Assembly (NCBI RefSeq): GCF_008634025.1
Contig: NZ_PDCM01000001.1
Span: 3,380,501-3,444,500, forward strand
DNA: 64,000 nt
Direction: 5' to 3'
DNA from: Streptomyces albofaciens JCM 4342
GTDB lineage: Bacteria; Actinomycetota; Actinomycetes; Streptomycetales; Streptomycetaceae
A program made the translations under genes and the position numbers. The notes under the pieces were generated by a model. It saw only the letters and a list, made by a program, of their open reading frames with translations. It was not told the DNA's origin and did no database searches. Positions 1 to 64,000 of this stretch are shown here, one piece after another (within the stretch, counting starts at the first letter, position 1; the number at the start of each line of letters is the position of its first letter).

Positions 1-2
1 CC

Positions 3-269
3 TTCCTGGACGCGCTGGCCGCCCGGATCGCCCTCGGGGCCGCGGCCGTCTGCGCCGTACTGGACCCCGGCTGTGTCGTCCTCGGCGGCGAGACCGGCCG
101 CGCGGGCGGCGACGCGCTGGCCGAGCGGGTCGCGGATCACCTCGCCCGGATGTCCCCGCTGCACACCGAGGTGCGCGCGGGCACGGTCGGCGGCCGGGCG
201 GTGCTGCGCGGCGCGGTGCTCGCCGCGATGGACGCCGCGCAGGGCGACCTGTGGGGGCCAGCGGCCTGA
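3..269 (+). CDS. ROK-family protein, C-terminal fragment
   Basis: Only the last 88 codons are in the window; the reading frame is open from base 3 and stops at TGA 267-269. The peptide runs through FLDALAARIALGAAAV and VLDPGCVVLGGETGRAG, which resembles the C-terminal lobe of ROK (repressor, ORF, kinase) proteins, where a helix is followed by a strand and a glycine-rich turn that holds ATP. Whether the whole protein is a sugar kinase or a NagC/XylR-type repressor cannot be told because the N-terminus, with or without a helix-turn-helix, lies outside. It is convergent with the next gene. Confidence 0.6.
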   Translation, partial: FLDALAARIALGAAAVCAVLDPGCVVLGGETGRAGGDALAERVADHLARMSPLHTEVRAGTVGGRAVLRGAVLAAMDAAQGDLWGPAA

Positions 270-297
270 GCGGGGCGGCGAGCGGAGCGGAAAGCGG

Positions 298-312
298 GGC
301 CGGTGTCCGGCC
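298..312. terminator. Small intergenic hairpin between convergent genes
   Basis: A 6-bp perfect inverted repeat (GGCCGG, loop TGT, CCGGCC) sits between the stop codons of the ROK fragment and the convergent oxidoreductase. It has no T-run, as is usual for terminators in high-GC actinobacteria. The short stem makes this a weak call. Confidence 0.3.
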
Positions 313-314
313 GC

Positions 315-1103
315 CTACCGTCCCGCGGCCGTCTCCCCGACCTTCCCACCGCGCTCCGCCAGGAAGTCCCCGTACCCCACCGTCCCGTCCGCGTGGTCGA
401 GCGCCAGGTTCCCGCCCCGCCGCAGGGCGCCGAACAGCCTGCCCGGCAGCCAGACCGGTACGAGCAGGCGCCGCCGCCCGCCGGCCCGCAGCGTGTCCCG
501 TACGAGGGCGTGGGCGCTACGGGCCTCCGGGCCGCCCATGTCCGGCACCCGGCCCGCCGGTTCGCCGGTGGCCAGCGCGACCAGCCGGTCGGCGACCTCG
601 CGTACGTCCACCGGCTGGAGCCGGACACCGGCCGGCACCGGGATCACCGGTAGCCGCGCCCCGGCCTTGACCATCCGCAGCACGAGATCGTGGAACTGGG
701 TGGTGCGCAGCACGGTCCAGCCCAGGCCGGAGTCCGCGACCAGCCGTTCCACGTCGCGCTTGGCGCGGTAGTAGCCCAGCGGTACGCGGTCCACGCCGAC
801 GATGGAGATGTAGACCAGATGCCGCACCCCGGCCGCCGACGCCGCCTGGATGAGCCGCCCCGCCGCCTCGGTGTCGCCGGTCGGCGACGACGCGCAGTGG
901 ATCACTGTGTGCACGCCCGCCAGCGCCGGGGCCAGCCCCGAGCCGTCGCGCAGGTCCACCGCGTACGAGTCGAGCCGGGGCCGCTCGGCGCCGGTGCGGG
1001 GGCGGCGGCTGAGGCTGCGGACGTCATGGCCGCCGGCGAGCAGCCGCTCGACCACGGCGCGGCCGAGCGTGCCGGTGCCGCCGGTCACCAGAATCGTCGT
1101 CAT
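315..1103 (-). CDS. NAD(P)-binding (NmrA/atypical SDR) oxidoreductase
   Basis: A 262-residue protein starting MTTILVTGGTGTLGRAVVERLL, the TGxxGxxG dinucleotide-binding motif of the atypical short-chain dehydrogenase/NmrA group at residues 7-13. A Y-x-x-x-K pair (GYYRAKRDVERLV) near residue 110 fits this class, whose members act as NAD(P)H sensors or reductases of unknown substrate. The ATG at 1101-1103 is chosen because the Rossmann motif begins right after it; an in-frame upstream extension is low-complexity Arg/Pro sequence. No membrane segments or signal peptide are visible. It is divergent from the riboflavin operon, and its promoter presumably lies near the 34-bp repeats. The physiological role is unknown. 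Confidence 0.82.
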   Translation of the reverse strand: MTTILVTGGTGTLGRAVVERLLAGGHDVRSLSRRPRTGAERPRLDSYAVDLRDGSGLAPALAGVHTVIHCASSPTGDTEAAGRLIQAASAAGVRHLVYISIVGVDRVPLGYYRAKRDVERLVADSGLGWTVLRTTQFHDLVLRMVKAGARLPVIPVPAGVRLQPVDVREVADRLVALATGEPAGRVPDMGGPEARSAHALVRDTLRAGGRRRLLVPVWLPGRLFGALRRGGNLALDHADGTVGYGDFLAERGGKVGETAAGR

Positions 1104-1160
1104 CGCGATCAGTCCTCGCAGGTAGGGGCGGGCAGGGGCAGGCAGGGGAGGGGCGTCGGG

Positions 1161-1262
1161 ACGGATCCGCGAGGTCCGGCGCCGTGCCGGCCGGGCGAGC
1201 CCTCGGGGTCCGGCGCCGTGCCTGCCGGACGGATCCACGAGGCCCGGCACCGTGCCGACCGG
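1161..1262. repeat. 34-bp tandem repeat, three units
   Basis: Three consecutive 34-bp units (1161-1194, 1195-1228, 1229-1262) share the core TCCGGCGCCGTGCC or a one- to two-base variant and all end in CCGG. Units 1 and 3 differ at only four positions, while unit 2 has diverged in its first third. The array lies between the oxidoreductase start and the FMN riboswitch and contains no convincing gene. The core contains the palindrome GGCGCC. Confidence 0.75.
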
Positions 1263-1401
1263 ACGCCGGACCGGAACGTGACAGACGCACGGCGGGCCGG
1301 AGCGTCACAGACGCGCGACGGCCTGTGAGGCACCCCACAGGCCGCCGTTCGCATGGCCGACGATCAGACGTGGCAGACTGAAGCCGTACTGAATTGACAT
1401 A

Positions 1402-1532
1402 CGCAGCGCACTCCGGGGTCGGTGAAAGTCCGAACCGGCGGTAACAGTCCGCGACCCGGCCGCCTCCAGCGGTCGGTTGAGCAGGTGGAATTCCTGCACC
1501 GACGGTTAAAGTCCGGATGGGAGGCAGTGCGC
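1402..1532 (+). promoter_or_regulatory. FMN riboswitch (RFN element)
   Basis: The conserved RFN blocks are present in order: GGGGTCGGTGAAAGTCCGAA at 1414-1433, CCGGCGGTAACAGTCCGCGACCC at about 1435-1457, GGTTGAGCAGGTGGAATTCC near 1474-1494 and ACCGACGGTTAAAGTCCGGA at 1498-1517. The closing helix pairs CGCAGCGCAC (from 1402) with the GCAGTGCGCG region ending near 1532. This aptamer binds flavin mononucleotide and switches off downstream expression; the ribD start codon lies about 155 bases further on. A clear expression platform (terminator or sequestered ribosome site) was not resolved by eye. The family call rests on exact matches to the invariant loop sequences. Confidence 0.95.
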
Positions 1533-1687
1533 GGCGGGCGAGCAGCGGTACACCGCCGCCGGCGGTCGTCCTCGCGTACACGCGTGGCGGCCCCCTTTCC
1601 GGCCTCGGTGTCCCCGTTGTTCCGTTCCCGTTTTCCTGTCCTGCGTGACAGCCCCGGAGTCCGTGCCTTCACAGGCAGGAGGACCCG

Positions 1688-2815
1688 GTGGCCACCCCAG
1701 CACCCGCGCAGACCGCGGCGATGCGCCGAGCCATCCAGCTTGCCGCCCGCGGTCTCGGGCACACCAGCCCCAATCCCGTCGTCGGCTGTGTCGTCCTGGA
1801 CGCCGCCGGGCACATCGTGGGGGAGGGCTGGCACGAGCGCGCCGGCGGTCCGCACGCCGAGGTCAACGCGCTGCGCGAGGCGGGCGACCGGGCCCGCGGC
1901 GGCACCGCCTTCGTCACCCTGGAACCCTGCAACCACACCGGCCGCACCGGCCCGTGCGCGCAGGCCCTCATCGAGGCGGGCATCGCCCGGGTGCACTACG
2001 CCGTCCCGGACCCCAACCCCACCGCCACCGGCGGCTCCACCACCCTCGCCGAGGCCGGGATCGAGGTCGAGGGCGGGCTGCTCGCCGACGAGGCCGCGGC
2101 CGGCAACGAGGCGTGGCTGACCGCCGTACTGCGCCGCCGACCGTTCGTCCTGTGGAAGTACGCCGCCACCCTCGACGGCCGGATCGCCGCCGCCGACGGC
2201 ACCAGCCGCTGGATCAGCTCGGCCGAGTCCCGCGCCGACGTGCACCGGCTGCGCGCCCAGGCGGACGCGGTGATCGTCGGCTCCGGCACCGCCCGCGCCG
2301 ACGACCCGCACCTGGGCGCCCGGCTCGCGGGCCTGACGGACGCCGAGGTCAGCCAGCCGCTGCGGGTCGTGGTCGACACCGGCGCCGCCGTCGTCAAGCC
2401 CGGCGCCCGTGTCCTGGACGGCACCGCGCCCACCCTGATCGCGGTCGCCGAGGACGCCGACGCCGCCCACCTCGAAGGACTCGCACCGATCGTCCGCCTG
2501 CCGCGCACCGCCGGCGGCACCGGACTGCACATCCCCGCCCTGCTCGACGCCCTGTACGCACGCGACGTGCGGTCCGTGCTCCTGGAAGGCGGCCCGACCC
2601 TGGCCGGTTCCTTCTTGGCCGCGCACGCCGTGGACAAGGTCGTCGGCTATCTCGCGCCCGTCCTGCTCGGCGCCGGTCCCGCCGCCCTCGGCGACGCCGG
2701 AATCGGCACGATCGACCAGGCGTTGCGCCTCGATGTGACCGCCACCGACCGGCTCGGCCCCGACCTGCGGATCACCGCCGTCCCGGCCCGCCACGCCCTG
2801 AACGAGGAGAACTGA
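1688..2815 (+). CDS. ribD: RibD, diaminohydroxyphosphoribosylaminopyrimidine deaminase / reductase
   Basis: A 375-residue bifunctional enzyme for steps two and three of riboflavin synthesis: ring deamination, then NADPH-dependent side-chain reduction. The N-terminal cytidine-deaminase-like domain carries the zinc site as HAE (near residue 55) and PCNHTGRTGPC (about 78-88). The C-terminal RibD reductase domain includes ATLDGRIAA and ends with the LLEGGPTLAGSF block. The GTG start at 1688 follows an AGGAGG ribosome site at about 1678-1683; length and both domains are typical. It is the first gene after the FMN riboswitch, and its stop is one base from the next start, so the operon is tightly packed. 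Confidence 0.96.
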   Translation: MATPAPAQTAAMRRAIQLAARGLGHTSPNPVVGCVVLDAAGHIVGEGWHERAGGPHAEVNALREAGDRARGGTAFVTLEPCNHTGRTGPCAQALIEAGIARVHYAVPDPNPTATGGSTTLAEAGIEVEGGLLADEAAAGNEAWLTAVLRRRPFVLWKYAATLDGRIAAADGTSRWISSAESRADVHRLRAQADAVIVGSGTARADDPHLGARLAGLTDAEVSQPLRVVVDTGAAVVKPGARVLDGTAPTLIAVAEDADAAHLEGLAPIVRLPRTAGGTGLHIPALLDALYARDVRSVLLEGGPTLAGSFLAAHAVDKVVGYLAPVLLGAGPAALGDAGIGTIDQALRLDVTATDRLGPDLRITAVPARHALNEEN

Positions 2816-2816
2816 C

Positions 2817-3452
2817 GTGTTCACCGGAATCGTCGAAGAACTGGGTGAGGTCGCCGCCGTCGAGCACCTCGGCGACAGCTCCCGGTTCACCCTGCGCGGC
2901 CCGCTCGTCACTCAGGACGCGAAGCACGGCGACTCGATCGCCGTCAACGGCGTCTGTCTGACCGTCGTGGACACCGGCGACGGCACCTTCACCGCCGATG
3001 TGATGGCCGAGACGCTCAACCGCTCCAGCCTCGGCGCCCTGGCCGCGGGCTCCCGCGTCAACCTCGAACGGCCGATGGCGCTCGGCGGGCGTCTGGGCGG
3101 CCACCTCGTCCAGGGCCATGTGGACGGCACCGGCACGATCGTCTCGCGGACGCCCGGGGAGCACTGGGAGATCGTGAAGGTCGCGCTGCCCGCCCACCTC
3201 TCCCGTTACGTCGTGGAGAAAGGCTCCATCACCGTCGACGGCGTCAGCCTGACCGTGGTCGAGGCGGCCGACGACTTCTTCACCATCAGCCTGATCCCCA
3301 CCACCCTCGCCCTGACCACCCTCGGCACCAAGCAGCCCGGCGACCCGGTCAACCTGGAGGTCGACGTGCTGGCGAAGTACGTGGAACGGCTGCTGGACCA
3401 GGGCCGGAGCGCCGGGACGGCCGCCGCGGCCGTGGAAGAGAGCCTGCGGTGA
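2817..3452 (+). CDS. ribE: Riboflavin synthase, alpha subunit
   Basis: A 211-residue protein starting [12 protein letters not shown], the hallmark of riboflavin synthase, which dismutates two lumazines into riboflavin and a pyrimidine. Two lumazine-binding barrels are visible as internal repeats, residues 1-97 and about 98-195, each with a GVCLTV or GVSLTV motif and an N-terminal G-x-V/I block. The GTG start at 2817 lies one base after the ribD stop, with GAGGAG about 10 bases upstream. The name ribE is used here; the same gene is called ribC or ribB in other species. The last 15 residues are an Ala/Gly-rich tail not needed for the fold. Confidence 0.96.
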
Positions 3453-4102
3453 ACCCCCTCGACTGGCTGAACGCCCCGGCCTTCACCGCGTTCGGGCAGC
3501 AGGTCATCTGGTCCGACATGATCGGCAACAGCATCGGCCTGGCCGCCCTCGCCTTCGGCTGGCGGCGCTCCATATGGACCTGGCCCGCCCAGTTCCTCTC
3601 CGGCCTGATCCTCGTCTCCGCGTACGCCTACGCCCACCTCAGCGGCGGCGTCGGCAAGCAACTGCTGGTCATCGGCGTGGCGCTGTGGGGCTGGCGGCAG
3701 TGGCAGCGCGGCCGGCGGCAGGCCCAGGACGGCTCCATCGCCGTGCGCTTCGCCACCTGGCGCGAGCGGATCCTGCTCATCGCGGGCACCGCCGCCGGCA
3801 CCGTCGCCGTCGGCTCGCTGTTCGCCCTCGTCCCGCAGCTGTCCTGGAACCCCTGGCCCGACGCGTACATCTTCGTCGGCACCCTGGCGGCGATGGTCGC
3901 CCAGGCCCGCGGCCTGGTCGAGTTCTGGTTCGCCTGGCTGCTCGTCGACATCGTGGGCGTCCCCCTGGCCTTCAGCAGCGGCCTGGCCTTCTCCGGCCTG
4001 GTCTACGTCGTCTATCTCGGCCTCGTCCTGTGGGGCATGCGCGACTGGTGGCTGCGTTCCCGTACGAATCCGCAGCCCGTCCTGGAAGGAGCGGCGGCAT
4101 GA
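3449..4102 (+). CDS. ribM: RibM/PnuX-type riboflavin transporter (PnuC family)
   Basis: A 217-residue membrane protein with about six to seven hydrophobic segments and the PnuC-family [13 protein letters not shown] motif (near residue 80). PnuC proteins move vitamins by facilitated diffusion; members lying inside actinobacterial rib operons are known as RibM/PnuX and import riboflavin, and this position between ribE and ribBA fits that subgroup. The start codon GTG at 3449 overlaps the ribE stop (GTGA), so translation is probably coupled. The FMN riboswitch should therefore control uptake together with synthesis. The substrate is inferred from context; nicotinamide riboside would be the alternative for other PnuC proteins. 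Confidence 0.9.
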
Positions 4103-5400
4103 CCGCACTGCAGAGCTGGTACGACCACGAGGGCGCGGTGGCCCCTGACGCCGCCCTGGCCCTGGACCCCGTCGAGCAGGCCGTCGCCGACATCGCCGCG
4201 GGCCGTCCGGTCGTGGTCGTGGACGACGAGAGCCGGGAGAACGAGGGCGACCTCGTGGTGGCCGCCGAACGGGCCACCCCGGAAATCCTCGCCTTCATGA
4301 TGAGCGAGTGCCGCGGTCTGATCTGCGCCCCCATGGACGGTGCCGAGCTGGACCGCCTGGCGCTGCCGCAGATGGTCGAGCACAACACCGAGTCGATGCG
4401 CACGGCGTTCACCGTCTCCGTCGACGCGAGCGCCGCGCACGGCGTGACCACCGGCATCTCCGCCGCCGACCGCGCCACCACCCTGCGCCTGCTCGCCTCC
4501 GGCGAGGCCGCCCCCGCCGACTTCGTACGGCCGGGACACATCTTCCCGCTGCGCGCCCGCGACGGCGGTGTGCTGGAGCGCAACGGCCACACCGAGGCCG
4601 GCGTGGACCTCGCCCGGCTGGCCGGGCTGCGGCCCGCCGCCGCGATCGTGGAGATCGCCGGTGAGGACGGCACGATGCTGCGGCTGCCCGAGCTGGTGCC
4701 GTTCGCCCGCAAGCACGGCCTGTCGATCATCTCCATCGAGGACCTGATCGCCTACCGCCGCAGCTCGGAGCCGACGGTCCGCCGCGAGGCGACCACCCGG
4801 CTGCCCACCCGCCACGGCGAGTTCACCGCGTACGGCTACCGCTCGACCGTCGACGGCGTCGAGCACGTCGCGCTGGTGGCCGGGGAGATCGGCGACGGCG
4901 AGGACGTCCTCGTACGGGTCCATTCGGAGTGCCTGACCGGCGACATCTTCCACTCGCTGCGCTGCGACTGCGGCCCCCAGCTGGAGGAGTCGCTGCGCCG
5001 CGTCCAGGAGGCGGGCCGCGGCGTGGTGATCTACCTGCGCGGCCACGAGGGGCGCGGCATCGGGCTGCTGTCCAAGCTGCGCGCGTACGAGCTCCAGGAG
5101 CGCGGCCGCGACACCCTCGACGCCAACCTGGAGCTGGGCCTGCCCGCCGACGCCCGGGACTACGGCGCGGGCGCCCAGATGCTGGCCGACCTCGGCGTGC
5201 GGTCGCTGCGGCTGATGACCAACAACCCGGAGAAGACCGAGGCGCTCGTCCGGTACGGGCTCAAGGTCACCGGCCGCGAGCCGATGCCCGTACAGGCGGG
5301 CGAACACAACCTGCGGTACCTGCGTACCAAGCGGGACCGGATGGGGCACGACCTGCCCTGGCTCGACGCGGAGCGCGCGTCGGCCTGCGGCAACCAGTAG
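4099..5400 (+). CDS. ribBA: RibBA, DHBP synthase / GTP cyclohydrolase II
   Basis: A 433-residue fusion that makes both riboflavin precursors. Residues about 25-230 are 3,4-dihydroxy-2-butanone-4-phosphate synthase, with [11 protein letters not shown] and [19 protein letters not shown]. Residues about 235-420 are GTP cyclohydrolase II, with the zinc ligands in [17 protein letters not shown] and the catalytic stretch [12 protein letters not shown]. Translation starts at the ATG at 4099, which overlaps the ribM stop (ATGA); the frame is open further upstream inside ribM but that part is a shadow. All key residues are present in both halves, so both activities are expected. Length is typical. Confidence 0.96.
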
Positions 5401-5467
5401 CACCCACACCCCGGCCGGACCCCCGGCCGTCCCACCCGTTACGTACCCGAACACCACGAGGAGAGCC

Positions 5468-5953
5468 GTGAGCGGCAAAGGCGCACCCGAACTGTCCGTG
5501 AAGAACTGTGGCGACCTGCGGGTGGCCGTCGTCGCCGCCCAGTGGCACGAGAAGGTGATGGACGGCCTGGTGGACGGGGCCCTGCGCGCCCTGTCCGAGC
5601 TGGGCATCGACGAGCCGACGCTGCTGCGCGTGCCCGGCAGCTTCGAGCTGCCGGTGGTCGCCAAGGTGCTGGCCGGCCGCGGCTACGACGCGATCGTGGC
5701 GCTCGGCGTCGTCATCCGCGGCGGCACCCCGCACTTCGACTACGTGTGCCAGGGCGTCACCCAGGGCCTGACCCAGGTCAGCGTGGACACCGGGGTACCG
5801 ATCGGGTTCGGCGTGCTGACCTGCGACACCGAGGAGCAGGCGCTGGACCGGGCCGGGATCTTCGGCTCCACCGAGGACAAGGGCCACGAGGCGGTGACCG
5901 CCGCCGTCGCCACCGCCGCGACGCTGCGCACCGTCGCCGAGCCCTGGCGCTGA
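5468..5953 (+). CDS. ribH: 6,7-dimethyl-8-ribityllumazine synthase
   Basis: A 161-residue protein of the usual lumazine synthase size. The family marks are FELP ([11 protein letters not shown]), the [14 protein letters not shown] block containing the catalytic His, and [13 protein letters not shown]. It condenses the RibD product with dihydroxybutanone phosphate and normally forms a 60-subunit shell. The GTG start at 5468 follows GAGGAGAGCC. It sits 67 bases after ribBA and completes the riboflavin set, so all enzymes but the phosphatase are in this operon. Confidence 0.96.
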
Positions 5954-5988
5954 GCGGCGCTCCGCGACCGCGTAGGGTGGGGCCCATC

Positions 5989-6258
5989 ATGTCCAAGAAG
6001 ACGTTCGAGGAGCTGTTCACCGAGCTCCAGCAGAAGGCCTCCGGCGACCCCGCCACCTCCCGCACCGCCGAACTGGTCCAGTCCGGCGTGCATGCGATCG
6101 GCAAGAAGGTCGTCGAGGAGGCCGCCGAGGTGTGGATGGCCGCGGAGTACGAATCCGACGAGGCCGCCGCCGAGGAGATCTCCCAGCTCCTGTACCACCT
6201 TCAGGTGATGATGGTCGCCAAGGGCCTGACCCTCGACGACGTCTACGCCCACCTCTGA
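5989..6258 (+). CDS. hisE: Phosphoribosyl-ATP pyrophosphatase
   Basis: An 89-residue single-domain MazG-like protein that hydrolyses phosphoribosyl-ATP, the second step of histidine synthesis. The conserved [10 protein letters not shown] (about residues 43-52) and [19 protein letters not shown] helices carry the acidic metal-binding residues. The ATG at 5989 is chosen because the protein then has the standard length; upstream frame belongs to ribH antisense-type shadow. It lies 35 bases after ribH and 65 before hisG. Separate hisE and hisI genes are normal in actinobacteria. Confidence 0.94.
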
Positions 6259-6323
6259 GCCGCCCGGCTCACCCCGCACCACCCCTTTCCCTGTCACCCC
6301 TCGTACGAAGGAAGTCACCTCTC

Positions 6324-7172
6324 ATGCTGCGCATCGCCGTCCCGAACAAGGGTTCACTGTCCGAGCCTGCGTCGGCGATGCTCCATGAGGCCGGCTACCG
6401 CCAGCGCAAGGACCGCAGGGAACTGGTCCTGGTCGACGCGGAGAACGAGGTCGAGTTCTTCTTCCTGCGCCCGCGCGACATCGCGGTCTACGTCGGCTCC
6501 GGCAAGCTGGACATCGGCATCACCGGCCGGGACCTGCTGCTGGACTCCGGCGCGCAGGCCGAGGAGATCATGCAGCTCGGCTTCGCCGGCTCGACCTTCC
6601 GCTACGCCACCCGTCCGGGCACGGCGAAGGAGGTCACCGACTTCGACGGCATGACGGTCGCCACCTCCTTCTCCGGCCTGGTCACCAAGCACCTCGCCGA
6701 CAACGGCGTGAACGCCTCCGTCGTCCACCTCGACGGCGCGGTGGAGACCGCCATCCAGCTCGGCGTCGCCGAGATCATCGCCGATGTGGTGGAGACCGGC
6801 ACCACCCTGCGCAACGCCGGCCTGGAGATCATCGGCGAGCCGATCCTGAAGTCCGAGGCGGTCGTCATCCGCGGCAAGGACGCGCCCGAGGACGACCCGA
6901 AGGTCCGCCAGTTCCTGCGCCGCATGCAGGGTGTCCTGGTCGCCCGGCGCTACGTGATGATGGACTACGACATCCGCGTCGAGCACGTCGAGAAGGCCGT
7001 CGCCCTCACCCCGGGCCTGGAGTCGCCGACCGTCTCCCCGCTGCACCACGAGGGCTGGGTCGCGGTCCGCTCGATGGTCCCCGCCAAGGACGCCCAGCGC
7101 ATCATGGACGAGCTGTACGAGCTCGGCGCCCGCGCCATCCTGACCACCGGCATCCACGCCTGCCGCCTCTGA
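6324..7172 (+). CDS. hisG: ATP phosphoribosyltransferase
   Basis: A 282-residue long-form HisG that couples ATP to PRPP, the committed step of histidine synthesis. It starts MLRIAVPNKGSL and carries the PRPP-binding EIIADVVETGTTLRNAGL stretch near residue 155. The C-terminal ~75 residues, with the motif SPLHHEGWVAV and ILTTGIHACRL, form the ACT-like regulatory domain that binds histidine, so feedback control is expected. The ATG at 6324 follows AAGGAAG. It is paired with hisE, a common arrangement. No histidine leader peptide was seen upstream. Confidence 0.96.
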   Translation: MLRIAVPNKGSLSEPASAMLHEAGYRQRKDRRELVLVDAENEVEFFFLRPRDIAVYVGSGKLDIGITGRDLLLDSGAQAEEIMQLGFAGSTFRYATRPGTAKEVTDFDGMTVATSFSGLVTKHLADNGVNASVVHLDGAVETAIQLGVAEIIADVVETGTTLRNAGLEIIGEPILKSEAVVIRGKDAPEDDPKVRQFLRRMQGVLVARRYVMMDYDIRVEHVEKAVALTPGLESPTVSPLHHEGWVAVRSMVPAKDAQRIMDELYELGARAILTTGIHACRL

Positions 7173-7183
7173 CCCGGCGGTCC

Positions 7184-7235
7184 GGCCGCCGCCGACGGGC
7201 GGCGGCCGCCTCCGCCGCCGGCCCGCGCCGGCGGC
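7184..7235 (+). terminator. Two adjacent hairpins after hisG
   Basis: Hairpin one is a perfect 10-bp stem, GGCCGCCGCC with loop GACG and GGCGGCGGCC (7184-7207). Hairpin two is a perfect 9-bp stem, GCCGCCGGC with loop CCGC and GCCGGCGGC (7214-7235). They lie between the hisG stop and the next start and probably end or attenuate the rib-his transcript. There is no T-tract. Confidence 0.6.
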
Positions 7236-7257
7236 CCGTACGAAAGAGCCCAGCGAC

Positions 7258-7722
7258 GTGTCCGCGCCCGCATCCACGCCCCTGCCCGCCCTCCCGGTGA
7301 CGTTCCGGCCCGCCCGCACCCGGGCCGTGCTGTACGGCGTCGGCATCGCCCAGCTCGCCGTGCTCACGGTGATCGCCGTGCTGCTGCCGAAGCTGGGCCC
7401 CGGCGAGCGGATCAGCTTCGTGTTCACGGGGCTGCTCGTGCTCGGCGTGCTCCTGCTGCTCGCCCGCCCCAAGGTGGTCGCCCACCAGAAGGGCGTCACG
7501 GTCGTCAACCTCACCACCAAGCGCGAGCTGGCCTGGGCCCAGGTGCTTCGCGTCAACCTGCGCCAGGGCGACCCGTGGGTGCACCTCGACCTGGCCGACG
7601 GCACCAGCCTGCCCGCGATGGGCATCCAGCCCGGCATCGCGCGCGACCAGGCGATCCGGGACGCCCGTACGCTCCGCGCGCTCGCCGACAGCCACGGCAC
7701 GGGCAGTCAGCCCAACGGGTGA
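7258..7722 (+). CDS. PH-domain-containing membrane protein
   Basis: A 154-residue protein with two hydrophobic segments (about residues 25-43 and 49-67, the second ending LVLGVLLLLA) followed by a small beta-rich domain (VVAHQKGVTVVNLTTKRELAWAQV ..., described in PH-like membrane proteins) and a short helical tail. Small bacterial PH-domain proteins of this type are often found beside hisG in Streptomyces; their function is not established. The GTG start at 7258 is preceded by GAAAGAGCC. It may be co-transcribed with hisG if the hairpins between them are leaky. Confidence 0.7.
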   Translation: MSAPASTPLPALPVTFRPARTRAVLYGVGIAQLAVLTVIAVLLPKLGPGERISFVFTGLLVLGVLLLLARPKVVAHQKGVTVVNLTTKRELAWAQVLRVNLRQGDPWVHLDLADGTSLPAMGIQPGIARDQAIRDARTLRALADSHGTGSQPNG

Positions 7723-7797
7723 CCTGCCCGCACCGGGGCCCGGCTGATTACCCTGGTGCCCAGGGCGCGCCCGCGCCCCGCCCCGGCCCGGGGCCCC

Positions 7798-7895
7798 AGC
7801 GACCTGAGGAGTGACTCCCTCCAGCAATGGACGGATCGTCCGGTAGTACCTGCGCCGCCCCTCCCGCGGAACCCCCGCATCCGCGGGCCTTCCGC
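7798..7895 (+). promoter_or_regulatory. Structured 5' leader of the CNNM gene pair
   Basis: Three potential hairpins lie in the 190-base leader. The first is GGAG/CTCC at 7808-7818; the second is GGACG, loop GAT, CGTCC at 7829-7841. The third, at 7866-7895, has an outer stem GCGGAA/TTCCGC, a symmetric CC/CC internal loop and an inner stem CCCGC/GCGGG. The last one ends 20 bases before the ATG at 7916 and could hide or frame the ribosome site. It does not match the M-box (ykoK), yybP-ykoY or NiCo riboswitch consensus as I know them. A regulatory role is an inference from the density of structure. Confidence 0.4.
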
Positions 7896-7915
7896 TCCCG
7901 CACGGAGGCGGCGGC

Positions 7916-9262
7916 ATGACCGCCAGTCTGCTGCTGCTTGCGGCGGCACTCGTCCTGATCCTCGCCAACGGATTCTTCGTCGCCGCCGAATTCGGCCTGG
8001 TGACCGTGGAGAAGGCGGAGGCCGAACGGGCCGCCGCCGAGGGCGACCGGCGCGCCCGCACCGTCGTCTCCGCGCTGCGCGAACTCTCCTTCCAGCTCTC
8101 CGGCACCCAGCTCGGCATCACCATCACCTCCCTGGTGGTCGGCATGCTCGCCGAGCCCGCCCTGGCCCATCTGCTGTCCGCGCCGCTGACCGCCGTGGGG
8201 CTGCCGGCCGGCGCCGTACCGGGCATCGCCGTCGTCATCGGGATGCTTTTGGCCTCCGCCGTGCAGATGGTCCTCGGCGAGCTGGTGCCCAAGAACTGGG
8301 CGGTCTCCAAGCCGCTCCAGGTCGCCCGCTTCGTCGCGGGTCCGCAGGGCGCCTTCTCGCGGTTCTTCCGCCCGGTGATCTCCCTGCTGAACACGGTCGC
8401 CAACCGGCTCGTCCGGGCCCTGGGCGTGGAGCCGACCGACGAGCTGGCCTCCGCCCGCACCCCCGGCGAACTGGTCTCGCTCGCCCACCACTCGGCCCGC
8501 GCCGGGGTGATCGAGCAGGACACCGCCGACCTGTTCGTGCGCACCCTCTCCCTCGGCGGGCTGACCGCCGAGAACGTGATGACCCCGCGGGTACGGGTCA
8601 GCGCCCTCCAGGCGTCCGCGACCGCCGAGGACGTCCTCAACCTCACCCGCGCCACCGGCCTGTCCCGCTTTCCCGTCTACCGCACCCGGCTCGACGAGGT
8701 GGTGGGCATGGTGCACCTCAAGGACGCCCTCGCGGTGCCCGAGCACGAGCGGCTGCGCACCCCCGCCGGGCGGATCGCCGTACCGCCGCTCCTGGTGCCC
8801 GAGACGCTGCCGGTGCAGCCGCTGCTGGAGCGGCTGCGCAGCGAGCAGCCGATAGCCGTGGTCGTCGACGAGTACGGCGGCACGGCGGGCGTGGTCACCC
8901 TGGAGGACATCGTCGAGGAACTGGTCGGCGAGGTCCGCGACGAGCACGACCGGGCGGCCCTGCCCGAGCTGGCGCAGGCGCCGCCCGAGGACGGCCGTCC
9001 GGCCTGGGACGCGGACGGCGGCTGCCGGGTCGACACGCTGCGCCGGATCGGCCTGGACGCGCCCGACGGCCCGTACGAGACCGTGGCCGGACTGGTCGCG
9101 CACATACTCGGGCGGGTGCCCGCCCCCGGCGACACCGCCGAGCTGGACGGCTGGCGGCTGCGGGTGCGGCTGGTGTCCCACCACCGCGCCGCACGGGTCC
9201 GGATCATACGGACGGCCGGCGCCGCCGCCCCCGCCCCGCTGCTCGCGGAGGTGGCCCGGTGA
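7916..9262 (+). CDS. CNNM/HlyC-CorC family membrane protein with CBS domains (first of pair)
   Basis: A 448-residue protein: an N-terminal DUF21/CNNM transmembrane domain (about residues 1-185, with the family signature ANGFFVAAEF and GELVPKNWAV), a CBS-domain pair (about 205-330, containing VMTPRVRVSAL and VVDEYGGTAGVVTLED) and a C-terminal CorC_HlyC domain (about 345-435). Relatives transport or sense magnesium (CorC, MpfA, CNNM) or cobalt; some are wrongly labelled hemolysins. The ATG at 7916 follows GGAGGCGGC. It overlaps the next gene by a GTGA, and the two proteins probably form a heteromer. Confidence 0.9.
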   Translation: MTASLLLLAAALVLILANGFFVAAEFGLVTVEKAEAERAAAEGDRRARTVVSALRELSFQLSGTQLGITITSLVVGMLAEPALAHLLSAPLTAVGLPAGAVPGIAVVIGMLLASAVQMVLGELVPKNWAVSKPLQVARFVAGPQGAFSRFFRPVISLLNTVANRLVRALGVEPTDELASARTPGELVSLAHHSARAGVIEQDTADLFVRTLSLGGLTAENVMTPRVRVSALQASATAEDVLNLTRATGLSRFPVYRTRLDEVVGMVHLKDALAVPEHERLRTPAGRIAVPPLLVPETLPVQPLLERLRSEQPIAVVVDEYGGTAGVVTLEDIVEELVGEVRDEHDRAALPELAQAPPEDGRPAWDADGGCRVDTLRRIGLDAPDGPYETVAGLVAHILGRVPAPGDTAELDGWRLRVRLVSHHRAARVRIIRTAGAAAPAPLLAEVAR

Positions 9263-10452
9263 GTTTCCTCCAGCTCCTGTTCGCCGCCTTCCTGGTCCTG
9301 GTCAACGGCTTCTTCGTGGGCGCCGAGTTCGCGCTCGTCTCGGTGCGCCGCAGCCAGATCGAGCCGCTGGCCACCGCGGGCTCCAAGCGGGCCCGCAAGG
9401 TGCTGCACGGCCTGGAGAACCTGCCGCAGATGATGGCGGCGGCCCAGTTCGGCATCACCGTCTGCTCCCTGACGCTCGGCGCGGTCGCCGAACCGACCGT
9501 GGCCCGCCTCCTGGAGCCCCTCTTCCACGCGGCCCACCTGCCGGAGCCGCTGATCCACCCGCTCGGCTACGTCATCGCCCTGGCCGCGGTGGTCTTCCTC
9601 CACCTGGTCATCGGCGAGATGGTGCCGAAGAACCTGGCGATGGCCGCGCCGGAGAAGACCGCGCTGTGGTTCAGTCCGGGCCTGGTCGCCTTCGCCCGCC
9701 TGTGCCGCCCGGTCACCGCCCTGCTCGGGGCGTGCGCGCGCGGTGTGCTGCGGCTGTTCCGTGTCGAGCCGAAGGACGAGGTGGAGGCGGTCTTCACGAG
9801 CGAACAGCTCACCCACCTCGTCGAGGACTCCAAGCAGGCCGGGCTGCTGGCCCCGGCCGAGCAGGAGCGCCTGTCCGACGCGCTGGAGCTGGGCAGCCGC
9901 CCGGTCACCGACGTGCTCCTGGACCCGGCCGGGCTGGTCACGGTCGGTCCGGCGGTCACCCCGCGGCAGGTCGAGGAGCTGACCGTCAAGACCGGCTACT
10001 CCCGTTTCCCGGTGTCCGCGCCCGGCGGCGCGTACATGGGCTACCTGCACGTCAAGGACGTACTGGACCTGGAGGAGGGCGACCGCGCGGTGCCGCAGCA
10101 CATCTGGCACCCGATGACGACGCTGCGCGCCGAACTCCCCCTGGACGACGCGCTGACCGCGATGCGCCGGTCCGCTTCCCACCTGGCCGCCGTCGCCGAC
10201 GCGACCGGGCGGGTGCTGGGCCTGGTCGCGCTGGAGGACGTACTGGAGAAGCTGGTGGGGGAGGTGCGCGACCCGTCGCACCGGCAGGACGATCTGCCGC
10301 CCGTGGCGGCGTTCGGCGCGCAGGGCACCCGGGTCCCCGAGGTGCCGGGGCTCTCCGAGACACCGGGGCTCTCCGAGGGGCCGGGCGACCGGCTGTCCGG
10401 GCCGCGCGGCGAGCCGGGCCCCGCCCGGGAGGACCGGGCGCTGGCGGGGTGA
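9259..10452 (+). CDS. CNNM/HlyC-CorC family membrane protein with CBS domains (second of pair)
   Basis: A 397-residue paralogue of the upstream gene, with the DUF21 domain (FLVLVNGFFVGAEFALVSV and GEMVPKNLAM), then a CBS pair (residues about 205-340). It lacks the C-terminal CorC_HlyC domain and instead ends in a Pro/Gly/Glu-rich tail in which PGLSETPGLSEGPG is a short internal repeat. The GTG start at 9259 overlaps the stop of the first gene, which fixes the start and indicates translational coupling. Paired full-length and short CNNM genes are common in actinobacteria. A shared divalent-cation transport role is likely but the ion is unknown. Confidence 0.88.
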   Translation: MSFLQLLFAAFLVLVNGFFVGAEFALVSVRRSQIEPLATAGSKRARKVLHGLENLPQMMAAAQFGITVCSLTLGAVAEPTVARLLEPLFHAAHLPEPLIHPLGYVIALAAVVFLHLVIGEMVPKNLAMAAPEKTALWFSPGLVAFARLCRPVTALLGACARGVLRLFRVEPKDEVEAVFTSEQLTHLVEDSKQAGLLAPAEQERLSDALELGSRPVTDVLLDPAGLVTVGPAVTPRQVEELTVKTGYSRFPVSAPGGAYMGYLHVKDVLDLEEGDRAVPQHIWHPMTTLRAELPLDDALTAMRRSASHLAAVADATGRVLGLVALEDVLEKLVGEVRDPSHRQDDLPPVAAFGAQGTRVPEVPGLSETPGLSEGPGDRLSGPRGEPGPAREDRALAG

Positions 10453-10471
10453 GCCGCCCGTGACGGAAGGG

Positions 10472-10500
10472 GTGAGCCCGCGGCCGGTCCGCGGGCTCAC
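10472..10500. terminator. Bidirectional terminator, 12-bp perfect stem
   Basis: GTGAGCCCGCGG (10472-10483), a 5-base loop CCGGT, and CCGCGGGCTCAC (10489-10500) form a perfect hairpin between the convergent CNNM pair and the SnoaL-like gene. It includes the original stop codon of the SnoaL-like frame. There is no T-run, so it would act as an actinobacterial I-shaped terminator. Confidence 0.75.
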
Positions 10501-10934
10501 GCCGTTTCCGGCCAGTCCCAGCCGAGCTGCGCGAACATGCCCAGGCGGTCGCTGACCGCCCGGATTTCCGTGATCTTCCCGGCCCGTACGGTGAAGATCT
10601 ATATCTGCTCCACCGCGAACCGCCGGCCGGTGGGCCGCGGCATCCGCGGGTGTGCCCCCGTGTGCACCCCGCTGACCAGCAGCCGGGCCACCACGCGGTC
10701 GCCTTCGGCGATCAGCTCGCGCGGCTCCGTCCGCACCGCGGAGAAGGCGTCGAGCTGCTGCCGGAAGCCGTCGAAGGCGGCGCCCGGCGCGTCCGGCTCG
10801 CCATGGATGATCTTGTTGTGGTCGATCACGTCCGCCGCGAGGTACGCCGGCAGATCCGCCGTCCGCCGTGCGTTGATCGCCGCGAACAGGCCGGTGACGA
10901 GCTGCTTGTTCCGGTCCGTGCGGGTCGTGTCCAT
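10497..10934 (-). pseudogene. SnoaL-like (NTF2-fold) protein with in-frame TAG
   Basis: From the ATG at 10932-10934 the frame reads MDTTRTDRNKQLVTGLFAAI and continues as a SnoaL-like polyketide-cyclase/ester-hydrolase fold protein. After 111 codons it meets TAG at 10599-10601 (+ strand CTA). The same frame then continues for 33 codons as IFTVRAGKITEIRAV and LGMFAQLGWDWPETA to a TGA at 10497, exactly the usual last strand and tail of SnoaL-like proteins (IFRVxDGKIxExW). The codon before the stop is ATA, very rare in such genomes. The product would lack the last beta-strand and is probably inactive, unless TAG is read through or the sequence is in error. It is divergent from a TetR gene that likely regulated it. 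Confidence 0.8.
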
Positions 10935-10953
10935 GCCCCGGCGCCTCTCTTTT

Positions 10954-11004
10954 CTTACGCTGTAAGTAACGAACTGCCGGGTAGAATCGCCCTTACGCCG
11001 TAAG
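10954..11004. promoter_or_regulatory. Twin TetR-type operators in a divergent promoter
   Basis: Two copies of a 13-bp dyad lie 38 bp apart: CTTACGCTGTAAG (10954-10966) and CTTACGCCGTAAG (10992-11004), each CTTAC-N3-GTAAG. For the TetR gene a -10-like TAGAAT is at 10982-10987, so its start point falls in the second dyad. On the other strand TTGACT (11007-11012) and GATTCT (10983-10988), 18 bp apart, fit a promoter for the SnoaL-like gene with the second dyad in its spacer and the first just downstream. Repression of both genes by the adjacent TetR protein is inferred from this layout. Confidence 0.7.
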
Positions 11005-11024
11005 AAAGTCAAGGAGGGGTGGAC

Positions 11025-11681
11025 GTGGCCGAGGGGCGGAAGCGGGCGCGGGGCGAACGGGCGGGGCTGTCCCGGCAGCGGGTGCTGGACGCGGCACTCG
11101 CGCTGGTCGACCGCGACGGCCTCGCCGCCCTCTCGATGCGCCGCCTCGGCGCCGACCTCGGCGTCGAGGCCATGACGCTCTATCACTACGTCCCGAACAA
11201 GGACGCGTTGCTGGACGGCCTGGTGGAGCGGGTGTTCGAGCAGGCGGCGCCGCTCACCGCCGACGGCGCGCGCTGGCGGCCCGCGCTGGAGCAGTACGCC
11301 GGGTCGCTGCGCCGCACGCTGCTGCGCCACCCCGCCGTACTGCCCCTGGCGATGAGCCGCCCCGCGGTGACGCCGCAGACCCTCGGCGCGGTGGAGAGCG
11401 GCCTGCGGATGCTCCGGGACGCCGGATTCCCGCTCGGCCGGGCGCTGGACGTACTGAACGCGCTCACCGTCTTCGTCATCGGCCACGCCGCCGTCGAAGC
11501 GGCCACCGCCCGCGTCAACGAGCAGGGCGCGCCCGGCTCAACGGCGTACCTTGCGCAGTTGGACGCGGACCGCTTCCCGCTGCTCGTGGAGGCCGGGCGG
11601 GGCGGCCACGGGGCCGACGACGCGGCGCGCTTCGATCACGCCGTACGGGCACTGCTGGCAGGCTTCGAGGGCGGGGCCTAG
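11025..11681 (+). CDS. TetR-family transcriptional regulator
   Basis: A 218-residue repressor-type protein. The helix-turn-helix is in residues about 18-60 (SRQRVLDAALALVDRDGLAALSMRRL then VEAMTLYHYVPNKDALLDGL is the canonical second and recognition helix). The rest is a helical ligand pocket of the TetR_C_1 (tetracycline-repressor-like) type. Two GTG codons are possible; 11019 is only one base from the AAGGAGG site at 11011-11017, so 11025, with a 7-base spacing, is preferred. It is divergent from the broken SnoaL-like gene, and two identical dyads in the shared promoter are its likely binding sites. The ligand is unknown. Confidence 0.9.
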   Translation: MAEGRKRARGERAGLSRQRVLDAALALVDRDGLAALSMRRLGADLGVEAMTLYHYVPNKDALLDGLVERVFEQAAPLTADGARWRPALEQYAGSLRRTLLRHPAVLPLAMSRPAVTPQTLGAVESGLRMLRDAGFPLGRALDVLNALTVFVIGHAAVEAATARVNEQGAPGSTAYLAQLDADRFPLLVEAGRGGHGADDAARFDHAVRALLAGFEGGA

Positions 11682-11711
11682 GGCGCCCGCGATGCCGGGC
11701 GCCCGGTGGCG

Positions 11712-13619
11712 TCAGAGCGGCGGCGGCATGTCCGGGCCCGGTCCGACGGCCGGGCCGCGGCCGGAGAGGACCTCGCCGTACGCCTGCATCAGGTCCGGCA
11801 GGCGCAAGGTGGCCAGGTCGTCGCGGGACGGGGTGCCGGACCAGGTGGACAGCCGCAGGTCGCGGTAGGCGCAGCTCTTCTCGTACAGGGTGCGCAGGAA
11901 GCGGCCGTTGCCCAGCTCGTCGATCCAGCCCTGCTCGACCACATGGCCGCTGATGCTGCGCAGCTCCTCCAGCGACTCCTCGTCCCAGTGGTCGCCGTTC
12001 TCGGCGGCCAGCACCTCGCCGATGGCGGTCAGCTCCGGCGGCCGGTAGCTCGGGAAGTCGACGCGCGAGGTGAAGCGGGAGGACAGGCCGGGGTTGGCGG
12101 CCAGCAGGCGGTCCATGCCCTCCGGGTAGCCGGCGAGGATGACGACGAGCCGGTCACGGTTGTCCTCGGCCCGCTTGAGCAGCACTTGCAGGGCCTCGTC
12201 GCCGTACGCGTCGCCCTTGCTGTACGCGGAGTTCGACAGGCTGTACGCCTCGTCCACGAACAGCACCCCGCCCAGCGCCGAGTCGATCAGCTCGTTCGCC
12301 TTCACGGCGGTCTGCCCCAGGAACTCGCCGACCAGGTCGGCGCGTTGTGCCTCCACGAGGTGGTCGCCGCCCAGCAGGCCGAGCGCGTAGAACACCCGGC
12401 CGAGTATCCGGGCCACGGTGGTCTTGCCCGTGCCGGAGGGCCCGGAGAAGACGAAGTGTCGTTTCGGCGGCTGCACCGGAAGGCCCTGGCCCGCCCGCAA
12501 CCGCGCCATCCGCAACTGCGCCGACAGCGCCCTGACCTGACGCTTCACCGGCTCCAGCCCGACCATCCGCTCCAGCTCGGCGAGCGCCTTCTCCAGCAGC
12601 ACCGGGTCGGACGGGCCGGCCGGCAGCTGGTCGGCGCCGCGCGGCCCGCCGAGCGCGGCCTTCTCCCGTACGGCCGGACCGGCGTCCCCCGGGGAGCCGC
12701 CCGCCAGGTCACTGTCCGGGCCCTCCGGCTCGGTCGTGGCCAGCAGCTCCCGCCCGTCCACCGGATCGAGCGGGGAGAGCGGGTCGAGATCGCCGCCCGC
12801 CTCCTGGCCGAGGCCGGAGGCGGACACGGCCGCCAGGTCGGCGCCCTCCTCCAGGCCGTCGCCCTCGGCTATGGCCGCCAGCCGGGCCGAGGTGTCCATG
12901 AACGCCGGGTCCACGCGGTGCACCGCGCGGTACAGCGGCAGCGCCGCCGCGCTGCGGCCGGTGCCCTCGTGGGCCCGGGCGAGCCAGTACCGCAGCTCCT
13001 TGCGCTGCGGCTGTTCGCTGCGGCAGCGCATCAGGGCGGCCGCCAGCAGCGGCTCGGCCTGGCCGTACATCTCCTGGCGCACCCGCGCCATGCCGCCGAA
13101 CAGTCCGGCCTCGATGCCGAGCAGCGGGTCGTCCAGCAGCGGCTCGGTATGTCGGACGAGCTGGTCCCAGTCCTTGACGAGATAGGCGCGGCAGGCGTGC
13201 AGGAAGCGCACCTGCGGGTCGGTGTCCACCGGCGGGCAGCCCGCCAACGCCTGGTCCAGCTCGGCCACATGGCGGCCGTCGAGCCAGTGCGAGGCGTGCG
13301 CCAGCAGCAGGTCGCGGCCGGTCTCCAGCACCGGCTGCACCCACCAGCCCAGCCAGTACCAGGAATTGAGCGTGCGCCGGTGCCTGGCCCGCTGTTCCCC
13401 GAAACGATCACGGTGCCGGTGCATGCGCAGCAGCGCGGTCGAGGTGTCCGCACGCAGCGCGTGCAGGCCGAGCCAGCCGTCGGCCATCGTCGGATCCATC
13501 CGCACCGCGGCCCGGAACTCCTCCTCCGCCTGCGGGTACGCGCCCACCGTGTAGGCGTCCACCGCGCGCAGCCAGGCGAGTTCGGCCGGGGCGTGTGTGC
13601 CCTGGGTGCCGAAATCCAT
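11712..13619 (-). CDS. EccA-like AAA+ ATPase with N-terminal TPR domain
   Basis: A 635-residue protein with the build of type VII secretion EccA: an N-terminal helical TPR-like domain (about residues 1-300), an acidic Pro/Gly linker (about 305-360) and a C-terminal CbbX-type AAA+ ATPase. Walker A is GPSGTGKTT, Walker B is VLFVDEAY, and an arginine-finger region follows in LSSRFTSRVDF. The start ATG at 13617-13619 follows GGGGGACGTG. No other ESX genes (EccB-E, WXG100) lie nearby, so it could be a stand-alone remodelling ATPase. A CbbX-like function on another complex cannot be ruled out. Confidence 0.85.
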   Translation of the reverse strand: MDFGTQGTHAPAELAWLRAVDAYTVGAYPQAEEEFRAAVRMDPTMADGWLGLHALRADTSTALLRMHRHRDRFGEQRARHRRTLNSWYWLGWWVQPVLETGRDLLLAHASHWLDGRHVAELDQALAGCPPVDTDPQVRFLHACRAYLVKDWDQLVRHTEPLLDDPLLGIEAGLFGGMARVRQEMYGQAEPLLAAALMRCRSEQPQRKELRYWLARAHEGTGRSAAALPLYRAVHRVDPAFMDTSARLAAIAEGDGLEEGADLAAVSASGLGQEAGGDLDPLSPLDPVDGRELLATTEPEGPDSDLAGGSPGDAGPAVREKAALGGPRGADQLPAGPSDPVLLEKALAELERMVGLEPVKRQVRALSAQLRMARLRAGQGLPVQPPKRHFVFSGPSGTGKTTVARILGRVFYALGLLGGDHLVEAQRADLVGEFLGQTAVKANELIDSALGGVLFVDEAYSLSNSAYSKGDAYGDEALQVLLKRAEDNRDRLVVILAGYPEGMDRLLAANPGLSSRFTSRVDFPSYRPPELTAIGEVLAAENGDHWDEESLEELRSISGHVVEQGWIDELGNGRFLRTLYEKSCAYRDLRLSTWSGTPSRDDLATLRLPDLMQAYGEVLSGRGPAVGPGPDMPPPL

Positions 13620-13862
13620 CACGTCCCCCACAAAACGTCCCCCGTGGTGTGCCGCCGGGCGAGTGCCAGGCCGCAGCGTGTTCGAACCGTCGTACCGTGG
13701 ACGGGCGTTGCTCGCCGTCCGGGCTCTTCGATGTGCGTCCTTCGGTGGCACGGACTCGCATCGTACCTGCGGTATCGGCGCAGGCCGAAGAGGGCGGCAG
13801 GGGGGAAGACGAGGCTCCGCGGCGCGAAGGAAGCGGTGACATAGGGTGAGGGACGGACGGCC

Positions 13863-13995
13863 TGTGCCGTGCGCCGAGCGCGCGGCACAGAACGAAGCCC
13901 CCGATCACGGGGGAACAACCGGGGGCTTCGCGTCTGCGGGCGGTCCGTCAGAACCGCACATTGAGAACGTAAGACCTGTACGCCCCCCAGGTCAA
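13863..13995 (-). promoter_or_regulatory. Promoter followed by two strong hairpins upstream of the EccA-like gene
   Basis: This is the 454-bp gap 13620-14073. On the minus strand TTGACC (13990-13995), a 17-bp spacer and TTACGT (13967-13972) resemble a promoter. Downstream of it come a perfect 10-bp stem, CGAAGCCCCC/GGGGGCTTCG (13893-13902 with 13921-13930, 18-base loop), and a 12-bp stem with one G-U pair (13863-13889, loop CGA). They could end transcription of the uridine kinase gene or attenuate the EccA-like gene. On the plus strand 13973-13993 forms GACCTG/CAGGTC with six C in the loop region. No protein gene is seen in the gap. Confidence 0.45.
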
Positions 13996-14073
13996 GCCGA
14001 GTTGAGGCAGTCGGTGGTACGCGCACGGCGACGATCTGCGTACGGCCGGTGGTTCGTCACGGACGGTGACAAT

Positions 14074-14718
14074 TCAGGGGGTACCGCCCGCCTCACCCGG
14101 CCCCGGCAGCACCTCGTACCCCTCGGCGCACCCGCGCACCAGCAGGCCGGCGTGCGGACGCGTGGGGTCCGCCGCGAAATGGGCGCGTTCCGCAGGGATC
14201 CAGTCATCCCAGAACCCTTCGAGGGCCGGTCCGTCCCGCAGCCGTCCCCGTTCCCAGGAGTGACCAGCCGTCAGGTCCATCCACAGCAGGCACGCGAGGT
14301 ACGGGCGCAGGGCGCGCCGGCCCGCGCCCACACCCTCCACGACGACGGCGTGCGCCGGTTCCAGCTCCCGGCGCGCGGTGAACTCCCTGCGCTCCCAGTC
14401 GTACACCCGGTACCGCGCGCGCTCCCCGCGCGACAGCGGCGCCAGCACCTCGGCCCGGAACCGGTCCGTCCAGGCGAACAGTTCGTCGTGGGTGGCGATG
14501 TCGTCCAGCTGGACGACCGGCGCGTGGTCCAGCGCCGCGGCCAGGTGCCGCGCGAAGGTGCTCTTCCCGGACCCGGCGTGCCCGTCCACCGCGATCAGCC
14601 GCACCGGGCCGCAGGACGGGGGCAGCGCGCGCAGCCGGGCGGCGAGGGCGTCCAGCCCGTCCGGCACGCGGGACGGCGCCGCCCCGGACGGGAACGGCCG
14701 GAACGGCTCTTGACTCAC
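14074..14718 (-). CDS. Uridine kinase-like P-loop protein
   Basis: A 214-residue protein with a P-loop DGHAGSGKST near residue 45 and the NMP-kinase-like motifs VVQLDDIATHDELFAW and YDWERREF, as in streptomycete proteins labelled uridine kinase. It would phosphorylate a nucleoside or related small molecule using ATP in the cytoplasm. The GTG at 14716-14718 is chosen because upstream sequence is low-complexity, although its ribosome site (AGGCAGC) is weak. It is alone, divergent from the C39-like peptidase. The following 341 bp (14719-15059) hold no convincing gene or strong repeat. Confidence 0.75.
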   Translation of the reverse strand: MSQEPFRPFPSGAAPSRVPDGLDALAARLRALPPSCGPVRLIAVDGHAGSGKSTFARHLAAALDHAPVVQLDDIATHDELFAWTDRFRAEVLAPLSRGERARYRVYDWERREFTARRELEPAHAVVVEGVGAGRRALRPYLACLLWMDLTAGHSWERGRLRDGPALEGFWDDWIPAERAHFAADPTRPHAGLLVRGCAEGYEVLPGPGEAGGTP

Positions 14719-15059
14719 GCTGCTGCCTGTCTGACGGGGCTGATGGAACGCGGCAAGATTACCGGTACGGGGCTTCCGGCCCGGGGGCGTCCCGGCCGCG
14801 CACCCCGCCCCGGGCGCCCCCCGGCTGCCGCAATCAGATGATCCCTTCCGCGACGCGCGACGAACCGCTGGCCGAAGGGCGTGCGCGGGGCAATAGTTGA
14901 GCCACGGCCGCCGTACGGGCAGCCCCCGGACCGCCCGTGCCCGGCCCACCGCACCGTCCGCTCCCCGCCCGACCGGCGGCCCGGCCCCACCGGCCGCCCG
15001 CCCGACCGCTCCACCGTTCCGCCGGCTCACTCCATCGCAACCGACTGGGGGACCCACCG

Positions 15060-16418
<1,359 letters not shown>

Positions 16419-16537
16419 CCCCGCCGTGCCCCTCCGCCGCCCCGCGTCCGCCGTCTACCGGTCCCGCGAAACCTGTGGCGCAATGGAACCGGCGGGGCCG
16501 ACGGGGTCCCGCGGACCGGGAGTTGGGGGAGGGGCCC

Positions 16538-17056
16538 ATGTCCGTAGCGGTGTGTTCGTTGCTCTGGGACGCGGCGAAGCACGGGGCGGGGACGCAGAAG
16601 ATCTCGTACGACAGCGACGGCTACCACCTCGTGCGCTTCCCGTACGCGGCGGACGCCGAGTCCTACGACCCGTGGAAGATGCACGATCCGGCCAACGGGG
16701 GCGGCACGCCGTCCACGTTCCCCGACGCGCGGTCGGGGCTGATCTGGCCGAGCCACGAGGGCTGGGGCGTGCTGTCCGCGATGGTGTTCTGGGACACGGA
16801 CGACCGGCCGAACGAGTACCGGGCCCGGTTCGTGCGCGATCCGCTCGGGCCCGGATACGACTCGACGGCCACCACCGACACGTGGAAGACCGGCGGCGGC
16901 CAGTACAAGACGTACATGTGGCAGCTGTTCGTCCACCGGGGCACGCCGCTCGGGCTGAAGATCTCCGCGCGCGGACCGGGGGACGCCAAGGTGCCGACCG
17001 CGATCACGCACGCGCAGTTCAAGCTGGCGATCCACACGGACGTGGTGCGGCCGTAG
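16538..17056 (+). CDS. Conserved hypothetical protein
   Basis: A 172-residue soluble protein without signal peptide or membrane segment. It is rich in Trp, Tyr, Gly and Asp (for example GLIWPSHEGWGVLSAMVFWDTDDRPNEYRAR is spread over two probable strands), which suggests a beta-sandwich or jelly-roll fold. I do not recognise a named family. The ATG at 16538 follows GGGGGAGGGG, a strong ribosome site, so the gene is probably real. It follows the peptidase by 119 bases in the same direction and is convergent with the HAD gene 10 bases away. Confidence 0.65.
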   Translation: MSVAVCSLLWDAAKHGAGTQKISYDSDGYHLVRFPYAADAESYDPWKMHDPANGGGTPSTFPDARSGLIWPSHEGWGVLSAMVFWDTDDRPNEYRARFVRDPLGPGYDSTATTDTWKTGGGQYKTYMWQLFVHRGTPLGLKISARGPGDAKVPTAITHAQFKLAIHTDVVRP

Positions 17057-17066
17057 GGGAGGCGGG

Positions 17067-17762
17067 TCAGTCGGCCAGGCCGAGCGCGGGGCGCAGGCCG
17101 TCCGGGCGCTCGGTCACCGGCACGTGGTCGACGGGCAGGTACGCGCAGCCCAGGGCCGTCGCCGCACCGTCCGCCGTCCGGTCGTCGCCCACCATCAGCA
17201 CGTCGGTGGGCGCCAGCCCCAGCTCCTCGCACGCGATCTCGAAGAGCCGCAGGTCCGGCTTCTGCATGCCGTGCTCGTACGACAGGACGTAGCTGTCGAC
17301 GAAGCGGTCGAGGCCGTGGGCGCGGAGCACCGGGCGCAGGTCCCAGCCGATGTTGCTGACCACGCCGACGCGGATACCGCGCTGCCGGAGCCCGCCCAGG
17401 ACCTCGGCGGCGTCCGGGTACGGCGCCCACGCGGCGGCGGTCTTGTGGCGCTCGTACAGCGCGTCGTACAGCCGGTCGTCGGGCAGCGGCACCTGCCGGG
17501 CGAGGCCGGTGTACAGCTCGCGGTGCCGGTCCGCGCTGCGGTCCCGGACCTCCCAGAGGGCGGCCAGGCCGGGCGGCAGCCGCTCCGGCGAGGGGCCGCC
17601 GGGCAGCGCGCCCGCCCGGCCCAGCTCCGCCGCGAGACGGACGGTCTCCGCCTCCGGGAGCCGCGTTCCGGTCTCCGCGAGCGTCGCGCGCAGCCAGCTC
17701 TCCGGCGATTCGATGCGCAGCAGCGTCCCGGAGAAGTCAAAGAGCACACCCTTGATCGTCAT
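17067..17762 (-). CDS. HAD-superfamily hydrolase
   Basis: A 231-residue haloacid-dehalogenase-like protein. Motif I is DFSGTL at residues 9-14: the nucleophile Asp9 is present, but the usual second Asp (general acid/base of phosphatases) is Ser11. Motif II is VVSNIGWD, motif III Lys is in GMQKPD, and motif IV is VGDDRTADGAA, so the fold is complete. The residue change points away from an ordinary phosphatase and toward a dehalogenase-like or phosphonatase-like reaction, or to a sluggish enzyme. The ATG at 17762 gives a start immediately before the motif. It may share a transcript with the PAP2 gene 31 bases upstream. Confidence 0.85.
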   Translation of the reverse strand: MTIKGVLFDFSGTLLRIESPESWLRATLAETGTRLPEAETVRLAAELGRAGALPGGPSPERLPPGLAALWEVRDRSADRHRELYTGLARQVPLPDDRLYDALYERHKTAAAWAPYPDAAEVLGGLRQRGIRVGVVSNIGWDLRPVLRAHGLDRFVDSYVLSYEHGMQKPDLRLFEIACEELGLAPTDVLMVGDDRTADGAATALGCAYLPVDHVPVTERPDGLRPALGLAD

Positions 17763-17793
17763 ACCGCCATCCTGTCGTGCCGGCGGCCCGCCG

Positions 17794-18471
17794 TCATCGG
17801 CGTGCCCCGTACCGCCGGAGGTACGCCAGCGCCGCGGCCGCGACCAGGGCGCCGCCCAGGAGCCAGCCGCCGAGCACGTCGGTGGCCCAGTGGACCCCCA
17901 GATACACCCGGGTCAGGCCGACGCCCGCCACCGACACCGCGACCAGCGCCGCGGCGGCCCACCACCGGCCCCGGCGCGTGCCGTGCAGCCACAGCAGCCA
18001 CAGGGCGAGGCCGCCCGCGACCGCGGCCGTCATCGCGTGGCCCGAGGGGAAGGCCGCGTAACCCGCCGAGTCGACGGGGTCCGGCCACACCGGGCGGGGG
18101 CGGCCGACCAGGGCCTTCACCGTCTGCTGGAGCGCCGTGCCCAGGGCCGCCGTGACCGTGACCCAGCAGCCGAGCACCCACTGCCGGCGGCACAGGAGCG
18201 TGATCACCGCGACGGCCAGGAGGGCGCGCAGGGTCCAGGGGTCCCAGATCCAGTCGGAGAGGATCCGGTTGACCCGCGTCAGGCCGGGGTCCGCGACGGC
18301 CGTGCGGTGGAAGCGCGCGGCGAGCGACCGGTCGAGCGCGAGCAGGGGACTCCAGCGGGCGGCGACGAGGGCGAGAAGGACGGTGAAGGGGAGGAGCAGG
18401 AGGGGGAGGAGAGGCAGGAGGACGGAGGAGGGAGCGGGGCGGAGCGGTGCGGGGGACGGCCTGGAGGGCAT
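17794..18471 (-). CDS. PAP2-family membrane phosphatase
   Basis: A 225-residue integral membrane protein with five or six hydrophobic segments. The three phosphatase motifs are all present: K-x6-RP in KALVGRPRP, PSGH in FPSGHAMTAAV and R-x5-H-x3-D in TRVYLGVHWATD. Such enzymes remove phosphate from lipid phosphates or undecaprenyl diphosphate on the outer membrane face. The ATG at 18469-18471 puts a Pro/Ser-rich tail before the first membrane segment. A large hairpin (18507-18568) separates it from the M56 gene upstream. Confidence 0.88.
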   Translation of the reverse strand: MPSRPSPAPLRPAPSSVLLPLLPLLLLPFTVLLALVAARWSPLLALDRSLAARFHRTAVADPGLTRVNRILSDWIWDPWTLRALLAVAVITLLCRRQWVLGCWVTVTAALGTALQQTVKALVGRPRPVWPDPVDSAGYAAFPSGHAMTAAVAGGLALWLLWLHGTRRGRWWAAAALVAVSVAGVGLTRVYLGVHWATDVLGGWLLGGALVAAAALAYLRRYGARR

Positions 18472-18506
18472 GGGGAAATCTTCGCCGAGGGGAGCGGGGA
18501 GGGCCA

Positions 18507-18568
18507 GGGAGTCCCGGGGGAAGATGCGTTCGTACGTCCGTACGCGCGTCTCCCGCCCCGGGACTCCC
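18507..18568 (-). terminator. Hairpin with 12-bp perfect stem after the M56 gene
   Basis: GGGAGTCCCGGG (18507-18518) pairs perfectly with CCCGGGACTCCC (18557-18568). The 38-base loop holds a second small hairpin, CGTACG-TC-CGTACG. It lies 7 bases beyond the M56 stop codon and upstream of the PAP2 start, so it most likely terminates the DUF5134-M56 transcript. Confidence 0.6.
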
Positions 18569-18575
18569 GCACTCC

Positions 18576-19514
18576 TCAGGACGTCAGCGCGCTCAGCCCC
18601 GGCATGAACGTCACCAGCAGCGGAACCGCCGGGACCAGCGTCGCGATCGCCGTCATCCGCAGGCGCCGGCCCGGCGTGAAGCGGGGCGCGGGGGCCAGCA
18701 GCCGGTGCACGCGGTCCGGGACCTCGGTGCACTGGGCGGGACACGGCCCGAACACTCCGCGGTCCTCGTTGAGTTCGACCAGGGCCAGGGCGATCGTCAG
18801 CCGCCCGAAGCGGCGCGAGGCCACGTCGTCGGCGGCCAGCTCGACCAGCCGGTGCACCTGGTCGCGGAACGCGGCGAAGACCGGGACCTGCGGGAAACCG
18901 GCCGCCAGGGCCGACGCGCAGTGCAGCAGGACGTCGTGCCGGGCCCGCGCGTGGCCCTGCTCGTGGGCGATCAGGGCGTCGAGCTGACGCCCCTTCAGGC
19001 GGCGCAGCGCCGCGGTGGTGATGACCAGTTGGGGCGTGGCGCCGGGCAGCCACCACGCCTCGGGGCGGTCGCCCTCCAGGACGACGAGCCGGTCCCCGGT
19101 CCGTTCCTCGCCGGGCAGCAGCGGAGCACGCCGCACCAGGTCCGTACGCCGCTGCCGCCGCCGGGCGCGGGCGCCGCGCACCTCCCGGGTGAGCATGACG
19201 GCCGTCCAGGCGCCGCCGCCCGCCAGCACCCCGGCCAGCACGCCGGACCAGGGCCCGTACGCCTTGAGCGCGTAGGCCTCGACGACGACGCGCGGCGCGT
19301 GGCCGAACAGGTGGCTGCGCACGGCTTCCCAGGCGGCGGCGCCGCTGAGCGACATCGCGAGGACACAGCACAGCAGAACGGCGGCGACCACGCACTGCCA
19401 CACCCACAGGGCGAGCACCGGTTCGCGGTCGGGCCAGTCGGCGCGGGCCATCAGGCGCGGCGCCATCGCCGCAGCCAGCGCGCCGAGAACCATCAGCGCG
19501 AGGGGGACCATCAT
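18576..19514 (-). CDS. M56-family (BlaR1-like) membrane metallopeptidase
   Basis: A 312-residue membrane protein with about four hydrophobic segments (two N-terminal, one near residue 100, one C-terminal) and the zinc motif HEQGH (AHEQGHARARHD, near residue 183) with a downstream ELAADDVA block supplying the third ligand. M56 proteases such as BlaR1 and MecR1 cut a BlaI/MecI repressor. In Streptomyces the usual partner is a BlaI-type gene right beside it; none is seen here. Starts at 19514 or the adjacent ATG at 19511 are equivalent. DUF5134 lies upstream in the same direction. Confidence 0.85.
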   Translation of the reverse strand: MMVPLALMVLGALAAAMAPRLMARADWPDREPVLALWVWQCVVAAVLLCCVLAMSLSGAAAWEAVRSHLFGHAPRVVVEAYALKAYGPWSGVLAGVLAGGGAWTAVMLTREVRGARARRRQRRTDLVRRAPLLPGEERTGDRLVVLEGDRPEAWWLPGATPQLVITTAALRRLKGRQLDALIAHEQGHARARHDVLLHCASALAAGFPQVPVFAAFRDQVHRLVELAADDVASRRFGRLTIALALVELNEDRGVFGPCPAQCTEVPDRVHRLLAPAPRFTPGRRLRMTAIATLVPAVPLLVTFMPGLSALTS

Positions 19515-19677
19515 GGGCGTCAGCCTATGAGCGCGCGGCCGCCGCCAGGTACGGAACCGCACCGGAAGTGACGTATACCACCGGCGCCGGGGGTGCGGGT
19601 GGTGCGCGAGGGACGGATGGCCGCCCAACCGGCCCTGGCGCGCGCCGGGTCGGGGCGCCGCAGTCGGCGGCGGAACG

Positions 19678-20265
19678 TCAAAGGGTCAACAGCATCGCGA
19701 ACATCCCGATGCCCATCGCCACCCGGCACGCGCCCACCACCTCCGGCCACGCGGCCCGTACGGGTGTGACCGCGGCGCCCGGCGTACCCGGTGCGGTCGA
19801 GGGGGCCAGCCGCACCCCGGCGGCGACGACGTACACCGCGTAGTACGCCAGCAGCAGCCCGGTGAGCAGCGGCAGCCCGCCCGGCCCCATGGAAGCCGTC
19901 CGCTCCATGCCTTCCATGTGCGCCGCGTGCCCGCCGCTCAGCGGGCCGCCGCCGGGGACGGTCACCATCGCCAGCGCCATGTAGACCATCGCCGCGGCAC
20001 CCACCGCGTGGTGCGGGTGCCGCCGCAGCAGCGCCCACAGGCCCGCCGCGCCGAAGACGACGGCGAACACCCACGGCGTCCAGGACGGCTGCGCGACCGT
20101 GGAGGCCGGCAGGGCCATCACCGCCATGCCGAGCGCCATCAGCGCCTCGCCGCGTGCTTCCCGGCGCTGCGCGGCCGTGCCCCGGCGCACACTCGACAGG
20201 CAGTACGCGCCCGCCCCGGCACACAACAGCACCAGCAGCCAGCCGACCCATGGCGGTCCGTGCAC
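19678..20265 (-). CDS. DUF5134 membrane protein
   Basis: A 195-residue protein with five or six hydrophobic segments and the DUF5134 pattern: an N-terminal WVGWLLVLLCAGAGAYCL helix, a His-rich loop (GGHAAHMEGMERT) and further helices. The function is unknown; the His/Met loop could bind copper, which is only a guess. The GTG at 20263-20265 follows GGGGAGGAC, a good ribosome site. It precedes the M56 gene by 163 bases and probably shares its regulation. Confidence 0.8.
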   Translation of the reverse strand: MHGPPWVGWLLVLLCAGAGAYCLSSVRRGTAAQRREARGEALMALGMAVMALPASTVAQPSWTPWVFAVVFGAAGLWALLRRHPHHAVGAAAMVYMALAMVTVPGGGPLSGGHAAHMEGMERTASMGPGGLPLLTGLLLAYYAVYVVAAGVRLAPSTAPGTPGAAVTPVRAAWPEVVGACRVAMGIGMFAMLLTL

Positions 20266-20501
20266 GGCGTCCTCCCCGCAAGCCCGTACGGCGGTCGCGT
20301 GCGGGCCGCGCACGCGGCGCGCGGCGCCACACGGGGCCCGGTACAGCCGCATGGTGCCCCGCGGGCGGTCCGCGAACGCCCGCCGGAAACCGGGAACGGG
20401 GAGCGCACGGGCGCAAGAGGGGAGCACGGCGGCCGGGGAGGGCCCGTGGCCACGGGTGGGTACGGGCGGGTCCCGACGGTGTCCCCGGGCGCCGGGTGCC
20501 C

Positions 20502-20894
20502 TCAGATGCCGGGGCGGTACCGCAGCGGGTGGTCCGCCGGGACCTCCGTCAGCACGATCCGGTGGCCGTCCGGGTCCGCGATCCACATCTCGATCAGCCC
20601 CCACGGCTCCTGCACGGGCGGGCGCAGGATCTCCACGCCGCCGGCCTTCAGCTCCTCGTGCGCGGCGGCGGCGTCGGCGACCTGGAGCCACAGCTGGAGC
20701 GTGGCGGTCGGTGGCTCTGCGGAGCGGCCGGAGACCTCCAGGAAGCCGCCGCCGAGGAAGTACACCGTGCCGCGTTCGGGACCGGTACCGAATTCGCGGT
20801 AGACCTCCAGGCCCAGCGCGCGCCCGTAGAACTCCCGCGACCGCTCGGGGTCGGACGGCCGCACCAGCACCCTGCTGCTCAGTACATGCACCAT
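20502..20894 (-). CDS. VOC (glyoxalase/bleomycin-resistance) family protein
   Basis: A 130-residue protein with two beta-alpha-beta-beta-beta modules. The first has VLVRPSDPERSREFYGRALGLEVY, which is broken over residues 7-30, and the second has VEILRPPVQEPWGLIEMWIADPDGHRIVL over two strands. The PWG and ADPDGH elements are standard for this fold. It may bind a metal and act on, or sequester, a small molecule. No partner identifies the substrate. It starts at the ATG 20892-20894 and is divergent from the GNAT gene. Confidence 0.85.
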   Translation of the reverse strand: MVHVLSSRVLVRPSDPERSREFYGRALGLEVYREFGTGPERGTVYFLGGGFLEVSGRSAEPPTATLQLWLQVADAAAAHEELKAGGVEILRPPVQEPWGLIEMWIADPDGHRIVLTEVPADHPLRYRPGI

Positions 20895-21090
20895 GGTGCG
20901 GACCCTACGCCGCCGGGCCCGCGGGCCATGGCCGCGGGGCCGTGTCCGGCCCGCCAGAGCCATCGCGCGCGGACCGGCCCGTACGGCGGGCCCGTGGCTC
21001 TTGTTAGCCTCCGGTACGGCCGAACGCGTGCGCAGCCCCCGCACCCCGGTCCGTACCGCCGCGCCGGGCCACCGGAAAGGACATCCGCCC

Positions 21091-21624
21091 ATGACGACCG
21101 TCGAGCTGACCTACCGAGCCGCCACCGAGGCCGACGTCCCGGCGCTGGTCGCGCTGATCGAGTCCGCCTACCGCGGCGACGCGAGCCGGGCCGGCTGGAC
21201 CACCGAGGCGGACCTGCTGGAGGGGCAGCGCACCGACCCGGAGGGCGTCGCGGCCGTCGTGGGCGCCCCGGACAGCGTGCTGCTGGTCGCCGAGGACGCG
21301 GGCGAACCCGTCGCCTGCTGCCAGCTCGAACACCGCGGCGACCATGTGTACTTCGGCATGTTCGCGGTCCGCCCGACCCTCCAGGGCGGCGGCCTAGGCA
21401 AGGTCGTCATGGCCGAGGCGGAGCGCACCGCCCGCGCCCGGTGGAACGCCGCCGAGATGCGGATGACCGTCATCCGGCAGCGCTCCGACCTGATCGCCTG
21501 GTACGAGCGCCGCGGCTACCGGCGTACCGGCACGATGTTCCCGTTCCCGTACGGCGACGAGCGGTTCGGCATTCCGCGGCGCCCCGACCTGGAATTCGAG
21601 CTGCTGATCAAGACGCTGGACTAG
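21091..21624 (+). CDS. GNAT-family N-acetyltransferase
   Basis: A 177-residue acetyltransferase. The acetyl-CoA motif is VRPTLQGGGLGKVVMAEAE around residues 92-110 (R/Q-x-x-G-x-G/A), followed by a helix and the IAWYERRGYRRTG block typical of the C-terminal half. Substrate is unknown. The ATG at 21091 is preceded by GGAAAGGACATCC. It is a single-gene unit, convergent with the GDPD gene. Confidence 0.88.
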   Translation: MTTVELTYRAATEADVPALVALIESAYRGDASRAGWTTEADLLEGQRTDPEGVAAVVGAPDSVLLVAEDAGEPVACCQLEHRGDHVYFGMFAVRPTLQGGGLGKVVMAEAERTARARWNAAEMRMTVIRQRSDLIAWYERRGYRRTGTMFPFPYGDERFGIPRRPDLEFELLIKTLD

Positions 21625-21676
21625 GGCTGCCGGGGTCCGCGGCCGGCCCGCCGGGCGGGGCGCCGTCCGGCCCGCC

Positions 21677-22360
21677 TCACGCCGTGAACCGCACCGCCCG
21701 CCGGATCTCGGGGAAGTCGGTGACCACGCCGTCCAGCCCGAGTCCGCGGCTGAGCCGCAGCTCGTCGTGGGTGTTCACGGTCCAGCCCAGGACGCGCAGG
21801 TCCGCCGCGTGGGCCCGCTCCACCAGCTCCAGGGTGAGCCGGCGGATGTCGAGGGAGAGCGTCGAGGCGCCGACGGCCAGCGCGCGGTCCACCACGTCGA
21901 TGCCGTAGTGCTCGGCGACCAGCGCGGTCCGTACGCCGGGCAGCAGCTCGCCGACCGTGGCCAGCGCCGCGTCGTGGAAGGAGATCACCTCGACCCGGGC
22001 GGTCAGGTCGCGGGCGCGCAGCACGTCCACGAGCGCCCGGGCGGCGGCCACGTCCTTGATCTCCGCCTGGAGCGGCGCCCGCACCGCGTCCACGATCTCC
22101 TCGAACACCGGGACGCGCTCGCCGTAGCCCGCGTCCAGGTCGCGCAGCTCGGCGAGGGTGCGGTCGGCGACCGGCCCCGTCCCGTCGGTCGTGCGGTCCA
22201 CGTCCGCGTCGTGCATGACCACGAGCGCGCCGTCCTTGCTCAGGTGCAGGTCCAGCTCGATGACGTCGAGACCTTCGCGTTCGGCGCGGACGAACGAGCG
22301 CAGGGTGTTCTCCGGCTCGACGCCCATCATCCCGCGGTGTCCGATGGTGAGAAAGGACAA
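21677..22360 (-). CDS. Glycerophosphodiester phosphodiesterase
   Basis: A protein of about 227 residues with the GDPD TIM barrel marks: GHRG close to the N-terminus, PENTLRSF (catalytic Glu and Asn), ELDLHLSKDGALVVMHD (spread over two strands, with the metal and His residues) and a C-terminal LGWTVNTHDE. It splits glycerophosphodiesters into alcohol and glycerol-3-phosphate. The start is uncertain: TTG at 22358-22360, just after a GAGG site, puts GHRG at residue 7-10 and is preferred; an ATG at 22465 would add 35 Arg-rich residues. No signal peptide is seen, so it should be cytoplasmic. Confidence 0.85.
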   Translation of the reverse strand: MSFLTIGHRGMMGVEPENTLRSFVRAEREGLDVIELDLHLSKDGALVVMHDADVDRTTDGTGPVADRTLAELRDLDAGYGERVPVFEEIVDAVRAPLQAEIKDVAAARALVDVLRARDLTARVEVISFHDAALATVGELLPGVRTALVAEHYGIDVVDRALAVGASTLSLDIRRLTLELVERAHAADLRVLGWTVNTHDELRLSRGLGLDGVVTDFPEIRRAVRFTA

Positions 22361-23110
22361 GGCTGCCTCGTTTCTGTCGGTGTGCTGCCGGACCGGTGCC
22401 GTCCGCCGGCCACAGCTGCCCCGCCTGCGCCGCGCGCGGACCACCGGCTGCTCGAAACGGCGCACAGCCTAACGGGCGTCCCAAAGCGCCGAAACGGTGT
22501 CGGACAGCCCCGTGACATGGCCGGAACGGGGGCTTGCCACGCCCGGGGCGGGCGCCGGGGAAGCTCCGGAAATCCGGTGCCGGTCACGGGTGTTCGCGCG
22601 CCGCGGCCGCCGTGCGGCGGGCGGTGCCGCCCGATCCGTCCGGGGTGTCCGGTGACGCGTCGGGGTCACCCGTGCGTGGGCGAGTCCGGCGGGTGCTGAC
22701 GCGCCGGCACGGCAGCCGGTACGGCGGCGTGCCGACGCGGTCCCGGGAGGCTTCCCGCGCACCCGGGTGCACGGAACCGGTCAGGGACACCGGCCGGGCG
22801 CCGGGGCGGCCGCCCGCCGGACGGCCGGAATCCGACCGGATCCGGCCGCTTCACGACCACGGCCGGACGTTCCGCGTCCATGGTCGCCGCGCTGCGCCCC
22901 GTATACGTCGGCCGATCCTGGGTATGTGCCGCAGGATGCGCGGCGGTCATGGTCCCATCGGGCAGAAACTTCCGCATCTCCTCCGGCGGGCAGGAAAAAA
23001 GTGCGTGACCATGGGGGTCTGGCAGAACAATTTCCTCTGGAACTCTTGAGAAGTCGAAGACCCCCTGGATACCGTGGCCGCACAACAGGATCTCCTGCCG
23101 GAGGGTAGTC
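22361..23110 (+). other. 750-bp intergenic region upstream of the DUF6421 operon
   Basis: I see no convincing gene here: the open frames have no family-like sequence and are Arg/Pro-rich shadows. At 22901-22925 GTAT, a 15-bp spacer and GGGTAT loosely resemble a SigB-type promoter on the plus strand. Closer to the gene GGGGGTCT (about 23011) and AGACCCCC (about 23057) form a distant inverted repeat, and GAGGGTAG precedes the ATG at 23111. The unusual length suggests a long leader or several promoters. Confidence 0.35.
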
Positions 23111-24508
23111 ATGACGGAAATTCTTTCGCCTGTGGGTGCCCCAGGCGCCACCGCCACCGCAGAGCGTGTGGTGCGGCATCCGGCCTGGCCGACGCTGAAG
23201 GACGCCATCGAGACCATCCGCCCGTGGCAGTCCAAGGACGGCTCGATCGACCTCGCCGCCGAGGGCGCGCCCGCCGCCGGCACCGTCCGGCACGAGGTCG
23301 AGCGCGCCATATCGGCCATCGAGGAGCTGTCGCCGCTGCTCCCGCACGACGCCGACTACCACCGGGCGCTCGTCGCCGACCTGCGCCGCTGGGCCGACGG
23401 CGGCTTCGCCGTACCGGACTTCCTCGACTCCCTGCTGGCCTTCCAGCCCGCGCGGCAGCGCTCCGACGGCCTCCAGCACCTGGTCGTCTTCCCCATGTAC
23501 ACGCAGAACGGCAACCCGGACCGCAACTTCGAGGCGGTCGTGCTGCGCATGGTCTGGCCCGAGTGGCTGGCGGAGCTGGAGCGCACGCGCTACGACAACC
23601 CGCTGTTCTGCGGCATCACCTTCGAGGACTTCACCGCCGGGTACGACACCAACTCCGCGGTCCTCTTCCCCGAGACCATCGCCGTGCGCGAGGCGCCCGA
23701 GCGCTTCACCTGGGGCGGCATCTTCTGCGACCGGGAGGCCGCCCGCTTCCGCCGGGTCAGCGAGGCCGCGGTGGCGACGCTGGGCGTCGAACTGCCCGAG
23801 GACGTCCGCGCGATGCTCGCCGACCAGCAGCGCTGCCAGGAGGCGTTCGTCCTGTGGGACATGGTCCACGACCGCACCCACAGCCACGGCGACCTGCCCT
23901 TCGACCCCTTCATGATCAAGCAGCGGCAGCCGTTCTGGATGTACGGCCTGGAGGAGCTGCGCTGCGACCTCACCGCCTTCAAGGAGGCCGTGAAGCTGGA
24001 GGCGGAGGGCGTCCGCCAGGCCCGCGACGTCCAGTACGCGGTCATCTTCGACCGGCTGTTCCGCTTCCCCGTCACCGGTGACCGGGTGCGCAACTACGAC
24101 GGCCTCGGCGGCCAGCTGCTCTTCGCCTACCTGCACCGGCACGACGTCGTACGCTGGACGGACAACACCCTGCACATCGACTGGGAGCGGGCCCCGCAGG
24201 TCACCAACCAGCTGTGCGGCGAGATCGAGAAGCTGTACCGGGACGGCATCGACCGGCCCAAGCTGGTCCACTGGTTCGCCGCCTACGACCTCGTCTCGAC
24301 CTACCTCGCGCCGCACCCCGGCTCCGTCTGGGCCAAGGGACCGGACGCGCTCGACCTCGACAAGCCGCCGCGCAAGCTCGTCGACGACGTCCTGCCGGAC
24401 GAATTTCCGCTCAGCATGTTCTACGAGGCCCTCGCCAAGAAACTGCGCGGCGTGATTGCCTCCACCAAGGGCATCACGGCCCACAGCGACGTGCCGGTGG
24501 CGGTGTGA
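23111..24508 (+). CDS. DUF6421-family protein
   Basis: A 465-residue cytoplasmic protein that I recognise as the DUF6421 family; no biochemical role is known to me. It has no signal peptide or membrane helix. A striking block near residues 255-275, WDMVHDRTHSHGDLPFDPF (with further Lys/Gln after it), places His, Asp, His, His and Asp within ten residues and could be a metal site. The rest is rich in Trp, Tyr and acidic residues. The ATG at 23111 follows GGAGGG. It is the first gene of an operon with an SDR and a PLP enzyme, so an amino-acid- or hydroxy-acid-linked enzyme is possible. Confidence 0.8.
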   Translation: MTEILSPVGAPGATATAERVVRHPAWPTLKDAIETIRPWQSKDGSIDLAAEGAPAAGTVRHEVERAISAIEELSPLLPHDADYHRALVADLRRWADGGFAVPDFLDSLLAFQPARQRSDGLQHLVVFPMYTQNGNPDRNFEAVVLRMVWPEWLAELERTRYDNPLFCGITFEDFTAGYDTNSAVLFPETIAVREAPERFTWGGIFCDREAARFRRVSEAAVATLGVELPEDVRAMLADQQRCQEAFVLWDMVHDRTHSHGDLPFDPFMIKQRQPFWMYGLEELRCDLTAFKEAVKLEAEGVRQARDVQYAVIFDRLFRFPVTGDRVRNYDGLGGQLLFAYLHRHDVVRWTDNTLHIDWERAPQVTNQLCGEIEKLYRDGIDRPKLVHWFAAYDLVSTYLAPHPGSVWAKGPDALDLDKPPRKLVDDVLPDEFPLSMFYEALAKKLRGVIASTKGITAHSDVPVAV

Positions 24509-24555
24509 GCGCCGGCGGCACCCAGGGCAGGCCGGAGCACGAGGAGACGAGGGAC

Positions 24556-25317
24556 ATGAGTACTGCGACCAACGGCCAGGGGCCACTGGAAGGCGCGGTC
24601 GTCGCGGTGGCCGGGGCGGCGGGCCCCGCCGGGCGGGCGACGCTGCTGCGGCTGGCCGAGGCGGGCGCGACCGTGGTGGCCGCGGACGCGGACGCCGCAC
24701 GGCTGGCGGAGGCCGTGGACGCCGCGCGGTACGCGCACGGCGGCGCGACCGTCACCGGCGACACCGTCGACCTGCTGGACCTCGACGCGACGCGCGCCTG
24801 GGCCGGCCGTACGGAGAAGGAGTTCGGCCGGATCGACGGGCTGGTGCACCTGGTCGGCGGCTGGCGCGGCTCCGCGTCGTTCGCGGAGACCGACCTCGGC
24901 GACTGGGACCTGCTGGAAAAGCTCCTCATCCGTACGGTCCAGCACACCTCGCTGGCTTTCCAGGCCCCGCTGGAGCGCTCCGGGAACGGGCGGTTCCTGC
25001 TGGTCAGCGCGGCGGGCGCGAGCAAGCCGACGGCCGGTAACGCGGCGTACGCGGCCGCCAAGGCCGCCGCCGAGGCCTGGACCCTGGCCCTCGGCGACGC
25101 CTTCCGCAAGGCCGGGGGCGAGGCGGGGCCCAAGGCGGCGGCTGCCATCCTGGTGGTCAAGGCGCTCGTCAACGACCAGATGCGCGCCGAGCGCCCGCAT
25201 GCCAAGTTCGCGGGCTTCACGGACGTCAAGGACCTGGCCCAGGCCGTCAGCGGCGTCTGGGAGCGGCCCGCCCAGGAAGTGAATGGACAGCGTCTGTGGC
25301 TGACCCCCGAAGTGTGA
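24556..25317 (+). CDS. Short-chain dehydrogenase/reductase
   Basis: A 253-residue classical SDR. The cofactor motif is VAGAAGPAGRATL (about residues 17-29); the catalytic residues are Ser in LLVSAAGAS and the YAAAK pair in NAAYAAAKAAAEAW; VHLVGG replaces the usual NNAG block. NAD(P)-dependent oxidation or reduction of a hydroxyl/keto group is expected. The ATG at 24556 follows GGAGACGAGGGAC. It lies 47 bases after the DUF6421 gene and its TGA overlaps the next GTG, so the three genes form a coupled operon. Substrate could be a beta-hydroxy amino acid given the next gene. Confidence 0.87.
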   Translation: MSTATNGQGPLEGAVVAVAGAAGPAGRATLLRLAEAGATVVAADADAARLAEAVDAARYAHGGATVTGDTVDLLDLDATRAWAGRTEKEFGRIDGLVHLVGGWRGSASFAETDLGDWDLLEKLLIRTVQHTSLAFQAPLERSGNGRFLLVSAAGASKPTAGNAAYAAAKAAAEAWTLALGDAFRKAGGEAGPKAAAAILVVKALVNDQMRAERPHAKFAGFTDVKDLAQAVSGVWERPAQEVNGQRLWLTPEV

Positions 25318-26384
25318 CCGAACGGAAGACCGACGCCCAGCGGCGCCACGACCCGGCGGTGCGCGGCTTCGCCAGCGACAACTACGCGGGCGTGCACCCG
25401 GAGGTCCTGGCGGCCGTGGCGCTCGCCAACGGCGGCCACCAGGTCGCCTACGGCGAGGACCAGTACACCGAGCACCTCCAGCGCGTCGTCCGCAGCCACT
25501 TCGGACAGACCGCCGAGGCGTTCCCGGTCTTCAACGGCACCGGCGCCAACGTGGTCGCCCTCCAGGCGATGACCGACCGCTGGGGCGCGGTGATCTGCGC
25601 CGAGAGCGCGCACATCCACGTCGACGAGTGCGGCGCCCCCGAACGCGTCGGCGGGCTGAAGCTGCTGACCGTACCGACCGAGGACGGCAAGCTCACGCCC
25701 GACCTGATCGACCGGCAGGCGTACGGCTGGGACGACGAGCACCGCGCCATGCCGCAGGTCGTCTCGATCACCCAGAACACCGAGCTGGGCACGGTCTACA
25801 CCCCCGACGAGGTGCGGGCCATCTGCGAGCACGCCCACGAGCGCAACATGCTGGTGCACCTGGACGGGTCGCGGATCGCCAACGCGGCGGCGTCGCTGGA
25901 CGTTCCCATGCGGGCGTTCACCAACGCGGTCGGGGTGGACGTGCTCTCCCTGGGCGGCACCAAGAACGGTGCCCTGTTCGGCGAGGCCGTGGTGGTCATC
26001 AACCCGGACGCGGTGCGCGCGATGAAGCACATCCGCAAGATGTCGATGCAGCTGGCCTCCAAGATGCGCTTCATATCGGCGCAGTTCGAGGCCCTGCTCG
26101 CCCGTGACCTGTGGCTGCGCAACGCCCGGCACGCCAACACGATGGCGAAGCGGCTCGCCGCCGGCGTCCGCGCGGTCGACGGTGTGGAGATCCTCTACCC
26201 GGTGCAGGCCAACGCCGTCTTCGCGCGCCTGCCGCACGATGTCACCGAGCGCCTGCAGAAGCGTTACCGCTTCTACTTCTGGGACGAGGCGGCCGGCGAC
26301 GTCCGCTGGATGTGCTCCTTCGACACGACCGTGGAGGACGTGGACGGGCTGGTGGACGCCCTGCGGGAGGAGATGGGGCGGTAG
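25314..26384 (+). CDS. Threonine aldolase-like PLP enzyme (beta-eliminating lyase family)
   Basis: About 356 residues of fold-type I PLP enzyme. The pyridoxal lysine lies in LSLGGTKNGALFGEAVV, an aspartate in VHLDGSRIANAAA, and the N-terminus has FASDNYAGVHPEVL, all typical of low-specificity L-threonine aldolases. They split beta-hydroxy amino acids (threonine, phenylserine) to glycine and an aldehyde. GTG 25314 overlaps the SDR stop (GTGA) and is preferred; an in-frame GTG at 25296 would add six residues. A strong terminator follows the stop. Similar proteins in Streptomyces always seem to be simply annotated as aldolase; the true substrate is unproven. Confidence 0.85.
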   Translation: MTERKTDAQRRHDPAVRGFASDNYAGVHPEVLAAVALANGGHQVAYGEDQYTEHLQRVVRSHFGQTAEAFPVFNGTGANVVALQAMTDRWGAVICAESAHIHVDECGAPERVGGLKLLTVPTEDGKLTPDLIDRQAYGWDDEHRAMPQVVSITQNTELGTVYTPDEVRAICEHAHERNMLVHLDGSRIANAAASLDVPMRAFTNAVGVDVLSLGGTKNGALFGEAVVVINPDAVRAMKHIRKMSMQLASKMRFISAQFEALLARDLWLRNARHANTMAKRLAAGVRAVDGVEILYPVQANAVFARLPHDVTERLQKRYRFYFWDEAAGDVRWMCSFDTTVEDVDGLVDALREEMGR

Positions 26385-26400
26385 GCCGCACGCTGAGTGC

Positions 26401-26438
26401 CGCGCCTGGCGGATGACCACGGTCGTCCGCCAGGCGCG
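26401..26438 (+). terminator. Strong terminator after the DUF6421-SDR-aldolase operon
   Basis: CGCGCCTGGCGGA (26401-26413) pairs perfectly with TCCGCCAGGCGCG (26426-26438). The 12-base loop can pair further as GAC/GTC. The stem starts 16 bases after the aldolase stop and is followed by TTCCC. It separates the three-gene operon from the B3/B4 gene. Confidence 0.85.
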
Positions 26439-26608
26439 TTCCCGTGCGACAGGTAGTGCACTGCGTTGGACTCCCCAGTACGGTTTGCTGAACCCGGACC
26501 CGCTGTGCTCCAATGCCTGGCGGAGGCCGCCGACCGGTCCCGGAGCCCGAGACGGCCGCATCGCCGCCGTCCGGCGCTTTCGCCCGACGAACCCCGAGGC
26601 ACGCGACG

Positions 26609-27310
26609 ATGACTCTCCCCCTGCACGTCTCCGACGAGGTCCGCGCCCTCGCGCCCGGCTTCGGCTACGTCGCCGTGGAGGCGCACGGCCTGACCAACGG
26701 CCCCAGCGACGAGGCCTCCGCGGCCCTCCTGGACGCCGCGGCCCGCCGGCTCGCGGAGCGGCTGGACGGCCGGGCGCCGCAGGACGACCCGCACATCGCC
26801 GCCTGGCGCGCCGCGTACACCGCCTTCGGCACCAAACCGTCCCGTACCCGCAACTCGGCCGAGGCGCTGGCCAAGCGGGCCCTCGCGGACGGCGGGCTGC
26901 CGCGCATCAACCGCCTCGTCGACCTCTACAACGCCATCAGCGTGGCCCACCTGATCCCGGTCGGCGGCGAGGACCTGGACCACATCCGGGGCGGTATGCG
27001 GCTGGTGCGGGCCACCGGCGCGGAGCCGTTCGTGACCGCGGCCGGCGGCGAGCGGGTCACCGAGCACCCGGAGCCCGGCGAGGTGGTGTGGTGCGACGAC
27101 GAGGGCGTGACCTGCCGCCGCTGGAACTGGCGCCAGGGCGTCCGGACGCGGCTCACCGACACGTCCGTGAACGCGCTGTTCCTGCTGGAGCGGATGGCGC
27201 CGATGACCGCCGCGGAACTGGCCGCCGCTGCGGCCGAACTCGCCGAGACGCTGGAGAAGACCTGCCCCGGCGCCCGCGTGGTGGTGGGGGAGCCGCGCCT
27301 CTTCGACTGA
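26609..27310 (+). CDS. B3/B4 (tRNA-editing-like) domain protein
   Basis: A 233-residue protein matching the stand-alone B3/B4 domain of the phenylalanyl-tRNA synthetase beta subunit. In the synthetase this domain hydrolyses mischarged Tyr-tRNA(Phe). The family motifs are GTKPSRTRNSAEAL, INRLVDLYNAISVAHLIPVGGED (split across two elements) and RRWNWRQGVRTRLT. Stand-alone versions may deacylate tRNA carrying non-standard amino acids, but this is unproven. The ATG at 26609 has no strong ribosome site; GAGGC lies 9 bases upstream. It follows the aldolase operon but behind a terminator, so it has its own promoter or depends on read-through. Confidence 0.85.
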   Translation: MTLPLHVSDEVRALAPGFGYVAVEAHGLTNGPSDEASAALLDAAARRLAERLDGRAPQDDPHIAAWRAAYTAFGTKPSRTRNSAEALAKRALADGGLPRINRLVDLYNAISVAHLIPVGGEDLDHIRGGMRLVRATGAEPFVTAAGGERVTEHPEPGEVVWCDDEGVTCRRWNWRQGVRTRLTDTSVNALFLLERMAPMTAAELAAAAAELAETLEKTCPGARVVVGEPRLFD

Positions 27311-27359
27311 GGCGCGGCCCGGACGGCCGGACCGTGGCCCCTTCAGGCCGTGGCCGGAC

Positions 27360-28073
27360 TCAGGCCGTGGCCCCCGGGGCCGGTGCCGTGCCCCCGAGGT
27401 GCGCCGGGACCCACCAGGTGTCCTCCGGGCCCTTGGGGCGTACGGGATACGCGCGCTGCGCCGCCTCCAGCAGGTCCTGCACACGGGACCGCAGCCGGTC
27501 GGTGATCTTCTCCGTCTGCTCGTCCGGCGACGCCTCCACCGGCTCGCCGACCCGGATGGTGATCGGGAAGTGGTTGCGGCCCAGGTCCCGCTTGTGGCCC
27601 TTGGTCCACAGCCGCTGGGTGCCCCACAGCGCCATCGGCAGCAGCGGCACGCCCGCCTCCTGCGCCAGCCGGGCCGCGCCCGACTTGAACGTCTTCAGCG
27701 TGAAGGACTCCGAGATCGTCGCCTCCGGGAAGACCCCGATGATCTCCCCGCCGCGCAGCGCGCTCAGCGCGTGCTTGTAGGCGTGGACGCCCTGCGCGCG
27801 GTCCACCGGGATGTGCTTCATCGCGCGCATCAGCGGCCCCGACACCTTGTGCCGGAAGACCGACTCCTTCGCCATGAACCGCACCAGGCGCTTGGCCGGG
27901 CGGGCGGCCAGGCCGCAGAAGATGAAGTCCAGGTACCCGATGTGGTTGCTCACCAGGACCGCGCCGCCGCGCCGGGGTATGTGGTCGGCCCCGGCGATGT
28001 CGAACTTCAGGTCGAGTGCCTTGAACGCCGCGCGGGCGGCGCCGATGACGGGCGGGTAGACGAGCTCTGCCAT
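27360..28073 (-). CDS. PlsC-like 1-acyl-glycerol-3-phosphate acyltransferase
   Basis: A 237-residue membrane-associated acyltransferase. Block I is SNHIGYLDF (the NHx4D catalytic pair), block III is GVFPEATISES, a known variation of FPEG, and block IV is VPLLPMALWG. It would add a fatty acyl chain to lysophosphatidic acid or a related acceptor. The ATG at 28071-28073 follows AAAGGGG. An inverted repeat TTACG-N4-CGTAA (28123-28136) lies 50 bases upstream of the start. It is convergent with the B3/B4 gene. Confidence 0.9.
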   Translation of the reverse strand: MAELVYPPVIGAARAAFKALDLKFDIAGADHIPRRGGAVLVSNHIGYLDFIFCGLAARPAKRLVRFMAKESVFRHKVSGPLMRAMKHIPVDRAQGVHAYKHALSALRGGEIIGVFPEATISESFTLKTFKSGAARLAQEAGVPLLPMALWGTQRLWTKGHKRDLGRNHFPITIRVGEPVEASPDEQTEKITDRLRSRVQDLLEAAQRAYPVRPKGPEDTWWVPAHLGGTAPAPGATA

Positions 28074-28122
28074 GTCGGGGACCCCTTTTCTGTGCCTGGG
28101 GAGGGTTCTCCCGGCGAAGACG

Positions 28123-28136
28123 TTACGCAGCCGTAA
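28123..28136. promoter_or_regulatory. Inverted repeat upstream of the PlsC-like gene
   Basis: TTACG-CAGC-CGTAA is a perfect 5-bp dyad in the 352-bp gap 28074-28425. Its half-site TTACG resembles the half-sites at 10954-11004 but the spacing differs, so it probably binds another regulator. The rest of the gap shows no gene; it carries GC-rich sequence up to the thioredoxin-like gene. Confidence 0.35.
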
Positions 28137-28425
28137 GTATGCGGCTTTCGGGAGATCGTGCCCGATCGGCGGCCCCGGGGCCACCGTGCGGGCCCCCGCC
28201 GCCGGGAGATCCTCGTCACGTGATGGTCACCTGGAGCGATTTCCCCTCACCGCGGACGGTACACCGGGCACTCCGGGCGGTACACCGGCACCCCGGCGGC
28301 GGGAATGATTGCGGTCCCGTGGACGCTGCACCCGTCGACGACACAACCGGGGGTACGCGGAGCCCGGGCCCGTGGCAGCGGGCCGCTCCGGCACCGCGCA
28401 CCGGCCGCGAACGGGAGGGTGAGGT

Positions 28426-28758
28426 TTGCGAGGGCAGGACGTGGGGACGCGGCTGGCCGCCGCCGGAGCGGGCGCGGAGCTGGGGGAGCGGGCCACGCTC
28501 GTGCAGTTCTCCAGCGCCTTCTGCCAGCCCTGCCGGGCCACCCGGCGCACCCTGGCCGAGGTGGCGGACATGGTGGACGGGGTGACCCACGTCGAGATCG
28601 ACGCCGAGGCGCACCTCGACCTCGTACGGGCGCTGCGCATCGAGCGCACGCCCACGGTGCTGGTGCTCGACGGCGACGGCGCGCTGGTGCGCCGCGCGGC
28701 CGGACAGCCCCGCAAGGCCGACGTCATCGCCGCGCTGGGGGCCGCCGTCCGTGATTGA
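28426..28758 (+). CDS. Thioredoxin-like protein
   Basis: A 110-residue thioredoxin-fold protein with the active-site motif CQPC (SSAFCQPCRATRR, about residues 33-36) and the cis-Pro loop RTPTVLVLDG (about 73-82). Because the usual W-C-G-P-C is F-C-Q-P-C, its redox potential and partners may differ from standard thioredoxin. No signal peptide or membrane helix is visible. The start is a TTG at 28426, with GGGAGG eight bases upstream; a GTG at 28441 is an alternative. It is monocistronic, 210 bases before the flavin reductase gene. Confidence 0.85.
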   Translation: MRGQDVGTRLAAAGAGAELGERATLVQFSSAFCQPCRATRRTLAEVADMVDGVTHVEIDAEAHLDLVRALRIERTPTVLVLDGDGALVRRAAGQPRKADVIAALGAAVRD

Positions 28759-28780
28759 TCTCCCAGATTTCCGGCGTTGC

Positions 28781-28810
28781 TTGACTGTCCGCCACACGCG
28801 TCGTCAGGGT
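28781..28810 (+). promoter_or_regulatory. Promoter of the flavin reductase gene
   Basis: TTGACT (28781-28786), an 18-bp spacer and CAGGGT (28805-28810) form a good sigma-70-type promoter. The predicted start point, six to seven bases on, coincides with an ATG at 28817 that opens a 26-codon leader frame. This layout would make the leader frame leaderless. Confidence 0.5.
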
Positions 28811-28816
28811 GACGTC

Positions 28817-28897
28817 ATGCGGCCAGGACCCCTTCTTCACGGACGCGCGCCCGCGGACCCTCCGTGCGCCGCCGGCGAGCACTGTCCGCGTACGTGA
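28817..28897 (+). CDS. Possible leaderless 26-residue leader peptide
   Basis: An ATG at 28817 opens MRPGPLLHGRAPADPPCAAG followed by EHCPRT and TGA at 28895-28897. There is no ribosome site, but the promoter at 28781-28810 would start the RNA at or one base before the ATG, which permits leaderless translation as is common in actinobacteria. Two Cys codons sit at positions 17 and 23. The frame ends 71 bases before the flavin reductase ATG. It could be an attenuating upstream frame; composition alone does not prove that it is translated. Confidence 0.3.
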   Translation: MRPGPLLHGRAPADPPCAAGEHCPRT

Positions 28898-28968
28898 GCG
28901 GCGACGACTCCCGCGGTGCCGGTGACGGCGCCGCGCCGGCCCGGACCCCACGGCAGAAGGACACCACC

Positions 28969-29493
28969 ATGACGGTACCGACCGACTTCGGTACGCCCCG
29001 CGCCGCCACCCCCGACCTGCTGCGCTCCGTCTTCCGGCAGCACGCCGCCGGCGTCGCCGTGATCACCGCGCCCGGCCCCCGTCCGGCCGGCTTCACCGCC
29101 ACCTCGCTGACCTCGGTGGCCGCCGATCCGCCCCTGCTCTCCTTCGGCATCAGCACCGGCTCCTCCTGCTGGCCCGCGGTCTCCGCGGCCGAGCACATCG
29201 GCGTCCACATACTCGGCGAGCACCAGCAGGAGCTGGCCACCACCTTCGCGCGGAGCGGCGCCGACCGCTTCGCGCCGCCGACCTCCTGGCGTCCGGGGCC
29301 GCACGGGGTGCCGCTGCTGGACGGGGTGCTGGCCTGGCTGGTGTGCCGGGTGGTGGCCCGGGTCCCGGCCGGTGACCACCGGATCGTGCTCGGGCAGGTC
29401 GTCGAGGGCGACCCGGAGGGCTACGCCGGGACGGCCGGGCGCAGCCGCCCGCTGCTGTACCACGAGGGCCGCTTCAACGCGCTGCGCGACTGA
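28969..29493 (+). CDS. Flavin reductase-like (FMN-binding split barrel) protein
   Basis: A 174-residue protein of the flavin reductase domain family, which reduces FMN or FAD with NAD(P)H and feeds two-component monooxygenases. The motifs are FRQHAAGVAVITA near the start, GFTATSLTSVAADPPLLSF (residues about 41-59), and the C-terminal LLYHEGRFNAL with the conserved Y-H-x-G-x-Y/F. The ATG at 28969 follows AGAAGGAC. No monooxygenase is adjacent; the nearest flavin partner genes are etfBA 263 bases downstream. Confidence 0.88.
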   Translation: MTVPTDFGTPRAATPDLLRSVFRQHAAGVAVITAPGPRPAGFTATSLTSVAADPPLLSFGISTGSSCWPAVSAAEHIGVHILGEHQQELATTFARSGADRFAPPTSWRPGPHGVPLLDGVLAWLVCRVVARVPAGDHRIVLGQVVEGDPEGYAGTAGRSRPLLYHEGRFNALRD

Positions 29494-29755
29494 GCCCCGC
29501 CGGGCCCGCGCCGCGCGGCCCTCTCAACGCTTCGCACGGCCCGCCGGTTCCGCGCCGGCGGCACGCGCGTCCCCTGCGTATCCGTTGGCAACGTCACAGT
29601 TCAACGGCCTTGCTTCCGGGGAAAGGGGTGGGTGTACTGGCGAGTAATATTTCGGTCGGCGCGGGAACCCCGTCCGGCCGGAAGCCGCCCCAACAGGCGC
29701 CTATGCTGCCAGCACAAGGCAGTTCGGAAGAGTCGAAGCAGGTAGGAGAGCCGGC

Positions 29756-30544
29756 GTGAGCCTGAGGATCGTTGTCTGTGTGAAGTACGTGCCCGACGCC
29801 ACCGGCGACCGGCACTTCGCCGAGGACCTGACCGTCGACCGCGACGACGTGGACGGCCTGCTCTCGGAGCTCGACGAGTACGCGGTCGAGCAGGCCCTGC
29901 AGATCAAGGAAGCCGCCGACGGCGACGCCGAGATCACGGTGCTCACGGTGGGCCCGGAGGACGCCAACGACGCGCTGCGCAAGGCCCTGTCGATGGGCGC
30001 CGACAAGGGCGTGCACGTCGAGGACGACGACCTGCACGGCACCGACGCGCTCGGTACCTCCCTCGTCCTCGCCAAGGCCATCGAGAAGACCGGCTACGAC
30101 CTGGTCGTCTGCGGCATGGCCTCCACCGACGGCACGATGGGCGTACTGCCCGCGCTGCTCGCCGAGCGCCTGGGCGTGCCGCAGGTGACCCAGCTGTCCG
30201 AGGTCTCCGTCGAGGGCGGCACCGTCAAGGGCCGCCGGGACGGCGACACCGCCACCGAGCAGCTGGAGGCGTCGCTGCCGGCCGTCGTGTCGGTCACCGA
30301 CCAGTCCGGCGAGGCCCGTTACCCGTCCTTCAAGGGCATCATGGCCGCCAAGAAGAAGCCGGTGGAGTCCCTGGACCTGGACGACCTGGACATCGAGGCG
30401 GACGAGGTCGGCCTGGCGGGCGCCTGGACCAAGGTCGACGAGGCGGCCGAGCGTCCGGCCCGCACCGCGGGCACGATCGTCAAGGACGAGGGCGAGGGCG
30501 GCAAGCAGCTCGCCGAGTTCCTCGCGGGCCAGAAGTTCATCTGA
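29756..30544 (+). CDS. etfB: Electron transfer flavoprotein, beta subunit
   Basis: A 262-residue EtfB. It starts SLRIVVCVKYVPDATGDRH, shows VKYVPD and the AMP-binding GPEDANDALRKALSMGADKGV (residues about 63-84), and later CGMASTDGTMGVLPALLAERL. With EtfA it passes electrons from acyl-CoA and other dehydrogenases to the respiratory chain. The GTG at 29756 follows GTAGGAGAG. The gene begins an operon with etfA 57 bases on. Length and motifs are normal. Confidence 0.96.
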   Translation: MSLRIVVCVKYVPDATGDRHFAEDLTVDRDDVDGLLSELDEYAVEQALQIKEAADGDAEITVLTVGPEDANDALRKALSMGADKGVHVEDDDLHGTDALGTSLVLAKAIEKTGYDLVVCGMASTDGTMGVLPALLAERLGVPQVTQLSEVSVEGGTVKGRRDGDTATEQLEASLPAVVSVTDQSGEARYPSFKGIMAAKKKPVESLDLDDLDIEADEVGLAGAWTKVDEAAERPARTAGTIVKDEGEGGKQLAEFLAGQKFI

Positions 30545-30601
30545 GCCTCAGGAATCCCGTTCTTCCCACCGCCCTCATTCTTCCCGCAGGAGAGCAATCC
30601 C

Positions 30602-31564
<963 letters not shown>

Positions 31565-31571
31565 CCCCGCG

Positions 31572-31652
31572 GGGTGCGGCACGGTGGGGCCGTGCCGCAC
31601 CCGTGACGCGCCCGGGGCCCGTACGCACACCGCGTACGGGCCCCGGGCGCGT
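31572..31652 (+). terminator. Double terminator after etfBA
   Basis: The first hairpin is a perfect 13-bp stem, GGGTGCGGCACGG/CCGTGCCGCACCC, loop TGGGG (31572-31602). The second is a perfect 21-bp stem from 31606-31626 to 31632-31652 with loop ACACC. They lie 8 and 42 bases after the etfA stop. The second is one of the longest perfect stems in the window. Confidence 0.88.
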
Positions 31653-31658
31653 CCGCGT

Positions 31659-31676
31659 GCCGGGAAGCTTCCCGGC
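31659..31676. promoter_or_regulatory. 18-bp perfect palindrome upstream of the HATPase-sigma operon
   Basis: GCCGGGAAGCTTCCCGGC reads the same on both strands. It lies 132 bases upstream of the HATPase start and just beyond the etfBA terminator. It could be an operator. It has no loop and so is a poor RNA hairpin. Confidence 0.45.
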
Positions 31677-31807
31677 CGGGGCCTACGTCCCGTACGCGGG
31701 GACCTAAGCCCCGGGTTTCGCGTGCCCCGGCGGGCACACCGAGGGTGCCGGATACCGACCGCGGAACCCGGAACGGAGTCCGCGGAACCCGAAGGAAGGC
31801 CCGCACG

Positions 31808-32251
31808 ATGTCCCTGCCCGCAGCCCTGGCCGACCCCTCCGTACGCGCCCTGCGCATGCGCCTGCCGATGAGCCCCCAGGCGCCCCGCCTGGCCCGCGAA
31901 TCGGTCTGCGCCGTCGTGGACCCCGACCGCTACGCGCTCGGCGACGGCGAGACCTGCCTGTCCGAGGTGGTGGCCAACGCCGTCCGGCACTCCGCCGCCC
32001 CCGACATCCCGCTGATGCTGATCGGCGAGGCGGACGGCAGCTTCTTCGCGGCGGTCAAGGACACCGCCCGCGCGGTGCCGATGACCACCGGCACCGGGGA
32101 CGGAGCGCTCTGCGAGGACGGCCGGGGCCTGGAGGTCCTGGGAGCCCTCGCGGACGGCTGGGGCTTCGACCGGACGCGTTCCGGGAAGTGGGTGTGGTTC
32201 CGCGTGCGCCACCCGCGCTCGGACGCCGCCGAGGGGCAGGTGGCCGCGTGA
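31808..32251 (+). CDS. HATPase anti-sigma-type regulatory protein
   Basis: A 147-residue GHKL/HATPase_c protein of the RsbW/SpoIIAB-like group. The N box is SEVVANAVRHS, the G1 region KDTARAVP keeps the Asp but lacks the usual glycines, and G2 is EDGRGLEVLGALADGWGF. Such proteins bind ATP and often hold a sigma factor or its antagonist. The ATG at 31808 follows GAAGGAAGG. Its stop overlaps the sigma-factor GTG start, so the two are translationally coupled and are probably partners. A change in G1 may reduce kinase activity. Confidence 0.85.
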   Translation: MSLPAALADPSVRALRMRLPMSPQAPRLARESVCAVVDPDRYALGDGETCLSEVVANAVRHSAAPDIPLMLIGEADGSFFAAVKDTARAVPMTTGTGDGALCEDGRGLEVLGALADGWGFDRTRSGKWVWFRVRHPRSDAAEGQVAA

Positions 32252-33105
32252 ACACCGCCCTCACGTCCGCACGCGCGAGACCCGCGACCGGACCGGCCGG
32301 GCTGCCCCTGCTGGAGGACGCCGGCGCGGTCACCCCGGAGGACGCCCGCGAGGTGTCCCGGCTCTTCTTCGAGCGGCTGGCCGGGCTGCCGGAAGGTGAC
32401 GCCGCCCACCGGTACGCGCGCGACTGCCTGATCGAGATGAACCTGTCCCTGGTCCACTACGCGGTCCGCCGGTTCCGCGGCCGGGCCGAGGAGACCGAGG
32501 ACATGGTCCAGGTCGGCACCATCGGGCTGATCAAGGCGATCGACCGGTACGACCTCGGGCGCGGCACCCCGTTCAGCGCCTTCGCCGTCCCGTACATCGT
32601 CGGTGAGATCAAGCGGTTCTTCCGGGACACCAGCTGGGCGGTCCACGTACCGCGCCGCCTCCAGGAACTGCGCATCGACCTGGCCAGGGCACGCGAAAGG
32701 CTCGCCCACGAACTGAACCGCGCGCCCACCGCGGCGGAACTGGCCCGGCACCTCGGAATCGACGAGGAAGAGGTCATCGAGGGCCTGTACGCCGGAAACG
32801 GCTACTCGGCGGACTCCCTGGACGCACCGCCGGAGGAGGGCGATACGCAGTCCGCGGGCGGCACCCTGGCCGCCCGCCTGGGCGGCGATGACCCCGCCCT
32901 GGAAAAGGCCGAGAACATCCAGGCGCTCAAACCGCTGATGGACGGCCTGGAAGAACGCGACCGGCGGATTCTGCACATGCGCTTCGGCGCGGAAATGACC
33001 CAGACACAGATCGGCCAGGCCCTCGGAATCTCCCAGATGCAGGTGTCGCGACTGCTGACCCGCATTCTCGCGAGCCTGCGGGAGGGGATGCTGGAGGCGA
33101 ATTGA
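32248..33105 (+). CDS. SigB/SigF/SigG-family RNA polymerase sigma factor
   Basis: A 285-residue sigma factor of the stress/sporulation group. Region 2 has MNLSLVHYAVRRFRGR and DMVQVGTIGLIKAIDRYD, region 3 has RAPTAAELARHLG, and region 4 has RILHMRFGAEMTQTQIGQ and ISQMQVSRLLTR. It should direct RNA polymerase to SigB-type promoters (GTTT/GGGTAT). The GTG at 32248 overlaps the HATPase stop. It is followed by a tandem repeat and a very strong hairpin. Streptomyces has around ten such paralogues and this sequence alone does not say which one. Confidence 0.9.
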   Translation: MNTALTSARARPATGPAGLPLLEDAGAVTPEDAREVSRLFFERLAGLPEGDAAHRYARDCLIEMNLSLVHYAVRRFRGRAEETEDMVQVGTIGLIKAIDRYDLGRGTPFSAFAVPYIVGEIKRFFRDTSWAVHVPRRLQELRIDLARARERLAHELNRAPTAAELARHLGIDEEEVIEGLYAGNGYSADSLDAPPEEGDTQSAGGTLAARLGGDDPALEKAENIQALKPLMDGLEERDRRILHMRFGAEMTQTQIGQALGISQMQVSRLLTRILASLREGMLEAN

Positions 33106-33129
33106 GGGACGCGCCCCATTCTGGGACGC

Positions 33130-33223
33130 GCGCCGCGCCCCGTCACGGGAAAGGCGCCGCGCCCCGTCACGGGAAAGGCGCCGCGCCCGTCACGGGAAAG
33201 GCGCCGCGCCCGTCACGGGAAAG
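33130..33223. repeat. 23/24-bp tandem repeat, four units
   Basis: Four consecutive units (33130-33153, 33154-33177, 33178-33200, 33201-33223) share GCGCCGCGCCCGTCACGGGAAAG; the first two have one extra C. Each unit contains the 11-bp dyad CCCGT-C-ACGGG. The last unit runs directly into the terminator hairpin. The array lies after the sigma-factor stop codon and shows no coding sense. Confidence 0.9.
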
Positions 33224-33268
33224 GCCCGCCTTCCGCCTGCTGTCCGGCGGAAGGCGGGCCTTTCCCGT
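33215..33268. terminator. Bidirectional terminator, 23-bp perfect stem
   Basis: The left arm 33215-33237 (starts ACGGGAAAGGCCCGCC) and the right arm 33246-33268 are perfectly complementary, with an 8-base loop TGCTGTCC. It sits between the convergent sigma-factor and DUF5133 stops, 4 bases before the latter. It has the strength of a transcript-end barrier for both genes. Confidence 0.9.
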
Positions 33269-33272
33269 CCGC

Positions 33273-33479
33273 TCAGGCCGCCCGCCGGTACTCCGCGTCA
33301 TGCGCGCGCAGCAGGCGGCGGGCCTCGTGCAGAGCGGCGGCCGGGTCGCGGCGGCCGGTGTAGACGCCGAGGGTGTAGGAGATGTCGTCGAGCCGGGCGG
33401 CTTCCGGGGTGCCGTCCCGGGTGAGGCGCTGGTGTTCGTGGACGAGGTCGCGCAGCACCTGGTAATTGATCAGTCGCAT
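33273..33479 (-). CDS. DUF5133-family small protein
   Basis: A 68-residue protein with the DUF5133 pattern: MRLINYQVLRDLVHEHQRLT, then RLDDISYTLGVYTGRRDPAAAL with the conserved D-x-x-Y-T-L and T-G-x-R-D, and a short helical tail. Many such genes exist per Streptomyces genome and often lie near sigma-factor or phosphatase genes; function is unknown. The ATG at 33477-33479 is preceded by GGAAAAGG at a distance of 9. It is convergent with the sigma-factor gene and divergent from the FUSC gene. Confidence 0.85.
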   Translation of the reverse strand: MRLINYQVLRDLVHEHQRLTRDGTPEAARLDDISYTLGVYTGRRDPAAALHEARRLLRAHDAEYRRAA

Positions 33480-33683
33480 GGGGTGGCCTTTTCCGTGCGG
33501 AGAACCGGGGGTCGTCGCGGGGAATGCCGATCCATTCGCCCGCTGCTTTTCCGGTGCCCCGCTGGGTGGGGAAGCGGCGGGACTTCCGGCCTCGGGTGTA
33601 CGGGACTTCCGCCGGTCCCGGGCGGCCCAACGGCCCCTTTTTCCACCGCGCCCGAATTTCGTCTCCCAGGGCCGCATAACCGG

Positions 33684-33698
33684 TGTCCGTAACGGACA
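33684..33698. promoter_or_regulatory. Operator-like palindrome before the FUSC gene
   Basis: TGTCCGT-A-ACGGACA is a 15-bp dyad with 7-bp perfect arms. It lies 64 bases upstream of the FUSC start in the 283-bp gap shared with DUF5133. It is a good candidate for a dimeric repressor site, for example a TetR- or MarR-type protein. No adjacent regulator of that kind exists, so the regulator is encoded elsewhere. Confidence 0.55.
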
Positions 33699-33762
33699 TC
33701 ACAAGGTTTCGGCGGCCGTCACAGACCGGAATCGGCCGGTGCGGCGAACGGAAGGGGAGCAG

Positions 33763-35004
33763 GTGCGGGAGGAGACCACGGGAGCGGCCGTGCGCCGGGC
33801 CGGCGCCGCGCTCGCGGCCGTGCGCCCGGCGCGGCTGCGGGACGGGCCCTGGGCCGTGCGGTGGCTGGTGGCGGTCCGCGCGAGCGTCGCGGCCGCCCTG
33901 GCCTGGCAGCTGTGCGCCGGCGTGTGGGGGACGCCGCGGCCCGCCCCGGCGGTCGTCGCCGCGCTGCTCGTCGTCCACCCGACGGTGTTCCGGTCGTGCG
34001 CGGCGGGCCTCCAGTACGCGGCCGGGTGCACGCTCGGCGCGCTGATCGCGCTGCCCGCCGCCGTCCTCGTCGGCCCGACCTGGCTGAGCATGAGTGCGGT
34101 ACTGCTGCTGTCCCTGCTGGCCGCCGGGCACGAACGGCTGGGCGCGCACGGACTGCACGTCCCGATCACCGCGGTCTTCGTCCTGCTGCTCGGGCCGAGC
34201 CACGCGCGGGAGATCGGGCCGCACCTGCTCCAGATCGGGGTGGGCATCTGCGTCGCGGTCCTCTTCAACGCCCTGCTGCCCCCGCCGCTGCGGCTGCGCG
34301 CCGCCGAGGCCGCCCTCGACCGGCTGCGCGCGGAACTGGCCGGGGTGCTGGACGGTGTGGCCGACGCGGTACGCGCGGTCCGCCACCCGGACGAGGTGCT
34401 GGACCCGGACTGGCGCGACCGCCTGGCGGACCTCATCGCCCAGGCGCGCAGCGCCCTCGGCCAGGCACACGAGAGCCTGCGCTGGAACGTACGCGCTCCG
34501 AGGCGGCACACCGTCTGGCACCTGGACCGGCGGGTCCTGGAGAACCTGGAGCGCGTCGCGCACGACACGGAAGCGGTGGTCGCCGCGCTCGACGACCTCG
34601 CGGCACAACGCCCGCCGCCCCGCGCGGAGTCCGCCCCGTACGCCGCGGACGGAGCCGCCGGGGCGGACGCCTGGGACCAGGAGTTCCGGGCCGGCTGCGC
34701 GCGGCTGCTGACCTGTCTGGCGCTGTGCGTCCGCGGCTGCCGCGGCGGCAGCCCGCACCCGGTCCTGCCCGCCACCCGCCGCGTGTGGCGGGAACTCGCC
34801 GAACGCTGTGGCGACCGGCACGACCGCCTGGACGCGCGCCTGGCCGAGTGCCGCCTCCTGATGCTCATCGACCGGTCGCTCCGGCACGTGGCGGGCGGCC
34901 GCCACCGTACGGCGCAGACCGTCCGGAACCGCACCGCCATCACCGAACTCACCGCCGTCGCCGGGGAAGAAGCCCATGCGCGAGCAGCCGCCCAGCACCG
35001 CTGA
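33763..35004 (+). CDS. FUSC-family membrane protein
   Basis: A 413-residue protein with an N-terminal block of about six hydrophobic segments (residues about 30-190, e.g. SVAAALAWQLCAGVW and ALIALPAAVLVG) and a long C-terminal helical cytoplasmic part. This is the FUSC/aromatic-acid-exporter-like layout; members export aromatic acids or sit in the membrane without known cargo. The GTG at 33763 follows GGGGAGCAG. Upstream codons are open but Arg/Pro-rich. The end overlaps the SpoIIE-type phosphatase start by 29 bases, so the two are coupled. Confidence 0.8.
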   Translation: MREETTGAAVRRAGAALAAVRPARLRDGPWAVRWLVAVRASVAAALAWQLCAGVWGTPRPAPAVVAALLVVHPTVFRSCAAGLQYAAGCTLGALIALPAAVLVGPTWLSMSAVLLLSLLAAGHERLGAHGLHVPITAVFVLLLGPSHAREIGPHLLQIGVGICVAVLFNALLPPPLRLRAAEAALDRLRAELAGVLDGVADAVRAVRHPDEVLDPDWRDRLADLIAQARSALGQAHESLRWNVRAPRRHTVWHLDRRVLENLERVAHDTEAVVAALDDLAAQRPPPRAESAPYAADGAAGADAWDQEFRAGCARLLTCLALCVRGCRGGSPHPVLPATRRVWRELAERCGDRHDRLDARLAECRLLMLIDRSLRHVAGGRHRTAQTVRNRTAITELTAVAGEEAHARAAAQHR

Positions 35005-36004
35005 ACGCCCCACCGGGACCGGGCGCCGCCGGACCGGATGCCCCCGGGCCGCGTGCGACCGGTGTGCGCTGCTGCCGCGCGCCCTGTTCGTCCTCGCCTT
35101 CGCCCTGTTCGTCCTGGCCGTCGTGGCCGTGTCGACCGGCTCGCCGAGCCGGCTCGCCGCCGGGCCGGTTTCCGGAGCGGCGGTGAGCGCGGCACTGGCC
35201 GCCGCGCCGGCGGCCGTCGTCGGCGAGGCGGTACGGCAGCGGCGGCGGCGCGCCCTGAACCGGGCGGACACCTCGGCCGCGACCGCGCAGCGGGTCCTGC
35301 TGCGGCCGCTCCCCGGCCGGATCGGGGACCTGCGCCTGCGCGGCACCTACCTCCCGGCCCGGACCGCGCCCCGCAGCGGCGGCGATCTCTACGACGCGGT
35401 GCGCAGCCCGTACGGCACCCGGCTGCTCATCGGCGACGTGCGCGCCAAGGGGATGCTCGCGGTGGAGGCCTCGGCGGTGCTGCTGCGCTCGTTCCGCGAA
35501 GCGGCGTACCAGGAGGAGACGCTGACCGGGGTGGCCCGGCGGCTGGAGGACGACGCGCGGCGGCACATCGCGGGGCTGCCGGGCGCGGAGACGCCCGAAC
35601 GGTTCGCCACCGCCCTGCTGGTGGAGGTCCCGGCCGGGCCGGTGGCCCGGGTGGTCCACTGCGGGCACCCGGAACCCCTGCTGGTCCGGGACGGGCGGGT
35701 ACGGGTCTGCCCGCCGGAGCGGCCCGGCGCCCCCATCGGCATGGCCGACCTGGTGGGGGCCGGGCACGCGGAGCACACGCTGCCGTTCCGGGCGGGGGAG
35801 CGGCTGGTGCTGTACTCCGACGGGTTCACCGAGGCGCGGGACGCGGCGGGGCGCTTCCAGCCGTTCGCCGAGCGGGTCGCGGAACGGGCCGCCGCGCCCC
35901 TGGACGATCTGGTGGACGGGCTCCGCGCGGACCTGGTCCGGCACACGGGCGGGGAGCTGCGCGACGACGCGGCGCTGCTCGTCGTCGAGCGGATCCCCGG
36001 GTGA
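34976..36004 (+). CDS. SpoIIE-type PP2C serine phosphatase, membrane-anchored
   Basis: A 342-residue protein with two hydrophobic segments in residues about 33-80 (LFVLAFALFVLAVVAVS) and a PP2C/SpoIIE catalytic domain from about 110 to the end. Metal-binding motifs are present: SGGDLYDAV, LIGDVRAKGMLAVEASAVLL (split in two strands), VLYSDGFTEARD and the final RDDAALLVV. Such enzymes dephosphorylate STAS anti-anti-sigma factors and so free a sigma factor. The ATG at 34976 overlaps the FUSC gene by 29 bases. It lies 1.9 kb from the sigma-factor pair, which makes a link plausible although unproven. Confidence 0.9.
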   Translation: MREQPPSTAERPTGTGRRRTGCPRAACDRCALLPRALFVLAFALFVLAVVAVSTGSPSRLAAGPVSGAAVSAALAAAPAAVVGEAVRQRRRRALNRADTSAATAQRVLLRPLPGRIGDLRLRGTYLPARTAPRSGGDLYDAVRSPYGTRLLIGDVRAKGMLAVEASAVLLRSFREAAYQEETLTGVARRLEDDARRHIAGLPGAETPERFATALLVEVPAGPVARVVHCGHPEPLLVRDGRVRVCPPERPGAPIGMADLVGAGHAEHTLPFRAGERLVLYSDGFTEARDAAGRFQPFAERVAERAAAPLDDLVDGLRADLVRHTGGELRDDAALLVVERIPG

Positions 36005-36031
36005 GCGGGCCCGCCCGTACCGGTCCGGGCG

Positions 36032-36550
36032 CTACTCGCCGGTCGCGCCGTCGATCCGCTCGCGCAGGAGGTCCGCGTGCCCGTTGTGCCGCGCGTACTC
36101 CTCGATCATGTGGACGTACACCCACCGGAGGCTGATCGTCCGGCCGTCCGTCGTGGTGAAGGTGTCGTCCAGACCGCGGTGGGCCACGGCCTGGTCGGCG
36201 GCGTCGATCTCGGCGCGCAGCGTGGCCAACGCGGCCTCGGCGGTGGCGGTGTCGAGCACCTCGAAGTCCGCGTCGGGCTGCTCTTCGGAGTAGTACAGGG
36301 GCCCGATCTTCTGGCCCGCGACCCGGAAGCGGAACCAGCTGCGCTCCACCTCAGCCATGTGCCGGACGAGACCGAGCAGCGTGAGGTTCGAGGGTTCGGC
36401 GCTCGGCCGGACGAGCTGTTCCGGCGTGAGGCCGGCGCACTTGCTCAGCAGGGTGTCGCGGTGCTGGTCCAGCCAGCCCTGGAGCATCGCGCGTTCGTCC
36501 GCCACGTACGGTGCGGTGCGGCGGTCGGTCTTCGGTGCGGTCCATGTCAT
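36032..36550 (-). CDS. DinB/DUF664-family protein
   Basis: A 172-residue four-helix-bundle protein of the DinB/DUF664 type. Three metal-binding His positions are seen in LLGLVRHMAEVERSWF, and HMIEEYARHNGHADLL. Many related proteins use bacillithiol or mycothiol as a thiol cofactor; which one applies is unknown. The ATG at 36548-36550 gives the usual N-terminus MTWTAPK; a GTG 15 bases upstream (36565) is possible. It is convergent with the SpoIIE-type gene. Confidence 0.87.
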   Translation of the reverse strand: MTWTAPKTDRRTAPYVADERAMLQGWLDQHRDTLLSKCAGLTPEQLVRPSAEPSNLTLLGLVRHMAEVERSWFRFRVAGQKIGPLYYSEEQPDADFEVLDTATAEAALATLRAEIDAADQAVAHRGLDDTFTTTDGRTISLRWVYVHMIEEYARHNGHADLLRERIDGATGE

Positions 36551-36643
36551 GCCGGGGAGTGTCACCCGGCAGACGCCGGGAGCGCTACACGTTATTTCCG
36601 GGGTAGCCGGGCTGCCGTGGCGTCAAAGCCTGGGTACCTGGCC

Positions 36644-36733
36644 CGGGTCGGGTGTGCACACCGGATTCAGGGAGCACACGGGATGGAGAGGTGCACGCAG
36701 ATTCAGGGGGCACACCGGATTCAGCGGTGCGCA
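36644..36733. repeat. 18-bp imperfect tandem repeat, about five units
   Basis: From 36644 the sequence falls into five 18-bp units (starts at 36644, 36662, 36680, 36698, 36716). Units 2, 3 and 4 end in CACAC or CACG and units 2, 4 and 5 contain GATTCAG. The array lies just past the stop of the WD40 protein and shortly after the DinB gene start. Unit 3 has diverged. Confidence 0.65.
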
Positions 36734-36740
36734 CAAACTC

Positions 36741-39700
36741 TCAGCGGTCGCAGATCGGCTCGTACGGCACATCGGGCAGCAGCTCCCGCCAGCGTGCGGG
36801 GCCGGTACTGCCCACCAGCGGGCAGATGCGCCCGGCCACCCGGCCCGCGTCCAGGTCCCACAGGCGCACCGAACCGTCCGCGCCGGTGGTCGCCAGGGTC
36901 CTGCCGTCCGGCGCGTAGGCCACCGACCACACCACGTCCGTGTGCCCGGTCAGCGTGGCGGTCTGCGTACGGGCGGCCGTGTCCCAGATCCGTACGGTGC
37001 TGTCGAAGCCGACCGTGGCCAGCTGCTGCCCGTGCGGCGCGAAGGCGATGCCCCGCACCGACCCGGTGTGGCCGCGCAGCACTCCGGCGGCCTTCAGGGC
37101 GCGCACGTCCCACAGGCGCACCGTCCGGTCGTTGCCCGCCGACGCGAGCGTGCGCCCGTCCGCGCTGAACGCCACCGCCCACACGGCGCCCGAATGCCCG
37201 CGCAGCACCCCGACCTGACGGTGCGTGGCGACCTCCCACAGCCGGACCGTCCGGTCGTCGCTCGCGCTGGCCAGCAGCCGCCCGTCCGGGCTGAACGCCA
37301 CACCGTTGACGAAGTCGTCGTGGCCGGTCAGGGCGGTGGAACGGCTCCGCGCGAGATCCCACAGCCGTACCGTGCCGTCCTCGCTCGCCCCCGCCAGCAG
37401 CCCCCCGCCGGGGGCGAAGGCGACCCCGAACACCGAGCCGCGCGGCCCCGTCAGCAGCCGGTCACGGGCGCCGCTCGCCGCGTCCCACAGCCGCACCGTC
37501 CCGTCGGCGCCCGCGGTGGCGAACGTCCGGCCGTCCGGGCCGTAGGCCAGATCCCGGACCGGCCCGTGGTGGGCGCGCAGCGGCGGCCCCAGCTGGGTGT
37601 GCGTGCGGACGTCCCACCGCTGGACCGTGCCGTCGACGCCCGCCGCGACCAGCCGCCGCCCGTCGGGGGCGAAGGCGACGGCGGACCGGCCGGACACCGG
37701 CCGGGCGGTCAGCGCGGCGCCGGCCGGGTTCCACAGGGCGATCGTCCGGTCGAAGCTGCCGGTGGCCAGCGTGCGGCCGTCCGGGGAGAAGGCGACGGCG
37801 AGGACGTAGTCGCTGTGCCCGGTGAAGGCGGCGACGGTACGGAGGGTGGCGACCTCCCACAGCCGCGCGGAGCCGTCGCCGGACGCGGACGCGAGGGTGT
37901 CGCCGTCGGGGCTGAAGGCCAGCGCGTTGATGTCGTCGTTGTGGCCGGTGAGGCGGGCCCGGACGGTCATCCGCCGGGTGTCGTACAGGGTGACCGTACG
38001 GTCCGTGCCGCCGACGGCCAGCGTCGCGCTGTCCGGGCTGAAGGCCACGGCCACGACGCCGTCGCCGAGGCCGGAGCGGTCGGCGAGGACGGTGGGGGAG
38101 GCGGGGCGGGCGGCGGCGGACAGGGCGGTGCCGGGGGCGGACGCGGTCAGCGACGGCGGCAGCCGCCAGACCCGGACCCGGCCGTTGGCGTCACCGCGGG
38201 CGAGCAGCCGGCCGTCCGGGCTGAACGCCACCTTGCCGGTCCCGGCGCCGCCGAGGCCGGGCAGCCGGGCCATCGGCCGCATCCGGGGCGCGTCCCACAG
38301 GGTCACGCTGCCGCCGGGGCCGGTGGCGGCGAGCACGTCGCCACCGGACGGACCGCCGCGGCCCGCGGGCGCGAAGGCCACCTCGCCGCCGTCACCGCCG
38401 CCGGGCACGGTCACGGCGGGCGTACGGCGGGCGGCGTCCCGGACCCGTACGGAGCCGTCCGCGGCGCCCGCGGCCAGGAGGCGGCCGTCCGGGCTGAAGG
38501 CGACGCCGCGCATCCGTGTCGTACCGGCCGTGAGCGCGGTGACCGGCGGGCGGCGGGTACGCGGGTCCCACAGCCGGACCGTGCCGTCCGAACCGCCGCC
38601 CGCCAGGAGCCTGCCGTCCGGGCTGAACGCGGCGCCGTTGACCGGGCCCTGATGCCCCGTCAGGCGCCCCGCGAACGGCCGCGCCTGGGTGCTCAGCAGC
38701 GCGCTGCGGGAAGCGGGGGAGGGGTGCAGCCGGTACGCCTCGGCGGCGAGCAGCATGGCCGCCTCCGGCTGCCCGGAGGCCACCTGCCCGGAGCGGGCGG
38801 CCAGTTCACCGGCGTACGCGTCACGTCGCCCGGCCTCCGCCGTACGCCACTGCTGCACCGCCAGCACCCCCGCGCACACGGCGAGCACGAGCAGCACGGC
38901 GAGGGTGCCCGCGAGCCTGCGGCGCCGCCGCACCCGGCGCCGGGCGGCCCGGGCCGCGGCCGCCTCGCGCTCCTGCGAGGCGCGCAGGAACTCCTCCTCC
39001 AGCGGGCTGAGTCCGGCGTTCTCGCCCTGCTGCCCGGCCCACTCGCGCGCCACCGCCAGCCGTGTGCCCCGGTAGAGCGCCGCCGAGTCCCGCCCCTCCC
39101 GCTTCCAGGCCCCGGCCGCCTCCGTCAGCCGCTGGTGGACGACGAGCCCGGCCCGGTCGGCGCGGATCCAGCCGCGCAGCCGCGGCCAGGCCCGCAGCAG
39201 CGCCTCGTGGGTGATCTCCACGGTGTCCGCGTCGAGCGTCAGCAGCCGGGCGCGGACGAAGACATCGATCACGGCGGCGGTCTTCTCCGGGTCCGGCAGG
39301 TGCTCCAGCAGCCGCTCGCGCGGCACCCGGCGGCGCGTCTCGCCCGCGATCTCGCCGACCTGGACCAGCCGCAGCAGCACCTGCCGCGCCGTGCGCCGCT
39401 CCGCCGGGTCCAGCCCGTCGTGCACCCGCTCGGCGGTGGTGGCGACGGCGCCGTGCAGGCCGCCGGTGAGGCGGTAGCCGGCGACGGTGAGGGTGCGGCC
39501 GGAGCGCTGCTGCCAGGTGGCGAGCAGGGCGTGCGCCAGCAGCGGCAGCGTGCCGCCGGCCACCGGCTCGTCGTCCCCGTGGATGCCCAGGTCGGACAGG
39601 AGCAGCTCTTCGAGGCCCGGCTCCAGCTCCAGCGCGGCCTCCCGGGCGGGGCGGGTGATCGCCGCGCGGACTTCCCGTACGGACATCGGGCGCAGCGCGA

Positions 39701-40523
39701 AGACCCCGGCGGACAGGGCCGGGGCGAGCGCGGGGTGGTCCAGGCACTGCCCGTAGAAGTCAGCGCGGACACCGAGGACCACGGCGCAGGGGGCGTCCCG
39801 GGCGGCCGCGCACAGCGCCGTGACGAAGGCGCGCCGCTCGTGGGAGTCCTCGCAGACGGTGAAGATCTCCTCGAACTGGTCGACGACGAGGACCAGGCGG
39901 GAACGGGTGCCGAGCGCGGCGCGGACGGCGGCGGCGCACCGCTCGGGGGCTTCGGCCAGTTCCTCGGCGGAGGCGGAGGCAGACGCGGAGGCGGATGTGG
40001 CGGCAGGGGCGCCCGGTCCGGCCAGCGCCGCGGCCAGTTCGGTGAGCGGACGCGCGCCGGGTGTCAGGACGCGGACCGGCCAGTGCCGGGAGCCGGGCAG
40101 GGCGCCGGCGCGCAGGGCGGGCAGCAGCCCGGCCCGCAGCAGCGAGGACTTGCCGGCGCCGGACGGGGCCGCGAGGACCAGCGGGCCCGCGCTGTCCACG
40201 CGCTCGGCGAGGCGGCCGACCAGGGCGGCGGTGGCCCGCTCCCGGCCGAAGAACCAGGGGGCGTCGGCGGCGGTGTAGGCGGCGAGTCCCGGATACGGGC
40301 AGCGGTCGCCGGGGGTACGGGCGGCCAGCAGCCGGCCGAGCGTGCCCTGTGCCGCCAGGGCCGCGTCGCAGCGGCGGGCCACGTCGGCGGTCGGCGGTTT
40401 CTCACCGTTCTCGATCTTGCTGAGATAGCCCTTGCTGTAGTGCACCAGCTGGGCGAGAGACCGGAGGGAGATCTCCCGCTCCCGCCGCAGCCGCCGCAGC
40501 GCGTCCCCGAACTCCTCCGGCAT
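36741..40523 (-). CDS. HTH-nSTAND1-WD40 protein
   Basis: A 1260-residue protein with four parts. Residues about 5-60 are an XRE-like helix-turn-helix (EREISLRSLAQLVHYSKGYL, GEKPPTADVARRCDAAL). Residues about 75-500 are an nSTAND1 NTPase with Walker A APSGAGKSSLL (Lys125) and Walker B VLVVDQFEE (Asp215). A probable transmembrane helix at about 530-552 (LAGTLAVLLVLAVCAGVLAV) follows. The C-terminus (about 615-1250) holds 14 WD40 repeats, enough for two seven-bladed propellers. The ATG at 40521-40523 follows a run of G. STAND proteins act as oligomerising sensor switches; with the HTH inside and the propellers outside it could be a membrane signal receptor or defence protein. Confidence 0.88.
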   Translation of the reverse strand: MPEEFGDALRRLRREREISLRSLAQLVHYSKGYLSKIENGEKPPTADVARRCDAALAAQGTLGRLLAARTPGDRCPYPGLAAYTAADAPWFFGRERATAALVGRLAERVDSAGPLVLAAPSGAGKSSLLRAGLLPALRAGALPGSRHWPVRVLTPGARPLTELAAALAGPGAPAATSASASASASAEELAEAPERCAAAVRAALGTRSRLVLVVDQFEEIFTVCEDSHERRAFVTALCAAARDAPCAVVLGVRADFYGQCLDHPALAPALSAGVFALRPMSVREVRAAITRPAREAALELEPGLEELLLSDLGIHGDDEPVAGGTLPLLAHALLATWQQRSGRTLTVAGYRLTGGLHGAVATTAERVHDGLDPAERRTARQVLLRLVQVGEIAGETRRRVPRERLLEHLPDPEKTAAVIDVFVRARLLTLDADTVEITHEALLRAWPRLRGWIRADRAGLVVHQRLTEAAGAWKREGRDSAALYRGTRLAVAREWAGQQGENAGLSPLEEEFLRASQEREAAAARAARRRVRRRRRLAGTLAVLLVLAVCAGVLAVQQWRTAEAGRRDAYAGELAARSGQVASGQPEAAMLLAAEAYRLHPSPASRSALLSTQARPFAGRLTGHQGPVNGAAFSPDGRLLAGGGSDGTVRLWDPRTRRPPVTALTAGTTRMRGVAFSPDGRLLAAGAADGSVRVRDAARRTPAVTVPGGGDGGEVAFAPAGRGGPSGGDVLAATGPGGSVTLWDAPRMRPMARLPGLGGAGTGKVAFSPDGRLLARGDANGRVRVWRLPPSLTASAPGTALSAAARPASPTVLADRSGLGDGVVAVAFSPDSATLAVGGTDRTVTLYDTRRMTVRARLTGHNDDINALAFSPDGDTLASASGDGSARLWEVATLRTVAAFTGHSDYVLAVAFSPDGRTLATGSFDRTIALWNPAGAALTARPVSGRSAVAFAPDGRRLVAAGVDGTVQRWDVRTHTQLGPPLRAHHGPVRDLAYGPDGRTFATAGADGTVRLWDAASGARDRLLTGPRGSVFGVAFAPGGGLLAGASEDGTVRLWDLARSRSTALTGHDDFVNGVAFSPDGRLLASASDDRTVRLWEVATHRQVGVLRGHSGAVWAVAFSADGRTLASAGNDRTVRLWDVRALKAAGVLRGHTGSVRGIAFAPHGQQLATVGFDSTVRIWDTAARTQTATLTGHTDVVWSVAYAPDGRTLATTGADGSVRLWDLDAGRVAGRICPLVGSTGPARWRELLPDVPYEPICDR

Positions 40524-40735
40524 GCAGCCCCCCCCCACGCCTCGTGCGGGCGGCCGGGCTCCCGGCCGCCCGCACCGCGCCGGTGATGCTACGCACGGCG
40601 GTTCGGGCCCGGCCGCCGATCGGCGGGGAACTACCGAAAGGGATGAAACGGGATACCCGGGTGCGCGGGCGCACGGCGCGCGCGATGGGGAACGCTCCCC
40701 GTGCGGTGCCCGCCCGGTCCGGGGCCCGAAGGGTG

Positions 40736-40797
40736 TTGACCTGCGATCTCGGCCCGGATAGCTTCGCTCTACGGATTGTTGATTCCGCGACACGGAA
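40736..40797 (+). promoter_or_regulatory. Promoter and IclR-like operator of the DUF6986 gene
   Basis: TTGACC (40736-40741), a 17-bp spacer and TAGCTT (40759-40764) form a strong sigma-70-type promoter. Just downstream TTCCG-CGACA-CGGAA (40783-40797) is a perfect dyad of the TTCCGn5CGGAA type, as known for IclR/AllR-type regulators. The site would overlap the first transcribed bases and block initiation. The gap 40524-40836 also contains GC-rich sequence with no gene. Confidence 0.7.
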
Positions 40798-40836
40798 AAG
40801 CCGCGGAGCGGGTGCGGACCACTGGGAGGGTGTCGG

Positions 40837-42120
40837 ATGGGGCAGCACGAGACGGTGGCGACGAGCCTCGCGCCCACCGTACGCGAGGAGATCGGAGCCG
40901 CTCTCGCGGACGTGGACGCGGACCTCGCGCGGCGCTACCCGGGCGATCCCGGCACCCGGCAGCCGGTCCACACGGTCTACGTGCCCGGCGACGCCGTCAC
41001 CGCCGGCACCCTCCGCGAGTGGGGCGACGCCGCCCTCGCCGCGCTCGACGAGCACGCACCCGACGCCGAGGCGTTCGCCGGCGTCCTCGGCCTCCCGGAC
41101 GACCTGGCGGAGCCGGTGTACGAGCGGGTCCGGGCCAAGCTGGAGCGCGAGCCCGTGGAGGACCTGCGCATCGACTTCGAGGACGGCTACGGCCCGCGCC
41201 CGGACGCCGAGGAGGACGAAGCGGCCGCCCGCGCCGCCGCCCTCGTCGCGGCCGCCTGCGCGGACGGCACCGCGGCGCCCTACACGGGCATCCGCATGAA
41301 GTGCATGGAGGCCGCCGTCCGCGACCGCGGCATCCGCACCCTCGACATCTTCCTCACCGGTCTGATGGCGGCCGGCGGCCTCCCCGACGGCCTGGTCCTG
41401 ACCCTGCCCAAGGTCAGCTACGCCGAGCAGGTCGCCGCCATGGCGCGGCTGCTGGAGGCGTTCGAGAAGACCCACGGCCTGCCGGCCGGCCGGCTCGGCT
41501 TCGAGATCCAGATCGAGACCACCCAGTCGATCCTGGGCGCCGACGGCCGCGCCACCGTCGCCCGCATGATCGAGGCCGCCGGGGGCCGCGCCACCTCCCT
41601 GCACTACGGCACCTTCGACTACAGCGCCTCCTGCGGCGTCAGCGCCGCCCACCAGGCCCCGGACCACCCGGCGGCCGACCACGCCAAGGCCGTCATGCAG
41701 GTCGCCGCGGCCGGCACCGGCGTGCGCCTGTCCGACGGCTCGACCAACGTCCTGCCGATCGGCGCGACCACCCGGGTGCACGACGCCTGGCGGCTGCACC
41801 ACGGCCTGGTCACCCGCGCGCTGGCCCGCGCGTACTACCAGGGCTGGGACATGCACCCGGCCCACCTGCCCACCCGCTACGCCGCCGTCTACGCCTTCTA
41901 CCGCGGCGGCCTGGAGCAGGCCGCCGCCCGGCTCACCGCGTACGTCTCCAAGGCCGGCGGCGACGTGCTGGACGAGCCCGCCACGGCCAGGGCGCTCAGC
42001 GGCTACCTGCTGCGCGGCCTGGACTGCGGCGCCGTGGACCCGGCCGAGGTCGCCCGCCTGACCGGGCTCACCCGCGCCGACCTGGACGCCCTCGCGGGCC
42101 GCCCCGCCCCGGCCGCCTGA
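40837..42120 (+). CDS. DUF6986 (HpcH/HpaI aldolase, CitE-like) enzyme
   Basis: A 427-residue protein of the DUF6986 family, a branch of the CitE/malate-synthase-like TIM barrels. Motifs include RIDFEDGYGPRPD, MKCMEAAVRDRGIRTLDIFL (over two strands), EIQIETTQSILG with the metal Glu, and SLHYGTFDYSA. In S. coelicolor a relative lies next to aceB and the allantoin genes and is controlled by AllR, so a role in ureide or glyoxylate metabolism is likely. The ATG at 40837 follows GGGAGGGTGTCGG. Here it is isolated; none of the allantoin genes is in the window. The dyad in its promoter fits the same type of control. Confidence 0.82.
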   Translation: MGQHETVATSLAPTVREEIGAALADVDADLARRYPGDPGTRQPVHTVYVPGDAVTAGTLREWGDAALAALDEHAPDAEAFAGVLGLPDDLAEPVYERVRAKLEREPVEDLRIDFEDGYGPRPDAEEDEAAARAAALVAAACADGTAAPYTGIRMKCMEAAVRDRGIRTLDIFLTGLMAAGGLPDGLVLTLPKVSYAEQVAAMARLLEAFEKTHGLPAGRLGFEIQIETTQSILGADGRATVARMIEAAGGRATSLHYGTFDYSASCGVSAAHQAPDHPAADHAKAVMQVAAAGTGVRLSDGSTNVLPIGATTRVHDAWRLHHGLVTRALARAYYQGWDMHPAHLPTRYAAVYAFYRGGLEQAAARLTAYVSKAGGDVLDEPATARALSGYLLRGLDCGAVDPAEVARLTGLTRADLDALAGRPAPAA

Positions 42121-42127
42121 CGCCCCG

Positions 42128-43303
42128 TCACCAGCGGCGTACGAACACGTCGTACGCCGCGTTGGTGTCCCCGGGCACCAGATCGGCCGCGTCCGAGGCG
42201 AACGCCACCGCCCGGCCCCCGCCGTCGACGGCCCCGCCGCCCGCCCGGTCGCCCGGGCCCACGTCCCGGCGCTGTCCGCTCCGCGCGTGCACGAGGACCA
42301 GCCGGCCGCCCTCCGCGACGAGCACCCACCGGCCGTCCCCGCTGACCGCCTTCGCCACCGCGCCGTCGCCCGCCACCCGCCAGGTCCGCCCGGCGCGCAG
42401 ATCGCGGACGTAGGCGTGCGAGCCGGCCGCGGTGCCCCCGCGCACGACGTTGGTGGCGGTGGACGTGAAGGCCGCGTACCGGCCGTCGGCGCTGAGCTGC
42501 GCGAGCCGCGCCGGGCCGTCGGCCGGGGAGCCGTCGTGCGTGATGTCCGCCTGCCCGACCTCGCCGGTGTCCCGGTCGCGGACGAACACATCGCCCGTGT
42601 CCGGGCCGCTGCCGCCGCGCTGCCGGATGCCGTACGCCGCCACCCGGCCGTCCCGGGAGAGCGAGCCGCCGTCGGCGAGCGGGTACCCCGAAGGGCCGGC
42701 GGGGGTGAGGAGTTCGTCGGTGCCGCTGTCCAGGTCGCGGACGTACAGCAGGACGGGGGCGTTGCCGTGCCGGTTGGTGATCGTGTACGCGAGGTGCCGC
42801 CCGTCGGCGCTCAGCCCGGCGACGTCGCTGATCTCGCCGCCGATCGGCGGGTCCTTCGGACGGACCTGCTCCGTCGTCCCGGTGCGGCGGTCGTGGACGT
42901 ACGGGAGCGGATAGCGCGTCCCCGTCGAGAACGCGACGTACCGGCCGTCCGCGCTGATCGCCAGGGGGCCGCCGCCGTACCCCTGTGGCCTCGGCACCTG
43001 GGTGAGCTTCCTGGTGACCGTGTCCTTGACCAGCAGCGCGGGGAAGTAGCCGGCGCCGAGGTTCGGGGCGGCCGACCAGAAGACGACGTACCGTCCGTCC
43101 GCGCTGACGGCGGCGGGCCCCGACGCCCCGTCGGCCTGTGTGCCGTCGGAGGCCGTGCTGACCCGCTGGACCGAGGACGCGGGGCGGGCGGATGCGGGCC
43201 CGGCGGCCTGCGCCCGGCCCGGGGCGCACAGCCCCGCCACGACCGCGCCCACCGCACTGGCTCCGGCGACCGCGCGGACCGACCGCGACATGCCCCACCC
43301 CAT
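42128..43303 (-). CDS. Secreted TolB-like beta-propeller protein A
   Basis: A 391-residue exported protein. A signal peptide (about residues 1-32, VRAVAGASAVGAVVAGLCAPGRAQA) precedes repeated WD40/TolB-like blades with the signature SADGRYVAF and VHDRRTG (at least six copies). It is a paralogue of the propeller B gene at 45849, sharing SADGRY, HDRRTGRTT and the ending DLVPGDTNAAYDVFVRRW. No enzyme motif is seen; it may bind a ligand or cell-wall component. The start ATG at 43301-43303 lies 38 bases below a terminator-like hairpin; ATG 43289-43291 is an alternative. It is divergent from helR. Confidence 0.82.
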   Translation of the reverse strand: MGWGMSRSVRAVAGASAVGAVVAGLCAPGRAQAAGPASARPASSVQRVSTASDGTQADGASGPAAVSADGRYVVFWSAAPNLGAGYFPALLVKDTVTRKLTQVPRPQGYGGGPLAISADGRYVAFSTGTRYPLPYVHDRRTGTTEQVRPKDPPIGGEISDVAGLSADGRHLAYTITNRHGNAPVLLYVRDLDSGTDELLTPAGPSGYPLADGGSLSRDGRVAAYGIRQRGGSGPDTGDVFVRDRDTGEVGQADITHDGSPADGPARLAQLSADGRYAAFTSTATNVVRGGTAAGSHAYVRDLRAGRTWRVAGDGAVAKAVSGDGRWVLVAEGGRLVLVHARSGQRRDVGPGDRAGGGAVDGGGRAVAFASDAADLVPGDTNAAYDVFVRRW

Positions 43304-43328
43304 GCCCGCCCCCGAGATGCCCGTCCCG

Positions 43329-43364
43329 AAAAAAGAAGAAGCAAGGAGTTCGCACACTCCTTGC
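43329..43364 (-). terminator. Attenuator-like terminator upstream of propeller A
   Basis: On the minus strand GCAAGGAGT, a 6-base loop GTGCGA and ACTCCTTGC form a perfect 9-bp hairpin (43341-43364), followed at once by TTCTTCTTTTTT (43340-43329). That is a classical intrinsic terminator, unusual in such a GC-rich genome. It lies after the promoter at 43374-43402 and 26 bases before the propeller A ATG. It would end transcription after about 40 bases unless it is bypassed. On the plus strand the order is reversed and would not terminate. Confidence 0.8.
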
Positions 43365-43373
43365 CACTCTCAA

Positions 43374-43402
43374 CATATAGCGCACAGGGGGGCTTGCGGC
43401 AA
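43374..43402 (-). promoter_or_regulatory. Minus-strand promoter overlapping the RAE
   Basis: Read on the minus strand: TTGCCG (43402-43397), a 17-bp spacer, and TATATG (43379-43374). The predicted start point is near 43367, directly before the hairpin at 43364-43341. The -35 box lies inside the rifamycin-associated element. It therefore looks rifamycin-responsive and points toward propeller A, away from helR. Confidence 0.7.
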
Positions 43403-43408
43403 GGCCCC
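43389..43408. promoter_or_regulatory. Rifamycin-associated element (RAE)
   Basis: GGGGCTTGCGGCAAGGCCCC matches the RAE consensus I know from upstream of rifamycin-resistance genes (rph, arr, helR) in actinobacteria. It is an imperfect inverted repeat that makes transcription inducible by rifamycins. It lies 129 bases upstream of the helR start. On the plus strand TTGCGG (43394-43399) could be a -35 box, with a weaker -10 such as CACAAT at 43419-43424. Confidence 0.85.
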
Positions 43409-43536
43409 GGTCGTGCCGCACAATCGCTCGCCGAGGCCAGGACCTGCGGGAACGGGAGACACGCGCAGCACGCGCCGCGGCGCGGGCGTACGCGCGGCAG
43501 CACCCCGCGGGACGGCCCAGGATCGGAGCTGACACC

Positions 43537-45708
43537 ATGCATTCCCTGACCACCGGCGTGTTCGACCTTCCCGACCGCCTCGCCGCCAAGGCCGACCCCA
43601 AGCTGACGGCGGCCGACGAACGGCACTTCGCGGCCATCGCGGAGAGCCTGGACCGGACGATCACCGAACTGTCCGACCGCCTCGACGCCGAACTCAAGGC
43701 GCCCGGCGGCACCGGCCGGCAGGCGATGGACCGCGACGCGGAGGTCCACCGGCTGACCGGACGGCTGCGCGCTCTGCGCCGCTTCGGCCTCGACCTGTGC
43801 CTCGGCCGCATGGCCGGAGCGGACGGCACCGAGCCCGTGTACGTCGGACGGCTCGGCCTCACCGACAGCACGGGCCGCCGGCTGCTGGTCGACTGGCGGT
43901 CCCCCGCGGCCGAGCCGTTCTTCGGCGCCACCCACGCCGACCCGATGGGTCTGACGAGCCGCCGCCGGTACCGCTGGACCGACGGCCGGATCACCGACTA
44001 CTGGGACGAGGTCTTCACCGCCGACGGGCTCGAAGGGCACGCCGCGCTGGACGACCACTCCGCCTTCATCGCCAGCCTGGGCGGCAACCGGTCGGCACGG
44101 ATGCGGGACGTGCTCGGCACCATCCAGGCCGACCAGGACGCCGTCATCCGGGCCGGATCCCGCGGCGCCCTCGTGGTCGACGGCGGGCCGGGCACGGGCA
44201 AGACCGTCGTCGCCCTGCACCGCTCCGCCTACCTCCTGTACTCCGACCCCCGCCTCGGACACGGCCGCGGCGGCGTGCTGTTCGTCGGCCCGCACCGGCC
44301 CTACCTGGCCTACGTGGACGACGTCCTGCCCAGCCTCGGCGAGGAAGGCGTGCAGACCTGCGTCCTGCGCGACCTCGTCGCCGAGGGGGCGGACGCGGCG
44401 GACGAGAGCGACCCGGAGGTGGCCCGCCTGAAGTCCTCCGCGGACATGGTGAAGGCCATCGAGAAGGCCGTCGGCATCTACGAGGAGCCGCCCACCAGGG
44501 GGATGACGGTCTCGACCGACTGGGGCGACGTCCGGCTGACCGCCGACGACTGGGCCGAGGCGTTCGACGCGCCGGACCACGGCACCCCGCACAACGAGGC
44601 GCGCGAGCAGATCTGGGAGGAACTCGTCGCGATCCTGCTGGACAAGCTCGACGGCGACGTCCCCGGCCACGCCTTCGAGCGGTCGCTGCGGTACGACGGG
44701 GAACTGGTCACCGCCCTGCACCGCGCCTGGCCGCTGCTCGAAGCCACCGACCTGGTCTCGGACCTGTGGACGGTTCCCGCCTATCTGCGGCTGTGCGTCC
44801 CCTGGCTCAGCGCGGACGAGGTGCGCAGGCTCCAGCGCAAGGACGCGCCCCAGGCATGGACGGTGTCCGACCTGCCGCTCCTGGACGCGGCGCGGCAGCG
44901 CCTCGGCGACCCGGAGGCGGCCCGCACCAGGCGCCGGCACGCGGCCGTGCTCGCCGCCCAGCGCGAGCGCATGACGCAGGTGGTCGACAACCTCATCGAC
45001 GCGGCGGCCGCCTCCGGCGCGGACCTCGACGAGGGTGAGGGCCTGGTGACGATGTTGCGCGGCCAGGACGCCCAGGTCAGCCTGGTCGACGAGGCCGAGC
45101 TGACGGTCGCGGAACCGGACCGGCTGGCCGGCCCGTTCGCGCACATCGTCGTGGACGAGGCCCAGGAACTGACCGACGCGGAATGGCAGATGCTGCTGTC
45201 GCGCTGCCCGTCCCGGAGCTTCACCATCGTCGGCGACCGCGCCCAGGCCCGGCACGGGTTCACCGAGTCGTGGCGGGAACGGCTCGAACGGATCGGCCTG
45301 GACCGGATCGACGTGGCCTGCCTGAACATCAACTACCGCACGCCGGAAGAGGTCATGGCGGCGGCCGAGCCGGTCATCCGGGCCGCGCTCCCGGACGCCA
45401 ACGTGCCGGTCTCCATCCGCCGCGGCGGCGTTCCCGTGGTCCACGGCTCCGTCGCCGACCGCGACACGGTCCTCGGCGACTGGCTCGCCACCCACGACGA
45501 CGGCATCGCCTGCGTCATCGGCGACCCCACGTTCCGGGCGACGCGGCGCGTCCGGTCGCTGTCCCCGGAGCTGGCGAAGGGCCTGGAGTTCGACCTGGTC
45601 GTCCTCGTCGACCCGGAGAACTTCGGCGACGGTGTCCAGGGAGCGGTCGACCGCTATGTCGCGATGTCGCGCGCGACGCAGCAACTTGTCATCCTGACGA
45701 GCTCCTGA
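43537..45708 (+). CDS. helR: HelR, RNA polymerase-recycling ATPase (rifamycin tolerance)
   Basis: A 723-residue HelD/HelR-type SF1 ATPase. Walker A is DGGPGTGKTVV (Lys222), Walker B is IVVDEAQEL (about residue 536), motif III-VI regions follow (VGDRAQARHGFTESW, NYRTPEEVM, ELAKGLEFDLVVLVDPENF, YVAMSRATQQL). The N-terminal coiled-coil (residues about 20-75) should reach into the RNA polymerase channel. HelR displaces rifamycin from RNA polymerase. The RAE 129 bases upstream supports this identity over plain HelD. The ATG at 43537 follows CGGAGCTGACACC. It is flanked by two paralogous propeller genes. Confidence 0.93.
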   Translation: MHSLTTGVFDLPDRLAAKADPKLTAADERHFAAIAESLDRTITELSDRLDAELKAPGGTGRQAMDRDAEVHRLTGRLRALRRFGLDLCLGRMAGADGTEPVYVGRLGLTDSTGRRLLVDWRSPAAEPFFGATHADPMGLTSRRRYRWTDGRITDYWDEVFTADGLEGHAALDDHSAFIASLGGNRSARMRDVLGTIQADQDAVIRAGSRGALVVDGGPGTGKTVVALHRSAYLLYSDPRLGHGRGGVLFVGPHRPYLAYVDDVLPSLGEEGVQTCVLRDLVAEGADAADESDPEVARLKSSADMVKAIEKAVGIYEEPPTRGMTVSTDWGDVRLTADDWAEAFDAPDHGTPHNEAREQIWEELVAILLDKLDGDVPGHAFERSLRYDGELVTALHRAWPLLEATDLVSDLWTVPAYLRLCVPWLSADEVRRLQRKDAPQAWTVSDLPLLDAARQRLGDPEAARTRRRHAAVLAAQRERMTQVVDNLIDAAAASGADLDEGEGLVTMLRGQDAQVSLVDEAELTVAEPDRLAGPFAHIVVDEAQELTDAEWQMLLSRCPSRSFTIVGDRAQARHGFTESWRERLERIGLDRIDVACLNINYRTPEEVMAAAEPVIRAALPDANVPVSIRRGGVPVVHGSVADRDTVLGDWLATHDDGIACVIGDPTFRATRRVRSLSPELAKGLEFDLVVLVDPENFGDGVQGAVDRYVAMSRATQQLVILTSS

Positions 45709-45848
45709 GACCGGGCGGCCGGACCGGGTCGCGGACGCTCCACCCGCACCGGACGTTGTACGGAGAACGGCTGATTGCCGGTGTCCCTTCGGGCGCGCTT
45801 GTATGCGCGTACCGCGTACGGGCGGGGTGACGGAGACCAGGGGGAAGC

Positions 45849-47051
45849 ATGGCGAAGCGGATACGTACGGGGCTGGGCGTGGCCGTGGCGGTCGGGGTGC
45901 TGTTGTCGGGGGAGGCGGCGTGGGCCGGTGAAGGAGCCGGTGAGGCAGCCGCGTCCACCGTCGTACGGGTGAGCACGGCGGCGGACGGCGGCCAGCTGAC
46001 CGGCCCGTCGCACATCGCCTCGATCAGCGCCGGCGGCCGGTACGTCGCCTTCTGGACGGGGGCGCCGGAGCTGGGCGGCGGAGGCGGTTCGACGCACGTA
46101 CTGGCCGTCAAGGACCTGCGCACCGGGCGGGTCGGGCGGATTCCGGACGCCCGGCGCGAGGACGGGGCCGGGATCGACAACGTCCCGCGCGTCAGCGCCG
46201 ACGGCCGCTTCGTCGCGTACTCCACCGGATACGTCGGGCACCGTTCCGCGTACCTGCACGACCGCCGCACCGGCCGCACCACCCACCTGGTCCCGCCGCC
46301 CGGCTCCCCGGCCGGCGGCGGGAGCGGCGAGGTCACCTCGCTGAGCGCGCACGGTCGTTCGGTGGCCTTCCGGGCCACCGGCCCCGCACCGGACGGCCCG
46401 GCGCTCGACTACGTACACGACCTGGTCACCGGCCGCACCGAGCTGATCACCCCCAAGGCGCCCGGGGGCAACGCCAAGTACGGGATCGTACGCGGTGTCT
46501 CGCTGAGCGGGACGGGCCGGTGGATCGCGTACGTGCTCGACGAGGCGGAGGGCGGCGGGCAGGACCTCTTCGTACGGGACCGCCGGACGGGCGCCGTGCG
46601 CCGGGCCGACCTGAATGCCGACGGTACGCCGATGGAAGACCGCCGCCTGCGCCTGGGCGAGCTGAGCGCCAACGGCCGAGCCGTGACGTTCGGCGCGGAC
46701 ACCCCTCGCGCACCGGCCCGGTCCGCAGCGCCCGGCTGGTTCGGCTACGTACACGACCTGCGCGCCCGGCACACCCGGCAGGTGGGCCGGGAGCGCGGCT
46801 TCCCCACGGCCGTCAGCGGCGACGGCCGGCGCGTGCTGGAGAACCACGACGGCCGGCTGACGCTGCACGACCTGCGCACCGGCGAGCAGCACCCGGTCGC
46901 GGACGGCTATCTGAACCACGCCGCCCAGCACGCGCTGAGCCGGGACGGCCGGAGCGTGGTCTTCGGCTCGGTCCTGCCGGACCTGGTGCCGGGGGACACC
47001 AATGGCGCGTACGACGTGTTCGTGCGGCGGTTCGGTGCCGGGGCGGAGTGA
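45849..47051 (+). CDS. Secreted TolB-like beta-propeller protein B
   Basis: A 400-residue exported protein with a signal peptide (MAKRIRTGLGVAVAVGVLLS through AWAGEG) and TolB/WD40-like blades: VSADGRFVAYST, YLHDRRTGRTTHL, SLSGTGRWIAYV, FVRDRRTGAVRRA and SRDGRSVVFGS. It ends DLVPGDTNGAYDVFVRRFG, nearly the same as propeller A at 42128. Both therefore derive from duplication. The ATG at 45849 follows CAGGGGGAAGC. The gene lies 140 bases after helR in the same direction. Function is unknown; a surface ligand-binding role is likely. Confidence 0.82.
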   Translation: MAKRIRTGLGVAVAVGVLLSGEAAWAGEGAGEAAASTVVRVSTAADGGQLTGPSHIASISAGGRYVAFWTGAPELGGGGGSTHVLAVKDLRTGRVGRIPDARREDGAGIDNVPRVSADGRFVAYSTGYVGHRSAYLHDRRTGRTTHLVPPPGSPAGGGSGEVTSLSAHGRSVAFRATGPAPDGPALDYVHDLVTGRTELITPKAPGGNAKYGIVRGVSLSGTGRWIAYVLDEAEGGGQDLFVRDRRTGAVRRADLNADGTPMEDRRLRLGELSANGRAVTFGADTPRAPARSAAPGWFGYVHDLRARHTRQVGRERGFPTAVSGDGRRVLENHDGRLTLHDLRTGEQHPVADGYLNHAAQHALSRDGRSVVFGSVLPDLVPGDTNGAYDVFVRRFGAGAE

Positions 47052-47119
47052 CGGCCCGGGGTGATTGCGCCCGGTTGCGACCAGGTTGTACCGGAGGTCA
47101 TGGCGGGCATGCGGATCAC

Positions 47120-47887
47120 ATGACCGACATCGGATTCTTCGCCCGCAGCTTCGGGCCGCCGCCACGCGAGGGCCGCCCGGCCATGGTGCTCGTCCACGGA
47201 CTCGGACTCTCGGGACGGTACTTCGTGCCGCTCGCGCGCCGGCTGGCCGCGGGCGGGGCGACCGTGGTGGTGCCGGACCTGCCGGGCAACGCGCGTTCGC
47301 GGGCCGCCGAGCACCGCGCACCCGGTGTCGGACAGTGCGCCGAGGCCCTGGCCCGGCTGCACCGGCGGCTGTCCCTGGGGCCGAGCGTGCTGGTCGCCAA
47401 CTCGGTCGGCTGCCAGGTGGCCGCGGCCCTGGCCGCCCGCCACCCCCGCCTGGTCGGGCGCCTGGTGCTGGTCGGCCCGGCGCTCGAACCGGGGGTCTCC
47501 GGATGGCGCCAGTGCGCCCGGCTCGTCGCGGACGCCCCCAGGGAACCCCTCGGCCTGCTCGGCCTGGCCGCGTTCGACTACCTGGTGACCGGCCCCCTGC
47601 GCTGCGCCGCTTCCTTCGGCCACGCGCTGCGGGACGCGGCCGGGGCATTCGAGGGGAACCTGTCCCGCGTCCGCGCGCCCACGCTCGTCGTACGGGGAGC
47701 GGGTGACACCATCGCCTCCGGCACCTGGACCCGGCGTGTGGCGGGACTGGTCGCCGACGGGCGCGCCGGGGAGATCCCGGGCGCGGCCCACGCCGCCCAC
47801 TACGGCGCGCCGGACGCCATGGCGGCGCTGATCGAGAAGTTCACGGTGGGAGAGCCCGGAAGATCCACGGTGGGAGAGGCCGGATGA
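47120..47887 (+). CDS. Alpha/beta-hydrolase
   Basis: A 255-residue alpha/beta-hydrolase. The oxyanion region is VLVHGLGLSGRYF, the nucleophile elbow is ANSVGCQVAA (G/N-x-S-x-G with Ser near residue 95), the acid Asp lies in VVRGAGDTIASG and the catalytic His in IPGAAHAAHYG. A peroxidase, esterase or epoxide hydrolase activity is possible. The ATG at 47120 lacks a strong ribosome site (GCGGATCAC). Its stop overlaps the next gene's ATG (ATGA), so the two are coupled. Confidence 0.85.
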   Translation: MTDIGFFARSFGPPPREGRPAMVLVHGLGLSGRYFVPLARRLAAGGATVVVPDLPGNARSRAAEHRAPGVGQCAEALARLHRRLSLGPSVLVANSVGCQVAAALAARHPRLVGRLVLVGPALEPGVSGWRQCARLVADAPREPLGLLGLAAFDYLVTGPLRCAASFGHALRDAAGAFEGNLSRVRAPTLVVRGAGDTIASGTWTRRVAGLVADGRAGEIPGAAHAAHYGAPDAMAALIEKFTVGEPGRSTVGEAG

Positions 47888-48387
47888 ACTCCGCGAAGAC
47901 GTCCGGCCGGGCACCGACCGGGCACCAGGAGCGCCGCTCGCTGTGGCTGCGCCTGCTGCCCGGCATCTCCCCGAAGCGCCGGGGCTTCGTCCTGGCCTGG
48001 TGGGGCTTCGCCCTCACCTTCGGCGGGATGCGCCTGCTGACCTGGCTCATCCACATCGACGTGGCCGGGGTCGGCGACGTACAGGCCGGCGGGGTGCACC
48101 TGCACCACTACGTATGGGGGATCCTGCTGCTCGCGGTGGTGGGCGCGGCGAGCCTGGCCGAACGCTCGGCGCGGGCACGCGCCTGGCTGGGGCTGGCCTA
48201 CGGGGTGGGCCTGGCCCTGGTCGTCGACGAGGCCGCGCTGCTGATCAGCCTGGAGGACGTGTACTGGGACACCGAGGGCGGCGTCAGCATCGCCCTGGCC
48301 ATCGCCCTGATCGCCGTCGTCGGCAGCGTCCTGGCGTTCACGCGGGGGCGGCGCGCCTCCCGGGACGATCCGGACGACGACGGCTGA
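47884..48387 (+). CDS. Conserved four-helix membrane protein
   Basis: A 167-residue protein with four predicted membrane helices. A His-rich motif VHLHHYVWGILLL near residue 70 and VVDEAALLISLEDVYW near residue 120 stand out and are probably conserved; the two His and the acidic residues lie at membrane borders and could bind a metal. Ends are charged (RRGRRASRDDPDDDG-like tail). The ATG at 47884 overlaps the hydrolase stop. I recognise the type from Streptomyces but no function. Confidence 0.75.
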   Translation: MNSAKTSGRAPTGHQERRSLWLRLLPGISPKRRGFVLAWWGFALTFGGMRLLTWLIHIDVAGVGDVQAGGVHLHHYVWGILLLAVVGAASLAERSARARAWLGLAYGVGLALVVDEAALLISLEDVYWDTEGGVSIALAIALIAVVGSVLAFTRGRRASRDDPDDDG

Positions 48388-48405
48388 CGCCCGAGGGCGA
48401 CGGGG

Positions 48406-49449
48406 TCAGCCGCCCTCCGGGGGCGGCAGTTCGCCCGAGCCGCGCGGGATGAGGCGGGTGGGGATCTCCTCGCGCCGCGGCGGCCCGTCGGCGCCGTCGA
48501 GGCGGCGGAAGAGGAGCGTGGCCGCGGTACGGCCGAGCCGCGCCGCGTCCTGCGCCACCACCGTGATCGCGGGGGAGACCAGGTCGGCCAGCTCGAAGTC
48601 GTCGAAGCCCACCAGGGCGACCGGGCGCGGGCGTTCGGCGAGCACCCGGACCGCGGTGACCGTCACCCGGTTGTTGCCCGCGAACAGCGCGGTGACCGGC
48701 CGCGGCCCGTCGAGCATGGCGGTGGCCGCGAAGCGCACCCGGTCCGGCGCGGTCGAGCCGAGGGACACCCACGCCTCGTCCACCGGGAGCCCGGCCTCGG
48801 CCATCGCGGTGCGGTAGCCGCGCAGCCGCTCGGCGGCGGTATGGATGCGGGGCTGGTCGCCGAGGAAGCCGATGCGGCGGTGGCCGTGCGCGATCAGGTG
48901 CGCGACCGCGTCGCGGGCCCCGCCGAAGCTGTCGGAGAGCACCGTGTCCGCCTCGATCCGGCCCGCCGGGCGGTCCACGAAGACGGTCGCCACGCCCGCC
49001 GCGATCTCCGGCTCCAGATAGCGGTGGTCGTCCGCGGCCGGGATGATCACCAGCCCGTCCACCCGGCGGGCGCAGAGCGCGAGCACCAGTTCCTGTTCGC
49101 GCGCGGGGTCCTCGGCGCTGGACCCGTTGATCAGCAGCGCGCCGTGGTCGCGGGCGACCTCCTCGACGGCGCGGTTCAGCGGCCCGTAGAAGGGGTCGGC
49201 GAGGTCCTCCAGGACCAGGCCGATGCTGGCGGTGCGGCCCTTGCGCAGGATGCGCGCGGAGTCGTTGCGGCGGAAGCCGAGGGCGGTGATGGCATCCTGG
49301 ACGCGGCGTTCGGTGTCGGGGGTGACGCCGGGTTCGCCGTTGACCACCCGGGAGACCGTTTTCAGGCCGACGCCGGCGCGCGCCGCGACATCCTTCATCG
49401 TCGGCCGGCTGCCGTAGCGGCGGGAGGTGCCCCGGGCGGTGTCGGTCAC
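48406..49449 (-). CDS. LacI-family transcriptional regulator
   Basis: A 347-residue LacI-type repressor. The helix-turn-helix is MKDVAARAGVGLKTVSRVVN (residues 18-37), with the hinge helix ARILRKGRTASIG. The periplasmic-binding-like sensor domain follows (LVLEDLADPFYG, GLVIIPAADDH, GFLGDQ, FDDFELADLVSP). A sugar effector is expected. The GTG at 49447-49449 gives a 17-residue extension before the HTH, normal for streptomycete LacI proteins. It is divergent from the ROK kinase gene, and the dyad GACAACGTTGTC lies between them. Confidence 0.9.
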   Translation of the reverse strand: MTDTARGTSRRYGSRPTMKDVAARAGVGLKTVSRVVNGEPGVTPDTERRVQDAITALGFRRNDSARILRKGRTASIGLVLEDLADPFYGPLNRAVEEVARDHGALLINGSSAEDPAREQELVLALCARRVDGLVIIPAADDHRYLEPEIAAGVATVFVDRPAGRIEADTVLSDSFGGARDAVAHLIAHGHRRIGFLGDQPRIHTAAERLRGYRTAMAEAGLPVDEAWVSLGSTAPDRVRFAATAMLDGPRPVTALFAGNNRVTVTAVRVLAERPRPVALVGFDDFELADLVSPAITVVAQDAARLGRTAATLLFRRLDGADGPPRREEIPTRLIPRGSGELPPPEGG

Positions 49450-49706
49450 GGTGCGCGGTCCTGATTCTGTCGGCGGTGGCGGCGGTCGGGCGGGCGCGGC
49501 GGGCGGCCCCGGTGCGGCCACGGCGGCTCCGGCGCTCGCTCCGGCTGTTGCTGGAGAGACGGGCGGGACCGGTGTGGCGGTTCCCGGTCCGGTACGCCGA
49601 TGATGGGTCTCGGCGTGACCGAGCGACCGGCGTGTGGGGCCGGCCGGGCGGGACGCCCGGCCGTACCGTGCGACGGTGCGCGGTACGGCGACGAGCATAA
49701 CCTCTG

Positions 49707-49718
49707 GACAACGTTGTC
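49707..49718. promoter_or_regulatory. LacI-type operator
   Basis: GACAACGTTGTC is a perfect 12-bp palindrome with the central CG typical of LacI-family sites. It lies in the 344-bp gap 49450-49793 between the divergent LacI and ROK kinase genes, 76 bases before the kinase start. The rest of the gap holds no other gene; it is Arg/Pro-rich shadow sequence. Confidence 0.75.
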
Positions 49719-49793
49719 AAAGGCGACGAGACTGGCGTTCCCGTGCCGGGCCCCGCACCCCGGCCCCCGCGCCCACCAGGAGATTCGACACCG

Positions 49794-50750
49794 ATGCAGA
49801 CGGACCTCAGCGCAGCGCTGGACATCGGCGGCACCAAGATCGCCGGAGCGCTGGTGGACGGGCGCGGCAGACTGCTCGTACGGACCACCCGGCCCACCCC
49901 CGCCGACCAGGACGGCGCCACCGTCCTGCGCGCGCTGGCCGAGGTGGTGGCGGACCTGACCGCGCGCCCCGAGTGGGCCGGGGTGGCGGCCGTCGGCATC
50001 GGCAGCGCGGGACCGGTGGACGCCCGGCGCGGCACGGTCAGCCCGGTCAACATCCCCGGCTGGCGGGACTTCCCGGTCGTCGCGGAAGTCCAGGCGCTGG
50101 TCGGCGCGCTCCCGGTCGTCCTGGTGGGCGACGGTGTGGCGATGACCGCCGCCGAACACTGGCAGGGCGCCGCCCGCGGCTACGCCAACGCCCTGTGCAT
50201 GGTGGTCTCCACGGGTGTCGGCGGCGGCCTGGTGCTGGGCGGACAGTTGCACCCCGGCCCGACCGGCAACGCGGGCCACATCGGCCACATCAGCGTGGAC
50301 CTCGACGGCGACCCGTGCCCGTGCGGCGCCCGCGGCTGCGTCGAGCGTCTCGCCAGCGGTCCCAACATCGCCCGCCGCGCCTTGGAGAACGGCTGGCGGC
50401 CCGGCCCCGACGGGGACACCAGCGCCGCCGCCGTGGCCGCGGCGGCCCGCGCGGGTGACCCGGTGGCCCGTCACTCCTTCGAGCGGGCCGCGCAGGCGCT
50501 GGCCGCCGGGATCGCGGCCACCGCGGCGCTGGTCGAGATCGAGATCGCGGTGATCGGCGGCGGCGTGGCCGGTGCGGGCGACACCCTCTTCGTCCCGCTG
50601 CGCCGCGCCCTGGACGACTACGCGACGCTCTCCTTCGTCCGCGGCATCACGGTCGTACCGGCACAGACCGGAACGGACGCGGGGGTGGTGGGCGCCGCGG
50701 CGGCGGCCGCGCAACAGTCCCGTCTCGATGCCTTCGCCCCCACGGTCTGA
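49794..50750 (+). CDS. ROK-family sugar kinase
   Basis: A 318-residue ROK kinase. The N-terminal phosphate loop is LDIGGTKIAGALVD, the sugar-binding region includes GIGSAGPVD and NIPGWRDFP, and the zinc signature is CPCGARGCVERL with GHIGHI before it. The zinc motif CxCGx2GCxE is complete. The substrate could be glucose or another hexose; ROK kinases vary. The ATG at 49794 follows CAGGAGATTCG. It is divergent from a LacI regulator, a classical sugar-inducible arrangement. No HTH is present, so it is a kinase and not a repressor. Confidence 0.9.
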   Translation: MQTDLSAALDIGGTKIAGALVDGRGRLLVRTTRPTPADQDGATVLRALAEVVADLTARPEWAGVAAVGIGSAGPVDARRGTVSPVNIPGWRDFPVVAEVQALVGALPVVLVGDGVAMTAAEHWQGAARGYANALCMVVSTGVGGGLVLGGQLHPGPTGNAGHIGHISVDLDGDPCPCGARGCVERLASGPNIARRALENGWRPGPDGDTSAAAVAAAARAGDPVARHSFERAAQALAAGIAATAALVEIEIAVIGGGVAGAGDTLFVPLRRALDDYATLSFVRGITVVPAQTGTDAGVVGAAAAAAQQSRLDAFAPTV

Positions 50751-50830
50751 ACGGTTCGCACGGCCCGGTGCCGCCTCTAGGCTGTTGCCGACCATGACCG
50801 GGGACGAGTGGTGCGAACGGGGCGAGTGGC

Positions 50831-52639
50831 GTGGACGGTGTGGACGAGCCGGGTGACGTGGGCGGCGGCGCCCGTGGCGGAGGCTCCGGCGGCGGGGACC
50901 TGACAGGGCGGGTGCTCGGCGGGCGTTACCGGGTCACCGGGCAGATCGGGCGCGGCGGCATGGGCGTCGTGTGCCGGGCCGTGGACGAGGTGCTCGGCCG
51001 GGAGGTCGCCGTCAAGGTGCTGCGGGCCTACACCGACGCGTCCCCGCCGGAGCTGGCCGACCTGCGCACCCGTATGCAGCGCGAGGCGCGTGCCGCCGCC
51101 CGCATCCGGCACTCCGGCGTGGTCACCGTGCACGACGTGATCGACGAGGACGGGCGCCCGGTCATCGTCATGGAGCTGGTCGACGGGCCCTCGCTGGACG
51201 ACGCCCTCGACCGGTACGGCGCCATCGGCCCGCGCGACATCGCCGCCATCGGCGCCAAGGTGATGGACGCGCTGGACGCCGCGCACCAGGCGGGCGTGCT
51301 GCACCGGGACGTCAAGCCCGGCAACGTCCTGCTGGAGGGCTGGGCGCGGCGGGCGGGCCGCCCGGACGCCGGGGTGGGCCGCGTGGTGCTCACCGACTTC
51401 GGCATCGCCAGCATCGAGGCGCCGGACGACGGGAACACCACCCGTCTGACCCGCAGCGGCGAACTGGTCGGCTCGCTCGACTACCTGCCGCCGGAGCGGG
51501 CCCAGGGGCAGCCGCCCTCGCCCGCCTCGGACATCTGGTCGCTCGGCATGACGCTGTACGCGGCGGTGGAGGGCAACGGCGCGCCGTTCCGCCGGACGTC
51601 GGTGTGGTCGACCCTGACGGCGATCGTCTCCGAACCGCTGCCCGAGCCGCGCCGGGCCGGCCCGCTGACGCCGGTGCTGCACGCGCTGATGGCCAAGGAC
51701 CCGGCCGCCCGGCCGAGCGCGGCCGAGGCGCGGGCGATGCTGACGGCGGTGGCCGACGGGCGGGACACGATGGCGCTGGGCGCGACGCGGACACCGACCG
51801 CGCCGGACGTACGGTCCGCGCCGCTGCCTCCGCCGCCCGGCGGTGTGGCTTCAAGTCCCGTGTCCCCAGGGCCGGTCGGCGTGCCGACGCCCGCCGCGGC
51901 GAGCCTGGGGGAGCGGGAGACCAGCGCCGTCCCGGCGCCGGGTGACCGCCCGCGCCCGGCCGGGCGCGGGCGCCGTCCCGCCGTGCTCGCCGCCGCCGTG
52001 GCCGTCCTGCTGGCGGGCGGCGGAGTGACGTACGCGCTGATGGATCAGGACTCCGGCCGTACGGTCGCCGAGCGGCGGTCGACCGGCTCCCCGGAGGAAC
52101 AGGCCGCGCACGCCGGGGTCTCGGGTGCCCCGGAGGAGACGGGGAAGGCGAAAACGGAGGGGAAGGGGAAAGCGGCCGGAGGCGGTGCGGAGAAGGAGAG
52201 TGCCGCGCCTGCCGCCTCCGCCGGGCCGACGCGCGGCGCCCCGTCCGGGAAGCCCAGCGGCGGCGGCAGCCCCGGAAAGGGTGCGGGCAGCAGCGCTCCC
52301 GCCGGGCCGGGCGGTACCGGTGGCGCCACCGCTCCGGGAGGCGGCGGGCCAGAGCCCCGCGCGTGCGCGTCCATCGGCGGGGGCAAGTTCGACTGCCAGG
52401 TGTGGCGCACCGCCGCCTCGTACGACGCTTCCTTCCAGCGCGTCGGCACACTGAACGCGGGCACCAACTACTTCTACTGCCAGGTGGACCTGGGCCGCCG
52501 GGAGACCTTCAGCCGCTGGACGAACACCTGGTGGGCGAAGACGGACGACGACAGCGGCAACTCCGGGGTCTACGTCAGCGTCGTGTACGTCAAGGGCGGC
52601 AAGAACGACGGGCCGGTGCCCGGGCTGCCGACCTGCTGA
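50831..52639 (+). CDS. Membrane-anchored Ser/Thr protein kinase
   Basis: A 602-residue PknB-type kinase. The glycine loop is GRGGMGVV (about residue 39), the ATP lysine is Lys62 in VAVKVL, the catalytic loop HRDVKPGNVLLE has Asp160, and DFG starts at residue 189. A Pro/Ala linker then leads to a single membrane helix at about 383-405. The outside part is low-complexity (Gly/Lys/Ser/Ala, about 410-515) followed by a small Cys-containing domain (SIGGGKFDCQVWRTAASYD ... FYCQVDLGRR). No PASTA repeats are present. The GTG at 50831 is used; upstream TAGGCT at about 50777 could be its -10. Confidence 0.9.
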   Translation: MDGVDEPGDVGGGARGGGSGGGDLTGRVLGGRYRVTGQIGRGGMGVVCRAVDEVLGREVAVKVLRAYTDASPPELADLRTRMQREARAAARIRHSGVVTVHDVIDEDGRPVIVMELVDGPSLDDALDRYGAIGPRDIAAIGAKVMDALDAAHQAGVLHRDVKPGNVLLEGWARRAGRPDAGVGRVVLTDFGIASIEAPDDGNTTRLTRSGELVGSLDYLPPERAQGQPPSPASDIWSLGMTLYAAVEGNGAPFRRTSVWSTLTAIVSEPLPEPRRAGPLTPVLHALMAKDPAARPSAAEARAMLTAVADGRDTMALGATRTPTAPDVRSAPLPPPPGGVASSPVSPGPVGVPTPAAASLGERETSAVPAPGDRPRPAGRGRRPAVLAAAVAVLLAGGGVTYALMDQDSGRTVAERRSTGSPEEQAAHAGVSGAPEETGKAKTEGKGKAAGGGAEKESAAPAASAGPTRGAPSGKPSGGGSPGKGAGSSAPAGPGGTGGATAPGGGGPEPRACASIGGGKFDCQVWRTAASYDASFQRVGTLNAGTNYFYCQVDLGRRETFSRWTNTWWAKTDDDSGNSGVYVSVVYVKGGKNDGPVPGLPTC

Positions 52640-52640
52640 C

Positions 52641-52726
52641 ACGGAAGGCCTGACGCGGACGGTCCCGCACGGAAGCCCTGATACGGAGGGTCCCGCGCGG
52701 AAGGCCTGGCGCGGACGGCCGTACGC
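52641..52726. repeat. 28-bp imperfect tandem repeat, three units
   Basis: Units start at 52641, 52669 and 52697. Units 1 and 2 share ACGGAAG-CCTGA-ACGGA-GGTCCCGC; unit 3 diverges at its end. The array lies between the convergent kinase and GH27 genes and may help separate their transcripts. Confidence 0.65.
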
Positions 52727-52789
52727 CGGTGGCCTTACGCCGATGGCCGGGCGGACCCGGAGGCCCGCCCGGCCGGCCGTGACGGTGTG

Positions 52790-54871
52790 TCAGCAGCTGA
52801 ACCTGGCGTCGGCCCAGTCGGCGTGGTCGTACTGGAGCCCGTCACCGACGTCCCGCACCACCAGCCGTACGGTGCTCGCCCCGGCGACCTGCGCGCTGAT
52901 CGCCTTCGCCGGGTCCTTGCCGGTCAGCTTGCCGCTCTCGGCGACCCGCTGCCCGTCGGCCCACACCTCGAAGCCGACCGATCCCTGGTCGCCGGTCTCG
53001 TCGTCCACGCCGACCTGCGCGCTGAACGCCGAGCACTGCCCGCCCGTGTAGTACGTGATCTCACTGGGCGCGTGGGCGCCCAGCCCCTTGGTGTAGGTCG
53101 CACCGCCGATGCGGATCGGCGTGCCGTCGCCGGCCCGGGGCCCGCCCACGCTCATGTCCCGTTCGACCGGCCCGTAGCCGTTGGTGGCGGTGATCCAGGG
53201 CAGGTCGCTGGCGTACGAGGTCCCGGCGGGCGGTGCCTGCACGGCGAAGACCGGCAGCGGCAGCGTATGGGTGACCCGCTGCCCGCGCGCCGACCGGTAG
53301 TCGGTGGTCAGCGTCAGTTCGTACGCGCCGGGCTTCGTCCCCGCCAGCGGCGCGATCTTCCAGGCGGTGACCAGTTCCTTGTCCGGCGGCAGGGCGGGGG
53401 ACCCGGTGGACGTGACCGGCTCGACCCGCCAGCCCTGCGGACCCTTGAGGGAGACCGTGACGTCGAACGCCGGGGTCCGGCCGAGGTTGCGGGTGAGCGT
53501 GGCGACCCGGGCCTCCTTGCCGACCTCGATCGGCTCGATGCCGTCCGCGCCGGTCTCGACGGCAGGTGGGTAGTGCGCCCAGCGGCGGTCGGGGGAGACG
53601 CGGTACACCAGCGTGCCGTGCGCCGGTACGGTCGCGGCGATCTCACCGGCGGTGTGGGTGTCCTCGTGCTTCCACAGGTCCCGCAGCCGGTAGCCGCTCG
53701 CCTGCGGCAGGCCCGCCTCCCGGGCCGTGGTGGTGATGCGCTGCGGCCGGTCGGACTCGTTGAACAGCGCCACCGCCCGGTCGCCGTCGGCCAGCGGCTT
53801 GCTCAGCACCCACCGGCCGCCCGCCGACTTCAGCACCTCGGCCTGCTTGCCCAGCGGGTCCTGGTCGAGCCCGATGATCTCGCGGTTGCCGAGGATGTCG
53901 TACGTCGCCTGGGACGCCTTGCGCAGATCGGTGCCGATCAGCAGCGGCGCGGCCATCATCGACCACAGGGAGAAGTGGCTGCGGTACTCGGTGTCCGTCA
54001 TGCCGCCGTTGCCGACCTCCAGCATGTCCGGGTCGTTCCAGTGGCCGGGACCGGCGTACTTGGCCAGCGGCGCGTTCTCCTTGAAGATCCCCACCACGCT
54101 GTCCCACACGTCGCCGATGTCGCCGGTGGTGCGCCACAGGTGCCCGACGTCCGCCGCCCACTCCCACGGCTTGTTCTCGCCCCACTCGCAAATGCTGTAG
54201 ACGATGGGCCGGCCCGTCGCCTTGAGGGCGTCGCGCATGGTGGTGTAGCGCTGCTTCGCGTCCACCCCCTGGTTGTTGCAGTTGTCGTATTTCAGGTAGT
54301 CCACTCCCCAGTCGGCGAACTGCCGCGCGTCGGAGTACTCATGGCCCAGCGCGCCGGGCATGGCCCGGGCACAGGTCGTGGTGCCGGCGCTGGTGTAGAT
54401 GCCGAGCTTCAGCCCCTTGGAGTGGACGTAGTCGGCCAGTGCCTTGATGCCGTTGGGGAAGCGGGTGGTGTCCGGGACGAGTTTGCCGTTCGCGTCCCGG
54501 TCCTTCCGGGCCCAGCAGTCGTCGAGGTTGACGTACTCGTAGCCCGCGGCCTTGAGGCCCTTCTCGACGAAGAGGTCGGCGATCCCCTTGATCATCGCCT
54601 CGTTGAAGTCGGCTCCGCAGTGGGTGGAGTTCCAGTTGTTGAAGCCCATCGGGGGCGTCCTGGCCAGGCCGTCGGGCAGCCGCGGGGCGGCGGACGCGGC
54701 TGCTCCGGCGGGCCGGGCGGCGGGCTCGGCGGCGGGTGCGGCCCCGGTGCCGGCCGTACGGGCCGCGGCGGGCAGGGCCGTCACCCCCGCCGCGCACAGG
54801 AAGGCCGCGGAGAGCGCTCCGACGACTCTTCGCCGGGCGCGCCGGGTGGTGAGGGGGGCGTGCGGGTGCAT
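52790..54871 (-). CDS. Secreted GH27 alpha-galactosidase-like glycosidase with NPCBM domain
   Basis: A 693-residue exported enzyme. A signal peptide (about residues 1-38, RRRVVGALSAAFLCAAG) is followed by the GH27 barrel: PPMGFNNWNSTHCG, YEYVNLDDCWA, LKYDNCNNQG with the nucleophile Asp near residue 194, and RTTGDIGDVWDS with the acid/base Asp near 252. A beta-sandwich and a NEW3/NPCBM-like C-terminal region follow (TYTKGLGAHAPSEITYY, GDQGSVGFEVWADGQRV, VRDVGDGLQYDHADWADARF). It would split alpha-galactosides or beta-L-arabinopyranosides outside the cell. The ATG at 54871 follows CGGAGGACGCGC. It is divergent from the ABC importer. Confidence 0.92.
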   Translation of the reverse strand: MHPHAPLTTRRARRRVVGALSAAFLCAAGVTALPAAARTAGTGAAPAAEPAARPAGAAASAAPRLPDGLARTPPMGFNNWNSTHCGADFNEAMIKGIADLFVEKGLKAAGYEYVNLDDCWARKDRDANGKLVPDTTRFPNGIKALADYVHSKGLKLGIYTSAGTTTCARAMPGALGHEYSDARQFADWGVDYLKYDNCNNQGVDAKQRYTTMRDALKATGRPIVYSICEWGENKPWEWAADVGHLWRTTGDIGDVWDSVVGIFKENAPLAKYAGPGHWNDPDMLEVGNGGMTDTEYRSHFSLWSMMAAPLLIGTDLRKASQATYDILGNREIIGLDQDPLGKQAEVLKSAGGRWVLSKPLADGDRAVALFNESDRPQRITTTAREAGLPQASGYRLRDLWKHEDTHTAGEIAATVPAHGTLVYRVSPDRRWAHYPPAVETGADGIEPIEVGKEARVATLTRNLGRTPAFDVTVSLKGPQGWRVEPVTSTGSPALPPDKELVTAWKIAPLAGTKPGAYELTLTTDYRSARGQRVTHTLPLPVFAVQAPPAGTSYASDLPWITATNGYGPVERDMSVGGPRAGDGTPIRIGGATYTKGLGAHAPSEITYYTGGQCSAFSAQVGVDDETGDQGSVGFEVWADGQRVAESGKLTGKDPAKAISAQVAGASTVRLVVRDVGDGLQYDHADWADARFSC

Positions 54872-54932
54872 GATGCGCGTCCTCCGTTCTCGGAGAGAGC
54901 TGTGAAGTCATGTACCGGTCAATAGCGAGTGT

Positions 54933-55031
54933 TTACGGTAAGGCTTGTTGGACTGTGTTGGAAGACAAAAGGCGGCGGTCGGGGACCAGCCCGCCAAAAG
55001 CCTTGACGAACCACCCCGTTGGGAGTGAGAT
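54933..55031 (+). promoter_or_regulatory. Divergent GH27/ABC promoter region
   Basis: For the ABC operon TTGACG (55003-55008), a 17-bp spacer and TGAGAT (55026-55031) make a reasonable promoter. A dyad TTAC-G-GTAA (54933-54941) lies in the middle of the 212-bp gap and could bind a regulator of both directions. It differs from the LacI site at 49707. No regulator gene of this pathway is adjacent. Confidence 0.5.
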
Positions 55032-55083
55032 CCCAGCACTCGCGTTCGGTTCTGTTCGGTTCCATCGCTGAGGAGGGGGAGAC

Positions 55084-56400
55084 ATGGTCCACTCATCGGA
55101 CAACGGTCCGGGCGGGTGCGCGCACCGGGCGGTACGCGGGGTGTCCCGGAGGTCCCTGTTGCGCGGCGCGGCGGCCGGTGCGGGGGCGGTCGCCGTACCG
55201 GCGCTGCTCACCGCGTGCGGCGACGGGCCGGGCGACGGCGTCACTCTCGGGTCCAATGCCTCCGACGCGGTGCCGAAACGGGCGTACGCCGACGCCTTCG
55301 CGGCGTACGAGAAGAAGTCGAAGAAGGACGTGAAGGTCAACACGGTCAACCACGAGAACTTCCAGGAGAACATCAACCGCTACCTCCAGGGCACGCCCGA
55401 TGACGTCTTCACGTGGTTCGCCGGCTACCGCATGCAGTACTTCGCGCGAAAGGGCCTGCTCGCCGACATCAGTGATCTCTGGAGGGGATTCGACGGGTTC
55501 TCCGAGGCGGTGCGGAAACAGTCCACGGGCGAGGACGGCAAGCAGTACTTCGTGCCGTACTACTATTACCCGTGGGCGGTCTTCCACCGTAAGAGCGTTT
55601 TCCGGACGCGGGGTTACGAGATCCCGGAGAACTTCGATCAATACCGCGCACTCGCCCGGCGGATGCAGAAGGACGGCCTCACCCCATTCGCCCTGGGCGA
55701 CAAGGAGGGCTGGCCCGCCATGGGCACCTTCGACTACCTGGACATGCGGGCCAACGGCTACGACTTCCACATCGCCCTGATGCGCGGGGAGAAATCCTGG
55801 ACCAGCCCCCAGGTACGCCAGGTCTTCGACCTGTGGCGCGGCCTGCTGCCGTACCACCAGAAAGGCGCGAACGGACGGACCTGGCAGGAGGCGGCGCAGT
55901 CCCTCCAGCAGAAGAAGACCGGCATGGCGGTGCTCGGACTGCCGCACCCGGGCCAGCAGTTCACCGCCGAGAACCGCGCGGACCTGGACTTCTTCCCGTT
56001 CCCCGAGATCGATCCGGCATTCGGGAAGGAGGCGGTCGAGGCACCGGTGGACGGATTCCTCATGGCGAAGAAGGCGCGGAACCGGGCGGCGGCCGAGGAC
56101 CTGCTGAAATACCTCGCCACCCCACAGGCCGAGCTGATCTACCTCAAAAGCGACCCGAACAACGTGGCGGTCAACAGCCGGGCCGGCACCGGTTCGTACG
56201 ACGCGTTGCAGAAGAAAGCCGCCCGGCTGGTGTCCGGGGCCCGGCAGATATCGCAGTTCATGGACCGCGACACCCGCCCCGATTTCGCCTCGACCGTACT
56301 GATCCAGGCGATCCAGCAGTTCATCGGCGACCCGGACGACATCGACGGGCTGGTGAACGGCATCGAACGGCAGAAGAAACAGATATTCGCCGCGGACTGA
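55084..56400 (+). CDS. Sugar ABC transporter, substrate-binding lipoprotein
   Basis: A 438-residue family-1-type solute-binding protein. The N-terminus has twin-Arg RRSLLRG and a lipobox LTAC (Cys about residue 46), so a Tat- or Sec-exported lipoprotein is expected. Later motifs include DVFTWFAGYRMQYFARKG, YYYPWAVFHRKSVF, and the C-terminal VLIQAIQQFIG; all fit carbohydrate binders. The ATG at 55084 follows GGAGGGGGAGAC. It heads an operon with two permeases and is divergent from the GH27 gene, so the ligand is probably a galactoside or a related sugar released by that enzyme. Confidence 0.92.
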   Translation: MVHSSDNGPGGCAHRAVRGVSRRSLLRGAAAGAGAVAVPALLTACGDGPGDGVTLGSNASDAVPKRAYADAFAAYEKKSKKDVKVNTVNHENFQENINRYLQGTPDDVFTWFAGYRMQYFARKGLLADISDLWRGFDGFSEAVRKQSTGEDGKQYFVPYYYYPWAVFHRKSVFRTRGYEIPENFDQYRALARRMQKDGLTPFALGDKEGWPAMGTFDYLDMRANGYDFHIALMRGEKSWTSPQVRQVFDLWRGLLPYHQKGANGRTWQEAAQSLQQKKTGMAVLGLPHPGQQFTAENRADLDFFPFPEIDPAFGKEAVEAPVDGFLMAKKARNRAAAEDLLKYLATPQAELIYLKSDPNNVAVNSRAGTGSYDALQKKAARLVSGARQISQFMDRDTRPDFASTVLIQAIQQFIGDPDDIDGLVNGIERQKKQIFAAD

Positions 56401-56404
56401 CGCC

Positions 56405-57364
56405 GTGACCACCGTGAACCGGACGACCGGCGGCAGGCCGGTGACCCCGCCGAAGACCGTGGCCCCGCGCCCCGCGCGACGCCGGGGCCCGCGCCGCCAC
56501 ACCCGCCGCGACCTCGCCGTCCTGTGCGTACTCCTCGGCCTGCCGGTCCTGCTCGACCTCGCGCTGGTCTGGGGGCCCACCCTCGCCTCCGTCGCCCTGT
56601 CCTTCACCACCTGGGACGGCGTCGGCGACATCCGGTGGGCGGGCCTCGGCAATTACGCGGACCTCTTCGCCGATTACCCGCGATTCTGGCCGGCGGTCCG
56701 CAACAACCTGCTGTGGCTGGCCGCCCTCGGGCTGCTCGCCACGCCGTTCGGGCTGCTGCTCGCCGTCCTCATCGACCGCGGGGTGCGGTTCAGCCGCTTC
56801 TACCAGTCCACGCTCTACATGCCGGTGGTGCTCTCGCTCGCCGTCGTCGGCTTCATCGCCCAGCTGATCCTCTCCCGCGACCAGGGCGCGCTGAACGCCC
56901 TGCTGGGCCGTCAGGACAACCCCGTCGACTGGCTCGGCGACCCGGATCTCAATATCTGGATGGTCCTGCTGGCCGCCTGCTGGCGGCACACCGGCTATGT
57001 GATGATCCTCTATCTCGCCGGGCTGAAATCCGTCGACCCGGAACTCAAGGAGGCCGCGGCGATCGACGGCGCGAACGAACGCCAGGCGTTCTTCCGGGTG
57101 GTTCTGCCGGCGCTGCGCCCGGTCAATGTCATCGTCGGCGTCATCACCGTCATCGAGGCACTGCGCGCCTTCGACATCGTCTACGCCGTCAACAAGGGCC
57201 GCAACGGCCTGGAACTGCTGTCCGTGCTGGTGACCGACAACATCATCGGCGAGGCGAGCCGGATCGGCTTCGGCTCGGCCATCGCGGTCGTCCTGCTGCT
57301 GGTCTCCCTCGGATTCATCATCACCTATCTCGTCCAGGAACTGAGGGGGGAACAGCGGCGATGA
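56405..57364 (+). CDS. Sugar ABC transporter permease 1 (MalF-like)
   Basis: A 319-residue membrane protein with six helices. The EAA loop is EAAAIDGANERQAFFRVVLPALRP, which is broken around the Gly, and the N-terminal tail is Arg/Pro-rich. It pairs with the next gene to form the membrane channel. The GTG at 56405 lies 4 bases after the binding-protein stop. The last codons overlap the ATG of permease 2 (ATGA). Confidence 0.93.
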   Translation: MTTVNRTTGGRPVTPPKTVAPRPARRRGPRRHTRRDLAVLCVLLGLPVLLDLALVWGPTLASVALSFTTWDGVGDIRWAGLGNYADLFADYPRFWPAVRNNLLWLAALGLLATPFGLLLAVLIDRGVRFSRFYQSTLYMPVVLSLAVVGFIAQLILSRDQGALNALLGRQDNPVDWLGDPDLNIWMVLLAACWRHTGYVMILYLAGLKSVDPELKEAAAIDGANERQAFFRVVLPALRPVNVIVGVITVIEALRAFDIVYAVNKGRNGLELLSVLVTDNIIGEASRIGFGSAIAVVLLLVSLGFIITYLVQELRGEQRR

Positions 57365-58266
57365 CCGTTTCCGCGGTACGCGTCCGGCGCCCGCCACGGC
57401 CCGGCGGCCCGCCCGGCCGCCGCGGCCGTTTCGGTGTGCACGCCTTTCTGCTCGCCGTCTCGCTCGCCTTCCTCGCCCCGCTGCTGCTGGCGGTCTACGC
57501 GTCGCTGCGCCCGTACGAGGAGACCGCCCGGGACGGCTATTTCTCCCTGCCGGACCGGCTCTCCTTCGACTATTACCGGCAGGCGTTCACCGATTCCGGC
57601 ATGGGCCGGCATTTCCTGAACTCGCTCCTGATCACGGTGCCGGGCGTGCTGATCACCCTCTTCCTGGCGTCGTTCACCGCCTTCGCGGTGGCCCGGCTGC
57701 GGCTGCGCGGTTCCCTGGTCCTGCTCATGGTCTTCACGGCCGGGAACCTGCTGCCGCAACAGGTCATCGTCACCCCGCTGTACGCGCTCTTCAACAAGGT
57801 GCCGCTGCCGTACTGGATGTCCGACTCGCTGACGCTCTACGACTCGCTGTGGGCGGTGCTCGCCGTACAGGTCGCCTTCCAGCTGGGCTTCTGCGTGTTC
57901 GTCCTGGCGAATTTCATGCGGACCCTGCCACCGGAGATTCTGGAGGCCGCGATCGTGGACGGCGCCGGGGTGTGGACCCGCTACCGGCACGTGACGCTCC
58001 CGTTGTGCCGCCCGGCCCTCGCCGCCCTGGGAACCCTGCAATTCACCTGGATGTACAACGATTTCCTCTGGGGCCTGGTCTTCCTGTCCACCGGCGACAA
58101 ACTCCCGGTCACCTCGGCCCTGAACAATCTGCGCGGGCAGTTCTTCACCGACCACAACCTGCTGGCCGCGGGCTCGGTCCTCGTCGCCCTGCCCACGATC
58201 GTCGTCTTCCTCCTCCTGCAACGGCACTTCATCGCGGGGCTCACCCTGGGCGCGAACAAAGGGTGA
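57361..58266 (+). CDS. Sugar ABC transporter permease 2 (MalG-like)
   Basis: A 301-residue membrane protein with six helices and the EAA loop EAAIVDGAGVWTRYRHVTLP. The ATG at 57361 overlaps the stop of permease 1. No ATPase gene follows; in Streptomyces many sugar importers share the multi-operon ATPase MsiK, so that is expected here. It ends the operon. Confidence 0.93.
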   Translation: MTVSAVRVRRPPRPGGPPGRRGRFGVHAFLLAVSLAFLAPLLLAVYASLRPYEETARDGYFSLPDRLSFDYYRQAFTDSGMGRHFLNSLLITVPGVLITLFLASFTAFAVARLRLRGSLVLLMVFTAGNLLPQQVIVTPLYALFNKVPLPYWMSDSLTLYDSLWAVLAVQVAFQLGFCVFVLANFMRTLPPEILEAAIVDGAGVWTRYRHVTLPLCRPALAALGTLQFTWMYNDFLWGLVFLSTGDKLPVTSALNNLRGQFFTDHNLLAAGSVLVALPTIVVFLLLQRHFIAGLTLGANKG

Positions 58267-58400
58267 CGCGACGGTGCGGGAACGCGCGCGCCCGCGTACG
58301 GGAAATCCGCGCGCGGGCGGTGAATCCGTGCGCGGGCCCTTGCCGGGCACGGCCGGGGCGGCGACGCTCCGGCTACATCCCGAGCGGGAAGGGGAGCGTC

Positions 58401-58694
58401 ATGACGAACGCACAGATGTGGGCGCTGATCGTGGGATTCGCGTCGCCCGTGCTCATCTCGGTCATCAACCGGCCCGAGTGGTCGCAGGCCGCCAGAACAC
58501 TGGTGCAGGTGGTGGTGTCGGTGCTGGTGGGCCTGGGGAGCGCGCTGTTCGCCGGGGACTTCGCCGGAAAGGACGTGGTGACCTGCGTCCTGGTCGCCGC
58601 CGTCGCCGCCATCAGCGCGTACAAGGGCGTCTTCAAACCTGCCGGGATCGCGCCGAAGGTGGAAAAGGCCACGTCCCCGGCCGCCCGCGGCTAG
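58401..58694 (+). CDS. Small two-helix membrane protein
   Basis: A 97-residue protein with two hydrophobic segments (about residues 7-22 and 32-52) and a third weaker one near 60-75, then a Lys/Ala-rich tail. The pattern resembles small membrane proteins and also some phage holins, but no phage genes are near. The ATG at 58401 follows AAGGGGAGCGTC, a strong ribosome site. It lies 134 bases after the permease operon. Function unknown. Confidence 0.65.
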   Translation: MTNAQMWALIVGFASPVLISVINRPEWSQAARTLVQVVVSVLVGLGSALFAGDFAGKDVVTCVLVAAVAAISAYKGVFKPAGIAPKVEKATSPAARG

Positions 58695-58768
58695 GCCGGG
58701 ACCCCGCAAAAGTTTCCGTGGCAGGGTGTTACGGGCAACTCACAGGGGTCTAGGGACAAGGGGGCAAT

Positions 58769-59803
58769 GTGATCGTCTGGCTGAACGGCGCGTCCGGTGC
58801 GGGAAAGTCCACCGCGGCCCGGTACCTGCTGGACCTGCTTCCCGGAAGCACGCTCTACGACCCCGAGCTGGTCGGAAGTGAACTGCGGCTGATGCTGCCC
58901 GCCGCGCGGCTGGAGGAGATCGGCGACTACCAGGACCTGCCGGCCTGGCGCCGGCTCGTCGTGGACACCGCGGCGGCCCTGCTCCACGAGGTGCCGGGGC
59001 CGCTGGTGACACCGATGCCGCTGCTGCGCCAGGAGTACCGGGACGAGATATTCGGCGGCCTCGCCTCGCGCCGGGTGCCCGTGCGCCACGTTCTGCTGCA
59101 CGCCGAGGAAACGATCCTCCGAGCGCGTCTGGCGCGGCGTACCGACCGGGCCCGGGACGGCGCGGACGACCCGGCCGCGCGGGAACGGGCCCTGGCGCAC
59201 CTGGAGTCGTACGAGGACGCCCTCGGCTGGCTCAAACAGGACGCGCACGTCATCGACACCGCCCGGCTGACGCCCCGGGAGACCGCCGAGCGGGTCGCGG
59301 AGGCGGTCCGCGCCGGGGCCGGGGCCTGCGACATCGTGCAGACACCGGAACCCACCGCGGAGACCCTGGCGGCCGGGGTGCTGCTCTTCGACGACGCCGA
59401 CCGGGTGCTGCTGGTGGACCCGACGTACAAGCCGGGCTGGGAGTTCCCGGGCGGTGTGGTCGAGCCCGGCGAGCCGCCGGCCCGTGCCGGGCTCCGCGAG
59501 GTGACCGAGGAACTGGGCATCCGGCTGGACAGCGCGCCCCGCCTGCTGGTGCTGGACTGGGAGCCGCCCCGGCCGCCCGGCTTCGGCGGGCTGCGGATGC
59601 TCTTCGACGGCGGCCGGCTGGCCGGCGAGCAGATCCGCGACCTGCTCCTGCCGGGACCCGAACTGCGCGACTGGCGGTTCGCCACCGAGGAGGAGGCGGC
59701 GGACATGCTGCCCCCGGTGCGCTGGAACCGGCTCCGCTGGGCCCTGCGCGCACGCGAACAGGGACGCCCGCTCAATCTTGAGGCGGGCGTCCCTGTGGGA
59801 TGA
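58769..59803 (+). CDS. P-loop kinase-NUDIX hydrolase fusion
   Basis: A 344-residue fusion. Residues about 1-180 are a P-loop NTPase, NGASGAGKSTAAR at 6-18, with LLRQEYRDEIF and the HAEETILRARLARRT region, as in phosphorylating kinases of nucleotide or antibiotic type. Residues about 195-330 are a NUDIX domain with the box G-x5-E-x7-RE-x2-EE-x-G (GGVVEPGEPPARAG, LREVTEELGI). It may phosphorylate or sense a substrate and hydrolyse a nucleoside diphosphate derivative. The GTG at 58769 is used. The 3' end of the gene overlaps a strong hairpin (59759-59795). Confidence 0.87.
   Translation: MIVWLNGASGAGKSTAARYLLDLLPGSTLYDPELVGSELRLMLPAARLEEIGDYQDLPAWRRLVVDTAAALLHEVPGPLVTPMPLLRQEYRDEIFGGLASRRVPVRHVLLHAEETILRARLARRTDRARDGADDPAARERALAHLESYEDALGWLKQDAHVIDTARLTPRETAERVAEAVRAGAGACDIVQTPEPTAETLAAGVLLFDDADRVLLVDPTYKPGWEFPGGVVEPGEPPARAGLREVTEELGIRLDSAPRLLVLDWEPPRPPGFGGLRMLFDGGRLAGEQIRDLLLPGPELRDWRFATEEEAADMLPPVRWNRLRWALRAREQGRPLNLEAGVPVG
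59759..59795. terminator. Terminator hairpin inside the end of the NUDIX coding frame
   Basis: Left arm 59759-59775 pairs with right arm 59778-59795 over 17 bp with one bulged G and a two-base loop (TC), or more realistically a 13-bp stem CAGGGACGCCCGC/GCGGGCGTCCCTG with an 11-base loop. It ends 6 bases before the TGA stop at 59801-59803 and lies upstream of the convergent M20 gene's stop. The transcript would end within or just past the stop codon. Confidence 0.75.
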
Positions 59804-59888
59804 GGGCCGTGGTGGCGGCCACCGGCTCCGGGACGGCGGCACCGGCCGGGGGCGGCGGGAGCGCTCCCGGCCGGTGCCGTACGGGGCC

Positions 59889-61262
59889 TCAGCCGCGGGC
59901 GGCCGCGGCCTGCTCGGCGTACCGCTGGAGGAACAGCGCCTCGGCGAGCGAGAGGCGCTCCAGCTCCTGCGGCGAGACGCTCTCGTTGACCGCGTGGATC
60001 TGCGCCTCCGGCTCGCTGAGGCCGATGAGCAGGATCTCGGCCTCCGGGTAGAGCGCCGCCAGGGTGTTGCACAGCGGGATCGATCCGCCCATGCCGGCCG
60101 TCTGCATCTCCGTGCCGTCGTACGCCTCACGCATCGCCGACGCCATCGACGCGTACGCCGGGCTGCTGGTGTCCGCGCGGAACGGCTGGCCCTGCCCGAC
60201 CTGCTCGACCGAGACCCGCGCGCCCCACGGCGCGGCGTTCTCCAGGTGGGCGGTCAGCAGTTCGGTCGCCTTCGCCGTGTCGGTGCCCGGCGGAACCCGC
60301 AGGTTCACCAGCGCCCGCGCGCCCGCCTGCACGGACGGCGTGGCGCCGATCACCGGCGGGCAGTCGATGCCGAGGACGGTGACGGCGGGCCGGGCCCAGA
60401 TGCGGTCGGCGACCGTGCCGTTGCCGGTCAGGCCGACGCCGTCGAGCACCTTGGCGTCCTTGCGGAACTCCTCCTCCGGGTACTGCAGCCCCTCCCAGGC
60501 CGCGTCGGCCGCCAGCCCGTCGATCGTCGTCGAGCCGTCCTCGCTGCGCAGCGAGTCCAGGATGCGGATCAGCGCCGCCAGCGCGTCCGGGGCGGCGCCG
60601 CCGAACTGGCCGGAGTGCAGGTTGCCGGCCAGGGTGTCCACCTGGACGCGGACCAGCGACATGCCGCGCAGCGTCGCCGTGACCGTCGGCAGGCCGACAC
60701 GGAAGTTGCCGGTGTCCCCGATGACGACCGCGTCCGCGGCCAGCAGCTCGGGGTGGGCCTCGGCGTACCGCTCCAGGCCGCCGGTGCCCTGCTCCTCCGA
60801 GCCCTCCACGATCACCTTGACGTTGACCGGGACGCCACCGTGCTCCTTCAGCGCCCGCAGCGCCGTCAGGTGCATGATCAGGCCGCCCTTGCAGTCGGCG
60901 GCGCCGCGTCCGTACCAGCGGCCGTCCCGCTCGGTCAGCTCGAAGGGCGGCGATATCCAGGCCGACTCGTCCAGCGGCGGCTGCACGTCGTAGTGGGCGT
61001 ACAGCAGCACGGTCGGCGCGCCCGCCGGGCCCGGCAGGAAGCCGTACACCGACTGGGTGCCGTCCGGGGTGTCCAGCAGCTGCACGTCCGTGAAGCCGTC
61101 GGCCCGCAGCGCGCCCGCCACCCACCCGGCGGCGGCCTCGCATTCGCTGCGGGGGAACTGCGCCGGATCCGCGACGGACTTGAAGGCCACCAGTTCCGCC
61201 AGTTCGGACCTGGCCCGGGACTGCAGCGAGGCGACGGTGTGCGCGAGCGGGCTGTCGGGCAT
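59889..61262 (-). CDS. M20-family dipeptidase
   Basis: A 457-residue metal-dependent peptidase. The metal ligands are in YAHYDVQPP (His and Asp), GRGAADCKGG (Asp) and EGSEEQGTGGL (Glu, the catalytic base and ligand); IHAVNES near the end holds the last His. The dimerisation (lid) domain lies between about 190 and 300. It splits dipeptides or removes N-terminal amino acids in the cytoplasm. The ATG at 61260-61262 follows AAGGAGCG. It is divergent from the flavoprotein gene. Confidence 0.93.
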   Translation of the reverse strand: MPDSPLAHTVASLQSRARSELAELVAFKSVADPAQFPRSECEAAAGWVAGALRADGFTDVQLLDTPDGTQSVYGFLPGPAGAPTVLLYAHYDVQPPLDESAWISPPFELTERDGRWYGRGAADCKGGLIMHLTALRALKEHGGVPVNVKVIVEGSEEQGTGGLERYAEAHPELLAADAVVIGDTGNFRVGLPTVTATLRGMSLVRVQVDTLAGNLHSGQFGGAAPDALAALIRILDSLRSEDGSTTIDGLAADAAWEGLQYPEEEFRKDAKVLDGVGLTGNGTVADRIWARPAVTVLGIDCPPVIGATPSVQAGARALVNLRVPPGTDTAKATELLTAHLENAAPWGARVSVEQVGQGQPFRADTSSPAYASMASAMREAYDGTEMQTAGMGGSIPLCNTLAALYPEAEILLIGLSEPEAQIHAVNESVSPQELERLSLAEALFLQRYAEQAAAARG

Positions 61263-61450
61263 GGAACGCTCCTTGTGGGCGCGGCGTTGTACACGTGGGT
61301 TCACGTGCGGGTCCGTCCGGCGCACCGCACCGGACCAACCGTACGTACGGGCGATTGTGGGGCCGATCTTCCCACAGGACGCTCGCCGAAGGGCGGCCCG
61401 TAGGATGCGGGCGGTACGCGGCACGGCATCGAACGGGAGCAGAAGCACAG

Positions 61451-62656
61451 GTGAGCAGCGACAACGCAGCCGAGGGGAACCAGCAGGTGTGGGACGTCGT
61501 GGTGGTGGGCGCGGGGCCCGCAGGCGCCTCGGCCGCCTATGCCGCGGCGTGTACGGGACGCCGCGTCCTGCTCCTGGAGAAAGCCGAACTGCCCCGGTAC
61601 AAGACCTGTGGCGGCGGCATCATCGGGCCGTCCCGCGACGCCCTGCCGCCCGGCTTCGACCTGCCGCTGCGCGACCGGGTCCACGCGGTCACCTTCTCGC
61701 TCAACGGGAAGCTGACCCGCACCCGCCGCTCGAAGCACATGCTCTTCGGGCTCATCAACCGCCCCGAGTTCGACGCCCAGCTGGTCAAGACCGCCCAGGA
61801 CGCCGGCGCCGAGCTGCGCACCGGCGTCACGGTCTCCCGGGTCGAACAGCACGGCCCGGAGGTGCCGGACCGGCGGACCGTCGCCGTGGTGCTGGGCGAC
61901 GGCGAGGTGGTGCTGGCCCGCGCGGTGGTCGGCGCGGACGGCAGCGCCGGCCGGATAGGGGCACACGTCGGCGTGAAGATGGACCAGGTCGACCTGGGCC
62001 TGGAGGCGGAAATCCCGGTCCCGCCGACGGTCGCCGAGGACTGGTCCGGGCGGGTGCTGGTGGACTGGGGCCCGATCCCGGGCAGCTACGGCTGGGTCTT
62101 CCCCAAGGGCGACACCCTCACCGTCGGCGTGATCTCGGCCCGCGGCGAGGGCGCCGCGACCAAGCGCTATCTGGACGACTTCATCGGCCGGCTCGGCCTG
62201 GCGGGCTTCGAGCCGGCCATCTCCTCCGGCCACCTGACCCGCTGCCGCGCCGACGACTCGCCGCTCTCCCGCGGCCGGGTCCTGGTGTGCGGCGACGCGG
62301 CCGGGCTGCTGGAGCCGTGGACCCGTGAGGGCATCTCCTTCGCGCTGCGCTCCGGGCGGCTCGCGGGGGAGTGGGCGGTCCGCGTCTCCGAGGCCCACGA
62401 CGCGGTGGACGCGCGGCGCCAGGCGCTGAACTACGCCTTCGCGATCAAGGCGGGGCTGGGCGTGGAGATGGGGGTGGGCCGCCGGATGCTCACCGTCTTC
62501 TCCCGCCGCCCCGGCATGATCCACGCCGCCCTGACCGGCTTCCGGCCCGCCTGGCACGCCTTCGCGAAGATCGTCCGGGGGACGACGACGCTGGCCGAGA
62601 TCGTCCGGACGCACCCGGTCGCGCGGCGGGCGCTGGGGGCGATGGACCGGCCGTGA
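61451..62656 (+). CDS. Geranylgeranyl reductase-family FAD flavoprotein
   Basis: A 401-residue FAD-dependent oxidoreductase. The FAD motif is VVVVGAGPAGASAAYAAA, then GRRVLLLEKAELPRYKTCGGG, which contains the conserved Cys of geranylgeranyl reductases, and GDAAGLLEPWTREGISFALRSG (over two motifs) with the second FAD contact. The substrate-binding PYxFxWxFPKxxxxxxG type sequence appears as PIPGSYGWVFPKGDTLTVGV. It may reduce isoprenoid side chains of menaquinone or lipids. The GTG at 61451 follows GGGAGCAGAAGC. It is divergent from the M20 gene. Confidence 0.9.
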   Translation: MSSDNAAEGNQQVWDVVVVGAGPAGASAAYAAACTGRRVLLLEKAELPRYKTCGGGIIGPSRDALPPGFDLPLRDRVHAVTFSLNGKLTRTRRSKHMLFGLINRPEFDAQLVKTAQDAGAELRTGVTVSRVEQHGPEVPDRRTVAVVLGDGEVVLARAVVGADGSAGRIGAHVGVKMDQVDLGLEAEIPVPPTVAEDWSGRVLVDWGPIPGSYGWVFPKGDTLTVGVISARGEGAATKRYLDDFIGRLGLAGFEPAISSGHLTRCRADDSPLSRGRVLVCGDAAGLLEPWTREGISFALRSGRLAGEWAVRVSEAHDAVDARRQALNYAFAIKAGLGVEMGVGRRMLTVFSRRPGMIHAALTGFRPAWHAFAKIVRGTTTLAEIVRTHPVARRALGAMDRP

Positions 62657-62777
62657 GCAGCGGGCGGCACGGGGCCGGCGGCCCGGAGCCCCCGCCGTCG
62701 GCTACTCCCGGTGGAGTACGCCCGGCCACCGCGTCGGGCTGACGCGCCCGTACGGCGTCCCGGTCTAGCGTGGCGGG

Positions 62778-64000
62778 ATGGAGAACGGACGGCCGCCGTG
62801 GGCGCGGCTCTGTCACGGCCACGGCTCCCGTCACGGCCTCGGCCCGGACCGGTGGCGGTCCCGGGACGACGACGGCGACCCGCTGCCGGGCCGCCGGTTC
62901 GGCGCGCGGCTGCTCGGGGATTCCCCGGCCGGTACGCGGCTGCCCTGGGCCTCCACGGCCGTCCTCACCGTGTTCGTGCTGGTCGGCATGCGGTTCGCGG
63001 GGCGGAACCAGCCGGAGCGCGCCGATCTCGACGCGCTCGCGTACACCCTGCTGCTCGTGGGCACGGTGCCGCTGCTCTGGCGGCACCGCTTCCCGCGTAC
63101 GGTCGCCCTCGGCACCGCGGTCGCCGCCAGCGGCTATCTTGCCGCCGGATATCCGTACGGCCCCTTCCTGCTCTCCGCCGCCCTCGGCTGCTTCGCGGCC
63201 GTCGTCGCGGGGCGGCGCGTGACGGCCTGGACCGCCGTCGGCCTCGTCTGGGCGAGCCATCTGCTGGTCGGGCACGTGCTCTACCGCTGGCTGCCGCCCA
63301 CCGGCGACGGGCCCGCGCCCTGGGGCGAGCAGTTGTTCATCACGGTCCTAGTGGTGGCCGTCGTGGCGGTCTCCGAGCTGGCGCGCGTACGCCGTGAACA
63401 GTTCGCCCGCATGCGCGCCGAGCGGGCGGCCGCCGCGCGGCGGCGGGCCGACGAGGAGCGCCTGCGGATCGCCCGCGAGCTGCACGATGTGCTGGCGCAC
63501 AGCATCTCCGTCATCAACGTCCAGGCGGGCGTCGGACTCGCCCTGCTGGACGAGGACCCCGAGCAGGCGCGTACGGCCCTGACCACCATCAAGGCCGCCA
63601 GCAAGGAGGTGCTGGGCGAGGTGCGGCAGGTCCTCGCCACGCTGCGGGCCCCGGGCGACGCCCCGCGCTCCCCGGCGCCCGGACTGGACCGGCTGCCCGA
63701 ACTGTGCGAGCAGGCGAAGGGGGCCGGACTCGCCGTACGGGTCACCGAGCAGGGCCGCCGCCCCAGGCTCTCGCCGGGTGCCGACCTCGCCGCCTTCCGG
63801 ATCGTCCAGGAAGCACTGACCAACATCGTCCGGCACTCCGGCTCGCGCACGGCCCGGGTCGGCCTCGTCCACCTCCCCGGCGCGCTGGAGATCACGGTCG
63901 ACGACGACGGGCCCGCGACCGCCGCCGGGCGGGCCGGGGACGTGGGCACCGCCGGGGTCGCCGGAGGCGGCAACGGCCTGGTCGGCATGCGGGAACGGGC
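62778..64000 (+). CDS. NarL-type two-component sensor histidine kinase, 3' truncated
   Basis: The frame opens at the ATG 62778 and stays open to the window end (about 407 codons), so the stop is outside. It has several membrane segments in residues about 60-210 (VLTVFVLVGMRF, LAYTLLLVGTVPLLW, LLSAALGCFAAVVAG, WTAVGLVWASHLLV, FITVLVVAVVAVS) and a HisKA_3 block IARELHDVLAHSISVINVQAG with the phosphoacceptor His near residue 234. The ATP-binding part starts with IVQEALTNIVRHSG. A NarL-type response-regulator gene should follow outside the window. The stimulus is unknown. Confidence 0.92.
   Translation, partial: MENGRPPWARLCHGHGSRHGLGPDRWRSRDDDGDPLPGRRFGARLLGDSPAGTRLPWASTAVLTVFVLVGMRFAGRNQPERADLDALAYTLLLVGTVPLLWRHRFPRTVALGTAVAASGYLAAGYPYGPFLLSAALGCFAAVVAGRRVTAWTAVGLVWASHLLVGHVLYRWLPPTGDGPAPWGEQLFITVLVVAVVAVSELARVRREQFARMRAERAAAARRRADEERLRIARELHDVLAHSISVINVQAGVGLALLDEDPEQARTALTTIKAASKEVLGEVRQVLATLRAPGDAPRSPAPGLDRLPELCEQAKGAGLAVRVTEQGRRPRLSPGADLAAFRIVQEALTNIVRHSGSRTARVGLVHLPGALEITVDDDGPATAAGRAGDVGTAGVAGGGNGLVGMRER

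Follow-up and report, generated by a model that had tools for sequence, protein, structure and literature searches.

The rifamycin-associated element (RAE) upstream of helR in the window, which is the whole 64-kb stretch of DNA analysed here, raises the question of why a promoter-like sequence on the strand facing away from the resistance gene leads directly into a candidate transcription terminator. The mechanism by which the RAE senses rifamycin was called unsolved in 2026, and only sense promoters are cited in that account (PMC12802891, Discussion). What had been a guess about a single site proved, on comparison across loci, to characterise RAE modules at large, and the sequences suggest that the RAE switch has an unrecognised second half, a backward-facing promoter that in Streptomyces usually meets a stop signal.

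Structure of the RAE region upstream of helR

The gene to the left of the RAE and the elements on the sense strand are as follows.

42128-43291, minus strand: propeller A, a PD40 beta-propeller protein (PF07676) with a leader that, read by eye, resembles a signal peptide
43389-43408, plus strand: RAE, GGGGCTTGCGGCAAGGCCCC, an exact 20-mer match
43394-43399, plus strand: sense -35-like TTGCGG, read directly, inside the RAE and followed by a 19-bp spacer
43419-43424, plus strand: sense -10 CACAAT for helR, with a predicted start near 43431
43537-45708, plus strand: helR, encoding the RNA polymerase recycling motor HelR (NCBIfam NF041254, 1263 bits, cut-off 750)

The palindrome upstream and the resistance-family gene downstream make this locus an RAE-controlled rifamycin-resistance module, and the site was therefore correctly predicted to be RAE-linked and to lie beside the gene for HelR. 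The genome carries two exact copies of the RAE; the second precedes a rifampin monooxygenase gene (NF033145, 888 bits), and the antisense block is common to both copies. Conservation among the RAE loci of the genus extends to the first bases of the expected sense mRNA leader (43425-43452 in the window; about GGCCGAAGCCAGAACCTGCGGAAA). Two related PD40 propeller genes, about 45% identical and on opposite strands, lie one on either side of helR (42128-43291 and 45849-47051), and a DUF6986 / HpcH-HpaI aldolase-like protein is encoded at 40837-42117, to the left of propeller A.

The elements on the antisense strand are as follows.

43402-43397, minus strand: antisense -35-like TTGCCG, letters read directly, inside the RAE and followed by a 19-bp spacer
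43377-43372, minus strand: antisense -10 element TATGTT (TANNNT), at a fixed offset from the RAE core
43364-43341, minus strand: terminator hairpin with a perfect 9-bp stem and a 6-nt loop, at or next to the predicted +1
43340-43329, minus strand: T-rich tract TTCTTCTTTTTT of the predicted intrinsic terminator, letters read directly
43365-43331, minus strand: predicted short antisense RNA of about 35-37 nt, with its ends placed by the -10 element and the T tract

Read directly on the minus strand, the order is TTGCCG, 19 nt, TATGTT, GAGAGT, GGCAAGGAGT, GTGCGA, ACTCCTTGCT and TCTTCTTTTTT, with 7 bases between TATGTT and the hairpin. The stem is formed by pairing of 43364-43356 with 43349-43341 around the loop 43355-43350, so that a G+C-containing hairpin followed by a U-rich tract, as in an intrinsic terminator, occupies 43364-43329. 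The segment 43325-43369 folded with a minimum free energy of -19 kcal/mol, compared with -10.56 (sd 2.63) for shuffled sequences (z -3.21), and 2 of 200 shuffles folded as well. A terminator scan of 36-52 kb returned 1 site, which is not above the 1.4 expected by chance in 16 kb. The combination of TANNNT, an immediate hairpin and a T tract occurred a single time in the window, with a score of 21.7; when the window was resampled 20 times by a first-order Markov model, the mean number of such sites scoring 14 or more was 0.2, falling to 0.05 at 18 or more and 0 at 20 or more. The strong evidence for the site comes from its conservation, described below. A sigma-70 scan reported no promoter at the site, but that scan admits spacers of 16-18 only and the antisense spacer is 19. 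No Rfam match was obtained for 43000-43700 with E up to 1. A search by eye for a short reading frame in the predicted antisense RNA found none; within the stem, AAGGAG is followed one base later by a GTG at 43357.

Predicted starts were placed by the spacing rule between the -10 element and the start. Given TATGTT as the -10, antisense transcription is expected to start at about 43364-43366, which would put the first base of the hairpin at about +1 and give an RNA of about 35-37 nt. The original prediction placed the start near 43367, the hairpin about 3 bases further on, and the end of the transcript at about 40 nt. Its start position was right to within 1-3 bases and is better placed at 43364-43366; the perfect 9-bp stem and the T tract stand, with the hairpin now beginning at or next to +1; and a short RNA is still predicted, at the lesser length. 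Its central claim, that a minus-strand promoter runs directly into an intrinsic terminator, is supported by the sequence and by its conservation.

Loci used for comparison

The genus is taken here as Streptomyces, since many named Streptomyces records share the antisense block. Allowing no more than 2 mismatches, the RAE pattern matched up to 247 of 295 genomes of the genus and up to 179 of 394 genomes of the class (57 of 137 genera); as a reversed control pattern also matched a minority of genomes, these genome counts are upper bounds. Part of the RAE matches made up the locus set L001-L183, consisting of 60 class stretches, 60 genus stretches and 63 further loci. Exclusion of L003 and L004 (shifted duplicates) and of L010 (a short contig with a misplaced match) left 180 loci. 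Gene labels were given to these by blastp clusters (helR 94, rox 44, rph 20, arr 13, singles 9), of which one or two members each were checked by HMM. L050 and L053 were short of flank, and the looser hairpin score and the tail counts were made on the remaining 178 loci, which include the spurious locus L180. Without L180, the 177 loci (89 Streptomyces and 88 from 17 other families) served for the -10 offsets, the strict hairpin count and the gene classes, and the scan for a sense -10 at -300 to -31 used the 176 loci with 310 bases of left flank. Each locus was oriented by the better match to TATAGC/CAGAAT, a pattern that overlaps the antisense -10 and chooses between the two orientations only.

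In L128, an RAE module stands before a gene for a RibD C-terminal domain protein (1628-2215; PF01872) without an NCBIfam match; we know of no rifamycin-resistance family among RibD C-terminal domain proteins. Relatives of the 146-bp block were found on 36 plasmid records, 6 of which cover at least 80% of the block (29 records from Streptomyces, 2 from Embleya, 2 from Streptantibioticus, and 1 each from Nocardia, Nonomuraea and Rhodococcus), and a search of phage records with the same block gave no match.

Symmetry and conservation of the antisense -10 element

The 11-bp core of the RAE, CTTGCNGCAAG, is flanked by two -10 elements, one sense and one antisense, each starting exactly 15 nt away. 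On each side this spacing yields TTGC(G/C)G followed by a 19-bp spacer, with the RAE common to both. The antisense TANNNT was present at its fixed offset from the core at 170 of 177 loci (86/89 in Streptomyces and 84/88 in other families), against a mean background for TANNNT of about 0.65% over 170 positions, in which the peak itself is counted. At two or three of the seven loci without it in place, the element is shifted by one base (L143, L163 and perhaps L046). On the sense side, NANNAT was found at its fixed offset at 92% of the genus loci and 80% of the class loci, and NANNNT at 174 of 177. The antisense -10 accompanied every class of resistance gene, both in Streptomyces (helR 39/41, rox 28/29, rph 17/17, others 2/2) and outside it (helR 50/51, rox 14/15, rph 3/3, arr 13/13, others 4/6), and was present in 17 of the 18 families sampled, that of Streptomyces included.

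A reciprocal search with a pattern for the antisense element that contains none of the RAE bases gave, among the matches listed, 119 places in 118 stretches. The RAE core lay exactly 7 nt further on at 117 of these listed places; of the other two, L249 has a one-base variant of the RAE and L267 is a stretch that ends inside the RAE. The listed matches were mostly Streptomyces records, together with Micromonospora, Nonomuraea, Kitasatospora and Streptacidiphilus. Judged by these patterns, the RAE is a symmetric pair of putative divergent promoters, and the predicted antisense arm is a general feature of RAE modules.

Two further properties were read from the 117 named loci listed, which were not selected for the RAE and are mostly related Streptomyces. 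The first base of the sense -10 is a C, off consensus, in 114 of them, and the antisense -10 matches TANNNT, as would be expected if the antisense arm were the stronger of the two. Bases G at -5 to -2 and C at +12 to +14 relative to the core start are 98-100% conserved, and positions adjacent to the core vary. Two -35 hexamers alone would need no such conservation of the outer bases. Together with the symmetrical placement of the two -10 elements, this would suit a regulator that acts on the RAE palindrome at a promoter bidirectional merely by symmetry, with the terminator doing no more than blocking unwanted divergent transcription. That reading is possible, with the odds somewhat against it: a useless antisense -10 should decay, yet 170 of 177 loci keep it, including the arr loci, most of which have no hairpin nearby.

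Conservation of the hairpin and its tail

By the strict count, at least 7 of 9 Watson-Crick pairs were found at 79 of 89 Streptomyces loci, where 8.4 (maximum 16) were expected after shuffling of the 3' sides. By the looser score, in which one spurious locus is included, a promoter-proximal hairpin was found at 82 of 90 Streptomyces loci on the antisense side and at 12 of 90 on the sense side. In the alignment of the 89 Streptomyces sequences, 93.2% of the stem cells were paired, compared with only 48-65% when the stem register was slid, and 7 of the 9 pairs had two-sided changes. The number of two-sided cells was 29 against 5.5 in shuffles, and 0 of 500 shuffles reached 29. An RNA of 35-37 nt is thus predicted at most Streptomyces RAEs. 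The 12 nt past the stem at the Streptomyces loci with a hairpin contained 44% T and 4% A; further along the antisense stretch, at bases 58-70, the figures were 18% and 12%. The opposite flank of the stem, which holds the -10 element, had 31% T and 33% A when read the other way; because this flank is also A+T-rich, the tail is set apart by its scarcity of A more than by T alone.

Outside Streptomyces, the hairpin was found at 46 of 88 loci by the looser score (15 of 88 on the sense side) and at 24 of 88 by the strict score (4.8 expected), and the tail past the stem had just 23% T. The arr loci, which lie among L066-L083 and are all from outside Streptomyces, had the antisense -10 at 13 of 13 and a promoter-proximal hairpin at 2 of 13. 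Thus, the predicted terminated dead end is mainly a Streptomyces feature of the antisense arm.

The sequences of stem and loop vary among families (differing stems are found in L034, L042, L092, L095, L101 and L107, for example). Such family-specific sequences argue against an RNA that base-pairs in trans, and a trans-acting small RNA is accordingly disfavoured. They also bear on whether the inverted repeat might be a DNA operator for a regulator and form no RNA hairpin. Paired changes suit DNA and RNA equally, and the counts of G-U to A-C mismatches, by which an RNA hairpin can be weighed against a DNA palindrome, did not separate the two and lend support to neither (21:16 in Streptomyces, 12:12 in the named loci and 26:10 in the other families). 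An operator, however, would not be expected to vary so widely between families, nor does it account for a stem that starts at the predicted +1 or for a Streptomyces tail that is rich in T and almost without A, and we regard a DNA operator as unlikely.

Genes to the left of the RAE

The original prediction also proposed that the site could set the expression of propeller A. In the window, the distance from the T tract to the propeller start codons (43300 and 43291) is 29-38 nt; this leaves scant space for a further promoter, and read-through would be the likely route if the gene were expressed from the RAE side. A propeller gene adjoined the RAE, however, at 1 of 298 oriented loci (286 of which have at least 600 bases of left flank), and that one is the window itself. 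The direction of the left neighbour was called from G+C by codon position, without annotation. In Streptomyces, the hairpin was present at 46 of 50 loci whose left neighbour points away, 28 of 32 whose left neighbour is co-directional with the resistance gene, and 7 of 7 with unclear direction; in the other families the corresponding numbers were 14/31 (divergent), 25/44 (co-directional) and 7/13 (unclear). As the Streptomyces hairpin is kept whatever the direction of the left neighbour, attenuation of a left-hand gene is not its conserved role. Attenuation of propeller A as a conserved function was rejected on these grounds, and it is very improbable even in the window that the state of the polymerase sets read-through into 42128-43291.

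A proposed cis-acting antisense arm

Taken together, these observations favour, with a probability of roughly 0.6, a reading of the site as the antisense half of the RAE switch, leading into a dead end, where antisense initiation would, in cis, hold or throttle the sense promoter. Selection would then act on initiation at the antisense promoter. Since the RAE is common to both promoters, it could be occupied by one polymerase or one RAE-binding protein at a time; the expected polymerase footprints overlap across the RAE, so that the two promoters should exclude each other. The antisense promoter would in this way restrain the sense promoter of the resistance gene, and the terminator would keep idle antisense firing short, sparing whatever gene lies leftward. 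Termination as the step that senses RNA polymerase is less likely, given that the arr loci keep the antisense -10 and seldom have the hairpin.

Promoter competition of the simple kind would not be enough. In a two-state competition model, drug-bound polymerase raised sense output above the drug-free level at no point of the grid tried, which was confined to cases in which its residence matched or outlasted that of a productive polymerase; in the algebraic limit of the model, no excess arose even if the drug-bound polymerase left at once. Simple promoter competition was therefore rejected as the sole basis of induction, which makes the cis role incomplete and means that something else must act. 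The rifamycin shift would need a further step, most likely a factor binding the RAE palindrome. The 98-100% conservation of the outer G/C arms favours such a factor, a point weakened by the relatedness of the loci, and part of the antisense block could owe its conservation to a protein operator.

The near-universal predicted antisense promoter, at a fixed and symmetric distance, offers a concrete and easily mutated part, one -10 element, for the question of how the RAE works. Should the antisense arm prove to matter, it would be missing from any model that portrays the RAE purely as a one-way operator.

Comparison with known systems

Promoter-proximal intrinsic terminators and attenuators consist of a hairpin and a U-rich tract soon past a start site. 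The RAE site differs from typical members of this group in that its antisense side has no conserved downstream gene.

The actinobacterial RAE as already described shares with the site the same palindrome, the same genes and the overlap with the sense -35 (PMC10719064, PMC12802891). In Mycobacterium smegmatis, the RAE overlaps the -35 of promoter 2 of helD, and one sense start lies about 20 bp upstream of the RAE (2022 review, PMC10719064), near the antisense start predicted here. These descriptions, in the passages of PMC10719064 and PMC12802891 cited here, give sense promoters only, with neither an antisense promoter nor a terminator, and a possible unidentified factor at the RAE is suspected in both. 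An antisense promoter at the RAE was not found in the open-licence literature searched, and an earlier mention in the primary RAE papers is possible.

Symmetric bidirectional promoters, as described in the part of PMC10268837 used here, resemble the RAE pair in having divergent starts from a symmetric element, with one RNA often non-coding. There, the symmetric element is the -10 and the starts are 7-25 bp apart, whereas in the RAE pair the symmetry lies in the -35/RAE and the -10 elements are separate.

A striking likeness is offered by the helD/pps alarm of Bacillus subtilis, as presented in the passages of PMC12802891 drawn on here, where an antisense promoter with a 19-bp spacer lies upstream of a polymerase-protecting gene and gives a short RNA with putative intrinsic terminators. 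The drug is the same and the target gene is related. By sequence, an antisense promoter upstream of the resistance gene is likewise predicted at 170 of 177 RAE loci, and its presence in 17 of 18 families is consistent with RNA polymerase itself being the sensor at the RAE. The antisense arm would then report on the health of the polymerase: constant dead-end firing by healthy polymerase would silence the resistance gene, and once polymerase bound by rifamycin no longer sustained this firing, the repression would lift and the sense promoter would open, in a divergent geometry and for helR, rox, rph and arr across Actinobacteria. This would be a special case of the cis-acting antisense arm favoured above, with which it overlaps, and we consider it doubtful.

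The geometry is the main difficulty. The B. subtilis promoters converge, their starts are 39 bp apart and the antisense transcript measures about 90 nt; collision of the convergent promoters is part of the model given there, and inducibility was lost when they were brought 17 bp closer (PMC12802891). The RAE pair, in contrast, is divergent and overlaps within the RAE, with predicted starts about 66 bp apart and a predicted RNA of about 35-37 nt, so that a polymerase arrested at the antisense promoter would block the sense promoter too, and the output of the two-state model argues against it as well. Between -300 and -31 relative to the core, no offset showed a conserved sense TANNNT or NANNAT that could face the antisense promoter (the highest frequency was 2-3% of loci), and just 8 of 89 Streptomyces loci and 11 of 87 other loci had a sense TANNNT anywhere at -200 to -46. 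The B. subtilis mechanism was therefore rejected in its direct form. Divergent, overlapping and without a conserved convergent sense -10, the RAE pair stands outside the B. subtilis type of alarm, though it may serve the same end.
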